DNA from: Thermoleptolyngbya sichuanensis A183
GTDB taxonomy: Bacteria; Cyanobacteriota; Cyanobacteriia; Elainellales; Elainellaceae
Assembly (NCBI RefSeq): GCF_013177315.1
Contig: NZ_CP053661.1
Span: 1,426,001-1,490,000, forward strand
Direction: 5' to 3'
Length of the DNA stretch: 64,000 nt
The translations under genes and the position numbers were made by a program. Below are positions 1 through 64,000 of this stretch, in pieces; the first letter of the stretch is position 1; each line of letters begins with the position of its first letter. A model generated the notes under the pieces. The model made no database searches, had not been told where the DNA came from, and was given only the letters and a program-made list of their open reading frames with translations.

Positions 1-890
1 AGGTCTTTGGGAACCTGGATGGTGATTTCCACGATCTGATCGCCGCGCTTGCCGTCAATGGGATAGCCCTTGCCTGCCAGCCGCAGCTTTTGCCCTGCTT
101 TCACGCCGGGAGGAATCACCATTTTCACCGGCCCATCCAGCGTTGGTACTTCGATCGCTCCCCCCAGCACTGCTTCGCTGGGCGTTAGGGGCAGCAGACA
201 GTAGATATCTGCCCCGTCCAACTGATAGAAGGGGTGGGGCGCGATTTCGATGCGGAGAAACAGGTCGCCGCCAGACACGCCTTGCCCCTTCAGGCGAATC
301 TTTTGCCCAGTGAGCATGGCGGCGGGCATATTTACTTCGAGCGATCGCCCATCTTCCAGGCGAATCCGCTCGCGCCCGCCCGCAAAGGCCTTTTCCAGCG
401 GCACAGTCAGCCGGGCTTCGGCGTTGCGCGGTGTGGCGCGGGGAACCGTGTAGGTGGTTTTGGTAGTGCCGGGGCGGTAGGGATCGCGATCGCGCGGTGG
501 GGTTCGCGGGGCGGCGGGTTCCTCATTGCGGCGGTTCAGCAGTTGGTCTACAAAGCTGTTAAAGTCGCGAAACTGGCTGAAGTCTACTTCGTCGGGGCTG
601 CGGCTGGCGGTGCGGCTATTCCAACTGCGGGACTTGGGCGTTGCGCCACTCTGAAAGCCACCCTGCTTCCAGAAGCGGCTGAACTGGTCATACTGCGCCC
701 GCTTGCTGGCATCCGACAGAACTTCGTAGGCCTCGCCAACGTCCTTGAACTTTTCCTCTGCTTCCTTGTCGCCAGGGTTCAAGTCGGGGTGATATTGCCG
801 CGCCATCCGCCGATAGGCCTTTTTGATCTCCTCAGCCGTGGCGGTTTTGGGAATTCCGAGAATTTGATAGTAATTCCGAAAATTCTGCAT
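1..890 (-). CDS. dnaJ: DnaJ-type co-chaperone (3' part outside window)
   Basis: J-domain co-chaperone that would stimulate ATP hydrolysis by the neighbouring DnaK. Reading leftwards from the ATG at 890, the first 70 residues form a J domain with the HPD motif (YHPDLNPGD). A linker follows, then beta-sheet DnaJ C-terminal domains with glycine-rich substrate-binding sequence ([13 protein letters not shown]). There is no CxxCxGxG zinc-finger cluster between them, so this is a CbpA-like (type II) DnaJ. The gene starts 8 bases after the dnaK stop codon, with GGAGA just upstream of the ATG, so the two are almost certainly co-transcribed. The C-terminus is cut off by the window edge. Pairing of an extended DnaK with a DnaJ recalls the dnaK3-dnaJ neighbours of Synechocystis; that parallel is from family knowledge. 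Confidence 0.93.
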
Positions 891-898
891 CCGGTCTC

Positions 899-3800
899 CT
901 ACAGCCATTCGTCTTCTTCCTCATCCCAAATGCCCCGGCTGCGGGGAATCTCGCCAGTTTGCGGGCGGCGACGGGGAGTGTCGTCGCTGGGGCGACCCGT
1001 GGGACGGTTATATTCTGGCTTGTCTAGCGATTCGTCTTCGTCGGTTGGTGCTTCAGCGGGCGGGTCCTCCCAGTCTCCTGCTGGTTCGCGACGGGGGCGC
1101 TTGGGCGCGTCGTCCCACGGATCGAGACTGATGGAGTCGCGGCTGTCTGAGTCAAAACTGCCAGAGTCTGAAGTCCGCAGGTTCAGTCCTTGTCGCTCCG
1201 AGCGGCTGCGATTTTCTGGGCTGCGGTTTTCTAAGCTGCGGGTTTCTGGGCTGCGATTTTCTGGGCTGCGGGCTTCTGGGCTGCGATTCTCGGAGAAATC
1301 ATTCTGCGAAGCGTCCATTTCGCGTCCAGATTCTCGTCCCATCTCGCGGGTTCCAGGTTCGCGGCCGCGGCTGGGCCTGTCGTCCCAGCGATCGCCATTG
1401 CTGCGGGGACGGCTTTCGAGGGGGTCTGGGTCGCGGCTGCGGTCGGCGGCCTCTTCCCAGCGATCGCGGGCGGGCGGGCGGCCAGAACGCGGCTCGTCCC
1501 AGGAATCACGGCTGGCAGGACGGCTAGAGCGCGACGGCTCATCCCAGGAGTCGCGGGCGGGTCGGCTAGGGCGCTGGGGTTCGTCCCAGGAATCGCGGCT
1601 GGCCGGCCGGGCAGAACGCGGCGGCTCATCCCAGCGATCGCGGGCGGCGGGTCGCTGAGGTTCGTCCCAAGAATCGCTGGCCGGGCGGCGCGGTGGCTCG
1701 TCCCAGGAGTCGCGGCTGGCAGGACGAGCGGGGCGGCTGCTGTAGGGATTGGGGCGATCGCCGCCTCGATCATTCCAGTTTTCTCGTGCCGCAGGACGGC
1801 TGCCATACGGATCACGGGGTTCGTCCCAGGAGTCGCGGGCGGCGGGGCGGCTGCTATAGGGATCGCGGGCCGCAGGGCGGCTGCTGTAGGGATCAGGGCG
1901 ATCGCTCCAGGAATCGCGACGAACGGGCGGCCGGTCATCCCACGGGTCGCGGCGGGCCGCAGGGCGATCGTCCCACGGGTCGCGGCCGCCTCGATAGGAG
2001 GGAATTTCGTCAAACTCGTCGTCGTCGCCCAGCAGCGTCCGCTTCAGCGAGCTAAAGAAGCCCTCGTCTTCGTCGCCTCGATCAAACTGATAAACCTCCT
2101 GCTGGAGCTGATACAGCCCATCGCGCAGGTCGGCTTCGAGCGTGTCGATGCGGCGCTCATCGTTGTTGGCTAGGGCATCGCGCAGGTCTTTGATCAGCGC
2201 CTCGATCTTGCGGCGATAGGGGCTGGCAAACTGCATTCCAAAGTCTAGCGCCACCTCGCGCAACTGCCGCTCCGCCTGGTACGTTAGCGCCTCTGCCTTG
2301 GTGCGCTTTTCCACCCGTTCGCGCCGCTCCCGGTCTTGCTGGGCGTTGCGCTCTGCATCCTGGATCATCTTCTGAATTTCGGCTTCGCTGAGGGTGGATG
2401 CGCCCTGGATGGTAATGCCCTGTTCGCGGCCGGTGGTTTTGTCTACGGCGGTGACTTGCAAAATGCCGTTGGCATCGATGTCGAAGGATACCGAAATCTG
2501 GGGCACGCCGCGCGGTGCGGGGGGAATGCCCAGCAGTTTGAAGCGGCCGAGGGACTTGTTATCCGCGGCCATTTCGCGTTCGCCCTGGACGACGTGGACT
2601 TCCACCATCGTCTGGTTATTTTCAGAGGTAGAGAAGATGTCGGAGCGGCGGACGGGGATCGTGGTGTTGCGGGGGATTAGCTTTTTGGTCAGGCCGCCGA
2701 TGGTTTCTAGACCGAGGGAAATCGGGGTCACGTCTAGCAGCAGGATATCGCGCATCCCCACTTCCTGCGTCAGAATACCCGCCTGGATCGCTGCGCCGAC
2801 GGCCACGGCTTCGTCGGGGTTGACGTGTTCGCTGGGTTCCCGGTCGATGAGCGATCGCACTAGATTTTTCACCATCGGCATCCGCGTGCCGCCGCCCACC
2901 AGCACAACTTCATCAATGTCGTCTGGCGCAAGCCCCGCATCGCGCATTGCCTGCTTCAGCGGGCCGCGCATCCGGCTCAGCAGGTCGGTACACATGCCCT
3001 CGAACTGGGAGCGAGTCAGGCGCGTTTCCAGGTGCTTGGGGCCGTCTTCTGGCGTGGCGGTGATGAAGGGCAGGTTGATTTCTGTGACGCTGACCCCGGA
3101 GAGTTCAATTTTGGCTTTTTCAGCAGCTTCGGTGAGGCGCTGGAGAGACTGGCGATCGCGCCGCAGGTCGATGCCCTCCTTTTCTAAGAATTGCTCCGCC
3201 AGCCAGTCCACAATTTTTTTATCGAAATCATTGCCGCCAAGCTGGGTATCGCCGCTGGTGGCGCGGACTTCAAACACGCCATCGCCCACTTCTAGAATCG
3301 ATACGTCAAACGTGCCGCCACCCAGGTCAAACACCAGAATCACCTGACTATCGCGCCGCTCTAGCCCATAGGCCAGAGAAGCCGCCGTCGGCTCATTCAG
3401 AATTCGCAGCACCTCTAGCCCTGCAATCCGGCCTGCATCTCGCGTTGCCTGCCGCTGCGAGTCGTTGAAATAGGCGGGAACCGTGATCACCGCGCCTGTC
3501 ACCTGCTGCCCCAGATAGCGACTGGCCTCGTCCGCCAGCTTTCGCAGCACCATTGCCGAAATTTCCTCCGGCGCAAAGTCGCGCTCCAGTCGGGGGCATT
3601 TGATCTTAATATTGCCGTTCTCGTCTTTGCGGATAGTGTAAGGCACGCGCCGGGAGTCGGGGCTGACCTCGCTATAGCGTCGCCCGATAAATCGCTTCAC
3701 GCCGTAGAAGGTGTTCTGGGGATTTAGCACCGCCTGCCGCCGCGCCATCTGCCCCACCAACTGTTCGCCTTCTTTGCTAAAGCCCACGACCGATGGGGTC

Positions 3801-3904
3801 GTCCGCATTCCCTCAGCGTTGGCAATTACGACGGGCTTGCCCCCTTCCATCACGGCGACGACTGAGTTTGTAGTGCCCAGGTCTATGCCTACGACTTTGC
3901 CCAT
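899..3904 (-). CDS. dnaK: DnaK3-type Hsp70 with about 370-residue repetitive C-terminal extension
   Basis: ATP-dependent Hsp70 chaperone. The nucleotide-binding domain (about 1-385) shows the phosphate-1 loop [13 protein letters not shown] and the phosphate-2 loop [13 protein letters not shown]; the substrate-binding domain (about 385-600) follows. From about residue 638 to 825 there is a disordered region of roughly a dozen units of the type RDSWDEP or RDPWDDRP, interspersed with [10 protein letters not shown] second low-complexity part has NRSPE repeats (about 870-905) and the end is acidic (WDEEEDEWL). At 1001 residues it far exceeds ordinary DnaK (about 640) and typical cyanobacterial DnaK3 (about 770). 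I chose the ATG at 3904 because GAGGAG lies 11 bases upstream; an in-frame TTG at 3913 is too close to that site. In Synechocystis the DnaK3 extension is associated with thylakoid membranes; applying that here is inference. Confidence 0.95.
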
Positions 3905-4124
3905 GCGCTGCAACGCTCCTCGCGGATTTCACCAAATGTTGAGAACTGATAACTCATTCTATCTTGCCAACGCAAGGCCCGCTGCACAGTTGATCAGCGA
4001 CTGCCCAGCGGTATCCGCGACCCGCAGGTGACGGTTTTTCCACCATTCGGATTACGGGCAGTCGGCTGTTCGCATCGCAATTCCCCCTGCAAGATAGAGG
4101 GGTTGCCAGATTTTCGCTGTTACA
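3905..4124. promoter_or_regulatory. Divergent intergenic region between dnaK and the ABC1 kinase gene
   Basis: The 220 bases between two divergently oriented genes must hold the promoters of both the dnaK-dnaJ pair (minus) and the 4125 gene (plus). GAGGAG at about 3916-3921 (read on the minus strand) is the dnaK ribosome binding site. I see no CIRCE-type inverted repeat (TTAGCACTC-N9-GAGTGCTAA), so HrcA control is not indicated. Confidence 0.5.
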
Positions 4125-6200
4125 ATGCTTAACAGAGGCGAATCTTCCCTTCATTCTGCTCTGGAACCCATGCCAACTGCTGAGACTTCCGCGACCGTCC
4201 GCCCTGATGCGGTGCTTGCTCGTCCGCTGTCGATCGAAGACCACCTCAAGTCTGCTTACGATTCGTCGGAGATGCCAGCGGTGCGCTATGACCCAATGGC
4301 GATCGCCGAATACTACAGCGCCCGTCCGCTGCAAGTGATGGGCCGAATGATTGGCATTGTGCTGCCCTTCCTTCTGCTTGCGCTGGGCTTGTGGTGGGAT
4401 AAACAGTTGGGACAGATCGAGAAGAACCAGCAGCGCCGCGCCGAGCAACTGCGCGACATTTTGACCCAGCTTGGCCCTGCTTATATCAAGATTGGGCAGG
4501 CGCTTTCTACTCGCCCAGACTTGGTGCCGCCCGCGTACCTGGAAGAACTGACGCGCCTGCAAGACCAGCTACCGCCCTTCCCCAACGAAGTGGCGTTTCA
4601 ATTTATTGAAGAGGAATTGGGCGATCGCCCTGAGAATATCTATGCCGAACTCAGCCCAGAGCCAATCGCCGCTGCCTCGCTAGGGCAGGTTTACAAAGGC
4701 AAGCTCAAGACGGGTGAGGTTGTGGCAGTGAAGGTGCAGCGTCCCGGACTGGCGGAGCGCATCACGCTCGACCTGTATATTCTGCGCCGGGCCGCGCAAT
4801 GGGCAGCGAGTACGTTTAAGCAAATCCGCAGCGACCTCGTCGGCATCATGGACGAGTTTGGGGCCCGCATCTTTGAAGAGATGGACTATACCCAGGAGGG
4901 GCGAAACGCCGAGCGGTTTGCCCAGCTTTATGGCGCAATCCCTGACATCTATGTGCCGCGTATTTACTGGGAATATACCCATCAGCGCGTGCTGACGATG
5001 GAGTGGATTAACGGCACCAAGCTCACCAAGCCGCAAGAACTGGCCGCCCAGGGCATCGATGCAGCCTATCTGGTGGAAGTGGGTGTGCAGTGTTCGCTGC
5101 GGCAGTTGCTAGAGCATGGCTTCTTTCATGCCGACCCACACCCCGGCAACCTGCTGGCCACGCCTGACGGCAAGCTGGCCTATCTAGACTTTGGCATGAT
5201 GAGCCAGGTGCAGGCTCCCCAGCGCTACGGGCTGATCGAGGCGGTGGTTCACATGGTCAACCGCGACTTTGAAGGTCTGGCGAAAGACTACGTAAAGCTG
5301 GAATTTTTGACCCCGGACACCGATCTAACCCCAATTATTCCGGCGCTGGCTGCGGTCTTTAGCAACGCACTGGGGTCGAGCGTTGCCGAACTGAACTTCA
5401 AAAGCATCACCGATCAGCTTTCCCAGGTGATGTACGACTATCCGTTCCGCGTGCCCGCCTATTACGCGCTGATCATCCGTTCGCTGGTGACGCTGGAGGG
5501 CATCGCCATCAACGTTGACCCAAATTTCAAGGTGCTGAGCAAGGCCTACCCTTATATTGCCAAGCGCCTGCTGACCGATCCGTCGCCCGAACTCCGCTCC
5601 TCGCTTAAGGATCTGCTGTTCAAAGACGGCAGCTTCCGCTGGAACCGTCTGGAAAACCTGCTGAAGAACGCCAAGGACAGCCCAGATTATGACCTGAACT
5701 ATGCGGTAGATCAGGCGTTGAACTTCCTGTTTTCCGAGCGGGGCGAGTTTATTCGCGAGTATCTGGTGGAGGAGATTGTCAAAGGGATTGACGGCTACGG
5801 GCAGATGACGATGCAGCGGCTGACCGCTACCCTGCGCGATCGCATCGGTCTGGGCAATGGTTCTGCGCCGCCACCTGCTGATTCGCAAAACCTGGAAAAC
5901 TTGAGCCGCATCCTCAACATTCTGCGCGATACGCCCGGATTTGACCCGATGCAACTCCTCCCCGTCGTGCCCAACCTGCTGCTGCGTCCCGAAACCCAGC
6001 GTATGGGCCAGCAGATTGCAGGCGGGCTGGCCCAGCGGGCCGCAGCCCGGTTTATCCGCGAGTTTTTGCTGCCTGAAGAGCCGCCTCAGCCGAATTCTTC
6101 TGCCAGCGGCCGCCTGAATCGCAACGGTAAGGTGCTGAGCAGCACAATGGGCGGCAACGGAAGCGGCAACTTGGCGCTGCCCGCCCGCCGCTCGGCATAG
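4125..6200 (+). CDS. ABC1/AarF/UbiB-family atypical protein kinase
   Basis: Membrane-associated atypical kinase/ATPase of the ABC1 family, which supports quinone and isoprenoid-lipid metabolism; cyanobacterial genomes carry several paralogues. A hydrophobic segment (about 76-94, IVLPFLLLALGLWWD) precedes the kinase-like domain. Family signatures are visible: the KxGQ motif in YIKIGQALSTRPD, the VAVKVQRPG lysine strand, FFHADPHPGN as catalytic loop and YLDFGMM as metal-binding DFG. The length of 691 fits cyanobacterial members with a helical C-terminal extension. A second in-frame ATG (residue 16, MPTAETSATV) is an alternative start. The gene stands alone and is followed by a strong inverted repeat at 6271-6318. 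The exact substrate cannot be read from sequence. Confidence 0.93.
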   Translation: MLNRGESSLHSALEPMPTAETSATVRPDAVLARPLSIEDHLKSAYDSSEMPAVRYDPMAIAEYYSARPLQVMGRMIGIVLPFLLLALGLWWDKQLGQIEKNQQRRAEQLRDILTQLGPAYIKIGQALSTRPDLVPPAYLEELTRLQDQLPPFPNEVAFQFIEEELGDRPENIYAELSPEPIAAASLGQVYKGKLKTGEVVAVKVQRPGLAERITLDLYILRRAAQWAASTFKQIRSDLVGIMDEFGARIFEEMDYTQEGRNAERFAQLYGAIPDIYVPRIYWEYTHQRVLTMEWINGTKLTKPQELAAQGIDAAYLVEVGVQCSLRQLLEHGFFHADPHPGNLLATPDGKLAYLDFGMMSQVQAPQRYGLIEAVVHMVNRDFEGLAKDYVKLEFLTPDTDLTPIIPALAAVFSNALGSSVAELNFKSITDQLSQVMYDYPFRVPAYYALIIRSLVTLEGIAINVDPNFKVLSKAYPYIAKRLLTDPSPELRSSLKDLLFKDGSFRWNRLENLLKNAKDSPDYDLNYAVDQALNFLFSERGEFIREYLVEEIVKGIDGYGQMTMQRLTATLRDRIGLGNGSAPPPADSQNLENLSRILNILRDTPGFDPMQLLPVVPNLLLRPETQRMGQQIAGGLAQRAAARFIREFLLPEEPPQPNSSASGRLNRNGKVLSSTMGGNGSGNLALPARRSA

Positions 6201-6227
6201 GCGATCGCCCGCTGATGCAGCGACCAA

Positions 6228-6318
6228 CCTTGTAAGACGAACTTGTAAAGCTAACTTGTAGGACGAACTTGTAAGACGAACCGGAGCAATCCGGTTTGTT
6301 CCCTCCGGTTCGTCTTAC
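6228..6318. repeat. Direct repeats ending in a 16-bp perfect stem-loop
   Basis: Several imperfect copies of CTTGTAAGACGAA (6230-6283) lead into an inverted repeat: GTAAGACGAACCGGAG at 6271-6286 pairs perfectly with 6303-6318, leaving a 16-base loop. It lies between the 3' ends of two convergent genes, so it may terminate or stabilise both transcripts. There is no clean U-tract, so it is not a textbook intrinsic terminator. Confidence 0.7.
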
Positions 6319-6333
6319 GGGATTACGCAAGGC

Positions 6334-6738
6334 TCAGAACGTTGCGGGATGCCCCGACTCGTGCAAGATGAGGCGGTTGCCATCGGGATCGTAGGCATAG
6401 GCTTCGCGGCCGTGGAAGTCAGTGATGATGGGGCTGGCGGGGCGCGGGGGAGCAGCGGCGATCGCGCTGTGGGCAGCCTCTACAGCGGCGATCGCCTGCT
6501 CTAGATTATCCACCTCCAGGCACAGGCTCATAGCACCGCCTGAGGAGGCTGCAAACTCTCCGGCGTGTTCCTGTCTAGGCTGAAAGATGCCAAACCGAAA
6601 CAGACCGATCTGGAATTCGACATAGGTGTTGGGAAACTCGAACGATGGAGCGATGTCGAGGAGCGTCCGGTAGAACTGCCGCAGCCGTGCCAGATTGGGC
6701 GAGGACAGGGTGAGCGTGGCGTAGTCGGTGTAGAGCAT
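6334..6738 (-). CDS. VOC-superfamily (glyoxalase/bleomycin-resistance-like) protein
   Basis: A small protein of 134 residues with the paired beta-alpha-beta-beta-beta modules of the vicinal-oxygen-chelate fold: an N-terminal module (LTLSSPNLARLRQFYRTLL) and a C-terminal module ending in the typical AYAYDPDGNRLILHE. The terminal DPDGN and Glu are usual in the metal-binding half of the family. Substrate is not deducible; members include glyoxalases, dioxygenases and drug-binding proteins. The gene is monocistronic, converging on the 4125 kinase gene. Confidence 0.85.
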   Translation of the reverse strand: MLYTDYATLTLSSPNLARLRQFYRTLLDIAPSFEFPNTYVEFQIGLFRFGIFQPRQEHAGEFAASSGGAMSLCLEVDNLEQAIAAVEAAHSAIAAAPPRPASPIITDFHGREAYAYDPDGNRLILHESGHPATF

Positions 6739-6862
6739 AATTCTCCTGAAAAAGCATTAAAAAACAGCTACTAAAGGGAGGTATCGTAGCAGAGATTTGG
6801 TCGGATTGATCAACTCAGATTCAAAATTTAAAAACCGTCTGAAATTGTCTGGAAAATCTCTA

Positions 6863-7027
6863 AGAGGGTGTTTGAAAAGGTATCGCCTGTAGTGTTAAGC
6901 ACTCAGAGATCCCCCCTAGCCCCCCTTAAAAAGGGGGGAAACCGCCTTAAAGTCCCCCTTTTTAAGGGGGATTTAGGGGGATCTTGCACGCTTTGCTACA
7001 AACAGTAGAACTTCTCAAACATCCTCT
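6863..7027. mobile_element. MITE-like palindromic element, copy 1 (GGGGGATTTAGGGGGATC family)
   Basis: A 165-bp element with imperfect terminal inverted repeats: AGAGGGTGTTTGAAAAG at 6863-6879 against CTTCTCAAACATCCTCT at 7011-7027. The inside is strongly palindromic (GATCCCCCC ... CCTTAAAAAGGGGGG ... CCCCCTTTTTAAGGGGG ... GGGGGATC). A related element sits at 18558-18713. It has no coding capacity. Its right terminus reaches into the stop codon of the kinase gene at 7026-9059. Confidence 0.8.
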
Positions 7028-9059
7028 AAAACACGTCGTCCGGAAGCTGCCACAAACGCACGGTGCTAAATCCTTTGCCCGTAGCAATGGTTCTCCAGTC
7101 GGGGCTGACGACCGCATGGTCAAGGGGCGCTCCTTCGCCTGCGAAGATGTGGGTGGGTTTTCCAGTCACCAAATCCCACAGCGTCAGTTGCCCTTCGGCA
7201 TCGCTGCTAAGCAGGGTTCTGCCATCGCCGCGCACCGCCAGCGTGTTAATAAACCCAGCCGATCCCGTCAGCGGTTTGCCCTGTTCGCCTGTCTCCAGGT
7301 TCCAGCGATAGATAGTTCGATCTGTGCCGCCTGCCAACACCTCAACACCATCCGGCGTAAAGGCGATCGCATTGATGACTCCAGTAAATCCGCTGAGCGT
7401 TCGTCGCTGCGTTCCAGATCTGAGATCCCAGACCATCAGAGTTATATCTGTGCCCCCGCTGACGATCGTGCGGGCATCGGGGCTAACGGCGATCGCATTG
7501 ATGAACCCGTCATGTTCCTCTAGGGTGTGGATCGGCTGCCCCGTTGTCAGGTTCCAGGTTCGCACCGTGCCATCCGCGCTGCCGCTGATCAGCGTTCCAT
7601 CCGAGGCGATCGCCAGCGCGTTGACCGCGTTCGTGTGCCCGACCAGCGTATGTCGGATTGTGCCGCTGGGCAGATCCCAGATCAAAATTTGATTATCTGC
7701 GCCGCCGCTCGCCAGCGTTTGTCCATTGCCGCTTAGCACCACCGCATTCACGTAGCTGCTGTGTCCCTTGAGGGTGCGGAGGGGCTGCCCGGTGGCCACG
7801 TCCCACAGGATAATCTGATGGTCTGCGCCACAGGTGATTAACCGCTGCCCGTCTGGTGTGAACACGGCATGGTTGATGAATCCGGTGTGTCCTGTGAGGG
7901 TGGCGCTGGAGACGAGCGGCTGTACCGCAACGATTCCACCACTGAACTGCTGATAAGCCCGCCAGCCGCCCCAGCCCGCCAGCCCAATCAGCAGCGCTGT
8001 GGCACTGCTCCAAAGCCAGGGATACTTCCAGCGAAACGGGGTGTGCTGGGTCTGGGTCTGCGCGGGCTGAAGCTGGGTCGTTCTGGGCGATGAGGGACTT
8101 TCGGCGGGCCGTGCAGCAAGAGCCTGGATGCGGGGCAGGTTGCTGGGTGGGGCGATCGCCGCCAGGTCTTCCAGAATCTCGCGGGTGCTACTGGGGCGAT
8201 CGCTCGCTTTGGGCGCGATCAGACGGTCAATAAAATCGGCAAACGGCTCCGACACCTGCGGCGCAAACTGCCGCCAGCGGAAGCTATTGTCGTGGGGATT
8301 GTAGATGTCAGGATCGGTCGGTTGCTTACCCGTCAGCAGGTAAATAAACGTCCACCCCAGCGCGTAAAAGTCGGACTGGGGAACTGCTTGCCCCCTTTCC
8401 TGCTCTGGCGGCGTGTAGCCTGCGGAGCTAATGCGGGTCACGCCTTCGGAGCCGCCTAGCTGTGCTAGATAAGTTGCGGTCATCTCGCGCACCGCGCCAA
8501 AGTCCACCAGCACCAACTGCCCATTCGACCGCAGCATGATATTTTCGGGCTTGATATCCCGGTGAAAATAGTTACGCTCATGCACCAGATGCAGCACCTC
8601 CGTCAGTTGCCGCATCCACCTTCGCGCCTGCGCCTCGCTGATGCCGTGGTTACCCTGCTGCCGCATCCATTCCCGCAGGTTGGGCCCGTCGATTTTTTCC
8701 ATAATGATGCAGTGCAGCGGCGACTCGCTGCCGCGCGGCAAAAACTGGAAGTAGCCATCTGGCTCAATCGCAGGCACACCGGGATGGCGCAACTGGCTCA
8801 GCACCACGGCCTCTCGCTGAAACAGGGCGACGGCCTTGCTGTGGCCGCTGTGGATTTCCTTCAGCGCCTTGAGGATTTTGGGCACGTTGCGTTCGTAGGC
8901 TTCGTACACCTGCCCAAAGCCGCTTTTGTCGCTAATTAGCCGCATGACGCGATAGCGCTCCCGCAGCACCAGATCCGACCCGCAGCTTTGGCAAAAGCGG
9001 CTGCCGTCGTTGCCGGGGTGATTGGGTTCAGTGCACTGGGGATTGATGCAGAGGCTCAT
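7026..9059 (-). CDS. Serine/threonine protein kinase with transmembrane helix and seven WD40 repeats
   Basis: Hanks-type signalling kinase. I start it at the ATG at 9059 (MSLCINPQC), giving 677 residues, because this begins a CxxxxC...CxxCG zinc-ribbon-like segment common at the N-terminus of cyanobacterial kinases; the upstream 43 codons look like non-coding read-through. Kinase motifs: glycine loop SGFGQVYEAY, lysine in LKALKEI, HRDIKPEN catalytic loop, VDFGAVRE and the PPE segment GYTPPEQ. A Pro/Gln-rich linker and one hydrophobic helix (WLWSSATALLIGLAGWGGW) follow. Seven consecutive WD40 units (GH...D.Q.ILWD) then make a complete predicted propeller, probably outside the cytoplasm if the helix spans the membrane. 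The last codon and stop lie at the edge of a MITE. Confidence 0.94.
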   Translation of the reverse strand: MSLCINPQCTEPNHPGNDGSRFCQSCGSDLVLRERYRVMRLISDKSGFGQVYEAYERNVPKILKALKEIHSGHSKAVALFQREAVVLSQLRHPGVPAIEPDGYFQFLPRGSESPLHCIIMEKIDGPNLREWMRQQGNHGISEAQARRWMRQLTEVLHLVHERNYFHRDIKPENIMLRSNGQLVLVDFGAVREMTATYLAQLGGSEGVTRISSAGYTPPEQERGQAVPQSDFYALGWTFIYLLTGKQPTDPDIYNPHDNSFRWRQFAPQVSEPFADFIDRLIAPKASDRPSSTREILEDLAAIAPPSNLPRIQALAARPAESPSSPRTTQLQPAQTQTQHTPFRWKYPWLWSSATALLIGLAGWGGWRAYQQFSGGIVAVQPLVSSATLTGHTGFINHAVFTPDGQRLITCGADHQIILWDVATGQPLRTLKGHSSYVNAVVLSGNGQTLASGGADNQILIWDLPSGTIRHTLVGHTNAVNALAIASDGTLISGSADGTVRTWNLTTGQPIHTLEEHDGFINAIAVSPDARTIVSGGTDITLMVWDLRSGTQRRTLSGFTGVINAIAFTPDGVEVLAGGTDRTIYRWNLETGEQGKPLTGSAGFINTLAVRGDGRTLLSSDAEGQLTLWDLVTGKPTHIFAGEGAPLDHAVVSPDWRTIATGKGFSTVRLWQLPDDVF

Positions 9060-9261
9060 AGCGTCGGGCGGTGATGCATCCTGGGAGGGGTTGGGGCTTA
9101 AAGGGATTGTCTGGGGGTGTCTGAAGCAAAACGGTTTTTCCCCAATCAACCTCAGACGCGGTGTTTTCCGGTGTCCACGATCCAGCACTTACCAGAATAC
9201 TGTACTGCTTCGCGGGTGGCTCCTGACCCTGAACCCCTAACCCTTGACCCCGTGCTATAGC

Positions 9262-10326
9262 ATGAAGAGGAGGTTGTTTAGATTGGCGATCGCTATGTCT
9301 GCTTTGTCTCCGCGGCTTCCTTGGCACACGCAGCTTGGCTCTCAGCGAGACTGGGCATGGCGCGGCTGGCAGATTCGCTATACCTATCTAAGGGCGCAAA
9401 CCCCCGCACCGGATGCTGTGCCGATTGTGTTCCTGCATGGGTTTGGGGCGGCGCTGACCCAGTGGCGGCTGAATCTGGAGCCGCTGAGCCAGCATCACAC
9501 GGTCTATGCGCTGGATTTGCTGGGGTTTGGTGCGTCGGAAAAGGGGGCGGCAAACTACAAGGTAGACCTGTGGATGGCGCAGGTGCGGGACTTTTGCCGC
9601 GAGATTGTGGGGCGGCCGGTGGTGCTGGTGGGGCATTCGCTGGGGGCGCTGGTGGCGCTGGCGATCGCCGCCACTGATCCCGCTCTGGTTCAGGGATTAA
9701 TCCTGCTCACCTTGCCCGCGTCTCGCCAGGAGTTGCTGCCGGGTAAGCTACAAAGCTTCGTGGGCGAAATTGAATCTTTCTTCTCGTCGCCGCTGCTGCT
9801 GAAGCCGCTGTTCAGCGTGATTCGGCGGCCAGGCGTGATTCGCTCGGTGCTGCGGGCAGTCTATGCCAATCCCGAAACCATTACCGACGAACTGGTGCAG
9901 AGCTTTACGATTCCGGCGGGCGATCGCGGCGCGGCGAAGGTTCTCTGTCGGCTGGTGCAGGCCCGCACCCAAACGGACTTTAGCCCCAGCACCCAATCCC
10001 TTCTGCAAGCCGTCGATTTGCCCATCCTGCTGCTGTGGGGAGAAAAAGACCGGGTGATTCCTCTGGTATGGGGTCGTCAGCTTCCGGCCATGAATCCCAA
10101 ACTAAAGCTGATTGAACTGCCTGGAGCAGGCCACTGTCCCTACGACGAGTGCGCTGACCGGGTGAATCGAGAAATCCTAGCGTGGGTCGATCATTGCGTT
10201 AGCAAGGTAAATGCTGGAGTGGCGAATGCTGGGATGGCGAATGCTGGCGGAGTAAATGCTGGAATGGCGAACGCTGGCGCGGTGAACGCTGGCGGAACCA
10301 ACCAGCCGCCAAGCCCCAAAGCCTGA
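9262..10326 (+). CDS. Alpha/beta-fold hydrolase
   Basis: Predicted serine hydrolase. Oxyanion-region HGFGA (VFLHGFGAALTQW), nucleophile elbow GHSLGA, an acidic residue in LLLWGEKDRVIP and a late His in GAGHCPYDE make the usual triad. The N-terminal RDWAWRGWQIRYTY is typical of cyanobacterial plant-type hydrolases. The tail (from about 315) is low complexity, made of repeated NAG[V/M]A units. The start is uncertain: ATG at 9262 (used here), a TTG at 9283 placed 9 bases after GAGGAGG, or ATG at 9295. It runs divergently from the kinase gene. The substrate is unknown. Confidence 0.88.
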   Translation: MKRRLFRLAIAMSALSPRLPWHTQLGSQRDWAWRGWQIRYTYLRAQTPAPDAVPIVFLHGFGAALTQWRLNLEPLSQHHTVYALDLLGFGASEKGAANYKVDLWMAQVRDFCREIVGRPVVLVGHSLGALVALAIAATDPALVQGLILLTLPASRQELLPGKLQSFVGEIESFFSSPLLLKPLFSVIRRPGVIRSVLRAVYANPETITDELVQSFTIPAGDRGAAKVLCRLVQARTQTDFSPSTQSLLQAVDLPILLLWGEKDRVIPLVWGRQLPAMNPKLKLIELPGAGHCPYDECADRVNREILAWVDHCVSKVNAGVANAGMANAGGVNAGMANAGAVNAGGTNQPPSPKA

Positions 10327-10476
10327 CCCCAGATCCCAGCCTGGTTTACATTTTTTCAAATTTTCTCAAACTTTTTTAGAGTGCGTCTGTACTGCTAGGG
10401 CGCTGGCTTTGGCGTGTTTGGCGATGCTGGGCAGGGTCGATGGGGGCGATCGCCCGATCCAAAATTTGGAAGGGAA

Positions 10477-10497
10477 TGATATAGTACACTTGTATCA
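10477..10497. promoter_or_regulatory. Imperfect palindrome upstream of the ParM-like gene
   Basis: TGATA at 10477-10481 and TATCA at 10493-10497 form the outer arms of an imperfect 21-bp dyad just before the 10516 start, overlapping a TATAGT sequence that could be a -10 box. ParR-type proteins repress their own operons from sites in this place. A functional operator is inference only. Confidence 0.25.
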
Positions 10498-10515
10498 AAC
10501 ACCAAATGGGTACAG

Positions 10516-11688
10516 ATGGGGACAAACGGAACCTCTGGATGGCTGATCTTCAAGTCTCAGATCCAATCCCAGAGACAATCCCAGGGTCAATCCCAGAGCC
10601 AATTCCAGCACCCTGATGCCCCACGTACCACCTCAGCAAACTCAACGGGTGAAAACAAACGCTCTATGACTACAGGTACCAGAGCAAGGCGGGCAAGTAA
10701 ACCCCCTGCAATCTCCCCAAGCGGCACGCGCACCCTGGCGCTGGATGCAGGCAACTACGACCTCAAATTTTTTGATGGCAACGGTCATCCCAAGGCGATT
10801 CGCTCGGTGCGCTATCACCTACCGTCGGGGCGCGATGCCGTCAGCTATTCCGACGCTTCGCCGCTGATCGAGCTGCCCGACGGAACCCGCGTCCACTTTG
10901 GCGCACAGGCCTACAAATACCGCCGCCAGCAGCAGACGGTCGTGGAAAACAAGGTAGAACTGTCGCGCCTACATCTCTACGCCTGTCTAGAGCCGTTTAA
11001 TGGCAGTACCGAGTTCACCTTGCAGGTTTATGCTTCCACCCCGGAACCCGCCAAAAATCGGGACGCGATTCGGGAGCAACTCATCGGGATGCACGAATTC
11101 AAGCGCAACGGGCTAGACTACCGCGTCATGGTGGAAAGCGTGGACGTGGAGCGCGAAGGCATGGGTGCATACCACTATGCACGGCAACTGGGCATGATTC
11201 CCGATGCGGGCTTTACCATCGTCGTCGATATTGGCGGCGGCACCTGGCTAACGCGGCTGGTGGACGCTGAGGGCGAAGTAATTGACGAAAACGTGATGGA
11301 TCGTGGTGGCGCGTATGAACTGGCGGCCTCCATCAGCTTCGACAAACGGCTGACCACAGCACTGGGGACAAGCGCTGACCCCAGTATCGTGATGGACGGC
11401 TTTCGCGCTGGGCACACCTATGCCGACACGGAGCTAACTTGGGCCCCCTGGCTGGAAGAGCATCTCGACCCCTGGTTTAAGGGCATTTTCCAAACCGTGC
11501 GATCGCAATACAACCCCTATATGCCCCGCGTGACGCGCTTTCTGGTGACGGGCGGCAGCACCCACCTGATTGCTGAACGGCTGCAAGGGCGCAAGCTCTT
11601 TGCCGTCATGGGCGATCCGCAATTCGCCAATGTCCGCGGTTTGTACTCGATGTCGATGGACCAACAGCTATGCATGACAACAAAGTAA
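10516..11688 (+). CDS. ParM/StbA-like actin-family ATPase
   Basis: Actin-fold protein of the plasmid-segregation ParM/StbA type, on what looks like chromosome. The fold signatures are visible: phosphate-1 loop LALDAGNYDLKFFD (about residues 74-87), phosphate-2 loop VVDIGGGTWLTRLVD (about 236-250) and the adenosine motif FLVTGGSTHLI (about 337-347). The first 50 codons are Gln/Ser-rich; a second ATG at 10666 (MTTGTRARRASKPP) is a credible true start. The gene overlaps the next one by 19 bases, so the two are translationally linked. Family members polymerise into filaments that push DNA apart when joined by an RHH adaptor bound at a centromere. Whether this copy moves DNA, or has another cytoskeletal role, is open. 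Confidence 0.85.
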   Translation: MGTNGTSGWLIFKSQIQSQRQSQGQSQSQFQHPDAPRTTSANSTGENKRSMTTGTRARRASKPPAISPSGTRTLALDAGNYDLKFFDGNGHPKAIRSVRYHLPSGRDAVSYSDASPLIELPDGTRVHFGAQAYKYRRQQQTVVENKVELSRLHLYACLEPFNGSTEFTLQVYASTPEPAKNRDAIREQLIGMHEFKRNGLDYRVMVESVDVEREGMGAYHYARQLGMIPDAGFTIVVDIGGGTWLTRLVDAEGEVIDENVMDRGGAYELAASISFDKRLTTALGTSADPSIVMDGFRAGHTYADTELTWAPWLEEHLDPWFKGIFQTVRSQYNPYMPRVTRFLVTGGSTHLIAERLQGRKLFAVMGDPQFANVRGLYSMSMDQQLCMTTK

Positions 11689-11948
11689 GACTGAGTGCGG
11701 ATGTGCTGGAAAAGGCGCAGCAAATCGCCGCCGAGTGGGGGCTGAAGAATACCCGTGCGGCGGTGGAGGCAGTATTCCGGCGCTATGCCGATGACTATCT
11801 GCATGGTCGGGAGCCATTTCCAGGCGCGGCGATTGCCCAGACCCACCTCCCTACCTGGACTCCACCCCGACGGCTCGATCCGCTGGGGCTGGCAAACGGC
11901 GGCAGTTGCGAAGCGCTGGATGCCTTGGATGAACTGCTTGGAGCCTGA
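11670..11948 (+). CDS. Small ribbon-helix-helix-like partner of the ParM-like protein
   Basis: A 92-residue protein overlapping the 3' end of the ParM-like gene by 19 bases. Its N-terminal 45 residues (one beta strand KVRLSA followed by two amphipathic helices, LEKAQQIAAEWG and TRAAVEAVFRRYADDYL) fit a ribbon-helix-helix topology. The rest is Pro-rich with a short acidic helix at the end (EALDALDELLGA). The arrangement matches parMR operons, where the second gene is the DNA-binding adaptor ParR. There is no clear sequence identity to ParR, so the adaptor role is inference from topology, size and position. Confidence 0.7.
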   Translation: MHDNKVRLSADVLEKAQQIAAEWGLKNTRAAVEAVFRRYADDYLHGREPFPGAAIAQTHLPTWTPPRRLDPLGLANGGSCEALDALDELLGA

Positions 11949-12004
11949 CGGGGCCGCCGCTCTGGGGTCTAAAATAGGAGGTTGACCTGGGAGAATCGTC
12001 CTGC

Positions 12005-14380
12005 ATGGCTGAGTCGGCAATTTGGCAGCTTCCACCCGACGAGTCGCCGTCCGCCGAGTTTGTGCAGGCAGCGGCCGAGTATGCACCCGCTGGCATGGCG
12101 ACCTATGCTGCTCAGTTGCTCTGGCAGCGCGGCATTCGCGACCCAGCGGCGCTAGCGGGCTGGCTCAACCCCGATTGCTACTCGCCGACCAGCCCCTTCG
12201 CGTTTGGCGAAGAAATGCAGAGGGCGATCGCCCGTCTGAAGCTGGCCTACGAACGGCAGGAGGCGATCGCCATCTGGGGAGATTTTGATGCCGATGGGAT
12301 TACGGCGACGGCAGTGCTGTGGGACGGGCTGGGACAGTTTTTTTCCCAGGGCGATCGCCTCTCCTACGTCATCCCCAATCGCCTCACGGAATCCCACGGG
12401 CTGACCCACAGCGGCATCGAGCGTCTGGCGGCGGCGGGCGTTCGCCTGATCGTCACCTGCGACACGGGCAGCACTAGTCTGGCGGAGATCGACCATGCGA
12501 ATCGCTTGGGGCTGGACGTGATTGTGACGGATCACCATACGCTGCTGGCGCAGCGTCCGCCTGTGGTCGCCATTGTCAATCCCCGCAGCCTGCCTGCGGA
12601 TCATCCCCTCGCCACCCTGTCGGGCGTTGCCGTTGCCTACAAACTGGTGGAGGCGCTGTACGAAACCCTGCCCGACGTGCCGACGCGCCCGCTGGATACT
12701 CTGCTGGATCTGGTGGCGATCGGGCTAATTGCTGACCTGGTGGAGCTGCGGGGCGACTGCCGCTATCTGGCGCAGCGGGGCATTGCTCAGCTTCAGAAAA
12801 ATCAGGACGTGGCGACGGCCCCGCGCCCTGGGGTGGCGATGCTGCTGGAATTTTGCAAACGGGCGGGCGATCGCCCTACCGATATTTCCTTCGGGCTGGG
12901 GCCGCGCATCAACGCCATCAGTCGCATCCAGGGCGATGCCCGCGATGGCGTAGAGCTACTGACCAGCCGCGACGAGAGCTGTTGTCGCCAGCTTGCCGAA
13001 GCAGCAGAACTAGCAAACGCTCGCCGTCGCGCCCTCCAGCAAGATCTGTTCAAACAAGTCTCGGCGCGGCTGAGCCAGATGGATTTGTCTACAACTGGCG
13101 TGATTGTGCTGGAAGATCCGCAGTGGCCGGTGGGCATTTTGGGACTGGTGGCTGGGCAAGTCGCTCAGGAATATGGCCGTCCGACCATTTTGCTCAGCAG
13201 CGCCGCACTGCTGGCGGCTTCCAAGCCCGCTGCATCGGATGCTGCCAGTTCTTTGCCCGATCACGTCAAGCTGGCGCGAGGTTCTGCCCGTTCTGTGAAC
13301 TCGATTGATCTCTACGAACTGATGGGCAGTCAGCAGCACTTGCTCAGCGGGTTTGGTGGGCATCCCTTGGCGGCAGGGCTGAGTCTGCCTTTGGAAAACA
13401 TTCCGCTGTTTGCGGATGGCATTAATCGGCAACTCCGGCAGCAGGTGGGGATATCGGGGGCGATTGCTCCGCTGTTGCTCCCGGTCGATTTGATCGTGAC
13501 CGTGGGCCAGTTGGGAAAAGACTTGTTCCAAACGCTGAAACTGCTGGAACCCTGCGGCATGGGCAACCCCACGCCCAACCTGCTGATTCGTCAGGGTCGC
13601 TTTGAAAATGTCCGCAATGAAAATATCCGCGATTTCAAGCAGCGCAAGGTGCGCTACATCAAAACCGAGTTTGACCTTGTGGATGAAACCGGGCAATTTC
13701 ACGGCGTGTGGTGGGGCCACTATCGCGACGAGATGCCGCCGGGGCCGTGCGATGCGGTGGTGCAGCTGGATTTCAATCCGTTTCGCAAGCGCTACGAGGT
13801 GCGGCTGGTGGCTGTTCGTCCGGCAGCGGACGAGTGGGCTGCGATGGTGCCTGCTGAACCGGACTGGCTGCTGGACTGGCGCGGGCAGACCGAACTTCCG
13901 GCAGGCGCGGCCGACGCAGAAAAGGTGTTGGTGATGACCGACTGCCCGACCCAGTGGGACGATTTGCGCGTGTGGGGGCGACAGGCCCGGCACGACGGCA
14001 AACGGCTGGCGATCGCCTATCAAACTCCACCCGCTGTCGATCCGCTAGAATCCTGGCAAACCCTGGTGGGACTGGCAAAGTATCTCAGCCGCACAGGGCA
14101 AGTCGCAACACGATCGCAGCTTTTACGAAAACTGGGGCTGGGCGATCGCCCGCTGAGAGCCGGAATTCAGGCATTGCAGGCGCTGGGAATGACGGTCTCA
14201 GCCCTACCCGATGGGTTGCGATTTCAGTGGCATCCAGCCGATTTGTCTACCCAGTCGCCAACAGCGGCCCAAGTGAATCAGACCATTGAGGCGTTTCTCT
14301 CGGCGGTTGAAGAAGAGCAATTTCGGCGACAGTACTTTGCGACTGTGCCTGCTGAAACGATTCGGGCGATCGCCTCTTAA
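12005..14380 (+). CDS. recJ: Single-stranded-DNA-specific exonuclease RecJ
   Basis: 5'-3' single-strand exonuclease acting in recombination and mismatch repair. The 791-residue protein carries the DHH phosphoesterase signatures: motif I DFDADG (about residue 95), an acidic DTGS motif and DHH in VTDHHTLL (about 178-182). The DHHA1 domain follows, with the glycine-rich GFGGHPLAAGLS motif (about 450), and then an OB-like domain. Cyanobacterial RecJ proteins have a C-terminal extension like the last 170 residues here. The start ATG is 57 bases after the preceding gene, with GGGAGAA upstream. Confidence 0.95.
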   Translation: MAESAIWQLPPDESPSAEFVQAAAEYAPAGMATYAAQLLWQRGIRDPAALAGWLNPDCYSPTSPFAFGEEMQRAIARLKLAYERQEAIAIWGDFDADGITATAVLWDGLGQFFSQGDRLSYVIPNRLTESHGLTHSGIERLAAAGVRLIVTCDTGSTSLAEIDHANRLGLDVIVTDHHTLLAQRPPVVAIVNPRSLPADHPLATLSGVAVAYKLVEALYETLPDVPTRPLDTLLDLVAIGLIADLVELRGDCRYLAQRGIAQLQKNQDVATAPRPGVAMLLEFCKRAGDRPTDISFGLGPRINAISRIQGDARDGVELLTSRDESCCRQLAEAAELANARRRALQQDLFKQVSARLSQMDLSTTGVIVLEDPQWPVGILGLVAGQVAQEYGRPTILLSSAALLAASKPAASDAASSLPDHVKLARGSARSVNSIDLYELMGSQQHLLSGFGGHPLAAGLSLPLENIPLFADGINRQLRQQVGISGAIAPLLLPVDLIVTVGQLGKDLFQTLKLLEPCGMGNPTPNLLIRQGRFENVRNENIRDFKQRKVRYIKTEFDLVDETGQFHGVWWGHYRDEMPPGPCDAVVQLDFNPFRKRYEVRLVAVRPAADEWAAMVPAEPDWLLDWRGQTELPAGAADAEKVLVMTDCPTQWDDLRVWGRQARHDGKRLAIAYQTPPAVDPLESWQTLVGLAKYLSRTGQVATRSQLLRKLGLGDRPLRAGIQALQALGMTVSALPDGLRFQWHPADLSTQSPTAAQVNQTIEAFLSAVEEEQFRRQYFATVPAETIRAIAS

Positions 14381-14888
14381 GGCGACACTTTAATGCCACA
14401 CCAGGGTCAAGTTTTGAACGCTAGGAACCAGAGCCGGTAAAACGTCTGACGTTTTTTTCAAAGCAGCAAAAAAGACAAGAAAAAGAGTGCAGACAGCATG
14501 ACGACTCAGGATCAACGTCTATCTGCACCCTCTCAGCTAACCATGAACGTTGTGCAAGCAAGCACCCTGAAAGCCCTTCAGCAAGCTCAAAAGCCAGGTT
14601 CACAACCCAACGCATCCTAAGTACCCTAAATCCTAAAAAGGAAATATCCTAAAAAGGATTCAGCTTAAGCGACTCGACTTAAGTGATTTTATCGGAGCAA
14701 CTGGAAAGGAAATTCAGTGGATTTGCGTAGGCAACACCGTCGATAGCTTTATCCTACGGCGATCGCCTAGGCTGTTTCATAAAGGAACTGTAGAGTTTGG
14801 GTGTAACCCCATAAGACTCGTGTGAAGATAAACAAGGCTCATTCGCCTGTGCCGAAATGACTCCCTGAAAATAACTCCCTGAAAATAA
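14381..14888. other. Intergenic region between recJ and the first IS copy
   Basis: About 500 bases without a large gene. It holds a 40-codon open frame (14498-14620, listed separately) and short direct repeats of ATAACTCCCTGAAA immediately before the IS insertion point. The IS target duplication AAATAA is at 14883-14888. Confidence 0.5.
14498..14620 (+). CDS. Possible small protein, 40 residues
   Basis: An ATG-initiated frame encodes a polar 40-residue peptide beginning MTTQDQRLSAPSQLTMNVVQ, rich in Gln, Ser and Ala, with an amphipathic segment (VVQASTLKALQQAQK). A weak AAGAG lies upstream. Its composition resembles the local coding style more than the flanking AT-rich spacer, but I recognise no family. 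It could be a genuine small protein or chance. Confidence 0.35.
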   Translation: MTTQDQRLSAPSQLTMNVVQASTLKALQQAQKPGSQPNAS

Positions 14889-16405
14889 CTTTAGTTTGGA
14901 CTAATGGTGAAGAGGAAGGCAGTCAATGAGAAGCACCGACTGCCGTAAGGTCAATGAAGTACAACCAACATTGACCCCATGATTTTCAACGAACTTCAGC
15001 AATTTCGCCAAACGTTGTATGCCAGCTTGGGAAACGCCAGAGATGCCCTGTTTGATCTGATGGATGCCGTGTTAGTGAGTGCGTGCATCGTGTCGTTTGT
15101 GAGGCTATCGCAGAGTCCTGTCTTTCGTCGCCAGTGGTCGAGCACCTATGAAGCGTTGCGCGATAGCCGCCTACCCCGATCAAAGGTGCTGAAGCTGTTG
15201 GTGCAGCAGATACCGACTCAGCAGCAACCGTTGTTGGCAGGTGATGCGAGTCGGTGGAACCGTCCTGCTGCCAGGCGTTTGAAAGACCGCACCTTATCAG
15301 GCAGAACAGGACATGCCCCGATAGCCGGACAAAACTACAGTACCTTAGCCTGGATTGCTGAAGACAGGGGCAGTTGGGCATTACCATTGCGGCATGAGCG
15401 CATCACCAGCTTTGAAACACCCGCCAGTAAAGCGGCATTCCAACTCAAACAAGTGACTCGGCAGTTAGCGGTGCGTCCGTTGGCGATCTACGACCGAGGG
15501 TACGGCAATGCCAGTTTTGTCAACCAAACGGCAGGGATTGAGGCAGACTTGCTGCTGCGGGTTACATCCAATCGATGTGTCTATGGCGCGCCCCCAGCGT
15601 ATCGAGGGCGAGGCGCACCTGCCAAGCATGGACATAAGATGAAACTCAATGACCCTGACACTTGGAGTGTCCCGGTCGAAACCGTTGAAGTCGATGATCC
15701 CAACTGGGGACGAGTGCGGGTCAGTCGTTGGAGTGCATACCATTTCCGCAAATCCCCCAAACGGGCAATGGAAGTGTTGCGCGTGGAGGTGCTGGAGACA
15801 CAGAGCAGCACGCGACGCTTGGCTCCTTTGTGGTTAGTTTGGCTGGGTGAGCAGATGCCTCCGTTAGAAACCCTGTGGTTGCACTACCTCCGTCGCTTTG
15901 CCATTGAACACTGGTATCGCTTTGCCAAGCAGAGGCTATATTGGACACATCCCCAGTTCAGTTCTGTATCGGCAACCGAACAGTGGAGCAGCCTGATGCC
16001 GTTGCTCAGTTGGCAGTTGTGGTTAGCGCGAAAGGACTGTACTGACCACCCCTTGCCCTGGCAGGCACCGCAAGAAACGTTGACTCCGGGTCGGGTCGCA
16101 CAAGCGTTTGCAGGCATTTTGGCAGCGATTGGCACCCCTGCTCCTGCGCCTAAACCTCGTGGTAAATCGCCAGGACGAGGCAAGGGGCACAAGCCAACTC
16201 CTCGTCCCTGCTATCCGATGGTCAAAAAACGAGCCTCGAAACGCAAGACATCCGAACAATCCCTGAACAGTCCGGTTGCAACAGCAGCTTAACTGCGAGC
16301 AGGATTGTATCCAATTCCTTAAGTTCAACTGTTATGAACGGTTGAGCAGATTCTTTATGGCATCCTGTTGAGCATTATTGTGATGCCAGTTAGTCCAAAC
16401 TAAAG
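14889..16405 (+). mobile_element. Intact 1517-bp insertion sequence, copy 1
   Basis: Terminal inverted repeats CTTTAGTTTGGACTAA (14889-14904) and TTAGTCCAAACTAAAG (16390-16405), flanked by a 6-bp target duplication AAATAA (14883-14888 and 16406-16411). One transposase gene (14979-16292) fills most of it. A second copy with two internal duplications is at 28199-29781. Boundaries are supported by both copies having a 6-bp duplication outside the same termini. Confidence 0.95.
14979..16292 (+). CDS. DDE transposase of the 1517-bp IS
   Basis: Transposase of 437 residues. Acidic residues in the contexts LLAGDASRW (about 87), AIYDRGYGNA (about 169) and AIEHWYRFAKQRL (about 311) look like a DDE triad of the IS4/IS701-like superfamily; the exact family cannot be fixed from reading alone. 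The C-terminus is basic (KPRGKSPGRGKGHKP, KKRASKRK), as expected for DNA contact. The frame is uninterrupted and the element has perfect ends, so this copy appears active, whereas the 28-29.7 kb copy is broken. Confidence 0.9.
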   Translation: MIFNELQQFRQTLYASLGNARDALFDLMDAVLVSACIVSFVRLSQSPVFRRQWSSTYEALRDSRLPRSKVLKLLVQQIPTQQQPLLAGDASRWNRPAARRLKDRTLSGRTGHAPIAGQNYSTLAWIAEDRGSWALPLRHERITSFETPASKAAFQLKQVTRQLAVRPLAIYDRGYGNASFVNQTAGIEADLLLRVTSNRCVYGAPPAYRGRGAPAKHGHKMKLNDPDTWSVPVETVEVDDPNWGRVRVSRWSAYHFRKSPKRAMEVLRVEVLETQSSTRRLAPLWLVWLGEQMPPLETLWLHYLRRFAIEHWYRFAKQRLYWTHPQFSSVSATEQWSSLMPLLSWQLWLARKDCTDHPLPWQAPQETLTPGRVAQAFAGILAAIGTPAPAPKPRGKSPGRGKGHKPTPRPCYPMVKKRASKRKTSEQSLNSPVATAA

Positions 16406-16452
16406 AAATAACCTCCTGAAACGGTTTTCCAAAGACCCGCAGACAGATTCCC

Positions 16453-16962
16453 ATGACCCAGCCCAAATTTGCCAGTCGCGCCGCCTGGGAGCAGGCAAAT
16501 CTGCTAATGCAGCCTGTGTTTATTCGGGTGCTGGATAATTTGCGAAAAGCCCTGGAACAGTCGCCCTGGAAAAGCACCTACCGCAACGACCCCATCTGGC
16601 CCGATGGCGTATCCAAGGAGACACAGCAGCAGGTGCTAGCGCTTCAGCATCGGCTGGCATCCGCTACTCCAGAAGAAGCCCCAGACCTCCAGGAAGCGCT
16701 GTCTCGTCTGCCCCAGCCCCATCCGGGCTACGTGCTGTGTCTCCAGCATCAGGCCCATCAGGTCAATATCGACCTCTGGCAGTTGTGCTATCAGATCTGC
16801 TTTCGCAACTACAGTCCTGTGCTGAGCCTAGCCGACACCGTAGTAGTCGAAGTGGATACAAGCTTGCTCGACGACACAGGCGATGTAGACTGGCAAAAGC
16901 TCGATGCGAAAACGGCTCAGCTTGTAGAGCAGATGTTTGCCAGCTTGCCCGACATTTCGTAG
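16453..16962 (+). CDS. Conserved hypothetical protein upstream of scpB
   Basis: A soluble, mostly helical 169-residue protein starting MTQPKFASRAAWEQANLLMQ; I do not recognise a named domain. A Trp/Pro-rich segment (WKSTYRNDPIWPDG) and an acidic C-terminal half (VVVEVDTSLLDDTGDVDW) are the main marks. It ends 16 bases before scpB and is probably co-transcribed with it. The 1517-bp IS has inserted 47 bases upstream, so its native promoter was probably displaced. Confidence 0.8.
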   Translation: MTQPKFASRAAWEQANLLMQPVFIRVLDNLRKALEQSPWKSTYRNDPIWPDGVSKETQQQVLALQHRLASATPEEAPDLQEALSRLPQPHPGYVLCLQHQAHQVNIDLWQLCYQICFRNYSPVLSLADTVVVEVDTSLLDDTGDVDWQKLDAKTAQLVEQMFASLPDIS

Positions 16963-16978
16963 GTGTCCTGCGCGATCT

Positions 16979-17497
16979 ATGTCCCGACTGTCCAGCACAA
17001 TTGAAGCCATTTTGTATCTGAAAGGGCAGCCGCTGACGCTGGCCAAAATTGCGGAATATGCCGGATGCGATCGCCCCAGTGCCGAGGAAGGGCTGATTGA
17101 GCTAATGACCGACTACGCCCAGCGCGACGGAGCGCTAGAAGTGGTGGAAACGCCAGAGGGCTATTGTTTGCAGCTTCGAGAAGCCTATCAACCGCTGCTG
17201 CAAAAGCTGGTACCTGTGGATTTGGGTGTGGGTGCGCTGCGGACACTGGCGGCGATCGCCCTGCGCGGCCCGCTGACGCTTTCGGATCTGGTTGAACTGC
17301 GCGGATCAGGGGCTTACCAGCACGTTCAGGAGTTGGTGGAGCTAGGGTTTGTCCGCAAGCGCCGCAAAGCCGATAGCCGCTCGTCTTGGCTACAAATCAC
17401 CGACAAGTTTTATCAATATTTTCAGCTAGAGTCGCTGCCACAACCCTTCAGCAACGCCTCCAGCGCTTCATCTGGGGCTGCGACTCCCGAAGCCTGA
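16979..17497 (+). CDS. scpB: Segregation and condensation protein B (ScpB)
   Basis: Winged-helix subunit of the SMC-ScpAB condensin, acting in chromosome compaction and segregation. The 172-residue chain has two predicted winged-helix domains: STIEAILYLKGQPLTLAKIAEYAGC at the start, and LRTLAAIALRGPLTLSDLVELRGS followed by LVELGFVRKRRK, the usual second-domain pattern. I use the ATG at 16979, which begins MSRLSSTIEAILYLKG like family members; an earlier in-frame start would overlap the upstream gene. No scpA or smc is in the window. Confidence 0.9.
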   Translation: MSRLSSTIEAILYLKGQPLTLAKIAEYAGCDRPSAEEGLIELMTDYAQRDGALEVVETPEGYCLQLREAYQPLLQKLVPVDLGVGALRTLAAIALRGPLTLSDLVELRGSGAYQHVQELVELGFVRKRRKADSRSSWLQITDKFYQYFQLESLPQPFSNASSASSGAATPEA

Positions 17498-17762
17498 CCC
17501 TACGCCTGATGTCTTCGCCACTTCTGCCCTGAGAACGACAGAGCTTCCCGGCCTGCGGTAGAGCCGCTTTATACAACCAGGCGGCTACCTTAATGTGTAA
17601 TGTTTCGGAACTTTTACCAGATGGTTTTGAGATTGGTTTTGGAATAGAAGCGTTCAGCGATGAACAGGCTTCTGTCATAAGCCGACTCATGGCGGGTAAG
17701 CAAGGTTCGGAACGGTTTGAAATCCCAGGAAAAACCCATTTGATGAGCTGAGGTGATAAACC

Positions 17763-18311
17763 ATGAGTAACCCTGATTATAGTCGGCAGAACGAGACCCG
17801 CATTCGGGACATGCAAAACGCTGAATTGCAGAATCGTGAATTGCGCGATCGCGGACTTCACGCTTACGAAGCTCGCCGTCAAGCCGAGATTGCGCGAGAC
17901 AATGCCAATACCTCTGGGGGGCTGTTTCTCGGCCTGATGCTGGCTGCGATCGCAGGCTTTACCACCTTATTTATCGCGCTGGCCCAGCGCAGCGATACCC
18001 AGCCCCAGGTCGAACCCGCTGCTCCCCCCGAAGTGAACGTGCAGCCCCCTGAGGTGAACGTTCAACCCCCCGATGTAAACATCCAGCAGGCTCCGCCCCC
18101 GGATGTCAACGTGACGATTCCTGAAACTGCCCCCCAAACAGCCCCTCCCCAGAGCGCTGACCCGTCTCTTGATCCGATGATGGGCGCACCCGAAAGCTCG
18201 ACGGATTCTATGAACCCAGATTCTATGAACCCAGATTCTATGAACCCAGATTCTATGAACACTGATCCGATGGCGAATCCCAATGGCACGGTTCAGCCAG
18301 GACAACCGTAA
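17763..18311 (+). CDS. Single-pass membrane protein with Pro-rich repeats
   Basis: A 182-residue protein of unrecognised family. The charged N-terminal 48 residues (helical, rich in Arg, Glu, Asn) precede one transmembrane helix at about 53-75 (LFLGLMLAAIAGFTTLFIALA). Beyond it come tandem PPEVNVQ units (four, about 85-118), and then a tail with four near-identical NPDSM units and a Gly/Gln end. The repeats suggest slipped-strand expansion. The Pro-rich part probably lies outside the cytoplasm. The start has GAGGTGA seven bases upstream. Confidence 0.8.
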   Translation: MSNPDYSRQNETRIRDMQNAELQNRELRDRGLHAYEARRQAEIARDNANTSGGLFLGLMLAAIAGFTTLFIALAQRSDTQPQVEPAAPPEVNVQPPEVNVQPPDVNIQQAPPPDVNVTIPETAPQTAPPQSADPSLDPMMGAPESSTDSMNPDSMNPDSMNPDSMNTDPMANPNGTVQPGQP

Positions 18312-18442
18312 TCTCTGGGTCGGCATTATTCCTGCCCTTGGAATATGTGATTCATCTTCTAATCGATTGACCATCGGCTGTGGGCGTAGTGATTATGCCC
18401 GCGGCCGATTTTAGGGCAGAGGGGAGCAAGCAAGTGCCTATT

Positions 18443-18481
18443 CAGGAATAACTGCCAGGAATAACTGCCAGGAATAACTGC
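18443..18481. repeat. 13-bp tandem repeat, three perfect units
   Basis: CAGGAATAACTGC occurs three times without gaps between the 17763 gene and the second MITE-like element. No function is apparent. Confidence 0.85.
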
Positions 18482-18557
18482 GTGAAGGATATACCGCAAA
18501 TCTCAGGGTCTGAACCCGACCGTTATTTACTGTAGATTAGTTGAGGACGGGCTGTCT

Positions 18558-18713
18558 TAGGGCGTGTTTTGAAACCCTTCGATCCCCCCTCAGCCCCCCT
18601 TAAAAAAGGGGGGAGCCGAGCCGAACCACTCTGCAAGTCCCCCTTATTAAGGGGGATTTAGGGGGATCGACTCAAGGCAATCAACGACCTAGAAAGTTTT
18701 AAGACACCGCCTA
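18558..18713. mobile_element. MITE-like palindromic element, copy 2
   Basis: Related to the element at 6863-7027. Termini TAGGGCGTGTTTTGAAAC (left) and, read on the other strand, TAGGCGGTGTCTTAAAAC (right) match at 14 of 18 positions. The centre is the same GATCCCCCC ... GGGGGATTTAGGGGGATC palindrome. It lies 70 bases upstream of larC and could affect its promoter. Confidence 0.75.
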
Positions 18714-18782
18714 GCGGTTTAGTTCTCTCAACTTTTTCAACTCCAATTTCTCGATTCCAATTCTCAACTCCAAGGCTCATCT

Positions 18783-20453
18783 ATGACCAAGATTGCGTAT
18801 CTAGACTGCCCGACGGGTATTGCCGGAGATATGTGCCTAGGGGCGCTGATTCACGCAGGGTTGCCGCTGGAGTATTTGGAAACGCAGCTTCGGCGATTGG
18901 GCATTTCCCATGAATATATGCTACGAGTCGAAACCGTGCAGCGAAACGGGCAATCGGCAACAAAACTGCATGTGGATCTAAACGCCTTGCCTGATCCAGA
19001 GGCGTTGGCTCATCGAGAGCCAGGCGTTGATGTTCATTCAACCTTTCAGCGTGCCTATGCTCAACCTCACTCTAATGATTTATCTGATGATTTAACTAAT
19101 CAAAGTATTAATCAAAATATGGTCGAGCGGTATTCAGGAAAGTATTCGGATTCACATTCTCATCCACATCCTCACCAGAGTCATAGTCACACGCATAAGT
19201 CTGATTTTTCCGATGATTCTGCAAGTCATTTTCATCCGCATCCACACAAGCATCCGGCTGCTTATCCCCATTCTTTAGACAATGCCACAGACGCGATTCG
19301 TGATTCTGAGCATCCGTCTCATGATCTTGCCTCACACCATCACGCAGGCACGCGGCATCTGGCAGACATCGAGCAGTTGATCTCGGCAGCAGGATTGTCG
19401 CCTCGGGCCGAAGCGTGGAGTTTGGCAGTGTTTCGGCAGTTGGCGATCGCCGAAAGCGCGGTTCACGGCATTCCCATCGAGGCGGTTCACTTCCACGAAG
19501 TCGGAGCGACAGATGCCATTGTGGATATCGTGGGAACCTGTTTGGGGTTGGACTGGCTGGGTATTGAGCAGCTTTATTGCTCGGCGATGCCAACGGGCGG
19601 GGGCACGATTTGGGCCGCCCATGGACGGCTCCCGGTTCCTTCGCCTGCGGTGCTGAAACTGTGGGAACTGCGGCAGGTGCCAGTCTACAGCAACGGCATC
19701 GAGCGAGAACTGGTGACCCCGACCGGGGCGGCGATCGCCACGACCCTGGCAGCCAGCTTTGGGCCGCCGCCCCCGATGACGCTGACCCGCGTGGGGCTGG
19801 GCGCGGGCGGGCGCGAGCTGCCGATTCCCAATATTCTGCGGCTGTGGATTGGAGAATCCTCCGAACTGGGGGCAGGTAGCTGGGCCTATCGACAGACGAC
19901 TCACACCGCTCCATCGGGGATTCCCTTACCCCAGTCTGCTAGAGCCGTAGCGTCCACTGCTGAGCCAGGAGCCAATTCCCAGGTGACGGTTCTGGAGACG
20001 CAGATTGACGATGCAAACCCGCAGGCGATCGCCTACACGCTAGAATCTCTGCTGGCAGCCGGAGCGCTGGACGTGTTTACGCAGCCTGTGACCATGAAAA
20101 AATCGCGCCTGGGCACGCTGATTACGGTGATTTGCCCAATTGACCTGGCCGAAATTTGCAAAGCCGTCCTGTTTCGCGAAACTACGACGCTGGGTATTCG
20201 TGAGTCAGTGCAGCAGCGAACCACCCTCGATCGAGAATTTCAGACGGTCGAGACGGAATTTGGAGAAGTCCCAATGAAGCTGGGGAAACATCCCGTTAGC
20301 GGAGAACTGCTCAACGTCCAGCCAGAGTATGAAGATTGTGCCAAAATTGCCCGCGATCGCCAAGTTTCTTGGAGCGACGTGCATCGAGCCGCCTTACGCG
20401 CCTGGGAGAATCGGAATCCAAAGACCCAACTTCGGGCAGAGAGCGCCCACTAG
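18783..20453 (+). CDS. larC: LarC-family nickel-insertion protein (nickel-pincer cofactor synthesis)
   Basis: LarC inserts nickel into the pyridinium bis-thiocarboxylate precursor of the lactate-racemase cofactor. The N-terminal domain begins [25 protein letters not shown], the usual LarC start, and [16 protein letters not shown] and [20 protein letters not shown] are core motifs. The C-terminal LarC2 part contains [13 protein letters not shown]. Between them (about 113-183) is an insertion exceptionally rich in His (many HPHPH and HSH runs), which makes the protein 556 residues instead of the usual 390-430 and looks like a metal store. larA, larB and larE are not nearby, so its client enzyme is unknown. 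Confidence 0.92.
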
Positions 20454-20459
20454 TGTCTA

Positions 20460-20933
20460 CTAAGAGAGGAGTGGCAAACGCCCCCGGCTCCGAACCTGCT
20501 TGCAAAGGCGAAGCTCTGTGCCGTCCGTATTCCAGTGTACCTGGTCAAAAATCTGGTGGAGAATATAGAGTCCGCGCCCGCAGTCTCGCTGCTCTTGGGG
20601 CGATCGACCGACACAATCCTCTCGGCATGGGCCCGCAGGGTCAAACCCGCAGCCTTGGTCGGAAATGATCCACCAGTGTTCGTTATTGACAATGTAGAAC
20701 TCAACCAGAATGGTTTTGTTTGGGTCGAGATTATTGCCGTGCTTTGCTGCGTTAACCAGCGCTTCCTGAAGTCCCAGACGCACCTCTGCTCTCCAGCGCG
20801 GCGGAATGTCAGCCAGCAGCAAGTCCAAGACTGGACCCAGATGCAAAGTAGACGCAAAGCTTACAGTACCCCACTTTCGCCCATTGGGACGAGGTGTGAT
20901 TGCGATCACTCGATGATCCTCACTGGCGTACAA
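20460..20933 (-). CDS. RsbW-like anti-sigma/anti-regulator histidine-kinase-type ATPase
   Basis: A stand-alone GHKL ATPase of 157 residues, related to anti-sigma factor serine kinases RsbW/SpoIIAB. Motifs: N box EALVNAAKHGN (about 57-67), G1 box DQGCGFDP (about 93-100) and a G2-like GRGLYILHQIFD (about 119-130). Such proteins bind and phosphorylate an anti-anti-sigma (STAS) partner and sequester a regulator; no partner is adjacent. It is convergent with larC, the two stops being only 6 bases apart. Confidence 0.87.
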   Translation of the reverse strand: MYASEDHRVIAITPRPNGRKWGTVSFASTLHLGPVLDLLLADIPPRWRAEVRLGLQEALVNAAKHGNNLDPNKTILVEFYIVNNEHWWIISDQGCGFDPAGPCREDCVGRSPQEQRDCGRGLYILHQIFDQVHWNTDGTELRLCKQVRSRGRLPLLS

Positions 20934-21345
20934 AGGGACAGCGGATGAACCTTGCTCGGCTCAGTTCAAAAGTAGGACTTTAAAAAAGTGAAACTTATCT
21001 TTAGAAGCTGAGGCTAAATGAATGAGTCTGAAAACCCCCTACTAGAGGAAGATTGTGAGTAAAGCGCAATAGCTTGAATGCAACCTAAATTAAAAAAATC
21101 CTAAGTCAAAAAAACTGCAACTAAAAAGCAGCAACGCAAATGGGTAGCGCACTTATGTTTTACACTGCAATTTTAGCACAGCTAGTCGGTAATCCCTGCT
21201 TTTTGGGCGGCAATTACCCACTGGGGCGGGGTTTCCCTCATCTTGGATGTAGTGTTGCAACCGGGTTTAGACGGACTTCTGTGAGCTAAGCTACAAAATC
21301 TTTGGGCAGAACAATAGTCAACAGCGCGATCGCCCCAAGTTCTTA
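20934..21345. other. Gene-free region left of the island
   Basis: About 410 bases, more AT-rich than the flanks, with no credible frame on either strand. It presumably contains the promoter of the minus-strand 20933 gene. Confidence 0.5.
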
Positions 21346-21483
21346 GAGCTAATTTGTAAAGGAGCCTGAAAGCCTTGTTAATCAAGGATTTCCGAGAAAC
21401 CGCTTTTCCTGGGCAAACATGACCTCAAAGCCACACATGCCAAGAGTTTCAGGCTTCTTAAGATTTGCTTCATAAATTAGCTC
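21346..21483 (+). mobile_element. 138-bp MITE, copy A
   Basis: Termini GAGCTAATTTGTAAAG (left) and, on the other strand, GAGCTAATTTATGAAG (right); flanked by a TTA duplication (21343-21345 and 21484-21486). It is identical over all 138 bases to the inverted copy at 29931-30068. The termini resemble the right end of the adjacent IS5-like element (GAGCTGATTTATAAAG), which probably mobilises it. Confidence 0.88.
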
Positions 21484-21516
21484 TTAGTCTGAAAGAGATG
21501 CTTCTGAAGCCCGCCT

Positions 21517-22331
21517 ATGAGTCGCCTACCGGAAATCGCCAATCCCAAGCGCAAAGCCTATCCCAGTGATATGAGTGATGCAGAATGGAGCGTTTTGCAA
21601 CCGCTGATACCTGCCGGTAAAGGCTTTGGTCGTCCCCGTGAAGTGGACTTTCGAGAAATCCTCAACGCAATCTTCTACGTGCAGCGTACTGGATGCCAGT
21701 GGGAAATGCTACCGCATGACCTTCCCCCGTATACAACGGTGTACTTCTACTTTCGCAAATGGCATCGTAAGGGGATTTGGCAGCAGATGCACGACCAACG
21801 CCGAGCAGACCTGCGGCAGAAAATGGGCAGAACCATAGACTCCAGTGTGGCAATTGCTGATTCCCAATCGGTCAAGACCACCGAAAAAAGGGGGGCATCT
21901 ACGGTTTCGACGGTGGCAAAAAGGTTAAGGGGCGTAAGCGCCACCTCGTTGTAGACTCCCAAGGGCTTTTAATTGGGGTATTAGTCACCGAAGCGAATGC
22001 CTCAGAACGGCTTGGAGCCGTGGTCACGCTCGATGAAGCCAGCGATAAACTCTCCCGGCTTGAGGTGGTGTGGGTAGACCAGGGGTATAGCGGCAAGAAG
22101 TTTGCCCATGCAGTCCAACAGGTCTGTGGAGAACCTGTCCGCGTAGAAGTCATCAAACGAACCTCCAAGTCGTTTGAAATTCTGCCTAAGCGCTGGATTG
22201 TGGAGCGAACTTTTGGCTGGTTGAATCGCTATCGACGCTTGAGCAAAGACTACGAATTGTATTGCGAAATGAGTGAAGCCATGATCTACGGTGCCATGAT
22301 TCAATTGATGCTCAAGCGCTTGGCAGCTTAG
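21517..22331 (+). CDS. IS5-like transposase read through a -1 frameshift
   Basis: Two overlapping frames together encode one DDE transposase of about 271 residues. Frame one (from ATG 21517) has SDAEWSVLQPLIPAG, YVQRTGCQWEMLPHDLPP and the first catalytic Asp in IADSQSVKT. At about 21885-21896 a run of six A and six G (AAAAAAGGGGGG) allows a slip of -1 into the frame GIYGFDGGKKVKGRKRHLVVD. That frame carries the second Asp (VWVDQGYSG) and the ERTFGWLNRYRRL signature. Programmed slippage at such runs is known in this family; a disabling indel is the alternative. The right terminus ends at 22350. The left terminus is unclear, because a 138-bp MITE lies where it would be expected. Confidence 0.85.
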
Positions 22332-22343
22332 CTACTTTATAAA

Positions 22344-22922
22344 TCAGCTCTGATGAGAAGATATCAAACTGACTTCACCTGTGAGCTTAGCAAAATAAAG
22401 CTCTACGTCTAAGTCAGGGTAGCGCTGCCGAATTTGCTCATAGGCTTGAGTCAGATATTGAGTATGAAGGTTTTGCTCAGATATCAGATCAGAGAATGGC
22501 TGTTTGTATACACTGGCGTAGGCTCCACAGTCTTGGTGGTCGATAATGACTACTTTGCTGATGTTATGCAATTGTCTAGACAACGCCAACTGATCCCAAA
22601 ATGCTTCTGCCTCTGCGGGGTGGGGAAACCCAGTGAGAGCTAGGGATGCTCCGGCTAAGGTGACCCAATCATAGGCTTGATCTAAATGCTGACCGGACAA
22701 AAAGGATTGTTCCAAGTCCACAAAGCGAAAGTCGATACAGGTCAGCACCAATGCCTCGGCTTGATGTTCACTGGCCCGGGCGCTTTGGGGAAACATCAGA
22801 TTTACACTAGAGACTAGTCCAGTAGTCAATACCCCCTTTAGAAAGTGTCGGCGAGTCACTCTAGCTGCTTGGTGACAACAGCAACAAGAATTATTGAACT
22901 CAGCCTGAAAAGGTTTAGCCAT
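22344..22922 (-). CDS. Tat-exported beta-carbonic-anhydrase-like enzyme, 3' end at an IS border
   Basis: Predicted zinc enzyme interconverting CO2 and bicarbonate. The N-terminus has a twin-arginine signal (TRRHFLKGVL, then a hydrophobic stretch ending ARA) after a Cys-rich segment, so it should act in the periplasm. The beta-class zinc ligands are seen as CIDFR (about residue 62) and HQDC (about 127-130). The chain is 192 residues. Its TGA stop lies within the terminal repeat of the IS5-like element, which suggests the insertion trimmed the last residues. The start is 84 bases downstream of the SulP transporter gene on the same strand, so the two form an operon and probably work together on inorganic carbon. 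Confidence 0.85.
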   Translation of the reverse strand: MAKPFQAEFNNSCCCCHQAARVTRRHFLKGVLTTGLVSSVNLMFPQSARASEHQAEALVLTCIDFRFVDLEQSFLSGQHLDQAYDWVTLAGASLALTGFPHPAEAEAFWDQLALSRQLHNISKVVIIDHQDCGAYASVYKQPFSDLISEQNLHTQYLTQAYEQIRQRYPDLDVELYFAKLTGEVSLISSHQS

Positions 22923-23006
22923 AGATTCGGTTGGAGCATTATGCCAGAGGTATGAGGGTAGGCTTGACCGCCTCCCCCTGAGCTTTTCAATTTAGACCGT
23001 GTAAAT

Positions 23007-24689
23007 TTAGACCGTGATTTTCTCAGAATTTTTCTGACGGGAGGGCGACGGCAACTCACAAAATAACTGAGAGGTGAGGGATCTGACGGCAGCATCAGTA
23101 CTGTCAAAACAGTTCTCCACACCAATGCGCTCAAGCAAGCCTGTGCGTTCGAGGAGTTGCTTGACCTCTGGCTGTAAGCCACTAAGCAATAGTTGACAGC
23201 CCCGTCGCTTCAGATCGTGGTATATGTCTTCAAGGGCGACTAACCCTGTAGTGTCCATATTAGGAACAAACCGCATCCGCAGAATCAGGTAGCGTACTTC
23301 AGGTTCATCACGGAGGAAGGTGACAAAGCGTTCGGCGGCACCAAAAAACATGGGGCCATCCACCCGATATACTGCGATTTGTTTGCCCAACTCTAGGGGA
23401 ATGCCGGGGGGGAAGGCTTCTGTTTCAGGAATTTTGCCCATGCTCAATTCACTCATCCGCTTGATAAAGAGTGCTCCGGCAGCAATCAACCCGACTTCCA
23501 CGGCTAGAACTAGGTCAAAGCAAATGGTCACTGCCCAGGTCAATACCATAACGGCGAAGTCGGCATAGGTTGCCCGCATTAGTAAGCCGATCGCCTCCCA
23601 TTCCAGCATCCGCAAACTGGTAACCATCAAAATTCCAGCGAGGGCTGCTAGGGGAATTCGAGCCGCTAAGGGCGCTAGCAGTAGCACGATCAGCAGTAGC
23701 ACCAGACTGTGAATGATGCCAGAGAGTCGGGTTTTGCCCCCAGAGCGAATGTTGACCGCAGTGCGGGCGATCGCGCCTGTCGCGGGGATGCCCCCAAAGA
23801 AGGGCACAACCATGTTGGCAATGCCTTGACCGATCAATTCGCGATCGCTATCGTGTTTTTCGCTGACAGTCATGCCATCCGCCACCACCGCTGATAGCAG
23901 CGATTCAATGCTCCCCAGAGCCGCTAGGGCTAAAGCTGGTTTGATCAATTCCTGAATTAGGCCAAAGTCTTGCCAGTGGGGAATACCGTGGGGCATCGGC
24001 AATGCCTGGGGAATCGAGCCAATAGTGGGGACATCGAGGTGTAATCCCGATACCAATAGCGCTGCCAACACTAACCCCACCAATGAGCCGGGAATAGGAG
24101 TTCGCAGTTTAGCCCACAGAAGCTTGGTGACAATCACCACAGTCGCGATCGCGATCGACGACCAGTGCCCCTCGGATAGATGATGCAAGGTTTCCCATAA
24201 ACCAGGCAAAAAGTGTTCTCTGCGAGGCAATGTTAATCCCAGGAAATTATTCAACTGCCCACAAAAGATGATGATGGCGATGCCATTGGTGAACCCAGCT
24301 GTGACGGGGTAGGGAATAAACTTGACCAAACGTCCTAATTTAGCCACGCCTAAGGCAATCTGAATCAGCCCCGCCATGACTCCAGCCAGCCAAACCTTTT
24401 CGATGCCGTACTTAGCAACAATACCCAACAAAATCACAGCCATCGCCCCAGTGGGACCAGTAATTTGCACCGGGGAGCCGCCGAAGAGGGCAGCAACGCC
24501 ACCGGCCACAATCGCCGTGTAGAGTCCGGCTTTGGGATCAACGCCACTGGCGATCGCGAAGGCAAGCGCCAAAGGCAGGGCCACCACCGCTGCCGTCAAG
24601 CCTCCCATCAAATCGCCCCGCCAGTGTACTAATAGGTTTCGCCAGCGGAAACGATTACTGTCTGTCGCAGTTACAGCCTGATCGATCAT
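23007..24689 (-). CDS. SulP-family anion (probably bicarbonate) transporter with STAS domain
   Basis: A 560-residue permease with the SulP core: N-terminal GLTAAVVALPLALAFAIASG and the signature region around GSPVQITGPTGAMAV and PYPVTAGFTNGIAI, about a dozen to fourteen hydrophobic segments. A cytoplasmic STAS domain (about 430-545) contains the DTTGLVALEDI strand-loop where anti-sigma-antagonist-like proteins carry a Ser/Thr. SulP members move sulfate or bicarbonate (BicA in cyanobacteria). The downstream carbonic anhydrase favours bicarbonate, but that is inference. An ArsR regulator lies upstream on the opposite strand. Confidence 0.92.
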   Translation of the reverse strand: MIDQAVTATDSNRFRWRNLLVHWRGDLMGGLTAAVVALPLALAFAIASGVDPKAGLYTAIVAGGVAALFGGSPVQITGPTGAMAVILLGIVAKYGIEKVWLAGVMAGLIQIALGVAKLGRLVKFIPYPVTAGFTNGIAIIIFCGQLNNFLGLTLPRREHFLPGLWETLHHLSEGHWSSIAIATVVIVTKLLWAKLRTPIPGSLVGLVLAALLVSGLHLDVPTIGSIPQALPMPHGIPHWQDFGLIQELIKPALALAALGSIESLLSAVVADGMTVSEKHDSDRELIGQGIANMVVPFFGGIPATGAIARTAVNIRSGGKTRLSGIIHSLVLLLIVLLLAPLAARIPLAALAGILMVTSLRMLEWEAIGLLMRATYADFAVMVLTWAVTICFDLVLAVEVGLIAAGALFIKRMSELSMGKIPETEAFPPGIPLELGKQIAVYRVDGPMFFGAAERFVTFLRDEPEVRYLILRMRFVPNMDTTGLVALEDIYHDLKRRGCQLLLSGLQPEVKQLLERTGLLERIGVENCFDSTDAAVRSLTSQLFCELPSPSRQKNSEKITV

Positions 24690-25048
24690 TAGATACGTAA
24701 AACTCCTTACTTAAATTTGAAATGCCCTAGTTGTCTGGAGGTGCATCACTCATGGGAGCGATCTGAAGCGAAATACCGCCAAAACGAGCAGAGCTACATC
24801 TTTTATGCCCTCAAGCAGCTTTCCAGCCTCATGGCTCAGGAAACATTGCCCCAGCAATTGTCCAGAGCGACCTAGCGCCACAATTGAAATCGACCTCCAT
24901 TAGTTTTGCATCCTAGCATGTATCTATCTTCAAAGTCTTGCATATGCTAATGTTGCTGCATATACTCAAGTTATAGTCTCTGTCAGCTCTTAGTTGTGCA
25001 ATGGCTACCTGCCCATAGGCACTGCTCGGGGAGCGGTGCAGGGTTTCT
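24690..25048. other. Spacer upstream of the SulP gene, with a possible coding remnant
   Basis: It carries the SulP promoter (minus strand). On the plus strand an open stretch of about 57 codons without a start ends in TAG at about 24873. Its translation (ERSEAKYRQNEQSYIFYALK, then QLSSLMAQETLPQQL) is protein-like and may be the 3' remnant of a lost gene. I cannot assign a family. Confidence 0.3.
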
Positions 25049-25288
25049 ATGTCCGAATTTTTGGCAAGCTTCTCAATGAATTATTTTGTTCGCAAGTTTG
25101 AAAATCAGCTTTCTGCATCGACGACTCAAGGGTTGGATTGGTGTGTTATTCGTCAATTACCATCGATGCAAAGTCTAATAGTCAGTCGATTTTCATCACG
25201 CATAGAAGCTGAGCGCCATTGCAGTTTTATGCAGCGAATATATCCCAATTCCTTTTTTGAGGTCATGTTTGATGCACCTCTAGAGTAA
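25049..25288 (+). CDS. Small hypothetical protein, 79 residues
   Basis: An ATG-started frame encoding a compact alpha/beta-looking protein. Its second half (WCVIRQLPSMQSLIVSRFSS, then RIEAERHCSFMQRIYPNSFFEVMF) has the strand-helix-strand look of small cyanobacterial proteins of unknown function. GGAGCGG about 11 bases upstream could be a ribosome binding site. It is AT-rich compared with the core genome, like the rest of this block. It lies between the SulP and ArsR genes, so a link with their regulation is possible but unsupported. Confidence 0.5.
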   Translation: MSEFLASFSMNYFVRKFENQLSASTTQGLDWCVIRQLPSMQSLIVSRFSSRIEAERHCSFMQRIYPNSFFEVMFDAPLE

Positions 25289-25513
25289 TTCCTTTTTAGC
25301 TCGATGAAATACAGGAAATAAACTAGATAACACAATGCTTGACGTTAAAATTTTCGATGTCGATCATGGTTTCAGCGCAGTCATTGACCCACATAATCAT
25401 CACGCAATTGTTTGAGCGACATAACCCGTTAGCTGGCGCAGTTCAGGGTACCCCTTGCCAGGGTAAATGATAAGCTATCTAGCAAAACTTGAAGCTATAG
25501 AGATAAGCGTACA

Positions 25514-25834
25514 ATGACATTCAAGCCCAGCTACTTCAAAGCCGACCTGTTCAAAGTCTTGTCAAACCCTGTGCGAATTCAAATTTTAGATGCGCTACGA
25601 CTGGGAGAACAAAGCGTCGGCTATATCGCAGAATGGCTTGAAATTGAAGCTTCGGCTGTTTCTCAGCAGTTAGCTGTGCTGCGGAGTCGCAATTTAGTCA
25701 CCAGCCGCAAGCAAGGGAACTATGTGTTCTACTCTGTACGTGATCCCGCTTTGTTTAAAGTTCTCGATGCGGCACTTGAAGTGTTCAACAATCACCTAGT
25801 GGATGTCCGCGATGCCCTTGAACAGTTGGAGTAA
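25514..25834 (+). CDS. ArsR/SmtB-family winged-helix transcriptional regulator
   Basis: A 106-residue repressor-type DNA-binding protein. The core LFKVLSNPVRIQILDALRLGEQSV, the recognition region IEASAVSQQLAVLRSRNLV and the wing TSRKQGNYVFYSVRD are typical. There is no CxC or other Cys pair (no cysteine at all), so it probably does not sense metals through thiols. A C-terminal helix (LEVFNNHLVDVRDALEQLE) would form the dimer. It points away from the SulP-carbonic anhydrase operon about 800 bases off, and is the only regulator in the block, so control of that operon is a reasonable guess. Confidence 0.88.
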   Translation: MTFKPSYFKADLFKVLSNPVRIQILDALRLGEQSVGYIAEWLEIEASAVSQQLAVLRSRNLVTSRKQGNYVFYSVRDPALFKVLDAALEVFNNHLVDVRDALEQLE

Positions 25835-26209
25835 GAAGCATCGCCATCCCCACTGAAGCCATATAACGGCAAGGGTCAGCAGTTGCAGACTGGCTTTGTC
25901 GCTCTACGAGCAAGAACGGTCGATCCGCTGCAACAGCGTTGTCAGTGGGAGCATGCACTGGCCGGTTTGGCTGACCCTTACTCTGCTACTCCCAAGCTAT
26001 CCCAAACCTAACTGCCCCTACCCACCGTACTCTGAGTGCGTTTCGTCGCCGCGAACAATCCCAGATAACGGTCTCAACCCACCTGCTGCGTGACGCTTTG
26101 CTGCTTGATGAATGACGTTGCAAACAAACTGAGCGATCGCCCTCATCTGGCAGCACCGACACCTTTGGGCGATCGCCCCCCGGATACCTTTTGGGACGTT
26201 GCACACTGA
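25835..26209. other. Gene-free region between arsR-type gene and IS630
   Basis: About 375 bases with no convincing gene. AAGGGTCAGC (about 25871) and GCTGACCCTT (about 25971) form a long-spaced inverted repeat that may bound a small unrecognised element. Two HIP1-like octamers occur near 26132 and 26170. Confidence 0.4.
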
Positions 26210-27339
26210 TATCAAATCTCCAAAGATCTGCTACATATAAGAAGACGTTAGAGCGAGCCGCCATGAGTGGAGTCCTCAAAATCGATATCGCTGAAACAGC
26301 AGAAGAACTAAAAGCCGTCTTGGAACAACAGCAACGGTCATCACAGCGCCGTAAAGTACAGGTGTTGTGGTGGTTAAAAACCGGACAAGCGAAGAGCGTT
26401 GAGCAGTTAGCCCAACTGAGCGGTTGCCATCGCACGACCGTGTCTCGTTGGCTGAGCCAGTATCGACAGAGTGGACTCGAAGCGTTGGTGAAGGTGGCAT
26501 CTCGCAGTGGACGACCGCGAGCGATTAGCGGTGAAGTCCTGGCATCTTTGGAGCGGGAACTGCAAGATCCAGAAGGCTTTAGCAGTTATGGAGCAGTGCA
26601 GCAGTGGCTCGCAGCGGTACATGGTCAACCCGTCCCCTACAAGACGGTGCATAAGACGGTGCGCTATCGGCTCAAAGCGAAGCTCAAAGTGCCCCGTCCG
26701 GTGTCAAAGAAGCAGACTCCTGGGGCGTGCGAGTCCGTTCAGCAAACCTTGCAGCCCAGATAAGCCAGTCGATTCCGCCAGCCTTGAGACAACGCTACGG
26801 GGGGCGAATCCGCTATTGGTGCAGCGATGAGAGCCGCGTCGGACTGCTGACGGTTCAACATCGCAAGTTGACGGGCTTTGGGGTGCAGCCGATTGGTTCA
26901 GTTCAATGGGACTTTGTGTATCGGTGGCTGTACGGTCTAGTGGAACCGCTGAGCGGTGCATCGTGGATAGTCGAGTTTTCTCATCTCGACAGTTCCTGTT
27001 TTGAGGCGTTTTTGCACAGCTTTGCGGCTCAGTTCCCCGATGATTTACATCTGATTCAGGTGGATAATGCCGCAGCCCATACGGCTCAGACCCTGACGAT
27101 ACCGGACAATGTCATCTTGGTGTTTCAGCCGCCTTATTGCCCTGAGGTCAATCCCATTGAGCGGGTCTGGCGGGAACTCAAGCGGGAGCTAGCTTGGGTT
27201 CACTTTGATGATGTTTGCCAACTCCAGCACGCCATCAGCCAGTGGGTTTGTCGCCTTTCGGCGGAGTCGCTGCGATCGCTGACTCAGTGGGATTGGATTG
27301 TCGATGCTCTATGTGTAGCGGGTATTTAGAGAATTGATA
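26210..27339 (+). mobile_element. IS630-family insertion sequence
   Basis: Related terminal repeats begin TATCAAATCTCCAAAGATCT on the left and, on the opposite strand, TATCAATTCTCTAAATACCC on the right, bounded by TA dinucleotides (26210-26211 and 27338-27339), the target used by IS630/Tc1 elements. It lies directly against the truncated start of an IS66 transposase. The exact outermost bases are uncertain by one or two positions. Confidence 0.85.
26263..27329 (+). CDS. IS630 transposase in two frames
   Basis: Frame one (26263-26763) encodes the helix-turn-helix half: VEQLAQLSGCHRTTVSRWLSQ and SRSGRPRAIS. Frame two (about 26712-27329) encodes the DDE catalytic half: WCSDESRVGLL, IQVDNAAAHTAQ and PEVNPIERVWRELK. 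The second frame is -1 relative to the first, and the two overlap at about 26700-26763, so a ribosomal -1 shift would make a single protein of about 355 residues, as in other IS630 elements. All three acidic residues are present, so the element may be functional. Confidence 0.85.
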
Positions 27340-28198
27340 TTATCAATGCAGCGATTGAGTGGGATTTACGAGCGCATTGAATTGCCCCGATTGACCCCTC
27401 ACATCACCCGAGTTGAACGCTACGGTGGGACTTGTCAGTGTTGCCAAAAGGCGTATGAGGCTCCGGTTCCAGTCGGATTAGAGCCAGGGTCTCCCTTTGG
27501 TACGAGTGTTGCGAGTCTAGTCACCTATCTACGCTACAGCCATGCGATCAGCTACCAACGGTTGAGCCACTTGATGGGCGACCTTTACGGTCTAAAGCTG
27601 TCGGAAGGAGCCATTGCCAATCTCTTGCAACGGGTGCAGGGGCAGCTAGAAACTCCAATTGCCAAGATCGTGGAACGTTTACGCAGTGCTCGGCTAGTTG
27701 GTAGGGATGAAACCGGGGCGCGGGTGAATGGGAAAAACCAGTGGGAATGGGTGTTTCAAAACGACCAGGTGTGTCTGCATGGGATTCGTCCCACTCGTGG
27801 CAAAACGGTCATTGATACCGTGATGGCTGGGCATCAACCGCAGATTTGGGTGTCTGACTTATTCAGTGCTCAGGCAGCCCATCCGGCCCAAGACTGGCAA
27901 GTATGTCTAGCGCATCAACTGCGTGATTGTCAGTATGCGATTGATGCAGGGGATGATTTGTTTGCGCCCCGGATGAAACGGCTGTTGCTCAAAGCCATCG
28001 CCTTGCAACGGCGACGACAGATCCTTGCCACCTCGACCGTCGAACAGTATTGCGCTCGATTGCGTGGGTCACTCCGAGAGCTTCTCAACTTGCAGCCCAA
28101 ATCAGTCGAGGGACAAAGGTTGCTCAAACGCTATCAGAAGATTCGCGCTCATCTGTTACTGTTTCTGACCGATGAGGCAATCCCGCCGACTAATAATG
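27340..28198 (+). pseudogene. IS66-family transposase remnant, 5' part
   Basis: Reading from about 27346, the frame gives the IS66 zinc-ribbon (GGTCQCCQKAYEAPVP), the catalytic start GRDETGARVNGKNQWEWVF and the DDE middle (HQPQIWVSDLFSAQ, CLAHQLRDCQYAID), then the motif EAIPPTNNA, where a 1517-bp IS interrupts it. The N-terminal third of a normal IS66 transposase is missing; the break coincides with the right end of IS630. The remaining C-terminus continues at 29788-29900. Confidence 0.9.
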
Positions 28199-29781
28199 CT
28201 TTAGTTTGGACTAACTTTAGTTTGGACTAACTGGCATCACAATAATGCTCAACAGGATGCCATAAAGAATCTGCTCAACCGTTCATAACAGTTGAACTTA
28301 AGGAATTGGATACAATCCTGCTCGCAGTTAAGCTGCTGTTGCAACCGGACTGTTCAGGGATTGTTCGGATGTCTTGCGTTTCGAGGCTCGTTTTTTGACC
28401 ATCGGATAGCAGGGACGAGGAGTTGGCTTGTGCCCCTTGCCTCGTCCTGGCGATTTACCACGAGGTTTAGGCGCAGGAGCAGGGGTGCCAATCGCTGCCA
28501 AAATGCCTGCAAACGCTTGTGCGACCCGACCCGGAGTCAACGTTTCTTGCGGTGCCTGCCAGGGCAAGGGGTGGTCAGTACAGTCCTTTCGCGCTAACCA
28601 CAACTGCCAACTGAGCAACGGCATCAGGCTGCTCCACTGTTCGGTTGCCGATACAGAACTGAACTGGGGATGTGTCCAATATAGCCTCTGCTTGGCAAAG
28701 CGATACCAGTGTTCAATGGCAAAGCGACGGAGGTAGTGCAACCACAGGGTTTCTAACGGAGGCATCTGCTCACCCAGCCAAACTAACCACAAAGGAGCCA
28801 AGCGTCGCGTGCTGCTCTGTGTCTCCAGCACCTCCACGCGCAACACTTCCATTGCCCGTTTGGGGGATTTGCGGAAATGGTATGCACTCCAACGACTGAC
28901 CCGCACTCGTCCCCAGTTGGGATCATCGACTTCAACGGTTTCGACCGGGACACTCCAAGTGTCAGGGTCATTGAGTTTCATCTTATGTCCATGCTTGGCA
29001 GGTGCGCCTCGCCCTCGATACGCTGGGGGCGCGCCATAGACACATCGATTGGATGTAACCCGCAGCAGCAAGTCTGCCTCAATCCCTGCCGTTTGGTTGA
29101 CAAAACTGGCATTGCCGTACCCTCGGTCGTAGATCGCCAACGGACGCACCGCTAACTGCCGAGTCACTTGTTTGAGTTGGAATGCCGCTTTACTGGCGGG
29201 TGTTTCAAACGAGTCACTTGTTTGAGTTGGAATGCCGCTTTACTGGCGGGTGTTTCAAAGCTGGTGATGCGCTCATGCCGCAATGGTAATGCCCAACTGC
29301 CCCTGTCTTCAGCAATCCAGGCTAAGGTACTGTAGTTTTGTCCGGCTATCGGGGCATGTCCTGTTCTGCCTGATAAGGTGCGGTCTTTCAAACGCCTGGC
29401 AGCAGGACGGTTCCACCGACTCGCATCACCTGCCAACAACGGTTGCTGCTGAGTCGGTATCTGCTGCACCAACAGCTTCAGCACCTTTGATCGGGGTAGG
29501 CGGCTATCGCGCAACGCTTCATAGGTGCTCGACCACTGGCGACGAAAGACAGGACTCTGCGATAGCCTCACAAACGACACGATGCACGCACTCACTAACA
29601 CGGCATCCATCAGATCAAACAGGGCATCTCTGGCGTTTCCCAAGCTGGCATACAACGTTTGGCGAAATTGCTGAAGTTCGTTGAAAATCATGGGGTCAAT
29701 GTTGGTTGTACTTCATTGACCTTACGGCAGTCGGTGCTTCTCATTGACTGCCTTCCTCTTCACCATTAGTCCAAACTAAAG
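28199..29781 (-). mobile_element. Second copy of the 1517-bp IS, enlarged to 1583 bp
   Basis: Inverted relative to copy 1. Flanked by a 6-bp duplication ATAATG (28193-28198 and 29782-29787). It differs from copy 1 by two tandem duplications: the 16-bp terminus CTTTAGTTTGGACTAA occurs twice (28199-28214, 28215-28230), and a 50-bp internal segment is doubled (29161-29210, 29211-29260). The sum, 66 bp, accounts exactly for the length difference. Confidence 0.95.
28328..29691 (-). pseudogene. Transposase of the second IS copy, broken by a 50-bp duplication
   Basis: The N-terminal 161 codons (from 29691) and the C-terminal 279 codons (to 28328) each match the intact copy at 14979-16292 in the translated sequence. 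The 50-bp tandem duplication at 29161-29260 shifts the frame after residue 161, so no full-length product is made. The near-identity of the two copies implies recent transposition. Confidence 0.93.
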
Positions 29782-29787
29782 ATAATG

Positions 29788-29900
29788 CGAGTGAACAGGC
29801 GTTGCGCTGGAGTGTAATCTTTCGCAAGGTGACCAACGGATTCCGCTCAGACTGGGGAGCAGAGTTATTCGCTCAGGTGCGTTCGCTGGTCAATACCTGA
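29788..29900 (+). pseudogene. IS66-family transposase remnant, 3' end
   Basis: Joined to 28198 without the inserted IS and one target copy, the frame continues as NASEQALRWSVIFRKVTNGF and ends FAQVRSLVNT-stop, the usual IS66 C-terminus. This confirms both the insertion point and the 6-bp target duplication. Confidence 0.9.
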
Positions 29901-29930
29901 CTGCCTGACACAAGTGGGCAAAAGGCTTGA

Positions 29931-30068
29931 GAGCTAATTTATGAAGCAAATCTTAAGAAGCCTGAAACTCTTGGCATGTGTGGCTTTGAGGTCATGTTTG
30001 CCCAGGAAAAGCGGTTTCTCGGAAATCCTTGATTAACAAGGCTTTCAGGCTCCTTTACAAATTAGCTC
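29931..30068 (-). mobile_element. 138-bp MITE, copy B
   Basis: Exact reverse complement of 21346-21483, flanked by a TGA duplication (29928-29930 and 30069-30071). Each copy has its own matching TNA-type target duplication, so the two arose by separate insertions rather than by duplication of the region. Confidence 0.9.
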
Positions 30069-30804
30069 TGAAATCTCGTGAAGGTGGGTAGGAAAGGGTG
30101 AGCTGACATGAGACGCTGAAATTTGCATATCTCCAGAGTCCTGAACGATGTCATCTCAAAATCGGTCTCCGCTGGCTCAAGGGGGCGGTCAACCAAGGGC
30201 GGCCACTATCACCGATTGCCCTCTTTAGCGTTGACCCTGAACCCTGTTTTGCTTCTAAACAAGCTGAGGCCAAGCATTATGACCTTATCTGGTTCTCTAG
30301 AATCCAATCCATGCGCTGCTAGTATCCCCTTGGGAGGCTGCCTAAAGATGTGTCAGGCGGTCAGGGTGTACACAATAGCCTAGACAGCGCGACCCATGAA
30401 GCTGCTAAAAATAGCTGAAAGTCTTGCGGCATATCAAGTTAAATCAGCTAAACCAACAATTAACCCAACATTCTAAAATCGCCAATCTAAAATCGTCAGT
30501 CTAAACTTTAGAACTGACATTGCTTCCTCATTATGCCGGGTGGAGGGATCATTCCACCAGTTGCACACAAAAACGCGCTGCAAACTTTGGAATTGCTTAA
30601 GGCACATGGGCATCGCTTGTGTTCTGTACAACTGACGCAAATCAGGCATCTGGACTATTTCTAAAGGGATGGCGCTGCGCCGACGTAACGCTTAGGTTTT
30701 TGTTCGCGGCAGCGTTGTAGCGGGTTGAGTTGGGTTGGCGTTCCGTGAGCATTCAGATAGCCCGCACTGCACGGTTTTATTCACCTTTCGCCAGTATCCT
30801 CCTC
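30069..30804. other. Gene-poor region upstream of the giant fusion protein
   Basis: About 735 bases without a convincing large gene. A 43-codon ATG frame at 30533-30664 (MPGGGIIPPVAHKNALQTLE) may be chance or a degraded fragment. The promoter of the 30805 gene should lie here. AT-rich words such as CAATCTAAAATCGTCAGTCT occur near 30481. Confidence 0.4.
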
Positions 30805-33800
30805 ATGTCAAAAAATTTTGGTTTTTGGATAGACCGTTTTGCTTCGGCTGGTCTGGCTGCGTCGGGTCTTTTGCTCGTGCTGCTGGGAATTATGCCTGCT
30901 AATGCAGCAGATTTGCAAACTGTGGCTTCAAAACCTGCAACGCTCATTCGCATTGACGGGGCCCGCGATCTGCTGTCGCTGAATCGGGCGCTCAAGCAGC
31001 AACTCGAAGCAGAATCGCCCGACCTCACGGTGGAAGTGCAGTCCAATGGAACGGATGCAGGGCTGGCAGCGCTGAAGCGAGGTGAGGTGGATTTGGTGGC
31101 AGTGGGGCGATCGCTCACGCCAGACGAACTCGCCCAAGGCTTCAAAACGCTATGGCTGGATCAGGCGCAAATTGCAGTCATCGTGAGCGAGGATAATCCT
31201 TTTAAGGGACATCTGACGGTGCAGCAGTTCGAGCAAATCCTGCGCGGTGATATCACCAACTGGACGCAGGTGGGCGGGCCCGATCGCCCGATTCGCCTGA
31301 TCGATCGCCCACCCACTAGCGAAACGCGGGCGGCCTTGCAGCAGTATGGACTCGTGCCGCCGGATGCGTTGCCAGAGACCGTGAACCGGGTGCTGCTGAA
31401 AACCGACGACACGGCCGAGGTCATCGCCAAGCTTGGGAAAGATGGGATTGGCTATGCGATCGCCAGCCAGTTGACCCAGCAGACCAAAGCCCGCGTGGTG
31501 AAGCTGGCGGTTCCCCAAGAGGTCTTGCCGATGGATGCGCGGTATCCGCTGGAGCAGGTGGGGGCGATCGCCTATCGACCCGGTTCTCCCGCAGCAGCCG
31601 TGGCGCAAAACCTGACCACATCGCCTGATGGGCAAGCGCTGCTGAGCGAGGCAAAACGGGCGATCGCGCTGGAGGCGGGCAAACGCAAAACCGTGGCGAT
31701 CGCGCCTGGCGAGGTGGTTCCCGGCGGGCGCGGCATTGGCTCTTTGCTGAAGTGGGTGCTGCTGCCGCTGCTGGTGCTGGGCGGGCTGCTGACGCTGGTG
31801 CAGGCGGTGCTGGCGCGGCAGGCTCGTCAGCGAAATCAAGCGTTGTCTGCGGCGGAGCAGGCCGTGTCTTTGGGGCGATCGCCAGACTCTACCCCAACTC
31901 GCCCAGCGGCGACGGCTGCCAAAACCAGAACCAATAGCGCCCAAGTTCGTATCCCAAACGACACCGCCTGGACTTCCGTATCGGACGCAGTGGTAATTGA
32001 GGGGTCAGATGTTGAACTAGAGCCTGAATCAACAGAGGAGCAGAGCGATGATACGGGCGTTCCACAGACTGATGATCAATCGGAAAGCATCGATTCTAAA
32101 TTTGGCACCGTAGAGCTTCTAGGTTCAGAATCAAATCTCGAACCTGAGAGCGAACTATTCCTGGAATCAAATACTGATACGAAAGCGACAGACATTGACA
32201 CGGTTGATGCCGAAGCAATTGATGCTGAAGCGATTGATGCCGAAGTGACTCATGAGATAGAGGATAAACCAGAGCCGGAATCTGAAGCCATTACCGAGAC
32301 GAACGTGGAGCTTCCAGCAGAAAATACGCTGCCCGCAGAGGGCGATCGCCCTTTGCTGGTAGCTGAGCCGGAACGCATGGAGGAACGTGAAAATGAGTCT
32401 AATACGCCTGTAGATGAACCCACAGGAGAATTCACGGCAGAGGACGTTCAAACCGCTCTGGTGACTGGACTGGCCCTTTCACAAGCATTGACGGGCGAAC
32501 CCAAACAGACACCATCGCTCATAGAAACGCTCCGGTCAGAAAAGCAAACATTGGAACTAGAAATCGAGACGCTGCGATCGCGCTTGCAGGATGCCGACAC
32601 CCGACGATCTGAGCTAGAAGCAGCGTTGGAAACTGCACACGCAGAACAGTCCGACCGCACGGCTGACCTGGATGAACTGCGCCAAACGCTGGCAGGCGTT
32701 ATTCAAGAAAAAGATAGCTACTGGCAGGCTTTGAGCGGCTTTTATGCGGCGTTTGTGGGCGAATCGCTGAACCCTGGAGAGCGAGTCGATTTCGCCCAGC
32801 TTCGTCCCCAGATTGAGCATCGTCAGGCAGATCTGGCGGCATTGCACGATCAGCTTGAAACAAGCCAGCGCGAACGAGAGGCGATCGCCGCCGATCTGGA
32901 AGCCGCAAGCGCAGAGCTGCGCCAGGTGAACGCCGAGCGGAATGAACTGACGAATCAGATTGTCTTGCTTCAGCGAGAGCTAGAAGCACAGCGAAATTCA
33001 GAAACGGCTGCTGAAGAAGAAACACAGAGTCTTCAAGCTTTGTTGCAGTCAGCGCAAGCAGAGAAGACGGATCTAGACGTGCAGCTAGATAATCTGCGAT
33101 CGCAGTTTGAACGTATTCAAGCTGAAAGAAATGACGTAGAGGGAGAACTAATATCGCTGCGATCGCGGCTCACAGAACTGGAAGGCTTGGAGACAGAACT
33201 GCGAACGGAACTGGAAACCGCGCGATCGCAAACTGAAAACGCTGAAGCAGCCGTTTCTGAAACGGAAAACGCCTTGTTGGCATTGCGCTTAGAGCTTGAC
33301 GCTGAGAAGGCAACCCGAAGCGAGTTGGACGCAGAAGTGACGCTGCTGCGGGCCAGCGTGGCGGAATCAACCCGTGTTCGGGCAGAAGAGGAAGCCGCGC
33401 GGGCAGAACTCTTGTCGGAAGCCAACGCGCTGACAGCCGAGCGGGATGCGCTTGGGGATGAGCTTGCGACCTTTCGCACTCGTGTAGAAGACCTTCAGAG
33501 AGAACTGGAGGCAGCACAAGATGCCCATGCAGCAGAGCTTGTGACCCTGAGGGCCCAGTTGGATGCGTTCGTTGAGGAACAAACGGCCGCCCAGCAAGCC
33601 ACAGCCGCAGACCTGGAAGACCTGCAAGCCCGGTTAAACCATCTCATAGAGGAACGTGATGCGCTGGATTTAGAGCTGGCCACTGTCCGCTCTCAGCTTT
33701 CGGATGCCACTGCCGCAGGCGAAACAGGGGCGCAAGAATTAACGGAATTGCGAACTCAATTAGAGGCGATCGCCGCTGAGCGAGAAGCAGTTATCTTACA

Positions 33801-35811
33801 ACTTGCGACGCTGCAAACTCGGTTTGACGAAACCGTGCAGGAGCGCGACGCATTGGCAGCAAACTTGGCTGATCTCAACACCCAGGTAGCAGACAAAACG
33901 GCTGCACAGGAAACGCTAGAATCCGAACTGGCGGCTCTGCGAACGCAGTTCGGCAACGTCACGGAAGAACGCGATGAATTCATAACTCAGCTTGATGAGT
34001 TGCAAGCCCATCTCGATAAGATTGCTGAACAGCGCTCTGCGTTTGAAGCTGAACTGACTGCACTACGTCCCCAGATGCAGAATCTAACCGCTGAACGGGA
34101 TGCATTTGAGGCAGAAATTGTACAGCTCCAGGCACAGCTAGACGAAATGACCCAAGAGCGCGATCGCCGTGAAGCCGAGCTATCCACGCTGCACTCTCAG
34201 ATAAACGACATCACCCTGGAAAAGGATACATTTGAGGCAGAGATCGCTACACTCCGCGCACGGCTGGATGAACTTGAGCAGGAACGCAATACCTTTGAAG
34301 CAGATTTAACCGCGCTACAGGTTCAGTTCGATGAGTTTGAAAGCGGACGAGAAGCGCTGGAATCAGAAGTGAACACGCTGCGGACTCAGCTAAAAGAGGT
34401 TCGGGATGAGGCACAAGGTGCAAAGGTTGCTCTAGAGTCAGAACTGGGAGTGCTGCGAGAACAACTGGCTCAAGTAACGCAGGAACGAAATGAGTTTGAG
34501 GCTGAGCTAGCTTCTGCACAGACACATCAGGAGGAGATTGTTCAAGAACACGATCAGGAACGTCTTGCGCTGCAAGAACGGATTGCCACCTTACAAGAGC
34601 ATCTCGCGACGGCGAACAGCGATCGCACGACAATTGAAACAGAACTGGTCGCTCTTCGCACACAACTAGAGGATACCGAAGCAGAATGGCGATCGCGCGT
34701 CCAGACGCTTGAGGCCGAGTCCGAAACGCTTCGACAGGCGCAGGCAGAAACCCAGGCTCAGCGAGAAGCGCTTCAGGCAGAACGGGATACCCTCACGGCA
34801 CAGCTTGCTGAGGTGCGCTTGCAGCTAGAGGCTTTGCCGCTGGCGCTGACGGCGGAGACTGGTGCGACAGGGGCTAGGACGACAGGGGCTAGGGTGACAG
34901 GGGCGATCGCCCTCTCAGACGCAGACACATCCAGCATCGCCACTGAATCGCCAGATCGCGAAGTTGTTCAGGCAACCGGACAGATTGCCGATATTCGGCG
35001 CGACCCGTTGCGCGATATCAACGGCATCGGCCCAATTTATGAACAAAAGCTGTTCAATGCAGGCATCTACACCTTTGCGGATTTGGCAGCGCTCACGCCA
35101 GCGCAGGTGCAAGAGATCATTCGTCCGGCCGCGTGGCAGCAGATTTTTCCCGCCCTGTGGATCGAGGAAGCGGCGCGGTTTGCTCAGGGCGTAGACATTC
35201 CCGCAGACACCGATCATGACCCGCTGCGCGACATCAATGGCATCGGCCCGGTGTATGAACAGAAGCTATTCGATGGTGGCATTTTCACCTTTGGGGATTT
35301 GGCCACTGCAACACCAGAGCAGTTGCAAACCCTGATTCAGCCGGAAAGCTGGCAGCGGTTTGATCCGGAGGCGTGGATTGCCGAAGCGCAGATGATTAGT
35401 GGGCGATCGCCCGCCTCCATCCCGGCAGAGGTACCCCGCGACCCGCTGTATGAAATTAATGGCATCGGCCCGGTTTACGAGCAGAAGCTGTTTGCGGCTG
35501 GAATTACCACCTTTGCAGCATTGGCGGAAGCCTCTGAGGCACAGATTCTAGACATCATTCAGCCCGCATCCTGGCAGCGCATTTTCCCCAATTTGTGGAT
35601 TGAGGAAGCACGAGAGCGATCGCGCCAGCCAGACCAGTCCCAGCCAGACCAGACAGCTTCTAGCAAATCCGCTGAAACCCCTGCTGTTGAAACTACTCCC
35701 CAGGCAGAGCCGCCAGCCGCTAGCCCGTCTGCGAAGTCCTCTAGCAGCCCTACATCCAAGTTCACGTCATCCCGGAAAAAGCCGCCCAGCAAGCGGGGCA
35801 AACGCCGTTAA
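30805..35811 (+). CDS. Giant membrane protein: PstS-like domain, long coiled coil, three helix-hairpin-helix repeats
   Basis: A 1668-residue protein of a combination I do not recognise as described. Signal peptide (1-34, ending MPANA). Residues 35-300 resemble phosphate-binding PstS-type domains (GLAALKRGEVDLVAVGRSLT, FEQILRGDITNWTQVGG, KLGKDGIGYAIASQL). A transmembrane helix at about 311-335 (LLKWVLLPLLVLGGLLTLVQ) is followed by an acidic linker to about 570. Then comes about 780 residues of coiled coil, rich in LRSRL, ERDAFEAEL and similar heptad-like units. Three repeats beginning DPLRDINGIGP at about 1399, 1471 and DPLYEINGIGP at about 1546 match helix-hairpin-helix domains of the COG3743 type. 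The tail is basic. I chose ATG 30805 because it starts the signal peptide; an upstream TTG is in frame. Topology suggests ligand binding outside and coil plus HhH inside. Confidence 0.85.
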   Translation: MSKNFGFWIDRFASAGLAASGLLLVLLGIMPANAADLQTVASKPATLIRIDGARDLLSLNRALKQQLEAESPDLTVEVQSNGTDAGLAALKRGEVDLVAVGRSLTPDELAQGFKTLWLDQAQIAVIVSEDNPFKGHLTVQQFEQILRGDITNWTQVGGPDRPIRLIDRPPTSETRAALQQYGLVPPDALPETVNRVLLKTDDTAEVIAKLGKDGIGYAIASQLTQQTKARVVKLAVPQEVLPMDARYPLEQVGAIAYRPGSPAAAVAQNLTTSPDGQALLSEAKRAIALEAGKRKTVAIAPGEVVPGGRGIGSLLKWVLLPLLVLGGLLTLVQAVLARQARQRNQALSAAEQAVSLGRSPDSTPTRPAATAAKTRTNSAQVRIPNDTAWTSVSDAVVIEGSDVELEPESTEEQSDDTGVPQTDDQSESIDSKFGTVELLGSESNLEPESELFLESNTDTKATDIDTVDAEAIDAEAIDAEVTHEIEDKPEPESEAITETNVELPAENTLPAEGDRPLLVAEPERMEERENESNTPVDEPTGEFTAEDVQTALVTGLALSQALTGEPKQTPSLIETLRSEKQTLELEIETLRSRLQDADTRRSELEAALETAHAEQSDRTADLDELRQTLAGVIQEKDSYWQALSGFYAAFVGESLNPGERVDFAQLRPQIEHRQADLAALHDQLETSQREREAIAADLEAASAELRQVNAERNELTNQIVLLQRELEAQRNSETAAEEETQSLQALLQSAQAEKTDLDVQLDNLRSQFERIQAERNDVEGELISLRSRLTELEGLETELRTELETARSQTENAEAAVSETENALLALRLELDAEKATRSELDAEVTLLRASVAESTRVRAEEEAARAELLSEANALTAERDALGDELATFRTRVEDLQRELEAAQDAHAAELVTLRAQLDAFVEEQTAAQQATAADLEDLQARLNHLIEERDALDLELATVRSQLSDATAAGETGAQELTELRTQLEAIAAEREAVILQLATLQTRFDETVQERDALAANLADLNTQVADKTAAQETLESELAALRTQFGNVTEERDEFITQLDELQAHLDKIAEQRSAFEAELTALRPQMQNLTAERDAFEAEIVQLQAQLDEMTQERDRREAELSTLHSQINDITLEKDTFEAEIATLRARLDELEQERNTFEADLTALQVQFDEFESGREALESEVNTLRTQLKEVRDEAQGAKVALESELGVLREQLAQVTQERNEFEAELASAQTHQEEIVQEHDQERLALQERIATLQEHLATANSDRTTIETELVALRTQLEDTEAEWRSRVQTLEAESETLRQAQAETQAQREALQAERDTLTAQLAEVRLQLEALPLALTAETGATGARTTGARVTGAIALSDADTSSIATESPDREVVQATGQIADIRRDPLRDINGIGPIYEQKLFNAGIYTFADLAALTPAQVQEIIRPAAWQQIFPALWIEEAARFAQGVDIPADTDHDPLRDINGIGPVYEQKLFDGGIFTFGDLATATPEQLQTLIQPESWQRFDPEAWIAEAQMISGRSPASIPAEVPRDPLYEINGIGPVYEQKLFAAGITTFAALAEASEAQILDIIQPASWQRIFPNLWIEEARERSRQPDQSQPDQTASSKSAETPAVETTPQAEPPAASPSAKSSSSPTSKFTSSRKKPPSKRGKRR

Positions 35812-36196
35812 AGCGCCGTTATAAAGCATGGGCGATCGCCCTCACAGTCTGACAGACAATAGTCGCTCATAACATGCAATCACAACACGCAAGAGTTTGG
35901 GCGCATCAATGGGTTGCGGGTTGCAAATTGAGATTGCAACAAATTGAGATTGCAAATTGAACCTCTTGCGTGAATCGTTTGGCGGCGATGCCACCCAACG
36001 ATTCACGCTCTTAGAAAAGCATTCATGCAAGCGATCTATTGAGGATTGCAAATTGAAGATTAGGAGATTGAAGCGTGAATGCAAAAACGCACGATTTTTC
36101 ACAGGGAAGAATCGTGCGTTGGGTGATGAGTTTAAGTGGTGAAGTGGAATTGTGAAGTGAACCAGCGGTGAATGAATTCTAGAAGCTAGTTGGAAT
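35812..36196. other. Spacer with palindromic repeats
   Basis: No gene. It contains a dispersed palindromic repeat (35961-36024), a second hairpin formed by AACGCACGATT and AATCGTGCGTT (about 36086-36120), and repeated AT-rich words around AAATTGAGATTGCAA. Confidence 0.6.
35961..36024. repeat. Dispersed palindromic repeat, copy 1
   Basis: A 64-base sequence beginning ACCTCTTGCGTGAATCGTT whose core, 35968-36008, folds as a stem (GCGTGAATCGTT with AACGATTCACGC). A closely similar copy lies at 48821-48884. Both copies lie downstream of a plus-strand gene and convergent with a minus-strand gene. Confidence 0.85.
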
Positions 36197-36826
36197 CTAG
36201 GAAAACTGCGTCAGGATATAAAGCAGCGCAAACAGGATGATCCAGATAATATCCACAAAGTGCCAGTAAATTTCCGCCATTTCAACGCCTGTGTGCTTGT
36301 GGTCGGAATAGTGACCCGCGCGGCGCGATCGCCACAACACGCCTAAAATTAGCACCAGCCCAATGAAGACGTGCAGCCCGTGAAAGCCCGTCATCAGGTA
36401 AAAGCAATTGGCAAAGATATTCGTCTTGAGGCCATAGCCCAGCGTTGCATACTCATAGGCCTGTCCTGCAAGGAAGACTGCGCCCATCAGCGCTGTGACA
36501 ATGTACCACTTCCGCAGACCGTTCACGTCGTTTTTCTTGATAGCGACATCGCCCAGGTGAATCACAAAGCTGCTCGACACCAGAATGATGGTGTTGATCG
36601 TTGGCAGCAGCAGTTCCACCTCGGTTCCCTCCGGCGGCCAGTGGCTTGCGGCCCCGCGTACCATCAAGTAAGCGGCAAAAAATCCGCCAAACATCAGCGA
36701 TTCGGAAATTAGGAACGTCAGCAGCCCCCAAACTCGCAAATCGGGATGCGCGTGGTCATGGGCCTGAGCCTCGGCAGTAATTTCGGGGGCGATCGCCGCT
36801 CCGGTGGGTGCAGTTGCGTCAGTCAT
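36197..36826 (-). CDS. ctaE: Cytochrome c oxidase subunit III
   Basis: Membrane subunit of the aa3-type respiratory oxidase. The 209 residues contain five hydrophobic helices after a 30-residue polar N-terminus, without the two extra N-terminal helices of mitochondrial subunit III. Typical sequence: WGLLTFLISESLMFGGFFAAY, GFHGLHVFIGLVLILGVLW and the C-terminal EIYWHFVDIIWIILFALLYI, with the conserved Glu and His. It is the last gene of the ctaC-ctaD-ctaE series and lies 130 bases after ctaD. An inverted pair of GA/CT-rich segments separates them. Confidence 0.95.
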   Translation of the reverse strand: MTDATAPTGAAIAPEITAEAQAHDHAHPDLRVWGLLTFLISESLMFGGFFAAYLMVRGAASHWPPEGTEVELLLPTINTIILVSSSFVIHLGDVAIKKNDVNGLRKWYIVTALMGAVFLAGQAYEYATLGYGLKTNIFANCFYLMTGFHGLHVFIGLVLILGVLWRSRRAGHYSDHKHTGVEMAEIYWHFVDIIWIILFALLYILTQFS

Positions 36827-36860
36827 GGTTGGGTGTTTGTCGAGAGTTCAGGTCAGTTGG

Positions 36861-36955
36861 GAGGGAAGAGGGAAGAGGGAAGAACGAAGAGGTCTTGTTT
36901 TGCGCTTTTCATTTTTAGTTTCTCGTTTTTCGTTTTTCATTCTTCCCTCTTCCCC
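36861..36955. repeat. Purine/pyrimidine inverted repeat between ctaD and ctaE
   Basis: GGGAAGAGGGAAGAACGAAG on one side and CATTCTTCCCTCTTCCCC on the other can pair over about 15 bases, enclosing a T-rich segment. A related arrangement of AAGAACGAA words occurs at 56150-56210. It may tune ctaE expression within the operon. Confidence 0.55.
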
Positions 36956-36956
36956 A

Positions 36957-38609
36957 TCACTCTACCGCTAGGGCTTCCTCAGTCATGCCGTATTCATAGG
37001 GGCCGTGCGTCACTACGGGCAGCACTTCCCAGTTTTCGATGATGGGCGGCGAGGCGGTGGTCCACTCCAGGGTCAGCGCATTCCAGGGGTTGTCGCTGGC
37101 TTTGGGGCCGCGCGTCCAGCTCCACACCGCGTTGATGATAAAGGGTATCAGCGATGCTGCCAGCATAAACGCGCCAAACGTGCAGAGCTGGTTCAGCGCG
37201 GTGAACTGCGGGTCATACATAGCGACGCGGCGCGGCATTCCGTGCGTTCCCAGCGAGTGCATCGGCAAAAAGGTCAGGTTTGCCCCGATGAAGGTCATCA
37301 GGAAATGCACCTGCCCCAAGCGCTCGTTCATCATGCGGCCCGTCATTTTGGGGAACCAGTGATAGATTGCGGCGTAGAGTCCAAACACCGATCCACCAAA
37401 CAGCACATAGTGGAAATGCGCCACGATGTAATACGTATCGTGGACGTGGATATCGAACGGTGCTGCACCCAGGGTGATGCCGCTAAGTCCGCCCAGCACA
37501 AACATGCCCAACAGCCCGACCGCAAACAGCATTGCCGTTGTGAAGCGGATCTTGCCGCCCCACAGCGTTGCCACCCAGCTAAAGATCTTGACCCCTGTGG
37601 GGACGGCCACAATCAGCGTAGAAATGGTGAAAAACAGGCGCATCCAGGGCGGCGTGCCGCTAGTGAACATGTGGTGTACCCAGACAAACAGGCCAACCAA
37701 GCAGATGGCAAGGCTGGAATAGGCGATCGCCTTGTAGCCAAAAATCGGCTTGCGGGCGTAGACCGGGATAATCTCCGACATGATGCCGAAAATTGGCAAA
37801 ATCATCAAGTAAACCGCTGGATGCGAGTAGAACCAGAAGAGGTGCTGGTAAATGATGATGTTACCGCCTGCATCTGGCTTGAAAAACGACGTACCGAAGT
37901 TGATATCAAACAGTAGCAGGATTAGCCCCGCCGCCAGCACGGGTGTAGACACCAGCGCCAGCGCCGAAGTCGCCAAAATCGCCCAGCAAAACAGGGGCAG
38001 CTTGTCCCACGTCAGGCTGGGAACCCGCATCATGATGATGGTAACGATGAAGTTCACTGCGCCCATGATGGAGGACGTACCCACCAGCACGATTGCCATA
38101 ATCCACATCGACTGGGCCACTGGAGCGGTGATTTCGCTGAGCGGCGGATAGGAAGTCCACCCCGCCTGTGCCCCACCAAAAAAGAAGCTGCCCAGCAGGA
38201 GCAAGCCAGCGGGCGGGTTGAGCCAGAAGGCGATCGCATTCAGGTTGGGAAATGCCATGTCCCGTGCGCCGATCATCAGCGGGACAAGATAGTTTCCGAA
38301 GCCCCCGATCGCCGCAGGCACAATCCACAGAAAGATCATAATCGTGCCGTGGTTGGTCAGCAGCGCGTTATAGAGGCTGGGATCGACGAAATCGGGATCG
38401 GGCGTGGCTAGCTCCATCCGCATACCCACAGCCATCAGACCGCCGATGAGATAGAACACAAACGCCGTCACTAGGTATTGAATGCCAATCACCTTGTGAT
38501 CGATGTTGTAACCAAAGTAGTGATACCATTTCCAGGCTTTGTGAACCTGGGCGTGGTCGTGGTCTGCAACGAGCGCTGCGTCGTCGAGTGGAACTTGTGC
38601 TTGAGTCAT
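36957..38609 (-). CDS. ctaD: Cytochrome c oxidase subunit I (A2-type)
   Basis: Catalytic haem-copper subunit, 550 residues and twelve hydrophobic helices. Visible ligands and motifs: LTNHGTIMIFLWIVPA (haem a His), WFYSHPAVYLMILP (CuB His and Tyr), HHMFTSGTPPW (two CuB His) and HDTYYIVAHFHYVLFGG (haem His pair). The Glu of the common GHPEV motif is replaced: the sequence reads YSHPAV, the mark of A2-type oxidases, in which the Tyr-Ser pair is thought to serve the D-channel. It lies between ctaC (upstream by 110 bases) and ctaE, on the minus strand. Confidence 0.97.
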   Translation of the reverse strand: MTQAQVPLDDAALVADHDHAQVHKAWKWYHYFGYNIDHKVIGIQYLVTAFVFYLIGGLMAVGMRMELATPDPDFVDPSLYNALLTNHGTIMIFLWIVPAAIGGFGNYLVPLMIGARDMAFPNLNAIAFWLNPPAGLLLLGSFFFGGAQAGWTSYPPLSEITAPVAQSMWIMAIVLVGTSSIMGAVNFIVTIIMMRVPSLTWDKLPLFCWAILATSALALVSTPVLAAGLILLLFDINFGTSFFKPDAGGNIIIYQHLFWFYSHPAVYLMILPIFGIMSEIIPVYARKPIFGYKAIAYSSLAICLVGLFVWVHHMFTSGTPPWMRLFFTISTLIVAVPTGVKIFSWVATLWGGKIRFTTAMLFAVGLLGMFVLGGLSGITLGAAPFDIHVHDTYYIVAHFHYVLFGGSVFGLYAAIYHWFPKMTGRMMNERLGQVHFLMTFIGANLTFLPMHSLGTHGMPRRVAMYDPQFTALNQLCTFGAFMLAASLIPFIINAVWSWTRGPKASDNPWNALTLEWTTASPPIIENWEVLPVVTHGPYEYGMTEEALAVE

Positions 38610-38719
38610 ACGCAGAGGGAATATACCAGTTTTTTTATGAAGACTTGGCGCGAAGAAGGAGTTCAGAATTAGAACAGCCGAATGAATGCTCTTGAACCGC
38701 GAAGCGGCGCGATCGCCCG

Positions 38720-39814
38720 CTAAGAGCGCGATCGCACTTGTGCAAGTACCTGTGAAAGCACTTGATCGCTCACGCCCATTTCCTGCGCGTAGGGCGAGAG
38801 ATAGTCTCTATCCGAAAGTTCCGCCGGATTTACCGCCACGGTTTGCGATGGGTTTTGCTGCTGCGCCACGGCGTTTTGCTGGAGCCATTCGTCAAACTCT
38901 TCTGGCGTGTGAACAACCACCTGGGTTCTCATGCCGCCGTGGTAGCTGCCGCAGAGTTCCGCACAAACGACGGGATACGTGCCCACCTTGGTCGCAACGA
39001 ATCGCAAGCCAGAGGATTGGCCCGGCAGCGCGTCTTGCTTCAGGCGAAACTGGGGCACCCAGAAGGAGTGGATCACGTCCTGAGCAGAGATGTTGAGCTG
39101 AATGTCTTTGCCAACGGGAATATGCAGTTCGCCCGTCATGATGCCGCTATTGGGATAGTTAAACAGCCAGGCATACTGCATTCCGGTAACGTTCACCACT
39201 AGGTCGGGCGTATGCCCTTCTTCAGCAGCGTTTGCGCCAAAACCATAGCGGGGAACTGGCGTGGCGGGCGGTTCTGTGCCTTCGGGCAGATCCGCTAGCA
39301 GATCGGCCGTGGCATCGGTGGCGATCGCCCCATCATCCGGAGCCTGCGCCATCATCGCGACAGAACCCTGCGGCACGGCGTGCATTTCGTGAGACGGCAT
39401 CGCGTGCGACACTGCGCCGCCGATCATGCTATGCCCGACGTGGATACTGCCGGGGTCAAAGCCGCCCATTTCTTGAAACACCTGGACGCTGTAGACCCCT
39501 AGCCCGATGATCAGGATCGCCGGAATCGCCGTCCAGAAGGCTTCTAGCGGCAGGTTGCCCTCGATGGGAATGCCGTCGTCCTCGTCCCCCGGCGCACGGC
39601 GATAGCGAAAGCAAAACAGCAGAATTGCCCCAATCACCACCAAAAACAACGCGGTGGCGATCATCACCATCACATTAAAAAGCTGATCTACCAAAACCGC
39701 CGCTTCCGACGCTTGCTCTGGCAATAGACCGTGGTGCTGACCCACCCACAGGCTGACCAGGGTGATCAGAATGCCAGCGGTGAGCGTGAGAAGGGATGCT
39801 GGAATCTGTTTCAT
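38720..39814 (-). CDS. ctaC: Cytochrome c oxidase subunit II
   Basis: Receives electrons from cytochrome c or plastocyanin. Residues 1-120 include an N-terminal hydrophobic segment and two helices (VMVMIATALFLVVIGAILLF, AFWTAIPAILIIGLGVYSV). The soluble domain has the aromatic region AWLFNYP and the CuA site: HSFWVPQFRLKQD and CAELCGSYHGGM, giving the two Cys, Glu, His and Met ligands. A Met/His-rich loop (about 125-160, with HSMIGGAVSHAMPSHEMHA) is inserted after the second helix and makes the protein long (364). It is the first gene of the oxidase operon. Confidence 0.96.
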   Translation of the reverse strand: MKQIPASLLTLTAGILITLVSLWVGQHHGLLPEQASEAAVLVDQLFNVMVMIATALFLVVIGAILLFCFRYRRAPGDEDDGIPIEGNLPLEAFWTAIPAILIIGLGVYSVQVFQEMGGFDPGSIHVGHSMIGGAVSHAMPSHEMHAVPQGSVAMMAQAPDDGAIATDATADLLADLPEGTEPPATPVPRYGFGANAAEEGHTPDLVVNVTGMQYAWLFNYPNSGIMTGELHIPVGKDIQLNISAQDVIHSFWVPQFRLKQDALPGQSSGLRFVATKVGTYPVVCAELCGSYHGGMRTQVVVHTPEEFDEWLQQNAVAQQQNPSQTVAVNPAELSDRDYLSPYAQEMGVSDQVLSQVLAQVRSRS

Positions 39815-40044
39815 GAATCCTCAAAGTATGAGTCGCAGATGGGTTGGGTGAGGCTGGAGATGTAACGTTTTGTAGCGATCGCCCCCGCTAATCCCCGAAC
39901 TCTCTTCCTGTAATACCATCCGAACTCTGGGGATCGCTGGAAACTTTCGATTTGCTTCAGATCCCGCAACGCCTGTGTTGAAATTTCATAACCTTTGCGG
40001 ATGCCACCTTTTCGGACTGCCCAGCGCCATCTGCCCTAGCCGAG

Positions 40045-41073
40045 CTATCCCTGCTCCAGCCGCCACAGCATATCCTGCACTTGCAGCACGCGATGAGATT
40101 CGTGCTTCGCAGCAAACAGGTCGCGGGCGCGTTGCAAGTGGTTGGCGGCGGCTTGGGCGTTGTGCTGCTTGTAAAACACCATGCCCAGTCGATAGTGGGT
40201 TTCGGCATCGTCGGGATGGCTCTGAAGTGCCTGCTGATAGTGGGCGATCGCCGCTTCGGGAGTGCTGGGCACAGGGGACGATTTTGCCCGTTCCGGTTTG
40301 ATCACAGGCTCAGGAGCGGGAGCGGCCACAAACTCGCTAATTAAGCTGGCGACTTTCTCCTTATGCCTCAGGCCGGGATAGAGGTTGCGCGTCATTGGAA
40401 AGCGATCGCCCGATTTCAGGTGCAGCACAATCCGTCCGGTCGATCGCGATTTGCCTGTGCCCTGCTCCACGTCTGCATAGGCCACTTGATGCAGCAGCAG
40501 CACCGATTCTTTTTGCCCAATTGCGCCCTGGCGGATATGGTGCAGTTTGCCGCTGGCTTTGTCTAGCGTGGCGTGGTTAATCTCGCACATGCCCAGCAGC
40601 CCGCCAATCCCCATTGCCGCAGTGATGCCGCCGATGAATAACATCGCTACTCGGTCGTCATTTTCGACGTAGAGCGAGGGCTGGGTGTTGTCCATGAAAA
40701 AAGCGTTGACTCGGTTGGCGATCGCCTCCTGACGACTCCAGCTTGACGACCTAGAACTGAGCGTGATGGATTGGCTCTTGGTTCGCAGAATCACGCTGTA
40801 GCGAACACTGCCGCGTCCACTCGATCGCCGCTTTACGACTGCCCCACGAATGCTGCTGGAAGGAATCGGGCGACGGGTAGACACTAGGAAATTGCTCTCC
40901 TCTAGCGTGCATTGGGCGCTGAGCGTTGAAACGCGCTGGCACGAAAAAATCGTGTGCCTGCCCAAAGGCATGATGCCCAGCCCGAGCAGCGCTATCGGAA
41001 AAAACGTGAGCCACAGCGACCAGCCGCGATCGCGCAGTTTTAGCCGCCCTGGGGTTTGCTCCACAATCTGCAT
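40045..41073 (-). CDS. TPR-containing membrane protein
   Basis: A 342-residue protein with two hydrophobic segments (about 18-37, WLTFFPIALLGLGIMPLG, and about 144-163, AMLFIGGITAAMGIGGLLG), flanking a beta-rich domain that is rich in Ser and Arg. At the C-terminus, about 272-335, are TPR motifs (AIAHYQQALQSHPDDAETHY, RLGMVFYKQHNAQAAANHLQ). The middle part (LHHIRQGAIGQKESVLLLHQ) looks like a PH-type or bacterial membrane-associated beta domain. Function unknown; TPRs imply a protein partner. It is downstream of ctaC on the same strand, 230 bases away and upstream in transcription. Confidence 0.85.
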   Translation of the reverse strand: MQIVEQTPGRLKLRDRGWSLWLTFFPIALLGLGIMPLGRHTIFSCQRVSTLSAQCTLEESNFLVSTRRPIPSSSIRGAVVKRRSSGRGSVRYSVILRTKSQSITLSSRSSSWSRQEAIANRVNAFFMDNTQPSLYVENDDRVAMLFIGGITAAMGIGGLLGMCEINHATLDKASGKLHHIRQGAIGQKESVLLLHQVAYADVEQGTGKSRSTGRIVLHLKSGDRFPMTRNLYPGLRHKEKVASLISEFVAAPAPEPVIKPERAKSSPVPSTPEAAIAHYQQALQSHPDDAETHYRLGMVFYKQHNAQAAANHLQRARDLFAAKHESHRVLQVQDMLWRLEQG

Positions 41074-41203
41074 AGTCCCGCTCCGCCGTCTGGCACTCTA
41101 TCCATAGCCTCAGTGTGCCCATCAGCGACTCCGGAAACCGCGAAGCAGCCGCGAACGGAAACCATCAGAACTTCATCATGGCGTGGATGCAAGATTTCGC
41201 TGT

Positions 41204-41971
41204 CTAAAGCGCGTCCGGATCAATGCCAAGCTCGCGCAGCTTTGCCGCAAGCTGCTCGGCCCGCTGCTGTTCTTGGAGAGCGACTTCGGCAGGGGTGGGA
41301 ACGAGCACACCGTCGGGGGTAAAAAAGCGCAGCCTGCGGTCCTGGATGCCGAGGAAAAGCTGGAGTTGTTCGCTCCACAGCCAGTTGCGATCGCCCGGTT
41401 GTAGGGGCTGATACTGTCCACCCACAAGCGTAAATCCGGCAAATTCCAGCGTTACTGGGTCAAACCAGAAATAATCAAACACTCGCAGCACGTCCTGATA
41501 AAGCTGCTTTTTCGCGCCGCGATCTTGCTGGGCTGTGCTGTTCGACAAAATTTCGATAATCACGTTGGGCGTTTTGCCGTCCTCTTCCCAAACAGTCCAG
41601 CTTTTGCGCGGGCGCTTTTCCGTATTCAGCACCACGAAGAAATCGGGGCCGCGAAAGTCGCGGGTCTTGATTTTGCTCGTACTGTAGTAAATCGTAAGAT
41701 TGCCGCTGGCGTAATAGTCCGTGCGATCGCGCCACAGCCAGTTCAGGCACTCCAAAAACAGAATCATTTGCTGGAGATGAAGATCAGATTCCAAAGGCGG
41801 CTCGTCGCTGTCAAGATTACAGGGAGGCATCACGGGCAACTCGCGATCGCCCTCCTCCGAAAAGCGAGCTTCGGCAGGCTCCTCCAGCGCAGATTGCTCA
41901 GGCGACAATTGCACCGGGTCTGACGGATCAAGCTCTGGCGTATCTGGCGCGAGGAGTTCGGGTTCTGGCAT
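41204..41971 (-). CDS. Uma2-family (DUF820) restriction-endonuclease-like protein
   Basis: Members of this cyanobacteria-expanded family have a PD-(D/E)XK nuclease fold of unknown biological role. Seen here: RGPDFFVVLN (Asp), NVIIEILSNST (the E-x-L strand), then DRGAKKQLYQDVLRVFDYFW and FDPVTLEFAGF, all in the family order. An acidic Pro/Glu-rich N-terminus of about 85 residues and a helical C-terminus (EVALQEQQRAEQLAAKLREL) flank the domain. I start at the ATG at 41971; ten more codons lead to an in-frame TTG. It is a single gene with no methylase or toxin partner. Confidence 0.88.
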   Translation of the reverse strand: MPEPELLAPDTPELDPSDPVQLSPEQSALEEPAEARFSEEGDRELPVMPPCNLDSDEPPLESDLHLQQMILFLECLNWLWRDRTDYYASGNLTIYYSTSKIKTRDFRGPDFFVVLNTEKRPRKSWTVWEEDGKTPNVIIEILSNSTAQQDRGAKKQLYQDVLRVFDYFWFDPVTLEFAGFTLVGGQYQPLQPGDRNWLWSEQLQLFLGIQDRRLRFFTPDGVLVPTPAEVALQEQQRAEQLAAKLRELGIDPDAL

Positions 41972-42174
41972 CGGCAGCGTGCCCCCACGACGAGCGTCCA
42001 ACTGCCTTCAGTTTAGTGGATTCGGTCGAGTGGACAGGGGGCGGGGTATTGGGGTGTCAGGATGTTGGAGTGTTCGCGAAGGGTGGTGACGAGAAAGGGC
42101 GATCGCCCGTCCCCCACCCTACGGTATTGTGAAAACAGGTCGCCTGACCCCTGAAACCTGACCCTTGATCCCTC

Positions 42175-43374
42175 ATGACCGCCGTTTCGCCCAACGCCCA
42201 CAAAAAAGCCCGCGCCCTCAAACCCGGCAGCCGTCGCCCCGCCAAGGAACTGTGTAGCGAGTGCGGCCTCTGCGATACGTACTATGTGCATTACGTGAAG
42301 GAAGCCTGCGCCTTTATCAACCAGCAGATTGCCGACCTAGAGCAGGAATTTCACGGGCGCAGCCGCGATCTGTCCCAAGAAAACGATGTGTACTTTGGGG
42401 TGCATCAAGACATGATGGCAGCCCGCAAGACCCAGCCCATCGAAGGGGCCCAGTGGACGGGCATCGTCAGCAGCATTGCCATTGAAATGCTGAACCGGGG
42501 GCTGGTGGAAGGGGTGGTCTGCGTGCAAAACACGGAGGAGGATCGGTTTCAGCCAAAGCCCGTGATCGCTACCACGCCCGAAGAAATCCTGGCGGCGCGG
42601 GTCAATAAGCCCACCCTGTCGCCCAACCTGTCGGTGCTGGAGTTGGTAGAGCAGTCGGGCATGAAGCGGCTGCTGGTGATTGGCGTGGGTTGCCAAATCC
42701 AGGCGCTACGGGCGGTGCAAGACAAGCTGGGGCTAGAGAAACTCTATGTGCTGGGAACGCCCTGTGTGGACAACGTGACCCGCGCTGGCTTGCAGAAATT
42801 TCTCGACACCACCAGCCGATCGCCCGATACGGTGGTCTATTACGAGTTCATGCAGGACTTCCGCGTGCATTTCAAGCACGAAGACGGCTCGACGGAGACG
42901 GTGCCGTTTTTTGGGCTGAAGACGAACGAACTGAAGGACGTGTTTGCGCCCTCCTGCATGACCTGTTTTGACTATGTAAACTCGCTGGCGGATTTGGTGG
43001 TGGGCTACATGGGCGCACCCTTCGGCTGGCAGTGGATTGTGGTACGAAATGAGACGGGCGCGGAGATGCTGGATCTGGTGAAAGACCAGCTTGAGACGCA
43101 GCCTGTGATGTCCCAGGGCGATCGCCATCAAGCCGTGCAAAACAGCATCCCCGCCTACGACAAAGGCGTGACGCTGCCGATGTGGGCGGCCAAGCTAATG
43201 GGCGTGGTGATCGAAAAAATTGGCCCCAAAGGGCTGGAATATGCCCGCTTTTCCATCGACTCGCACTTCACCCGCAACTATCTCTACATGAAGCGCAACT
43301 ATCCCGACAAGCTAGAGCAACACGTCCCCGACTACGCCAAGCGCATCGTGGGGCAATACAAGCTGCCAGAATAG
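42175..43374 (+). CDS. bciB: BciB-type 8-vinyl (proto)chlorophyllide reductase, FrhB family
   Basis: Iron-sulphur flavoprotein of the F420-hydrogenase beta-subunit family; in cyanobacteria (Slr1923) it reduces the C8 vinyl group during chlorophyll a synthesis. The 399-residue sequence has the N-terminal Cys cluster ELCSECGLCDTYYVHYVKEAC, a central flavin-domain part (VIGVGCQIQALRAVQDKLGL, LGTPCVDNVTR) and a second Cys pair in FAPSCMTCFDYVNSLADLVV. This length and Cys pattern fit BciB better than shorter archaeal FrhB. The gene is monocistronic. Confidence 0.9.
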   Translation: MTAVSPNAHKKARALKPGSRRPAKELCSECGLCDTYYVHYVKEACAFINQQIADLEQEFHGRSRDLSQENDVYFGVHQDMMAARKTQPIEGAQWTGIVSSIAIEMLNRGLVEGVVCVQNTEEDRFQPKPVIATTPEEILAARVNKPTLSPNLSVLELVEQSGMKRLLVIGVGCQIQALRAVQDKLGLEKLYVLGTPCVDNVTRAGLQKFLDTTSRSPDTVVYYEFMQDFRVHFKHEDGSTETVPFFGLKTNELKDVFAPSCMTCFDYVNSLADLVVGYMGAPFGWQWIVVRNETGAEMLDLVKDQLETQPVMSQGDRHQAVQNSIPAYDKGVTLPMWAAKLMGVVIEKIGPKGLEYARFSIDSHFTRNYLYMKRNYPDKLEQHVPDYAKRIVGQYKLPE

Positions 43375-43576
43375 CAGAACGGCTGAGCGTTGCAGGGCTG
43401 CATCATTGCACTGCCTGTGGCTCAGCCGTCCAATCAGCCGTCCAAACGGATAGGACTTACATCGTCCAAAACCCAGAAAACCTATCGCAAGTGCGTAGGA
43501 ACCGGATACTGGCGGAGGTTTGTTGCGGGTTGCCCCTAATCCACCAACCCAAATCGACTAGCATCAATTAAATCGA

Positions 43577-44071
43577 CTAAATCGACAGACCCAGCTTTAG
43601 CCCAAAGATGCCGTGGATCAGCAGCAGCGCCAGCGCTACGCTACCCAAGTAAGCGTGAACCGTGCGGAAGCCTTTGCCTTGAGAAAAGCCAAACGCAGCA
43701 ATCAGCCCATTGACCGCCAGCATTCCTAGCGCCACCGAACCCGTCCAAAAGTGGGGGCTTTGCAAAATGGGCTGGTTTTGCATCACCAGCGACAGGATGC
43801 CGCCCGTATAGCCCATTGCGATGAACAGAAACATCAGTCCGGCAATTTTCTTATGGTCTGTGCGCTTTTTTGCGGCCAGCGCGTCGTCGGTCGCCGTCAG
43901 CAAGCGGCCCTGCCAGCCCGTCACCGCTGCAAAACTGCCCATCACCAGCACCACAATGCCCATCATCGCGGGGTGCCCCCAATGCACAATCGGCTCTGGC
44001 ACATTGAGATTGCGAAAGACATCAGCGATGGGGTCTAGCCATTCGCTCAAGCGAGTTGCAAACTCTGACAT
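43577..44071 (-). CDS. DUF4079-family membrane protein
   Basis: A 164-residue protein with four hydrophobic segments and conserved histidines near the membrane faces (IVHWGHPAMMGIVVLVMGSF, RTDHKKIAGLMFLFIAMGYT, HFWTGSVALGMLAVNGLIA, RTVHAYLGSVALALLLIHG). The His spacing resembles b-type haem membrane proteins; haem binding is inference. The family is typical of oxygenic phototrophs. It converges with bciB, 202 bases apart. Confidence 0.87.
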   Translation of the reverse strand: MSEFATRLSEWLDPIADVFRNLNVPEPIVHWGHPAMMGIVVLVMGSFAAVTGWQGRLLTATDDALAAKKRTDHKKIAGLMFLFIAMGYTGGILSLVMQNQPILQSPHFWTGSVALGMLAVNGLIAAFGFSQGKGFRTVHAYLGSVALALLLIHGIFGLKLGLSI

Positions 44072-44305
44072 GGTGTTCTCCTTGCCCTTGGAATGGTTTC
44101 TTAAAAAATTGTTAAGCCTGCGCTTAAGCCTATTCTATAGCGGGAACTGGGCTGGACGAAGGGGAAAAGCGCGAGAATCCTGATACGGTATGAATCCTGA
44201 TGCCCCCTATCCTGAGCAAGAAGCACTTCCACCGGAACTTTCTTCCATTGCTGCGGTCAAGAAGCCCACTCAGGATTGCAATCTGCTCGTTCTGCTCATT
44301 TACCC

Positions 44306-45712
44306 ATGCGACTCAATCGGCTATTTTCCAGTCTTCGGACGCGAATTCTGGGTTGGTATATTTTGTTAGTGGCGGCTTCGATGCTGGTGTCGATTGTGGG
44401 AATCCGCCAAACGCTGCTGGCTCGCCTGTATGAGCGCATCGAGCAATCGCTGGAGCAAGAGGTGCTGGAGCTGCGCCAGCTCAAAACGGGGCTAAATCCT
44501 AGAACCAGCGAGCCGTTTGGGAACGATATTGATGCTCTGTTTCGGGTTTTCCTCAGCCGCAATATTCCCGCCGATAACGAGTTTTTGCTGACGTTTTTGG
44601 ATGGCGAGTTTGATCGCTCCAGTCCCCGTGCTGTGCCCAAGGTTCTGGATTTATCTAGCCCGCTGGCTCAAGAGTTTGCAGAAATTGCCACACCCCGGCG
44701 GCGCTGGGTGACCCTGCCGGATGGGGAAATCATCATTTATCAGGCCGAACCGATTTTTCGGGAAGGTAGCCGGGGCGTGTTTGTCGTCGCGCATCTGCTC
44801 TCGGCTGAACTGAGGGGGATAGACGAGGCGATCGCCATCGTGATTCAGGTGATGCTGACGGTGCTGGGGCTGACGGCGGTGGTGGCCTGGTTTGTGGCAC
44901 AGCGAGCGTTGGAGCCGCTTAATCTGTTGACCCAGGCCGCCAAGACCGTGAGCGAGTCCGATTTAACTCAGCGTATTCCTGTGCATGGTGTAGACGAAAT
45001 CAGTGAACTGACGCTGCGGTTCAATGAAATGCTAGATCGACTGCAGCTTGCCTTTGCCGCCCAGCGCGATTTCGTCAGCGACGCAGGACACGAACTGCGA
45101 ACACCAATCACCATTATTCGCGGACATCTGGAACTGCTGAGCGACGACCCCACCGAGCAGCGCGAAACCATTGATCTAGTGACCGATGAGCTAGACCGCA
45201 TGAGTCGCTTTGTGGATGACTTGCTGCTGCTGGCGAAGGCAGAGCAGCCCAATTTTTTGCGGATGGAAATGGTAGACGTGGCCGCTCTAGCGGAGGCGCT
45301 ATTTGCCAAGGCAAAAGCCCTGGGCGATCGCCAGTGGCGACTAGAAAATCGTGCTAGGGGCTGGATTGTGGGCGATCGCCAACGGTTGACTCAGGCAGTG
45401 ATGAATCTGGCCCAAAACGCTACCCAGCACACCCAGCTCAGCGACACCATCACCTTAGGCACAGCGCTCGATCGAGATAAAGTTCGCTTTTGGGTACGCG
45501 ACACGGGCAAAGGCATTCCCCAAGCGGAACAGGCTCGCATTTTCGAGCGGTTTGCCCGTTCTAATACCAGCAGGCGACGCTCGGAAGGTGCGGGGCTGGG
45601 GCTGGCCATCGTGCGGGCGATCGCCCAGGCCCACGGCGGCACTGTCGAACTGGTCAGCCAACCCGATCAGGGCGCAACCTTTACGCTCGTCATCCCGGTT
45701 GATCCGCCCTAA
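44306..45712 (+). CDS. Orphan sensor histidine kinase
   Basis: Two-component sensor of 468 residues from the ATG at 44306 (MRLNRLFSSLRTRILGWYIL). Two membrane helices (about 13-35 and 168-190) enclose a periplasmic sensor domain. A HAMP domain (ALEPLNLLTQAAKTVSESDL ... RFNEMLDRL) leads to the HisKA box FVSDAGHELRTPITIIRGHL with the phospho-accepting His. The ATPase domain has NLAQNATQHT, VRDTGKGIP and GAGLGLAIVRAIA. No response regulator is adjacent, so its partner is elsewhere. Signal unknown. Confidence 0.93.
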   Translation: MRLNRLFSSLRTRILGWYILLVAASMLVSIVGIRQTLLARLYERIEQSLEQEVLELRQLKTGLNPRTSEPFGNDIDALFRVFLSRNIPADNEFLLTFLDGEFDRSSPRAVPKVLDLSSPLAQEFAEIATPRRRWVTLPDGEIIIYQAEPIFREGSRGVFVVAHLLSAELRGIDEAIAIVIQVMLTVLGLTAVVAWFVAQRALEPLNLLTQAAKTVSESDLTQRIPVHGVDEISELTLRFNEMLDRLQLAFAAQRDFVSDAGHELRTPITIIRGHLELLSDDPTEQRETIDLVTDELDRMSRFVDDLLLLAKAEQPNFLRMEMVDVAALAEALFAKAKALGDRQWRLENRARGWIVGDRQRLTQAVMNLAQNATQHTQLSDTITLGTALDRDKVRFWVRDTGKGIPQAEQARIFERFARSNTSRRRSEGAGLGLAIVRAIAQAHGGTVELVSQPDQGATFTLVIPVDPP

Positions 45713-46308
45713 AGCCGATGTCAATTTCTCTCCGCAGTGCTATCTGTGAGATTAGCTAAACGCTATGCCAGTCCTTGACTGAGCCAGCAGATCAGTCATC
45801 CAAAATTGCCCATCTAAACTTCAAAGCGTTGCTGAACGCAGATATGAATCACCCTGATCCCCCGGACTCTTCTCCTAAGTCGGGAGAAGGGGAGCAAGAG
45901 TGGCTTAAAGTCCCTCCCCTCTCTGGAAGAGGGCTTAAGCTTTCGGCGTATCAGAACAGGGTAAGGGGGATCGGCAAAGTTGCACATTGCGATAATCCGA
46001 GAAATCGAAAAGCTCACGCCAACCCATTTCAGTCTGATCGAAGTCTGATTGAAATCTGATTGAAATTGGTCGTAAGGTGGAAGGGTTACAAAACTCCCAA
46101 ACGTTCAAAGATGGGGCCCGTCGGCGATCGCGCAAGATTGCCCGCTGTTTTTTGCGGGCGCGTTCCTAAACGCCCCATAAGCCCACCATAAACCTCCGAT
46201 AAACTTAACTAGCGGTTCAAAAAACCTGCCATACAATGAAGGTACTGGGAAGATACTGGCGAGGGTATTGTCGCAAGACCAATCCTACCCTCATTGCGGG
46301 AGGTGCTT
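45713..46308. other. Gene-free region with a palindromic GATCCCCC-type repeat
   Basis: About 600 bases without a convincing gene. From about 45850 to 45975 there is a further degraded element of the ATCCCCC/GGGGGAT style, with GGGAGAAGGGGAGC and CCCTCTCTGGAAGAGGG palindromes. GCCCGC and GCGGGC enclose a run of T at about 46140-46161. A 7-bp stem (GAGGGTA at 46261-46267 with TACCCTC at 46286-46292) stands just before the ribosome binding site of the next gene. Confidence 0.5.
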
Positions 46309-46512
46309 ATGCTCGTCATCCTCATGGAAGATCAACTGCTTCAGCCACAGCAGGTGTGTCAAAGCTGCCTGATGGCCGATCGCAGCGGTCAGCCCCGCTG
46401 GCAGCAGGGACGGCTGCGCTGCGGCCGCGCCCTGGAAAAGCCGTCGGAAAACCTGCCGGAGCAGTATGAGTGCCAGATGGGGTTCCGCATTGCTAATATT
46501 GAGCCGGCCTGA
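46309..46512 (+). CDS. Small Cys-containing protein, 67 residues
   Basis: Begins MLVILMEDQLLQPQQVCQSC; GGGAGG six bases before the ATG supports this start over an earlier in-frame ATG. The arrangement CQSC, a Cys in LRCGR and another in YECQM could bind zinc. Function unknown. Protein-like composition, a strong ribosome binding site and a preceding hairpin make it likely real. It may be a cyanobacterial conserved small protein. Confidence 0.7.
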   Translation: MLVILMEDQLLQPQQVCQSCLMADRSGQPRWQQGRLRCGRALEKPSENLPEQYECQMGFRIANIEPA

Positions 46513-46572
46513 GCGATGTTCTTCAGAGTCGTAGTTATTTGAACATTTTTATTTGAACACTAGTTGTTTGAT

Positions 46573-47277
46573 TTATTTGAACGCTTTTTTCTCTGGAAAT
46601 TGATAGGTGAGCCACTTGCTGGTTTGCAGGTTTAGGTTCACCAGCAATTCGGCAAAGCGTACCCCTGCCGCCACTGGATCGACGCACGGTGCGCCCAGTT
46701 CCTCGCTTAGATAGTCTGCCATACCGCCCATGCCCGCGCAGCCCAGGATAATTGCCTCTGCGCCATCTTCGCTGAGCGCCAGTTCGCCCATGTGAACCAA
46801 TTCTTCCATCACCGCGTCGGGGTTTGCTTCGCACGCCAGCACGGGCATATCCACGCAGCGGATCGAGGCGCAGCGCTCCATCAGTCCCGTCTTTTTCACG
46901 ATCGCTTCGACCATGTGGTGGCTGCGGCGCAGCGTGGTGACGACTGACCAGCGGGGGGCGATCGCATTGGCCGCATACATCGACGCTTCGGCAATGCCAA
47001 CCACAGGCCGGGTCGTCACTTCGCGCACCGCATCCAGCCCCGGATCGCCCCAGCAGGCCAGCACATAGCCGTCCGTCATCGCTTCAGTCCGCTGCACCTC
47101 TGCCAGCACATGGGGAATTGCCAGGTATTCGTCGTAGTAGCTCTCGATCGAGGCGGGACCGTGGGCGGGGCAGGTGGTGAGGACTTCTGTTTCTCCAGAA
47201 ACGTTCGCCGTCGCAATCTGCTCGATGGAGTAGGTCATGTCGCGACTGGTGTTGGGGTTGATGACGTGGAGACGCAT
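46573..47277 (-). CDS. Aspartate/glutamate (hydantoin) racemase-family protein
   Basis: Cofactor-independent racemase fold, 234 residues. It starts MRLHVINPNTSRDMTYSIEQ, the usual hydantoin-racemase start. The paired catalytic cysteines are seen in LACWGDPGLD (about 75) and LGCAGMGGMAD (about 174), each with Gly neighbours. DPVAAGVRFAELL near the end is another family mark. It could racemise hydantoins, allantoin or an amino acid; the substrate is not deducible. It lies 30 bases downstream of the yraN-like gene and is likely in the same operon. Confidence 0.88.
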   Translation of the reverse strand: MRLHVINPNTSRDMTYSIEQIATANVSGETEVLTTCPAHGPASIESYYDEYLAIPHVLAEVQRTEAMTDGYVLACWGDPGLDAVREVTTRPVVGIAEASMYAANAIAPRWSVVTTLRRSHHMVEAIVKKTGLMERCASIRCVDMPVLACEANPDAVMEELVHMGELALSEDGAEAIILGCAGMGGMADYLSEELGAPCVDPVAAGVRFAELLVNLNLQTSKWLTYQFPEKKAFK

Positions 47278-47307
47278 TGGAGAGCTTGGGGTTGGGGGGA
47301 GCGATGG

Positions 47308-47838
47308 CTAAAGATGGCCGAAGGCGTTGGGCAGGTAGTGTTGCAGAGTGAGAGTGTAGTGGGCGATCGCCACGGGATGACCCAGCCGGATAGTGCCGTC
47401 TGGGAGGCTGCAATCGGGGCCGCTGTTCTGGGCAGGAGAATCAGAAGACTCAACAGAGCGCGATCGCCCCGCCACCAACGCCACGTCAAATCGGCAGTTG
47501 CTCCCGGCCCATTCTGGATATTCTGCCAGAAACAACTCCGCCGCCTGCCACAGCTTTGCCTGCTTTTGCGGCGTGACGGCCAGCAGACCGCCCGCGTCCC
47601 ATCCCGCGTTTCGCCGTGCCTTCACTTCGACAAAAGCTAGCGTAGCAGCCGCCCCAGAAGATTCTGGTAGCTGGGCAACCAAATCCAACTCACCCCAGCG
47701 ACAGCGCCACCGCTGCTGCAAAATGGTTGCCCCCTGCTGAACAAGCCACCGCGCTACCAGCGTTTCGGCCAAGCGCCCAAACTCACCCGATGCCGAGATG
47801 CGGGGATTTGGAACAGACTGAGGAGAGCGCTTGGGCAT
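47308..47838 (-). CDS. yraN: YraN-family (UPF0102) nuclease-fold protein
   Basis: A 176-residue protein with the PD-(D/E)XK-type core of the family: GEFGRLAETLVARWLVQQGA, the Asp in CRWGELDLVAQ and the FVEVKARR strand, followed by TPQKQAKLWQAAELFL. It is longer than E. coli YraN (131) because of an insert at about 125-155. The family role is uncertain, possibly related to DNA processing. It is the upstream gene of the racemase. Confidence 0.88.
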   Translation of the reverse strand: MPKRSPQSVPNPRISASGEFGRLAETLVARWLVQQGATILQQRWRCRWGELDLVAQLPESSGAAATLAFVEVKARRNAGWDAGGLLAVTPQKQAKLWQAAELFLAEYPEWAGSNCRFDVALVAGRSRSVESSDSPAQNSGPDCSLPDGTIRLGHPVAIAHYTLTLQHYLPNAFGHL

Positions 47839-47850
47839 GGGGCTTCAAAA

Positions 47851-47917
47851 GGTGAATCAGGGTGAATCAATAGGGATGAATCAAGGGGGGTGAATCAAGG
47901 GGGGTGAATCAAGGGCA
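47851..47917. repeat. Tandem GGTGAATCAA repeats
   Basis: Five imperfect units of GGTGAATCAAGGGG upstream of the yraN-like gene. They lie in its probable promoter region and could vary in number by slippage. Confidence 0.8.
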
Positions 47918-48237
47918 GAGATGGGCTGGGCGATCGCAGACTTTGGCAGGGATTCGGGTAGGATCAGTAAGGAAGAAGTCGTGTTGATTCTTGATTTTGG
48001 ATTTGCGATCTTGGATTCGCAATTTTGGATTGCTAGTCAGGGGTCTGCGGGTCTTCCTGCAATTTCATCCATAGTGCCACTCCAGAGAATTGACATAATC
48101 TTCTGTAGGGCTTTCCTGCAATTAATTTCTGCAATCAACTTCTGCAATCAACATAGCTTACTGTGCAACTTGGGATGCCAGGTAGGATGCTGGGTCAGAT
48201 GCTAGACAAAAGAATAATGTATGTAGACAAAAGAATA

Positions 48238-48795
48238 ATGCATGAAGTCTGGGCGCGGCTGGTGCGATGTGTCAATGGTGCTGAGCTTTGGCAATGTCTG
48301 CAAGCCTTGCTTTTGCCAGCCCGGCGGATGCTGGTGTGGAGCTTGGTGCTGGTGGGGGCGATCGCCCTACTGTCTCCGGTTCCTGCCCTAGCGCTCGACT
48401 ATAACCGCGAAAACCTGGTCGATGCCGACTTTTCGGGGCGCGACCTCACCGACTCCAGCTTTACCAAAGCCAACCTCCGCAACGCCAACCTCAGCCACAC
48501 GCAGCTACAGGGCGTTAGCTTCTTTGCGGCAAATCTGGAAGATGCCAACCTGGAAGCAGCTAACCTGACCAACGCCACCCTCGATTCGGCTCGCCTGGTG
48601 GAAGCTAACCTCAAAAACGCCATTCTGGAAGGTGCGTTTGCCTTTAACGCCCGATTTGAGGGCGCAATCATCGACGGGGCAGACTTTACCGATGTGCTGC
48701 TGCGGGAGGATATGCAGGACAAGCTCTGTGCGGTGGCTCAGGGCACGAATCCGGTTACAGGTCGCAACACCCGCGACACGCTGAATTGTTTTTAG
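48238..48795 (+). CDS. Exported pentapeptide-repeat protein
   Basis: Predicted lumenal or periplasmic right-handed quadrilateral beta-helix protein. After a hydrophobic signal segment ([22 protein letters not shown]) come about 20 pentapeptide units of the A(D/N)LXX type ([20 protein letters not shown] and onward), ending with two cysteines ([16 protein letters not shown]) that may form a disulphide. It resembles thylakoid-lumen TL20.3-like proteins. The start is uncertain: ATG 48238 is used; 48163 is also open. A 19-base segment, TAGACAAAAGAATAATGTAT, is nearly duplicated just before it. Confidence 0.88.
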
Positions 48796-48820
48796 CGCTT
48801 CCCGTAAGATTAAACGCTAA

Positions 48821-48884
48821 ACCTCTTGCGTGAATCGTTGGGCGGCGGCGCTGCCCAACGATTCACGCTCTCAGAAAAGCATTT
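48821..48884. repeat. Dispersed palindromic repeat, copy 2
   Basis: Begins ACCTCTTGCGTGAATCGTT; the core 48828-48868 forms a stem of GCGTGAATCGTTGGGC with GCCCAACGATTCACGC (perfect, 16 bp). Very similar to 35961-36024, including the trailing AGAAAAGCATT. Compensating changes keep the stem stronger here. Confidence 0.88.
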
Positions 48885-48937
48885 GTGCGAGAAGTCTACT
48901 CATTAAACACTAAGTAGTACAAAATACAATCTTGCAC

Positions 48938-48969
48938 AAAAAAATCCCGTGCTTCATTCACACGGGATT
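48938..48969 (-). terminator. Intrinsic terminator of the hetZ-patU operon
   Basis: On the minus strand AATCCCGTG pairs with CACGGGATT around a nine-base loop and is followed by seven T residues. It lies 67 bases beyond the patU stop codon. Confidence 0.85.
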
Positions 48970-49036
48970 GGGTCGATTAGTTAGCTAGCTGTCTATTTCT
49001 GTGCGATACCAGCCTTTTGCAAGGCCAGATTTGGGC

Positions 49037-50047
49037 TTACTCGCCAAGGGCGATCGCAAACGAGAGCGAACTCGTACCCGCTTGCTCTAGCTCCACCTGC
49101 ACCGAGTAAGATTGCAGCGCTTCTACCTCCAGCAGTTCCAGGCTGACGGGGCCAGCATTGGCACGATGGGCAGTCTTTTCAACCTCGCTGCTTTGCAACT
49201 TCAGCCGTCCAGCGCAAGGCAGGTTCGCCACCAGGCGCAGGCTGCCCGATTCTAGCAGCATTGCCCGCAGAGTCAGCAAGCCAGCCGTGGTGTGCCACTC
49301 GCGCTCCAGCGTTGGCTGAGATGGGGAAACCGTCAGCACCAGCGTATTCAAAATTTCCCGCGCCGCCACCAGCGACAGCAACATTTGCTGAGGCTGGGTC
49401 GCTGCATCATAGTGGTCGAGTACGCCTTCCAGCACCGGGGCCGAGGTTCCGGAGCGGGCTGGAGCCGCCATGACATAGCCAGCCAAGTGGTTCAGCGCAT
49501 CTGATTCACCAGGAAACAGAGCTTCTACGGCTTGCACCAGCTTTCTGCCTTCTTGCAATGAGGATTGCAGGAGGGATTGGCACTGTTCCAGCAAGCGATT
49601 CAGCACGCCTTCGGGCATCGGCACGGGCAGGTTGAGTGCCTGCATTTGGGATGCCCAAACAGTTGCAGTCGCCAGCTCTGGCGCGAGGGCATCTTCATAC
49701 TCTCGCACTTCGGTTTCCCAGGGATAGAGGGGCGGTCGGCGCTCGATTTCCTCCCGCAACCGATGTCTCAACAAAGCATAAAAACGGTCTTGCACAGCAG
49801 GTATCTCTCCTGAATGGGATAATGGTGTGTCTTGAAAAGAAAAAACGTCCGACCCGGTCAAGTGGTTCAACAGCGTGTTGATCTCTTCCGAGTCGAGCAG
49901 ATTATCGTGATTCGATTGCGGATGTGCTGCATCCAACGCATCACGTCCAGCGTCTGAGCTGGTTTCCCCTGATGGTGCAGCAGTTGATTGATCTAGCTGT
50001 TGTAGGAGCCAGGAAACAATATCCTCAGCTTCTGAGTCACTATTCAT
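49037..50047 (-). CDS. patU: PatU-like protein
   Basis: A 336-residue, mostly soluble protein immediately downstream of hetZ, overlapping it by 8 bases. It begins MNSDSEAEDIVSWLLQQLDQ, has a Ser/Asp-rich linker, a helical middle part (VQDRFYALLRHRLREEIERR and PPLYPWETEVREYED) and a beta-rich C-terminal domain. Position and general layout match patU, which with hetZ controls heterocyst pattern in Anabaena; in lineages without heterocysts the pair remains with unknown function. I call it PatU mainly from operon context plus the PPLYPWE-type motif, so the assignment is less sure than for HetZ. Confidence 0.75.
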   Translation of the reverse strand: MNSDSEAEDIVSWLLQQLDQSTAAPSGETSSDAGRDALDAAHPQSNHDNLLDSEEINTLLNHLTGSDVFSFQDTPLSHSGEIPAVQDRFYALLRHRLREEIERRPPLYPWETEVREYEDALAPELATATVWASQMQALNLPVPMPEGVLNRLLEQCQSLLQSSLQEGRKLVQAVEALFPGESDALNHLAGYVMAAPARSGTSAPVLEGVLDHYDAATQPQQMLLSLVAAREILNTLVLTVSPSQPTLEREWHTTAGLLTLRAMLLESGSLRLVANLPCAGRLKLQSSEVEKTAHRANAGPVSLELLEVEALQSYSVQVELEQAGTSSLSFAIALGE

Positions 50048-51182
50048 CCCCTGCTACCCCTGCTCCGGACACAACATTGTTACGAATTTCCCAGGCCAGT
50101 TCTAGCAATTTAGACCATTGTTTTTGCACTTGGGTTGCCGTGCAGCCAAGAGATTGGGCGATCGCCCCGTCGGGTCTACCCTGCTGTTTGAGTTTTAGCA
50201 TCTCTTGCTGGGTTGTGCTGAGGCGGCTGAGCAGTTCGTCCCACTGCTGCGGCGTTAGCCCCAGATTTCGCTCCAGGTCTGCCTCTAGCCATTGATGCAC
50301 CAGTTCCCAGTGATGCGACATGGCAAAGCGAATCAGGTGATACTTGAACCGCTGCTGCAAATAGTCGCGCTGGCGGGGCGTAAGTCCCAGAATTTTTTCG
50401 ATTTCCTGCGTCGGCAAATCCTGGAGCCGTAGCGTGAAATAGTCGGCACAGTCCTTTTGCTGGCGCTCTTCCAAATAGCTGAGCAGTTCTGCCACCACAG
50501 TATGCCGCAGAGAGTCTTCTTCCACCTCTGGCTCTTGGGCGACCATCTGCTCTCGCACTTGCTGCATGGGTGCGCCGCTGCGGGATTGGTCGGTTTCGCC
50601 CGTTGCGCCCTCGGCGGCCTGCTCCATGTCCACCATCGTTTCAGGTGGCTGCTGCTGAGAAAAGGTCTGCGCCCGCAGAATGATCAGCTGCTGACTGCGG
50701 CGACCCGGCAGCGGAATCCGCCGCTTGCCATAACGCTCGGTAAAGGCCATATATTCCGCCAGATCCAGCGCGGTACGCGGGCTGTAGCTAGGGGCAAGCT
50801 GATTCTCACGTCGGAAGGCGTTGATGGCTTCGATGTAAAAGATTTGCAGAAAATCTTCGATCAGCCCTAGTCGCGCCTGATAGCTGGACTGCACCTGGGG
50901 CGGCGTGATGTAGCGATAGACCACGGCGCTGAGGGTGCTATGCAAGTCAACCCGACCCCGGCGCGACCCAAGCTGGTAATATTTCAAACACTGCTTAAGT
51001 CGGTGACGGGCAAGGGCAACCGACCAGGCATCGACCTCTCCAGACGACTGAATGCGCTTGCTTTCTGAACAAATGCGGGCGACCTCTCCGGTAATGCGGG
51101 ATGCCACGTCGCGGCAGTTTTGCTCAGACGCACGGGTGCATTGCTTCAGCTCGTTAAAAACCAGGTTAAAAATAGCCTCCAC
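50040..51182 (-). CDS. hetZ: HetZ-related DNA-binding regulator
   Basis: A 380-residue protein that reads as HetZ along its length: NELKQCTRASEQNCRDVASR, STLSAVVYRYITPPQVQSSY, AEYMAFTERYGKRRIPLPGR, RSQQLIILRAQTFSQQQPPE and DCADYFTLRLQDLPTQEIEK are conserved-looking blocks. The C-terminus (ILGLTPRQRDYLQQRFKYHL and AIAQSLGCTATQVQKQW) has sigma-region-4-like helix-turn-helix character. In Anabaena HetZ acts in early heterocyst differentiation together with HetR. The start used is GTG 51182; the open frame continues about 17 codons upstream without another usual start codon. The operon order hetZ-patU is kept. Confidence 0.87.
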   Translation of the reverse strand: MEAIFNLVFNELKQCTRASEQNCRDVASRITGEVARICSESKRIQSSGEVDAWSVALARHRLKQCLKYYQLGSRRGRVDLHSTLSAVVYRYITPPQVQSSYQARLGLIEDFLQIFYIEAINAFRRENQLAPSYSPRTALDLAEYMAFTERYGKRRIPLPGRRSQQLIILRAQTFSQQQPPETMVDMEQAAEGATGETDQSRSGAPMQQVREQMVAQEPEVEEDSLRHTVVAELLSYLEERQQKDCADYFTLRLQDLPTQEIEKILGLTPRQRDYLQQRFKYHLIRFAMSHHWELVHQWLEADLERNLGLTPQQWDELLSRLSTTQQEMLKLKQQGRPDGAIAQSLGCTATQVQKQWSKLLELAWEIRNNVVSGAGVAGDE

Positions 51183-51663
51183 GCCTTGGGTGCTCTCTCC
51201 CTGATGGATGTAGATCGTTACAACGTTAACACACCCCTACGGAGTGGCAAGGGTGGGGTAGTGCAGCCCCAGTCTGTGGCAGACTGGCGTTCTCGATCAA
51301 CAGCCTGATTCAAGTCAAGTCAGCAAGCCTACGGGTTGCTGGAGGGCGCTATTGTAGCGCTCCGAGGGAAACAGCCGTTGCTTCAGCAAGCTTTGCTTTA
51401 CCGCTCTGCTTTACTAAAGCCGCCGGCTAAAGCCGCTACCTAAAGCCACCAACTAAAGTTGCCACCTTTAGGAGTGATTCAGCGGCGATCGCCCGCCGTC
51501 CGTACAAAACCTGTACAAAAAGCATCTGTACGGAAACATCAGGCGGGCAAGCTAGACTCGTAAACGAGCTTCTGAACTAGACTGATGAGGATGATAGCCC
51601 AAAGCACACAGAGCGTCGTCAGTACTCAACGTCACGCAACACACAACGCCATTAGCAAACGGT
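51183..51663. promoter_or_regulatory. Divergent control region upstream of hetZ
   Basis: About 480 bases between hetZ (minus) and the 51664 gene (plus). A GGGG-N8-CCCC dyad (GGGGTAGTGCAGCCCC, about 51254-51269), GACTGGCGTTCTC and repeated TAAAGCC words (51415-51475) are visible. I cannot identify a HetR site by eye with confidence. Confidence 0.4.
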
Positions 51664-52134
51664 ATGACTCTGGATCAGCAGCTTCAAGACCTCGTTCAAA
51701 ATGCTCCCCAAGACGGTGCAACGCCCGCAGCAGTGGCAACGATCGCCCCTGCTCTCAGGGAGATTGCTCAACAGCTTCGCCACCTCCAATATTACATATT
51801 ACAAACCCTTGAGCAGCAATGGGTGATGACGACTTTAAACCATCGCAGCCAGACCAATGCTCAAAAAAACGTCGTCTACGCCTTCGCCAGCCTAAAGGAC
51901 GCAACGGCGAATCCGCTGGCAAAAGATCCCCAGATTATGGCGTTTCCAATGCCCGTCACGCACATCCTGTTTCAACTGGTAGCGATGACTAGCGTGGACA
52001 GCATTATCTTTTTTGAAGTGCCGGGGAATCTGAATACGGGCACTGAGGTCACTCGTGCCAACCTGCAAGCGCTGATTCAGGCGTTTTTGCAGCAGTCTCA
52101 GGGCAAAGCGCAAGTGCCGCCTGATATTGCATAG
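51664..52134 (+). CDS. Conserved hypothetical protein, 156 residues
   Basis: A soluble protein without recognised domain. The N-terminal half is helical (LQDLVQNAPQDG, IAPALREIAQQLRHLQYYIL, TLEQQWVMTTLNHRSQ). The C-terminal half has two hydrophobic strands (VVYAFASLKDA, HILFQLVAMTSVDSIIFFEV) and a final helix. It is transcribed divergently from hetZ, but a functional tie is not shown. No membrane or signal segment. Confidence 0.75.
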   Translation: MTLDQQLQDLVQNAPQDGATPAAVATIAPALREIAQQLRHLQYYILQTLEQQWVMTTLNHRSQTNAQKNVVYAFASLKDATANPLAKDPQIMAFPMPVTHILFQLVAMTSVDSIIFFEVPGNLNTGTEVTRANLQALIQAFLQQSQGKAQVPPDIA

Positions 52135-52205
52135 GCTTCGACTGCTAACACGGCTTGCCCAAAATCCGTCATATGCAGATAGCAAGCCGTGCTTTGTAGT
52201 TTATT

Positions 52206-52318
52206 TGCAGCGTATCGGTTCGCAGCGTATCGGTTCGCAGCGTATCGGTTCGCAGCGTATCGGTTCACAGCTTATTGGTTCGCAGCTTATTAGCTTACGG
52301 CTTATTGGTTTGCGGTTC
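52206..52318. repeat. 15-bp tandem repeat GCAGCGTATCGGTTC and derivatives
   Basis: Four near-perfect units followed by about four diverged ones (CAGCTTATTGGTTCG). Units are directly adjacent with no spacer, so this is a simple satellite and not a CRISPR. It can be translated in frame (repeats of SQRIG) but no convincing gene contains it. Confidence 0.85.
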
Positions 52319-52436
52319 ATTGCTGTTGGCCTTTGGGAGACTGTGGGGAACTATAAAATGTAGATGAAGCAGGCTGGATGTCCGCTGTCCGCATGTTCTG
52401 CTTGAGCAGCTTGTTTTTTACTCTCCGCGCAGGCCT

Positions 52437-52712
52437 ATGAATGCTCCCAGCAATGCCTTCAGGCGCGCCAACGACAGCTTCCGAAAAGCCGACCATGCAA
52501 GCTGGCATCGTCACCAGAGTCGCCTGCATATTTTGCGATCGCAGCTTGGGTTTACCGAAACGTCTCCTTCTCGCCCCAAGTCTTGCCTGGGCTGCGAACA
52601 TTATCACGGGGTTGCCTATGGCTATGGCGATCGCCGTCAAATGCTGATCTGCGGGTTTCATCCTTTTGGCTGGGAAGGTGAACTTTGTCCCGATTGGAGC
52701 GAAGGCCTGTAG
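52437..52712 (+). CDS. Small Cys-rich protein, 91 residues
   Basis: The basic, helical N-terminus (NAFRRANDSFRKADHASWHR) leads to a C-terminal segment with four cysteines in the order CLGC, ICGF, LCPDW, together with HYHG and GFHPFG histidines, a likely zinc- or iron-binding motif (CxGCxHYHG...CxxHP...CPDWE). Family function is not known to me. Monocistronic, followed by an AT-rich spacer with repeated AGAGCTTTT words. Confidence 0.72.
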   Translation: MNAPSNAFRRANDSFRKADHASWHRHQSRLHILRSQLGFTETSPSRPKSCLGCEHYHGVAYGYGDRRQMLICGFHPFGWEGELCPDWSEGL

Positions 52713-53008
52713 GACTCTTTTAAAGAGCTTTTCTAAAGAGCTTTTCTAAAGAACGCTTCTAGAGAGCTTTTTTACTTCTAGAGAGCTTTTTTAAACAAAA
52801 GGCAAGCGGCGATGCCGTTGGTTCTAATCATCAACAAAATGACCGTCAAGATTGATATAAATCTATGGCCATTTCTTTTTTTATCGAATATTTTCGATGA
52901 TTTACCACGGCAGCCTTGCCCCTACAGTGGATACCATGCAAGAGGCTCGTGGATTTTTTTGTAAAACTTGTGGAATTTACTGCGCTGAATAGATTGCGCT
53001 CAGCTTGC
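52713..53008. other. AT-rich spacer with AGAGCTTTT repeats
   Basis: It holds about five copies of a AAGAGCTTTTCT/AGAGAGCTTTTTT word (52718-52795), which can form small hairpins, and the promoter region of the M16 peptidase pair. Confidence 0.6.
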
Positions 53009-54562
53009 ATGACTTTGAAGACTCATCGGGCACGATTGGCCCTGATTCCTGTGGTTGCATTGGCTCTGCTGCTGGGCGTGTGGAGCCTGTTTCCGACCGT
53101 GGCGATCGCCCGCACCGCCCCCCGTTCTGAACCGCTGTCGATCCAGCCCTACATCGATCGGGTGGTCGATCGCGTAACCGAATTTACCCTCGACAATGGC
53201 ATGAAATTCATCGTGCTAGAGCGGCATCAGGCTCCGGTAATTTCGTTCATGACCTATGTAAATGTGGGAGCGGCCTACGAAGCCGCAGGCAAAACCGGAG
53301 CCGCCCATTTCCTGGAGCATCTGGCATTTAAGGGCACAACCCGCCTGGGCACCAGCGACTACGCCGCTGAACGGCCGCTGCTAGCTCGACTGGATCGGCT
53401 ATTTGACCGCATCCAGGTGGCCAAGGCCGCAGGGCAGACGGGTCGCGCCGCAGAGCTACAGGAAGAGTTTGACCGAGTGCGATCGCAGGCCGCGCAATAC
53501 GTCCGCCAAAACGAATATGGGCAGGTGGTGGAACGGGCAGGCGGCGTAGGGCTAAACGCGACCACCTCCGCGGACGCAACGCGCTACTTCTACAGCTTTC
53601 CGGCCAACAAGCTGGAACTATGGATGTCGCTAGAGTCCGACCGATTCCTTGATCCCGTCTTTCGTGAGTTTTACGAAGAAAAGGACGTAATCCTGGAAGA
53701 GCGGCGAATGCGGACGGACAACTCGCCCATCGGCAAGATGGTGGAAGCATTTCTAGAAGCGGGCTTTCCAGATCATCCCTACGGCCGCCCAATCATCGGC
53801 TACGAAGAAGATATTCGCAACCTGACCCGCCGAGATATTCAGGACTTTTTCGACACCTATTACACGCCAGACCGCATCACAATAGCGGTGGTGGGCGACG
53901 TTGATCCCGCCGAGGTGAAGCGGTTGGCAGAGATTTACTTTGGTCGCTTCCGCACTCGCAGCCGCGCCCCAAACATTACGGCTCCTCCGCCAAACCAGAC
54001 CGGGCCGCGAGAAGTGGTGCTGCGACAGAAGACGGAACCCTGGTATTTGGTCGGCTATCAGCGCCCTGCCAGCGACGATGCCGACAATGCCACTTATCAG
54101 ATTTTAGCCTCTGTGCTGACGGGCGGCCGCACCTCCCGACTCTACAAATCGCTGGTGGAAACGGGCATCTCGCTGAGTACGGATGTGGCAAATGGCTTTC
54201 CGGGCGATCGCTATTCCAACATGATGCTATTTTTCGCCCAAACCGCACCGGGACACACCATTGACGAAATCGCCACCATCCTCAACGCTGAGCTAGAGCG
54301 GCTGAAGACGGAGCCAGTCGCGCCCGCAGAACTAGAGCGGGTGAAGACCCAGGCGCGGGCAGGAATGCTGCAACTGCTGGCATCGAATCGGGGCATGGCT
54401 AGCCTGTTGCCGGAATATGAAGCAAATACTGGAGACTGGCGCAATTTATTTGAAGACCTGAAGGCGTTTGAATCGGTGACGGCAGAAGACGTGCAGCGGG
54501 TCGCCCAGTCGCTATTTGTGCCGCAAAAGCTGACGATTGGTAAGCTGCTGCCGGAGGAGTAG
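53009..54562 (+). CDS. M16-family zinc metallopeptidase, catalytic subunit
   Basis: Processing-peptidase-like protein of 517 residues from the ATG at 53009; a signal segment (ALIPVVALALLLGVWSLFPT) suggests export. The inverted zinc motif HxxEH is present as HFLEH (about 97-101), with a downstream Glu in EEKDVILEERR as third ligand. Compared with many members, an insertion follows the motif (RPLLARLDRLFDRIQVAKAA). The C-terminal half is the second M16 lobe. It is 57 bases upstream of a related gene lacking the zinc motif, together the usual M16B heterodimer. Confidence 0.93.
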   Translation: MTLKTHRARLALIPVVALALLLGVWSLFPTVAIARTAPRSEPLSIQPYIDRVVDRVTEFTLDNGMKFIVLERHQAPVISFMTYVNVGAAYEAAGKTGAAHFLEHLAFKGTTRLGTSDYAAERPLLARLDRLFDRIQVAKAAGQTGRAAELQEEFDRVRSQAAQYVRQNEYGQVVERAGGVGLNATTSADATRYFYSFPANKLELWMSLESDRFLDPVFREFYEEKDVILEERRMRTDNSPIGKMVEAFLEAGFPDHPYGRPIIGYEEDIRNLTRRDIQDFFDTYYTPDRITIAVVGDVDPAEVKRLAEIYFGRFRTRSRAPNITAPPPNQTGPREVVLRQKTEPWYLVGYQRPASDDADNATYQILASVLTGGRTSRLYKSLVETGISLSTDVANGFPGDRYSNMMLFFAQTAPGHTIDEIATILNAELERLKTEPVAPAELERVKTQARAGMLQLLASNRGMASLLPEYEANTGDWRNLFEDLKAFESVTAEDVQRVAQSLFVPQKLTIGKLLPEE

Positions 54563-54619
54563 GGGGTAGGGGTTGAATGTGCAGCGCCAGGGCAGGAAAG
54601 ATTTAGAGATTTAGAAGGC

Positions 54620-56134
54620 ATGAGGAAAGTGTGGATGACGGCTTTGCAATCGAACTGGCGGCTCGGCTTGCGCTCGAAATGGCTACGGCGATTGGCATGG
54701 GGGGCGATCGCCCCGCTGCTGCTGCTGGGGCTATGGCTCACCCCTGACCCAGTGCGGGCAGCGCCTGCGGTGCCCTACGACCAGCTCACCTTTCCGCCGC
54801 TGCCACCTGTGCAACTGCCGGAATACACCCAGTTTCAGCTAGACAACGGGCTGATGGTGTATCTGGTCGAAGACCACGAATTGCCCCTGGTGAGCGGCAC
54901 GGCCATCTTTCGCGTCGGGAGCCGCTGGGAGCCAGCCGACAAGGTGGGGCTGAGCGGCATTACGGGCGAGGTGATGCGGAGTGGTGGCACGCTCCAACAC
55001 TCGCCCGACGACCTGAACGCCCTGCTGGAAAGCCGCGCCGCCTACGTGGAAACCGGCATCAGCAATGCGTCGGGCAATGCCAGCTTCTATTCTCTCAGCG
55101 AAGACCTGCCAGAGGTGTTTGGGCTGTTTGCCGAGGTGATTCGCCAGCCCGCCTTTGCACCTGACAAGTTTGCGCTGGTGAAAAACCAGCGACGCGGCTT
55201 CATTGCCCGCCGCAATGATGACCCCGATGACATTGCCCGCCGCGAATTTTTTAAGCTCATCTACGGCCCGCAGAGTCCCTACGCCCGCACGACAGAATAC
55301 GCCACCCTCGACCGCATTCAGCGCGAAGATGCGATCGCCTACCATCGCACCTACTTCCATCCCAACAATATGCTGCTGGGCATCGTGGGCGACTTTGACA
55401 GTGCCGAAATGCGATCGCTCATCGAAGCCCAGTTTGGCGATTGGGAGCGCAACCCAGCGTTGGACAATTCCGACCTCAATCCCCTGCCCGCGGTGGCCCA
55501 GGCGCAACCGGGCGGCATTTTCCTAGTCGATCGGCCCCAGTTGACTCAGAGCAGCGTACTAATCGGACATCTGGGCGGCAAATTGAGCGATCCCGACTAT
55601 GCCCCTATGACTGTGCTGAACGACGTGCTAAATGGCTTTGGCGGGCGGCTGGTGAACGAAGTGCGATCGCGCCAAGGACTCGCCTACGTGGTCTATGCCT
55701 ACTGGTCGCCTCAGTTTGACTATCCGGGCGTGTTTGTGGGCGGCGGCCAGACCCGCTCCGATGCCACCGTTCCCTTTATCCAGGCGCTCAAGACGGAAAT
55801 CGAGCGAGTCCGCACAACGCCCGTGTCCGATGACGAGCTACAGCAGGCTAAGGACTCAGCCCTCAACGCCTTTGTGTTTAACTTTGAAACGCCGGGGCAA
55901 ACGCTCTCTCGCCTGATGCGCTACGAATACTATGGCTATCCCAAGGACTTTATCTTCCAGTACCAGAGACAGGTCGAAGCCACCACCGCCGAAGACATAC
56001 TCCGCGCCGCCCAGACCTATCTCCAGCCCGATAAGCTGGTGACGCTGGTGGTGGGCAATGCCGCTGCGATTCAGCCGCCGCTTTCGACCCTAGGGAGCAG
56101 CCCGCAGCCGATTGATATCACGATCCCGGAGTAG
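54620..56134 (+). CDS. M16-family peptidase-like, non-catalytic subunit
   Basis: Exported protein of 504 residues with a signal segment (LAWGAIAPLLLLGLWLTPDP, then VRAAPA). At the position of HxxEH it reads GLSGITGEVMRSGG, so the zinc ligands are missing. The second lobe keeps the substrate-gripping R/Y region NEVRSRQGLAYVVYAYWSPQ. This is the usual division of labour in heterodimeric M16B peptidases: active subunit first, partner second. The 22 bases ending in its start codon are nearly repeated before the 57289 gene. Confidence 0.92.
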   Translation: MRKVWMTALQSNWRLGLRSKWLRRLAWGAIAPLLLLGLWLTPDPVRAAPAVPYDQLTFPPLPPVQLPEYTQFQLDNGLMVYLVEDHELPLVSGTAIFRVGSRWEPADKVGLSGITGEVMRSGGTLQHSPDDLNALLESRAAYVETGISNASGNASFYSLSEDLPEVFGLFAEVIRQPAFAPDKFALVKNQRRGFIARRNDDPDDIARREFFKLIYGPQSPYARTTEYATLDRIQREDAIAYHRTYFHPNNMLLGIVGDFDSAEMRSLIEAQFGDWERNPALDNSDLNPLPAVAQAQPGGIFLVDRPQLTQSSVLIGHLGGKLSDPDYAPMTVLNDVLNGFGGRLVNEVRSRQGLAYVVYAYWSPQFDYPGVFVGGGQTRSDATVPFIQALKTEIERVRTTPVSDDELQQAKDSALNAFVFNFETPGQTLSRLMRYEYYGYPKDFIFQYQRQVEATTAEDILRAAQTYLQPDKLVTLVVGNAAAIQPPLSTLGSSPQPIDITIPE

Positions 56135-56149
56135 GAGAGACGGGAAAAA

Positions 56150-56212
56150 TGAAGAACGAAGAACGAAAAATGAAAAACGAAACCTCTTCGTTCTTCGTTC
56201 TTCTCTCTTTCT
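56150..56212. repeat. Inverted GAAGAACGAA/TTCGTTCTTC repeat
   Basis: AATGAAGAACGAAGAACGAA followed by CGTTCTTCGTTCTTCTCTC can fold into a stem of about 15 bp between the convergent 54620 and ybaK genes; possible bidirectional terminator. Similar words occur at 36861-36955. Confidence 0.65.
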
Positions 56213-56215
56213 CCC

Positions 56216-56695
56216 TTAGCTCTCCTTGTCCTGGGCGATCGCCCCGACAGTTCCTTGAACTGCCTGGATGTAGTCGGTAGGCGTGATCAGGATTTGCAGC
56301 CCGCGCATTCCGGCAGAGATGGTGATCGTGTCGAATAGCTCGATCAGTTCGTCTACGTAAACTGGGTAGTCTTTTTTGCAGGCGAGGGCCGTCACGCCGC
56401 CGCGAATGTAGCCCGTGAGCGGCTGCACCTCTTTGAGGGGAACTGTTTCAACCTTGCGGTTGCCGGAGAGGGCGGCCAGCGCCTTCAGGTTCAGGTGCAT
56501 GTTGCCAGGAATGACTGCGAGAATTACGCCTGTGCGATCGCCCCTGGCAACCAGCGTTTTGAACACGCGCTCCGGCTCCAGCCCAATTTTTGCCGCCACG
56601 GACTCCGCCGCTAGGTCATCGGGGTTGACTTCGTATTCCAGCAGTTCATAGGCAATGCCCAGTTTATCCAGGGCGCGGGCGGCGTTCGTTTTCAT
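56216..56695 (-). CDS. ybaK: YbaK/EbsC-family Cys-tRNA(Pro) deacylase
   Basis: Trans-editing enzyme that hydrolyses mischarged Cys-tRNA(Pro). Start at ATG 56695 (MKTNAARALDKLGIAYELLE), as in family members; an upstream in-frame ATG at 56788 adds unlikely sequence. The core contains GLEPERVFKTLVARGD with the catalytic Lys, GNMHLNLKALAALSGNRKVE and GYIRGGVTALACKKDYPVYV, all YbaK marks. Length 159 is normal. Monocistronic. Confidence 0.93.
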   Translation of the reverse strand: MKTNAARALDKLGIAYELLEYEVNPDDLAAESVAAKIGLEPERVFKTLVARGDRTGVILAVIPGNMHLNLKALAALSGNRKVETVPLKEVQPLTGYIRGGVTALACKKDYPVYVDELIELFDTITISAGMRGLQILITPTDYIQAVQGTVGAIAQDKES

Positions 56696-56933
56696 ATCCA
56701 GTGACTTCTCAGCCAACCCTCTTATGATACGAGTCATGTCGATTCTGGATTTTAGATTCGCGTTTGGATGATTAGTCCAAAAGTCCACCAGGGTAGTCTG
56801 CTGATTAGCGGGGCAGGTATGTCAGACTACTGGGACGGCACTGAATTTGACCACGACGCTGCACCCTGGGCAGAGTTTGAAGTAGCCTACGAAGGCGAAG
56901 TGGCGACGCTGCTGCTGCGAGTATCAGCCCAGC
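56696..56933. other. Short region upstream of ybaK and the PLD remnant
   Basis: It has the ybaK promoter (minus) and a 42-codon frame at 56819-56947 (MSDYWDGTEFDHDAAPWAEF) whose end overlaps the phospholipase-D remnant in another frame. Its protein-like composition suggests it could be the decayed middle of the same lost gene or a small protein; I cannot decide. Confidence 0.3.
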
Positions 56934-57191
56934 ATGATGCACGCTAAGTTAATTCTGGTGGATGAGGCCTAGGTCAGCACGGGCAGCGCCAACCTCGACC
57001 CGCGCAGTGCGTTTCACAATGACGAACTCAACATTTCGGGGCGCTATCCGGCGCTGGCTCAAAACCTGGAGCAGTTCTTTATCGGGGCGATCGCCGATAG
57101 CCAGTGTCTCACCTATGCCGATTGGCAAAATCGCCCCTTGTTTGACCATCTCGCGGGACGGGTGGTGCTGCTGTTCAAAAATCTGCTGTAA
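56934..57191 (+). pseudogene. Remnant of a phospholipase D/cardiolipin-synthase-like gene
   Basis: The frame reads HAKLILVDEA, an in-frame TAG, then VSTGSANLDPRSAFHNDELN and on to RVVLLFKNLL-stop. This is the second HKD motif (HxK...D...GSxN) and the C-terminus of a PLD-family enzyme. The first half is absent and a stop codon interrupts the motif, so it is non-functional. Confidence 0.85.
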
Positions 57192-57288
57192 TCTGCTGTA
57201 ATAAGTCGGGACTCGGGAACTTGGGGTCAGCCATATCGCTTCACAACACCGAGGCAAATTGGGGTTAAACCTTAGAGATTTAGCAGGC

Positions 57289-58302
57289 ATGAGAGTTTGG
57301 CAGGGGCTATGGCTGGGCTGGCTGCTGGCAGGCGGACTGGCTGCTGGACTGGCAGTCGGACTGGCGGGGTGCGATCGCTCTGTGGCAGGCGCAGGCAGCC
57401 CGACGGGTTTATCGGCTTCATCAGCGCCACCCGCCCAAGACTTGTCCTCAGATGTGTCTCCAGACTTGCCCCCAGACTTGCCTCCAGAAGCGTCCCCAGA
57501 CGTGCAGCATGACCAGCATGACGTGCAATATCGCGTAGAAGCGCTGCCCACGGCGGACGTGCATTGGGTGATGGTGCCGATTCGCACGTTTGAGGTTGTG
57601 CCTGCGATCGCCCAAGCGTTGCAGCCGCTGCCCCAGTTTGCCGCGCAGTCGGGAACCGTGGCCGCTATCAACGCGGGCTTTTTTGACCCGGTGAACGGAC
57701 TCACCACTTCCTATGTAGTGCAAAACGGGCAACTCGTCGCCGACCCGCACCAAAACGATCGCCTCATGCAAAACCCCAACCTCGCGCCCTACCTGCCCAA
57801 AATCCTCAACCGCTCGGAGTTTCGCCGCTATCGCTGTGGGCAACCGGGGCAGGAACGCGACCACTATGCGATCGCCCTTCATGCCGAAGCCGTCCCGCTC
57901 GGCTGTACGCTGCAAGACGCGATCGGCGGCGGCCCGCGCCTGCTGCCAGACCTGACGCTCGAAGCCGAGGGCTTTGCCGACCCCGCCACGGGCCGCGATG
58001 CCATTGGCAGCACCCAGCCCAATGCCCGCTCTGCCGTCGGGATTTTGCCCAATGGAGACATTGTGCTAGCGATGGCCGCTCAGCGCCCCGACGCGCCGAC
58101 CAGTTCTGGGCTGTCGCTGGCGGAGTTGTCGAACTTTCTGCGATCGCTCGGTGTGGTAGACGCAATGAACCTGGATGGCGGCAGTTCCGCTTCGCTGTAC
58201 GTCAGCGGGAACACCGTCTTGGGTCGCGTCGATGCCCAGGGCAGCCCGATTCAGCGGCCGGTGAAGTCGGTGCTGGAGGTGCGCCGCAGACCCAGGGACT
58301 AG
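57289..58302 (+). CDS. NAGPA-domain (phosphodiester glycosidase family) lipoprotein
   Basis: From ATG 57289 the 337 residues begin with a signal and a lipobox (AVGLAGC), so it is probably a lipoprotein. A Ser/Pro/Asp-rich linker with PDLPPDLPPEASPD repeats follows. The NAGPA/DUF2233 domain is marked by AAINAGFFDPVNGLTTSYVV, DAIGGGPRLLPD, ARSAVGILPNGDIVLAMA and AMNLDGGSSASLYV. Members cleave phosphodiester-linked sugars or have unknown roles in the envelope. Its start region shares a 22-base leader with 54620. Confidence 0.88.
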   Translation: MRVWQGLWLGWLLAGGLAAGLAVGLAGCDRSVAGAGSPTGLSASSAPPAQDLSSDVSPDLPPDLPPEASPDVQHDQHDVQYRVEALPTADVHWVMVPIRTFEVVPAIAQALQPLPQFAAQSGTVAAINAGFFDPVNGLTTSYVVQNGQLVADPHQNDRLMQNPNLAPYLPKILNRSEFRRYRCGQPGQERDHYAIALHAEAVPLGCTLQDAIGGGPRLLPDLTLEAEGFADPATGRDAIGSTQPNARSAVGILPNGDIVLAMAAQRPDAPTSSGLSLAELSNFLRSLGVVDAMNLDGGSSASLYVSGNTVLGRVDAQGSPIQRPVKSVLEVRRRPRD

Positions 58303-58318
58303 AGGGCGCTATTCCTCA

Positions 58319-59302
58319 TCACGCCCCCATCACTCGCTGGTAGGTCTTTTGATACATTTCAACAATGTGATCCCCTGCGGTGATGGGCGGATATTTCGGC
58401 GGGTTCGTTTCGCTCTGGCAGGTGGGCAGGCATTCGACCAGCGCATGGTAGTTGATGTCGAAAAAGAAGGGAACGGAGTAGCGATCGCCCCCTGAACGGT
58501 TCACCACGCGATGGGGCGTGGACTGATAGTAGTCGTTGGTCCAGCGGGCCATCATGTCGCCGATGTTGATTACAAAGGTATCGGGAATCGGCTCGGCAGC
58601 AATCCAGTCGCCGCTGGCGGTTTTCACCTCTAGCCTGCCCGCCGCGTCTTGCAGCAGGATTGTGAGGCAGCCCCAGTCGGTATGAGCGCCGCAGCCCCAA
58701 GTGCGATCGTCTGCCTGTACGGGATGGGGCGGGTAGTGCAGCAGTCGCAAAATGGGCATGGGGTCGTCGGCCAGGGGATCAAAGTGATGCTCCTCCAGGT
58801 CGAGCGAGAGCGCCAGCCCTCGCATCAGTTGATAAGACAAATTCAGCATGGCAGCGAAATATTGCTCTACGACCTCGCGCCAGCCGGGGAGGTTGCGGGA
58901 ATACAGGTTGGGGCCGTGGTTGGGCGTGTTTGCCTGCACCAACGGGTCGTCGGGGCCGCGATGCAGCCCGATATAAATGCTCTCCTTGAGATCCGGCGCG
59001 GCGTTGAGATCGAGCGTCTGGTGCTTCAAAGGCTCGTAGCCGCGAGAGATGGGAGAGTGCTGGATCGAAATCTCTAGCTTGTCTGCATCGGGCAGCGCAA
59101 AGAAGCGATGAGATTCGGCAAAGATCTGGTCAACTAGCGCAGCATCGATGCCGTGGTTGGCAATGTAGAAAAAGCCGACTTCGTGACTGGCTTTGCGGAG
59201 GTGGGCAGCGACGGCTTTGCGTTCTGCCCAATCGGGCGATCGCAGCCCGCCGATGTCAATCACTGGAATCGTGTGGATGGGGGAGAGAACAGAAGTGACC
59301 AT
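58319..59302 (-). CDS. 2-oxoglutarate/Fe(II)-dependent oxygenase, isopenicillin-N-synthase type
   Basis: 327 residues with the DIOX_N start (IPVIDIGGLRSPDWAERKAV ... GFFYIANHGID) and the 2OG-FeII domain: HTDWGCLTILLQD gives His and Asp, STPHRVVNRSGGDRYSVPFF the distal His and the 2-oxoglutarate-binding Arg-x-Ser. RGYEPLKHQ is also typical. Substrate unknown; the family includes plant hormone and antibiotic enzymes. It is convergent with the 57289 gene (16 bases between stops). Confidence 0.92.
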   Translation of the reverse strand: MVTSVLSPIHTIPVIDIGGLRSPDWAERKAVAAHLRKASHEVGFFYIANHGIDAALVDQIFAESHRFFALPDADKLEISIQHSPISRGYEPLKHQTLDLNAAPDLKESIYIGLHRGPDDPLVQANTPNHGPNLYSRNLPGWREVVEQYFAAMLNLSYQLMRGLALSLDLEEHHFDPLADDPMPILRLLHYPPHPVQADDRTWGCGAHTDWGCLTILLQDAAGRLEVKTASGDWIAAEPIPDTFVINIGDMMARWTNDYYQSTPHRVVNRSGGDRYSVPFFFDINYHALVECLPTCQSETNPPKYPPITAGDHIVEMYQKTYQRVMGA

Positions 59303-59377
59303 CAGAGGTTTTGAGCGAAACAGTTGACCGTCAGCATAGCGGCGGGGCGATCGCCCGACTGTTTCGTTTGCGTCAGT

Positions 59378-60247
59378 TTAACCCTGCTTCAGGCGAGCTT
59401 TGGCTGTTTGCCAGAGGGCTTCGAGTTCTTCTAGGGAATAGTCGGCCAAAGGGCGATCGCTCTCTTGCAAAATCGCCTCTTCTACTAAGGCAAAGCGCTG
59501 GATAAACCGCTGGTTAGTGCTGTGGAGGGCTTCGGCGGGGTCGAGGTCGTGCCAGCGGGCGAGGTTGACCAGCGTAAAGAACAGGTCGCCCAATTCGGCT
59601 TGCTGGTTGGCTTTGGGTTCCTGGGCGATCGCCTGCCGAAATTCTTCTAGCTCCTCGTGAAACTTGTCCCACACGCCGTCGATGCTGTCCCACTCGAACC
59701 CAGCTTTGGCCGCTTTTTGGGAAATCTTAAGGGCTGCGGTGAGGGGCGGGAGCGATCGCCCGTAGCGTTCTAGCCGGGGGGTCAGCCGTTCAATCCCCGA
59801 TGCCTTTTCTTCCTGGGCTTTGATTTGCTCCCAGTTCTGCACGACCTCGCCCGCGTCTGCCACCGTCACCTCGCCAAACACATGGGGATGGCGGCGAATC
59901 AGCTTTTGGGTGATCCCCTCTGCCACGTCCTTGAGCGAAAATTGCTGCGCCTCCGACGCGATCTGTGCTTGCAGCACCACTTGCAGCAGCAAATCGCCCA
60001 GTTCATCGGCGATCGCCTCCGGTTTTCCCTGGCGAATGGCATCTACCACTTCATAGGCTTCCTCGATCACATAGGGAATCAGCGTCTCCGGCGTTTGGGC
60101 CAGATCCCACGGACAGCCGCCATCGGGCGATCGCAGCGCTGCCACCACGTCGATCAGTCGCTGCAACGCGGCAAGAGTGGGGTCGGGGCTGGCGGAGGGC
60201 GTTTGGGTCATATCTGGAAGGTTGGGGGGATGCAGTGCTTGAGGCAT
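59378..60247 (-). CDS. mazG: Nucleoside triphosphate pyrophosphohydrolase MazG
   Basis: Housekeeping enzyme hydrolysing (d)NTPs. Two MazG domains are visible: the first has CPWDLAQTPETLIPYVIEEA and ADELGDLLLQVVLQAQ (ExxE-ExxD metal motif), the second EFRQAIAQEPK and AELGDLFFTLVNLARWHDLD. I use ATG 60247; the frame continues upstream only through IS sequence. ATG 60211 (MTQTPSASPD) is an alternative. An IS ends 2 bases upstream of the start and provides GGAGG, so transcription and translation may now depend on it. Confidence 0.93.
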   Translation of the reverse strand: MPQALHPPNLPDMTQTPSASPDPTLAALQRLIDVVAALRSPDGGCPWDLAQTPETLIPYVIEEAYEVVDAIRQGKPEAIADELGDLLLQVVLQAQIASEAQQFSLKDVAEGITQKLIRRHPHVFGEVTVADAGEVVQNWEQIKAQEEKASGIERLTPRLERYGRSLPPLTAALKISQKAAKAGFEWDSIDGVWDKFHEELEEFRQAIAQEPKANQQAELGDLFFTLVNLARWHDLDPAEALHSTNQRFIQRFALVEEAILQESDRPLADYSLEELEALWQTAKARLKQG

Positions 60248-60249
60248 TA

Positions 60250-61007
60250 GACCTCCTGCATGAATCAGGAAGCGTGTGCCAGTTCGTAGTTGAGCAACCC
60301 TGCAATCAAGTTCAAGCGCAAGCCAAAGCGTCGTCTCCGGCTGCGATAGCGCCCTGAGAAGATGCGAAAGATCTTGAAGCGACGAATCACATGCTCTACT
60401 TTCACCCGCAGTCTCGCTAATGCCCGATTGTGTTGCTTCTCGTCCTCGGCTAACGGTTGGTTGCGCGGCTTTTGGGTGGGCGTACAAGCTCCAGCATGAC
60501 GCTTGGCAAACCCTTGATACCCGCGGTCAGCTAAACATAACTGCGACGATACCCAGGGCAGGCGACTTCGTTTGAGCAGCTTGAAGTCATGCGTCTTGCC
60601 TTTGTCGATTGCAGTCGCAATCACCTGCCCGTTCTCAAAATCCACCAACAGTTGCGCCTTCAGGGTATGGCTCTTCTGCTTGCCACTGTAGTCACGTTTC
60701 TGTTTTTTTTGACGTTCAATTTCAACTTCACCTGCGTCTACGATAAACACTTTCCATTCCCATCCAGGCTGGTACCACTGCCGTTGGCTGGGCAAGCGAA
60801 ACTTGCCGCACTTGATCAAGATGTCTTCCACTTTCCTGATGATGCGGTTGACACCGCAGAATCGCTTAAACTCTCCAGCAGACAGACTTTGCAAGGCTTG
60901 ATAAGGCATGGCATTTCCTCCTTGGATTTAGTTCTGCCATGCGCCTACCCATCTTTGCAAGCTTTTATCCCTAACTGGCACATTCCCTCCCATTCATGCA
61001 GGAGGTC
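60250..61007 (-). mobile_element. IS5-family-like insertion sequence at the mazG start
   Basis: Terminal repeats GACCTCCTGCATGAAT (60250-60265) and ATTCATGCAGGAGGTC (60992-61007), flanked by TA (60248-60249 and 61008-61009). At 758 bp it is short for its family, in line with an internal deletion in the transposase. Confidence 0.88.
60265..60909 (-). CDS. IS5-family-like transposase, probably internally deleted
   Basis: 214 residues: MPYQALQSLSAGEFKRFCGV at the start, then IVDAGEVEIERQKKQKRDYS, LCLADRGYQGFAKRHAGA and ARLRVKVEHVIRRFKIFRIF, the usual late DDE-region order. Related transposases have some 50 more residues with a helix-turn-helix between GVNRI and RKVEDI; here these motifs are directly joined, so the copy is probably a deletion derivative. 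The frame is otherwise open. That comparison rests on memory of the family. Confidence 0.8.
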   Translation of the reverse strand: MPYQALQSLSAGEFKRFCGVNRIIRKVEDILIKCGKFRLPSQRQWYQPGWEWKVFIVDAGEVEIERQKKQKRDYSGKQKSHTLKAQLLVDFENGQVIATAIDKGKTHDFKLLKRSRLPWVSSQLCLADRGYQGFAKRHAGACTPTQKPRNQPLAEDEKQHNRALARLRVKVEHVIRRFKIFRIFSGRYRSRRRRFGLRLNLIAGLLNYELAHAS

Positions 61008-61141
61008 TACTGTGATGAACCGCAGGCATAGATGCACTCAAAATCAACTGACCTATCTTATAACTTTTCCTGTCTAGCTACTTAGAACTTGCTCAAGAGC
61101 TTGATATAAAAATTGGCTACAAAACTGCCTACAGAAATTGG

Positions 61142-62257
61142 CTACAAAAATTGACTCAGTAGTGCGCGAGTCGTGGCTCCGGTTTTTTCCCAGCTGAACT
61201 GGCGGGCGCGGGCCAGTCCAGCGGTGCGGAGGTGCGATCGCACGTCGGGTTCTGTCACCAAGCGCTGCATAGCATGGGCGATCGCCCCGGTATCTTCCGG
61301 GTTCACCAGCAGCGCCGCATCCCCCGCCACCTCTGGCATCGACGAGCGATTCGACGTGATGACGGGCGTACCGCAGGCCATCGCCTCCAGCACCGGAAAG
61401 CCAAACCCTTCCCACAGGCTGGGAAACAGAAGCGCGATCGCCCGATTTAGCACCTCGGGCAGGTCGGTGTAGGGCACGTAGTCCAAAAATTTCACCTGAT
61501 CCGCAATGCCCAGCGCTTCGGCGTGGGTGGACAGGTCGGGCGCAAAGCGGGGGTCGGTCGAACCCACCAGCCACAGTTCATAGTCCTGACAGCGGGGCAG
61601 CGCTGCAAACGCATCTAAAACGCGGTGCAGATTTTTGTAGGGATCTTGCCGCCCCAGATAGACAAAATAATTGCTGGTGGGTAAATCGAGCAAGCGAAAA
61701 TGATCGGCATTGTAGGCCAGCGGAATAGGCGTAATCTTATCTGCTGAAATGTGGTAAAAAGCAACAATATCGTCCGCTGTCGCCTGCGAGTTGCAGACAA
61801 TATGTAGCGCCTGATTTAGCACCAGCGGCACATAGTATTTGGCATAAATTGTGAGGGGCGATCGCCAGTTTGGAAACCGCAGCGGAATCAAGTCATGCAC
61901 CATCACCACCGAGCGACACGGGTTCCAAATTGGGGCTTCGGGAAGCGGAGAAAACACGAGATTTGCCTTTAGGACTTGATAAATTTTGGGGAGTTGGGTT
62001 TGCGTCCAGCGCAGTCGCCTAAAGTGCCCTGCCTTGCCATGTTCTGCGCTCATTCCGGACGGAATTTCGTAGTAGGAAATGTCTCGCGTCTGGGTTTTAG
62101 AAATTTGATGCTGTGCTTCTAGGGAGGCTAAAAGCAGAGTGTTTTGAACTGCCAGATGGGGTGCAACATTGAGCGCATAGGTGGCTAATCCAGTAGGGCG
62201 ATCGCCCACCACCGACAAACTCACAATCAGGTCAGCCGAATCAGAGATCGCCCCCAT
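61142..62257 (-). CDS. Family-4-type glycosyltransferase
   Basis: GT-B glycosyltransferase of 371 residues from ATG 62257. N-terminal GDRPTGLATYALNVAPHL, the domain link RSVVMVHDLIPLRFPN, the sugar-nucleotide half starting YFVYLGRQDPYKNLHRVLDA, and the E-x7-E motif in LWEGFGFPVLEAMACGTPVI. The product may go into polysaccharide or a glycolipid. No other sugar genes are close. An in-frame ATG at 62293 adds 12 residues. Confidence 0.92.
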   Translation of the reverse strand: MGAISDSADLIVSLSVVGDRPTGLATYALNVAPHLAVQNTLLLASLEAQHQISKTQTRDISYYEIPSGMSAEHGKAGHFRRLRWTQTQLPKIYQVLKANLVFSPLPEAPIWNPCRSVVMVHDLIPLRFPNWRSPLTIYAKYYVPLVLNQALHIVCNSQATADDIVAFYHISADKITPIPLAYNADHFRLLDLPTSNYFVYLGRQDPYKNLHRVLDAFAALPRCQDYELWLVGSTDPRFAPDLSTHAEALGIADQVKFLDYVPYTDLPEVLNRAIALLFPSLWEGFGFPVLEAMACGTPVITSNRSSMPEVAGDAALLVNPEDTGAIAHAMQRLVTEPDVRSHLRTAGLARARQFSWEKTGATTRALLSQFL

Positions 62258-63348
62258 GCTCAGAGTCCAAATTGGAACACCCACCCGGCTCACATTCCTG
62301 CCAACATCCTACAAGACATCGATGCTCTGCGTTTCGATTGGATGTCCAACAGTGTCTCAAACAGCGAGATTCAGTCACATCAAAAGCGTAAGCGCTGGCT
62401 GAGGTTATATCCGCATTCTCTGTCAATTGTTCTTGTATCCAAAAGCCACTCAACTCGACTGCCGGAACGTCCAGTTGAGTGTCTTCTGTTGTATAAGCTA
62501 GTGGTTCAGAGACTGCATTATCCGTACCCAAATCCTCTGGTCGGCTATCTGAAGAGTTAGTTTGCCCCGACTGATTGCTGCACCAAATCAGCGAAAATAA
62601 ACTGGGCAACCATAGGTTGATTCTATTTACGCTAGATAAAATTAGATTGAGATACAGCCTGGATCGACCCTGCCTTTGCAAGGAGGCTCCAAGCATCGCC
62701 TGAGGGAATCGCCACTGCCTTTGCAAGGATGCTCCGAGCATCATCTGAGGAAGTGGCATTGTAGGATAACTGTACATAAGATCAACCCCAAAAATAGCTA
62801 AGCGTCTGCAAAGATTATTAAACTTTTGCAGTTAGAGTTTTGCAGTTGAAGTGTCGAGGCTACGCAAATAGACTTGCAAAAAGTCATTTCCGTTTATTTG
62901 TGTCAGCTTGCTTCAGGATTGGATTCTGAAACGCAAGATCGGACTTGAATCTTCCCAGAAGTGTTGAATCTTGATGGTAAAACTTTACAAAAAGCACTCT
63001 CAAGAGGCGGATTATTGAGAATGGAAGCAATAAGTAGGTCATTACAGGCAGAATTATAGATCTTTTGTACTGGATTCAGCTATGAACTTGCCCTGCTAAC
63101 ATTGCGTTCAACACTTCTGGAATCTTCCCTCTAGAAATCAAATGCCAAACTCCGGGAGTAAGAGTCGTAACTCAATTCTCTCCCATCAAGAGACATACTT
63201 AGAGAATACTTTGAGGAAGGGGCGATCGCCTCACCCGCCTGCCTCATCCAGACGCATCATTTCTGAGTTTGATTAACGCTAGCTGCGGCTAAACGGGTAT
63301 AGAAATCAACTAAAATTTATATTAGTAAAGCTATCGACTTCATCCTCT
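62258..63348. other. Long AT-rich intergenic region before hisG
   Basis: About 1.09 kb without a convincing gene. A 45-bp tandem duplication lies at 62670-62758 (listed separately). A minus-strand frame of 178 codons (62241-62777) overlaps the glycosyltransferase start and looks like chance. The final 200 bases should carry the hisG promoter. Confidence 0.5.
62670..62758. repeat. 45-bp imperfect tandem duplication
   Basis: CTGCCTTTGCAAGGAGGCTC begins the first unit at 62670 and the related CTGCCTTTGCAAGGATGCTC begins the second at 62715. The units keep about 80 percent identity and a length divisible by three. Confidence 0.8.
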
Positions 63349-64000
63349 ATGCTGACCGTTGCGCTGCCCAAAGGCGGGCTGCTAAAAGACAGTATTCAGC
63401 TTTTTCAAGCCATCGGGCTTGATTTCAGCGAGTTTCTCAACCCAGCCAATCGCCAGCTTGAAATCCTTGATAGCAGTGGGCGGGCGCACGGGCTGCTAGT
63501 TCGTAATTACGACGTGCCCGTTTATGTGGAATATGGACAAGCACACCTAGGCGTGATTGGTTACGACGTGTTGCGTGAAAAACAGCCCAAGGTTGCCCAT
63601 CTGGTGGACTTGGGATTTGGGCAATGCCGCATGTCGGTCGCGGTCAAAGCGACCAGCCCCTATCGCTCAGCACTCGATCTGCCGCCCCACTGCCGAGTTG
63701 CGTCCAAGTTTGTGCGCTGCGCCCACGACTATTTTCAGAGCCTAGACTTACCCGTAGACATCGTGCCGCTCTATGGGTCTGTAGAGCTGGGGCCAATCAC
63801 AGGGATGTCAGAGGCGATCGTGGACTTGGTGGCTACCGGGCGCACCCTCCAGGAAAACAACCTGATTGAAATCGATCGCCTGTTTGAAAGTACGGCCCGA
63901 CTGATTGCCCATCCGCTCAGCTATCGGCTCAATCAAGACGGCGTGCAGGATATTGTGGAGCAACTGCGGACACACACTTCTCAAGTAGTCGCTGGCAAAG
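63349..64000 (+). CDS. hisG: ATP phosphoribosyltransferase, catalytic subunit (3' end at window edge)
   Basis: First enzyme of histidine biosynthesis. The start [40 protein letters not shown], the phosphoribosyl region [20 protein letters not shown] and [16 protein letters not shown] define HisG. With about 217 codons and no C-terminal regulatory domain in sight it is likely the short form, which works with HisZ. The stop codon is just beyond the window. Confidence 0.95.

Follow-up and report, generated by a model that had tools for sequence, protein, structure and literature searches.

A candidate envelope-anchored tether with a PstS-like head, a long coiled coil and three HhH repeats in Thermoleptolyngbya sichuanensis A183, from a modular cyanobacterial protein family

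CisA of Streptomyces is a bitopic protein that combines an outer solute-binding-protein-like domain with a cytoplasmic part required by another complex, as described in the accessible part of the source (PMC12237407). One cyanobacterial metacaspase carrying a PBP_like_2 domain appears as a tabulated case in the accessible part of a second source (PMC4933709), and a third presents Syc2039 as rich in coil, with a membrane segment predicted near its N-terminus (PMC7002697). In addition, the PDB chain of Sll0540 of Synechocystis (9l8j) is a single domain of 242 residues whose loop reads SGT.

The protein analysed here is encoded at 30805-35811 of a window of 64,000 nucleotides, by which we mean the whole stretch of DNA studied, and compares with each of these systems in part only. 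Its head resembles Sll0540 and PstS-type proteins in fold, whereas the loop reads SET and the domain is fused to a membrane helix, a coil and HhH repeats. It would share with CisA a bitopic plan with a solute-binding-protein-like outer domain; however, in this likening by description, the order of CisA is opposite and its cytoplasmic part is largely unstructured (PMC12237407, accessible part). With Syc2039 it has in common the abundance of coil and the predicted N-terminal membrane segment, whereas a PstS head and HhH are unmentioned for Syc2039 in the accessible part of its source (PMC7002697). The metacaspase is another cyanobacterial fusion of the same domain type, with a different partner domain and order (PMC4933709, accessible part).

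The open reading frame runs uninterrupted on the + strand from an ATG at 30805 to a stop codon ending at 35811 and encodes 1668 amino acids; with an alternative TTG start at 30730 the protein would be 25 residues longer. The window corresponds to positions 1426001-1490000 of a 5.5-Mb genome contained in a single contig, which makes a mis-assembly join within the gene unlikely. An assembly or frameshift artefact, a concern of the preliminary description of this DNA, could be ruled out, the frame being unbroken and the genome one contig. The order of domains proposed there, from signal peptide to basic tail, was confirmed by the reading frame, Pfam, a hydrophobicity scan and sequence periodicity. 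Specifically, a signal peptide of about residues 1-35 (30805..30909, + strand, as for all features below), with a hydrophobic segment at 9-27 and a cleavage site placed by eye, is followed by the PstS-like domain with its DRPPTSETR motif (residues 40-300; 30922..31704), recognized by Pfam, AlphaFold2 and Foldseek. A membrane helix, found in the hydrophobicity scan and in the AlphaFold2 model, occupies residues 315-338 and is followed by a basic RQARQR (31747..31818); then come an acidic linker with a net charge of -44 (residues 361-575; 31885..32529), the coil, the repeats and the tail. Pfam PBP_like_2 (PF12849) matches residues 40-260 with 87.8 bits against a cut-off of 27, HHH_5 (PF14520) matches three stretches with 81.2 bits against 27, and IMS_HHH also exceeds its cut-off. 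The hydrophobicity scan detects segments 9-27 and 318-336 only, and the net charge is 0 before the membrane helix and +3 after it. These basic residues, together with relatives that carry phosphorylase-like or TPR regions in the same place, support the earlier proposal that the coil would be cytoplasmic.

The gene is oriented towards a cox operon on the opposite strand (COX3 at 36197-36826). Upstream lie transposase fragments of the IS66 type and of other DDE transposases (26727-29691), and a sulfate permease of the SulP/STAS kind (22344-24689) with an adjoining carbonic-anhydrase-like gene. In the congener G001 (85% complete) the cox genes have other neighbours, so the giant gene is absent from that site, and no such gene was found next to the cox operon in the stretches read of G001, G003, G022 and G004.

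An AlphaFold2 model of residues 24-345, based on 48 sequences, reached a mean pLDDT of 84.1 and includes the membrane helix. Its best Foldseek match is Sll0540 (9l8j; E 2.9e-26, 35% identity), with PstS proteins next, and the family profile matches 9l8j at E 5.8e-78. As modelled, the head has the PstS fold, a likeness that covers the fold and not all ligand residues; with 80.8 bits against 206.6, the head misses the cut-off of the NCBIfam PstS model TIGR02136. The ligand residues of E. coli PstS we take to be Thr10, Ser38, Asp56, Arg135 and Ser139-Gly140-Thr141. At these positions the window head carries Asp, Thr, Gly, Arg and Ser-Glu-Thr, in columns matched by motif and in a comparison that misaligned one of four PstS controls (L003). 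The equivalents of Arg135, Ser139 and Thr141 are retained, Glu in place of Gly140 turns the SGT phosphate loop into SET, and Asp stands at the Thr10 position, which is Ser in 88 of 95 DUF4912 heads; the head of L168, a relative described below, has Pro at Arg135 and Leu at Thr141. Of 135 heads of the family, 104 have SDTR at the loop and 5 have SETR; none has the Gly of SGT, and the last Arg is present in all. Phosphate sensing by the head, as previously suggested, is doubtful because the SGT loop has become SET and the Thr10 equivalent Asp; the changed positions leave that suggestion unsupported, without refuting it. On the same residues, PstS-like phosphate binding appears doubtful in the whole family, and more so in the coil-type heads than in the family at large, and a different ligand or a protein partner would be as likely. 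A scan of ten neighbouring open reading frames found no pst transporter genes, and an ordinary transporter protein is ruled out by the fusion, the neighbours and the ligand residues.

Residues 576-1345 (32530..34839) are predicted, on periodicity and composition, to form a coiled coil that is probably dimeric. The heptad contrast between a/d and other positions is 0.528, compared with a mean of 0.144 and a maximum of 0.214 in 300 shuffles, and a control, the PstS domain, does not rise above shuffle level; the windowed spectrum of the region peaks at 3.51, and its internal lags are strongest at 42 and 21 residues. An alpha-helix rises 0.15 nm per residue, and an unbroken one of 670-770 residues would measure about 100-115 nm, where the preliminary description gave more than 100 nm for a continuous helix; the coil is imperfect as a rod, however, with a Pro/Gly-rich break near residues 631-668 and register shifts. 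The region also brings the Pfam Filament model above its cut-off (61.2 against 40); this score is a weak sign of kinship because long coils can reach the cut-off without it, and filament homology was distrusted as several unrelated coil families score too. An SMC/Rad50 identity was ruled out: the NCBIfam equivalog match has its best stretch inside the coil and covers the coil only, at 105.8 bits against a cut-off of 729.4.

The three HhH repeats lie at residues 1400-1461 (35002..35187), 1472-1533 (35218..35403) and 1546-1607 (35440..35625), all recognized by Pfam and by our own HhH profile and the first also by fold; their starts are 72 and 74 residues apart, in agreement with the spacing originally reported. 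Repeat 1 shares only 57% identity with repeat 2 and 61% with repeat 3, so the triplication is not a recent one. A low-complexity tail with a basic end follows (residues 1608-1668; 35626..35808; pI 10.4). Membership of HHH_5 is indicated by the Pfam score and by fold matches to HhH proteins, and kinship with the COG3743 type is presumed. A model of one repeat, built from an alignment of 3 sequences, has five helices (mean pLDDT 83.2); its nearest folds are Pol theta, RadA and NusA, with VIA Z values of up to 9.6, a level common for small helical folds, and Foldseek returned no match to this model at E 0.001 or better. The top NCBIfam matches, all below cut-off, are two ribosomal L21 models, DNA polymerase IV, NuoE and S2, with RadA and phasin models lower in the list and likewise under cut-off, and the best PDB sequence match, a complex I subunit, is weak (E 0.0058). 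The net charges of the repeats are -3, -7 and -4, no Lys or Arg occurs in the four residues after GIG, and the only basic part is the tail. Because the repeats are acidic and the NCBIfam matches mixed, we judge a protein partner more likely than DNA. The DNA link drawn in the preliminary description is accordingly left unsupported, yet the nearest folds belong to nucleic-acid proteins and it is not refuted.

At E 1e-7 our HhH profile found matches in 4 of the 36 genomes of the family, where at most 16 candidates per genome were scored, and the identical 4 among 388 class genomes, where all were scored; more diverged HhH would escape both scans. In the window genome alone, and at a single locus there, do these domains stand in a PstS-headed frame; in two of the four genomes the matches are weak and fall in short proteins without head or coil.

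A wider view of the head shows the protein to be one member of a widespread modular family, which could not be visible from a single sequence. In the window genome, PBP_like_2 gives 10 matches, 9 of them above cut-off, and five of these nine are long, namely the window protein, a protein with a phosphorylase-like domain and three with DUF4912 repeats. At E 1e-10 the head has matches, plain PstS-like proteins among them, in 44 of the 60 relatives, and a profile of the window-type head, irrespective of the fused part, matches 215 of 388 class genomes at E 1e-55; the whole giant protein, used as query against genome contigs, matched no relative. For classification, 80 named loci (the best 80 of at least 543 confirmed stretches), 67 ORFs from relatives, 26 from a wider draw and the window protein gave 174 rows with 156 distinct sequences; 40 further regions from relatives had been picked mainly by frame length, leaving out many shorter or weaker head matches. 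DUF4912, alone or with WD40, is the commonest fused part (60/80, 50/67 and 11/26 in the three sets), and phosphorylase is found in 5/80, 10/67 and 4/26. The rows without a scanned domain (12/80, 6/67 and 11/26) are not truly empty, since the scan sought phosphorylase, DUF4912, WD40 and HhH only; some carry TPR and some are cut by a contig end. A hydrophobic segment after residue 250 is present in 157 of the 174 rows. Compared with the DUF4912, phosphorylase-like, TPR and WD40 proteins, the window protein has the same head, with a DRPxxSDTR-like motif, whereas the other parts differ. By a simple composition rule, a long coil is present in two rows, with 785 residues in the window protein and 679 in L168 against at most 125 in any other, and HhH is detected by our profile in the window protein only. 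Three PstS-headed proteins with TPR were noted, L076 (6776-10198) by Pfam, L234 (661-4125) and L240 (750-4322) by likeness. As far as sequence comparison can tell, a PstS head, usually with a membrane helix, is joined to exchangeable parts across cyanobacteria, and the family is apparently large and undescribed. The literature searched, mostly non-subscription, contained no account of it, nothing on a fusion of PstS with glycogen phosphorylase and nothing on HhH with coil and nucleoid in cyanobacteria.

The long coil recurs in L168 (882-4935) of genome G022, which belongs to the same family as the window genome and to a different genus. Here a signal-like segment, the head, a helix at 383-401, an acidic linker and a coil succeed one another until the frame runs off its contig inside the coil, within 126-base repeats. 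As L168 is truncated there, the order including HhH is complete in a single case, and no HhH end for this gene was found in the G022 genome (best E 2.36). The same order, for which the preliminary description proposed a search, is found in another genus from head to coil but not as far as the HhH repeats. In L189 (18127-18932) tandem 126-base repeats, of 42 residues, prolong a coil to the contig end. A congener of G022, G004, encodes L061 (5786-9001), which consists of a signal-like segment, a helix, a coil and an HhH domain; the helix-coil-HhH order is common to it and the window protein, whereas L061 is devoid of the PstS domain and has one HhH instead of three. In the coils of the window protein, L168 and L061, lags of 42 and 21 residues are among the strongest, lag 14 ranking first in L061, and the three can be aligned, as coils can by composition alone. 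FHA-like neighbours of L061 and L189, recognized by eye, are 50% identical, at differing distances and on differing strands, and were given no weight.

In a 28-tip tree of heads, the window head pairs with L168 (ultrafast bootstrap 85) inside a clade of 20 tips (ultrafast bootstrap 100) that comprises the phosphorylase-type and TPR-type proteins and two short or contig-cut ones. The same pairing (0.825) is recovered by a FastTree of 139 heads, in which one head of the phosphorylase type (L048) falls together with three PstS controls outside the main group. As both coil-type heads sit on long branches, their pairing could be overstated. Genomes G000 and G022 each also encode a phosphorylase-type protein. 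In 12 of 12 fused phosphorylase domains examined (ten from the ORFs of relatives, plus L069 and L237), the GNMK lysine and the LNDTHP histidine are missing, the His being replaced by Asp; the fused domains of L071 and L235 stop before these sites and are not counted. The two ordinary phosphorylases of the window genome retain both residues, the lysine being presumably the one that holds the cofactor. With both residues lost in all twelve, a non-catalytic binding role fits, and the fused phosphorylases are likely to be non-catalytic, membrane-anchored parts, perhaps glucan-binding.

On this evidence, we give about an even chance to the giant protein being a bitopic, envelope-anchored long tether, a function that we infer from its sequence. 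The signal peptide would export the PstS-like head to the periplasm or the thylakoid lumen, and the single helix would fix the protein in the membrane. On the cytoplasmic side, the acidic linker, probably disordered, and the coil, probably dimeric and roughly 100 nm long, would place the basic tail and the three HhH domains at a distance from the membrane; there the latter would bind a partner, more likely a protein than naked DNA. The head would anchor the protein and act in recognition, its target being an altered ligand or a further protein of the envelope, and would not be an ordinary carrier of phosphate. Such a protein may have originated by exchange of the cytoplasmic part inside the PstS-headed family, as relatives of the same clade carry non-catalytic phosphorylase-like domains or TPR. 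Against the tether speak the occurrence of the full order with HhH in one genome, the different neighbours of the cox genes in the incomplete congener G001, the long branches behind the pairing of the coil-type heads, and the fold and NCBIfam results, which would also suit DNA or RNA binding. A direct link from envelope to nucleoid, in which the head would sense phosphate or another anion while HhH repeats and basic tail hold chromosomal DNA, is quite unlikely: the nucleic-acid affinities of the fold, HHH_5 and IMS_HHH above cut-off, the basic tail and the retained Arg, Ser and Thr of the head would all suit it, but every repeat is acidic and bare of Lys/Arg after GIG, and the ligand site is altered in both coil-type heads, by the SET loop and Asp at Thr10 in the one and by Pro and Leu in L168.

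That the coil polymerises or bundles into a membrane-anchored filament or scaffold, with head and HhH as mere end fittings, we consider unlikely. The very long heptad array and the Filament score, itself within reach of unrelated long coils, would agree with it, as would the filament-like networks that Syc2039 forms in cells; the accessible part of the same source, however, doubts that Syc2039 truly forms filaments, because it has a membrane segment and gave no clear filaments in vitro (PMC7002697). The HhH end, moreover, is found at a single locus in the genome. Very unlikely, finally, is a recent fusion without selected function. The transposase remnants at 26.7-29.7 kb, the complete order in one genome only and the long branch of the window head would be in keeping with such an event, but the 5-kb frame is open with every domain recognisable, a second PstS-coil protein (L168) exists in another genus, and the repeats have diverged from one another.

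More broadly, the tether might belong, as its member of long reach, to a so far undescribed class of transmembrane receptors of cyanobacteria. Such receptors would combine a modified PstS head outside with interchangeable inner parts that bind without catalysis (dead phosphorylase, DUF4912, TPR or coil with HhH), and in the giant protein an envelope signal would travel inward over about 100 nm, to the nucleoid, to a carbon store or to some other large body. This proposal is tentative and rather doubtful as it stands. In this family, heads of the phosphate-binding type are combined with parts that resemble glycogen enzymes or scaffolds, and the testable idea is that nutrient or envelope state is tied to carbon stores or to the organisation of the cell; to this the window protein would contribute a tether that might reach across much of a cell. 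PstS-phosphorylase proteins were found in L040 (7262-11737) and also in L043, L044, L045, L046, L048, L049, L069, L171, L172, L173 and L237. A glycogen debranching-type gene lies near that of L040, which suggests a possible link of these genes to glycogen. In L040, L043 and L048 the PstS-phosphorylase gene adjoins a PstS-DUF4912 gene and a gene for a 131-residue protein, which lies between the two (6606-7001, 6776-7171 and 11156-11551, respectively); for the L040 copy, neither Pfam nor NCBIfam gave a match at E 0.001. A sequence resembling this small protein, by eye, was also noticed at the end of some PstS-TPR and PstS-DUF4912 proteins.
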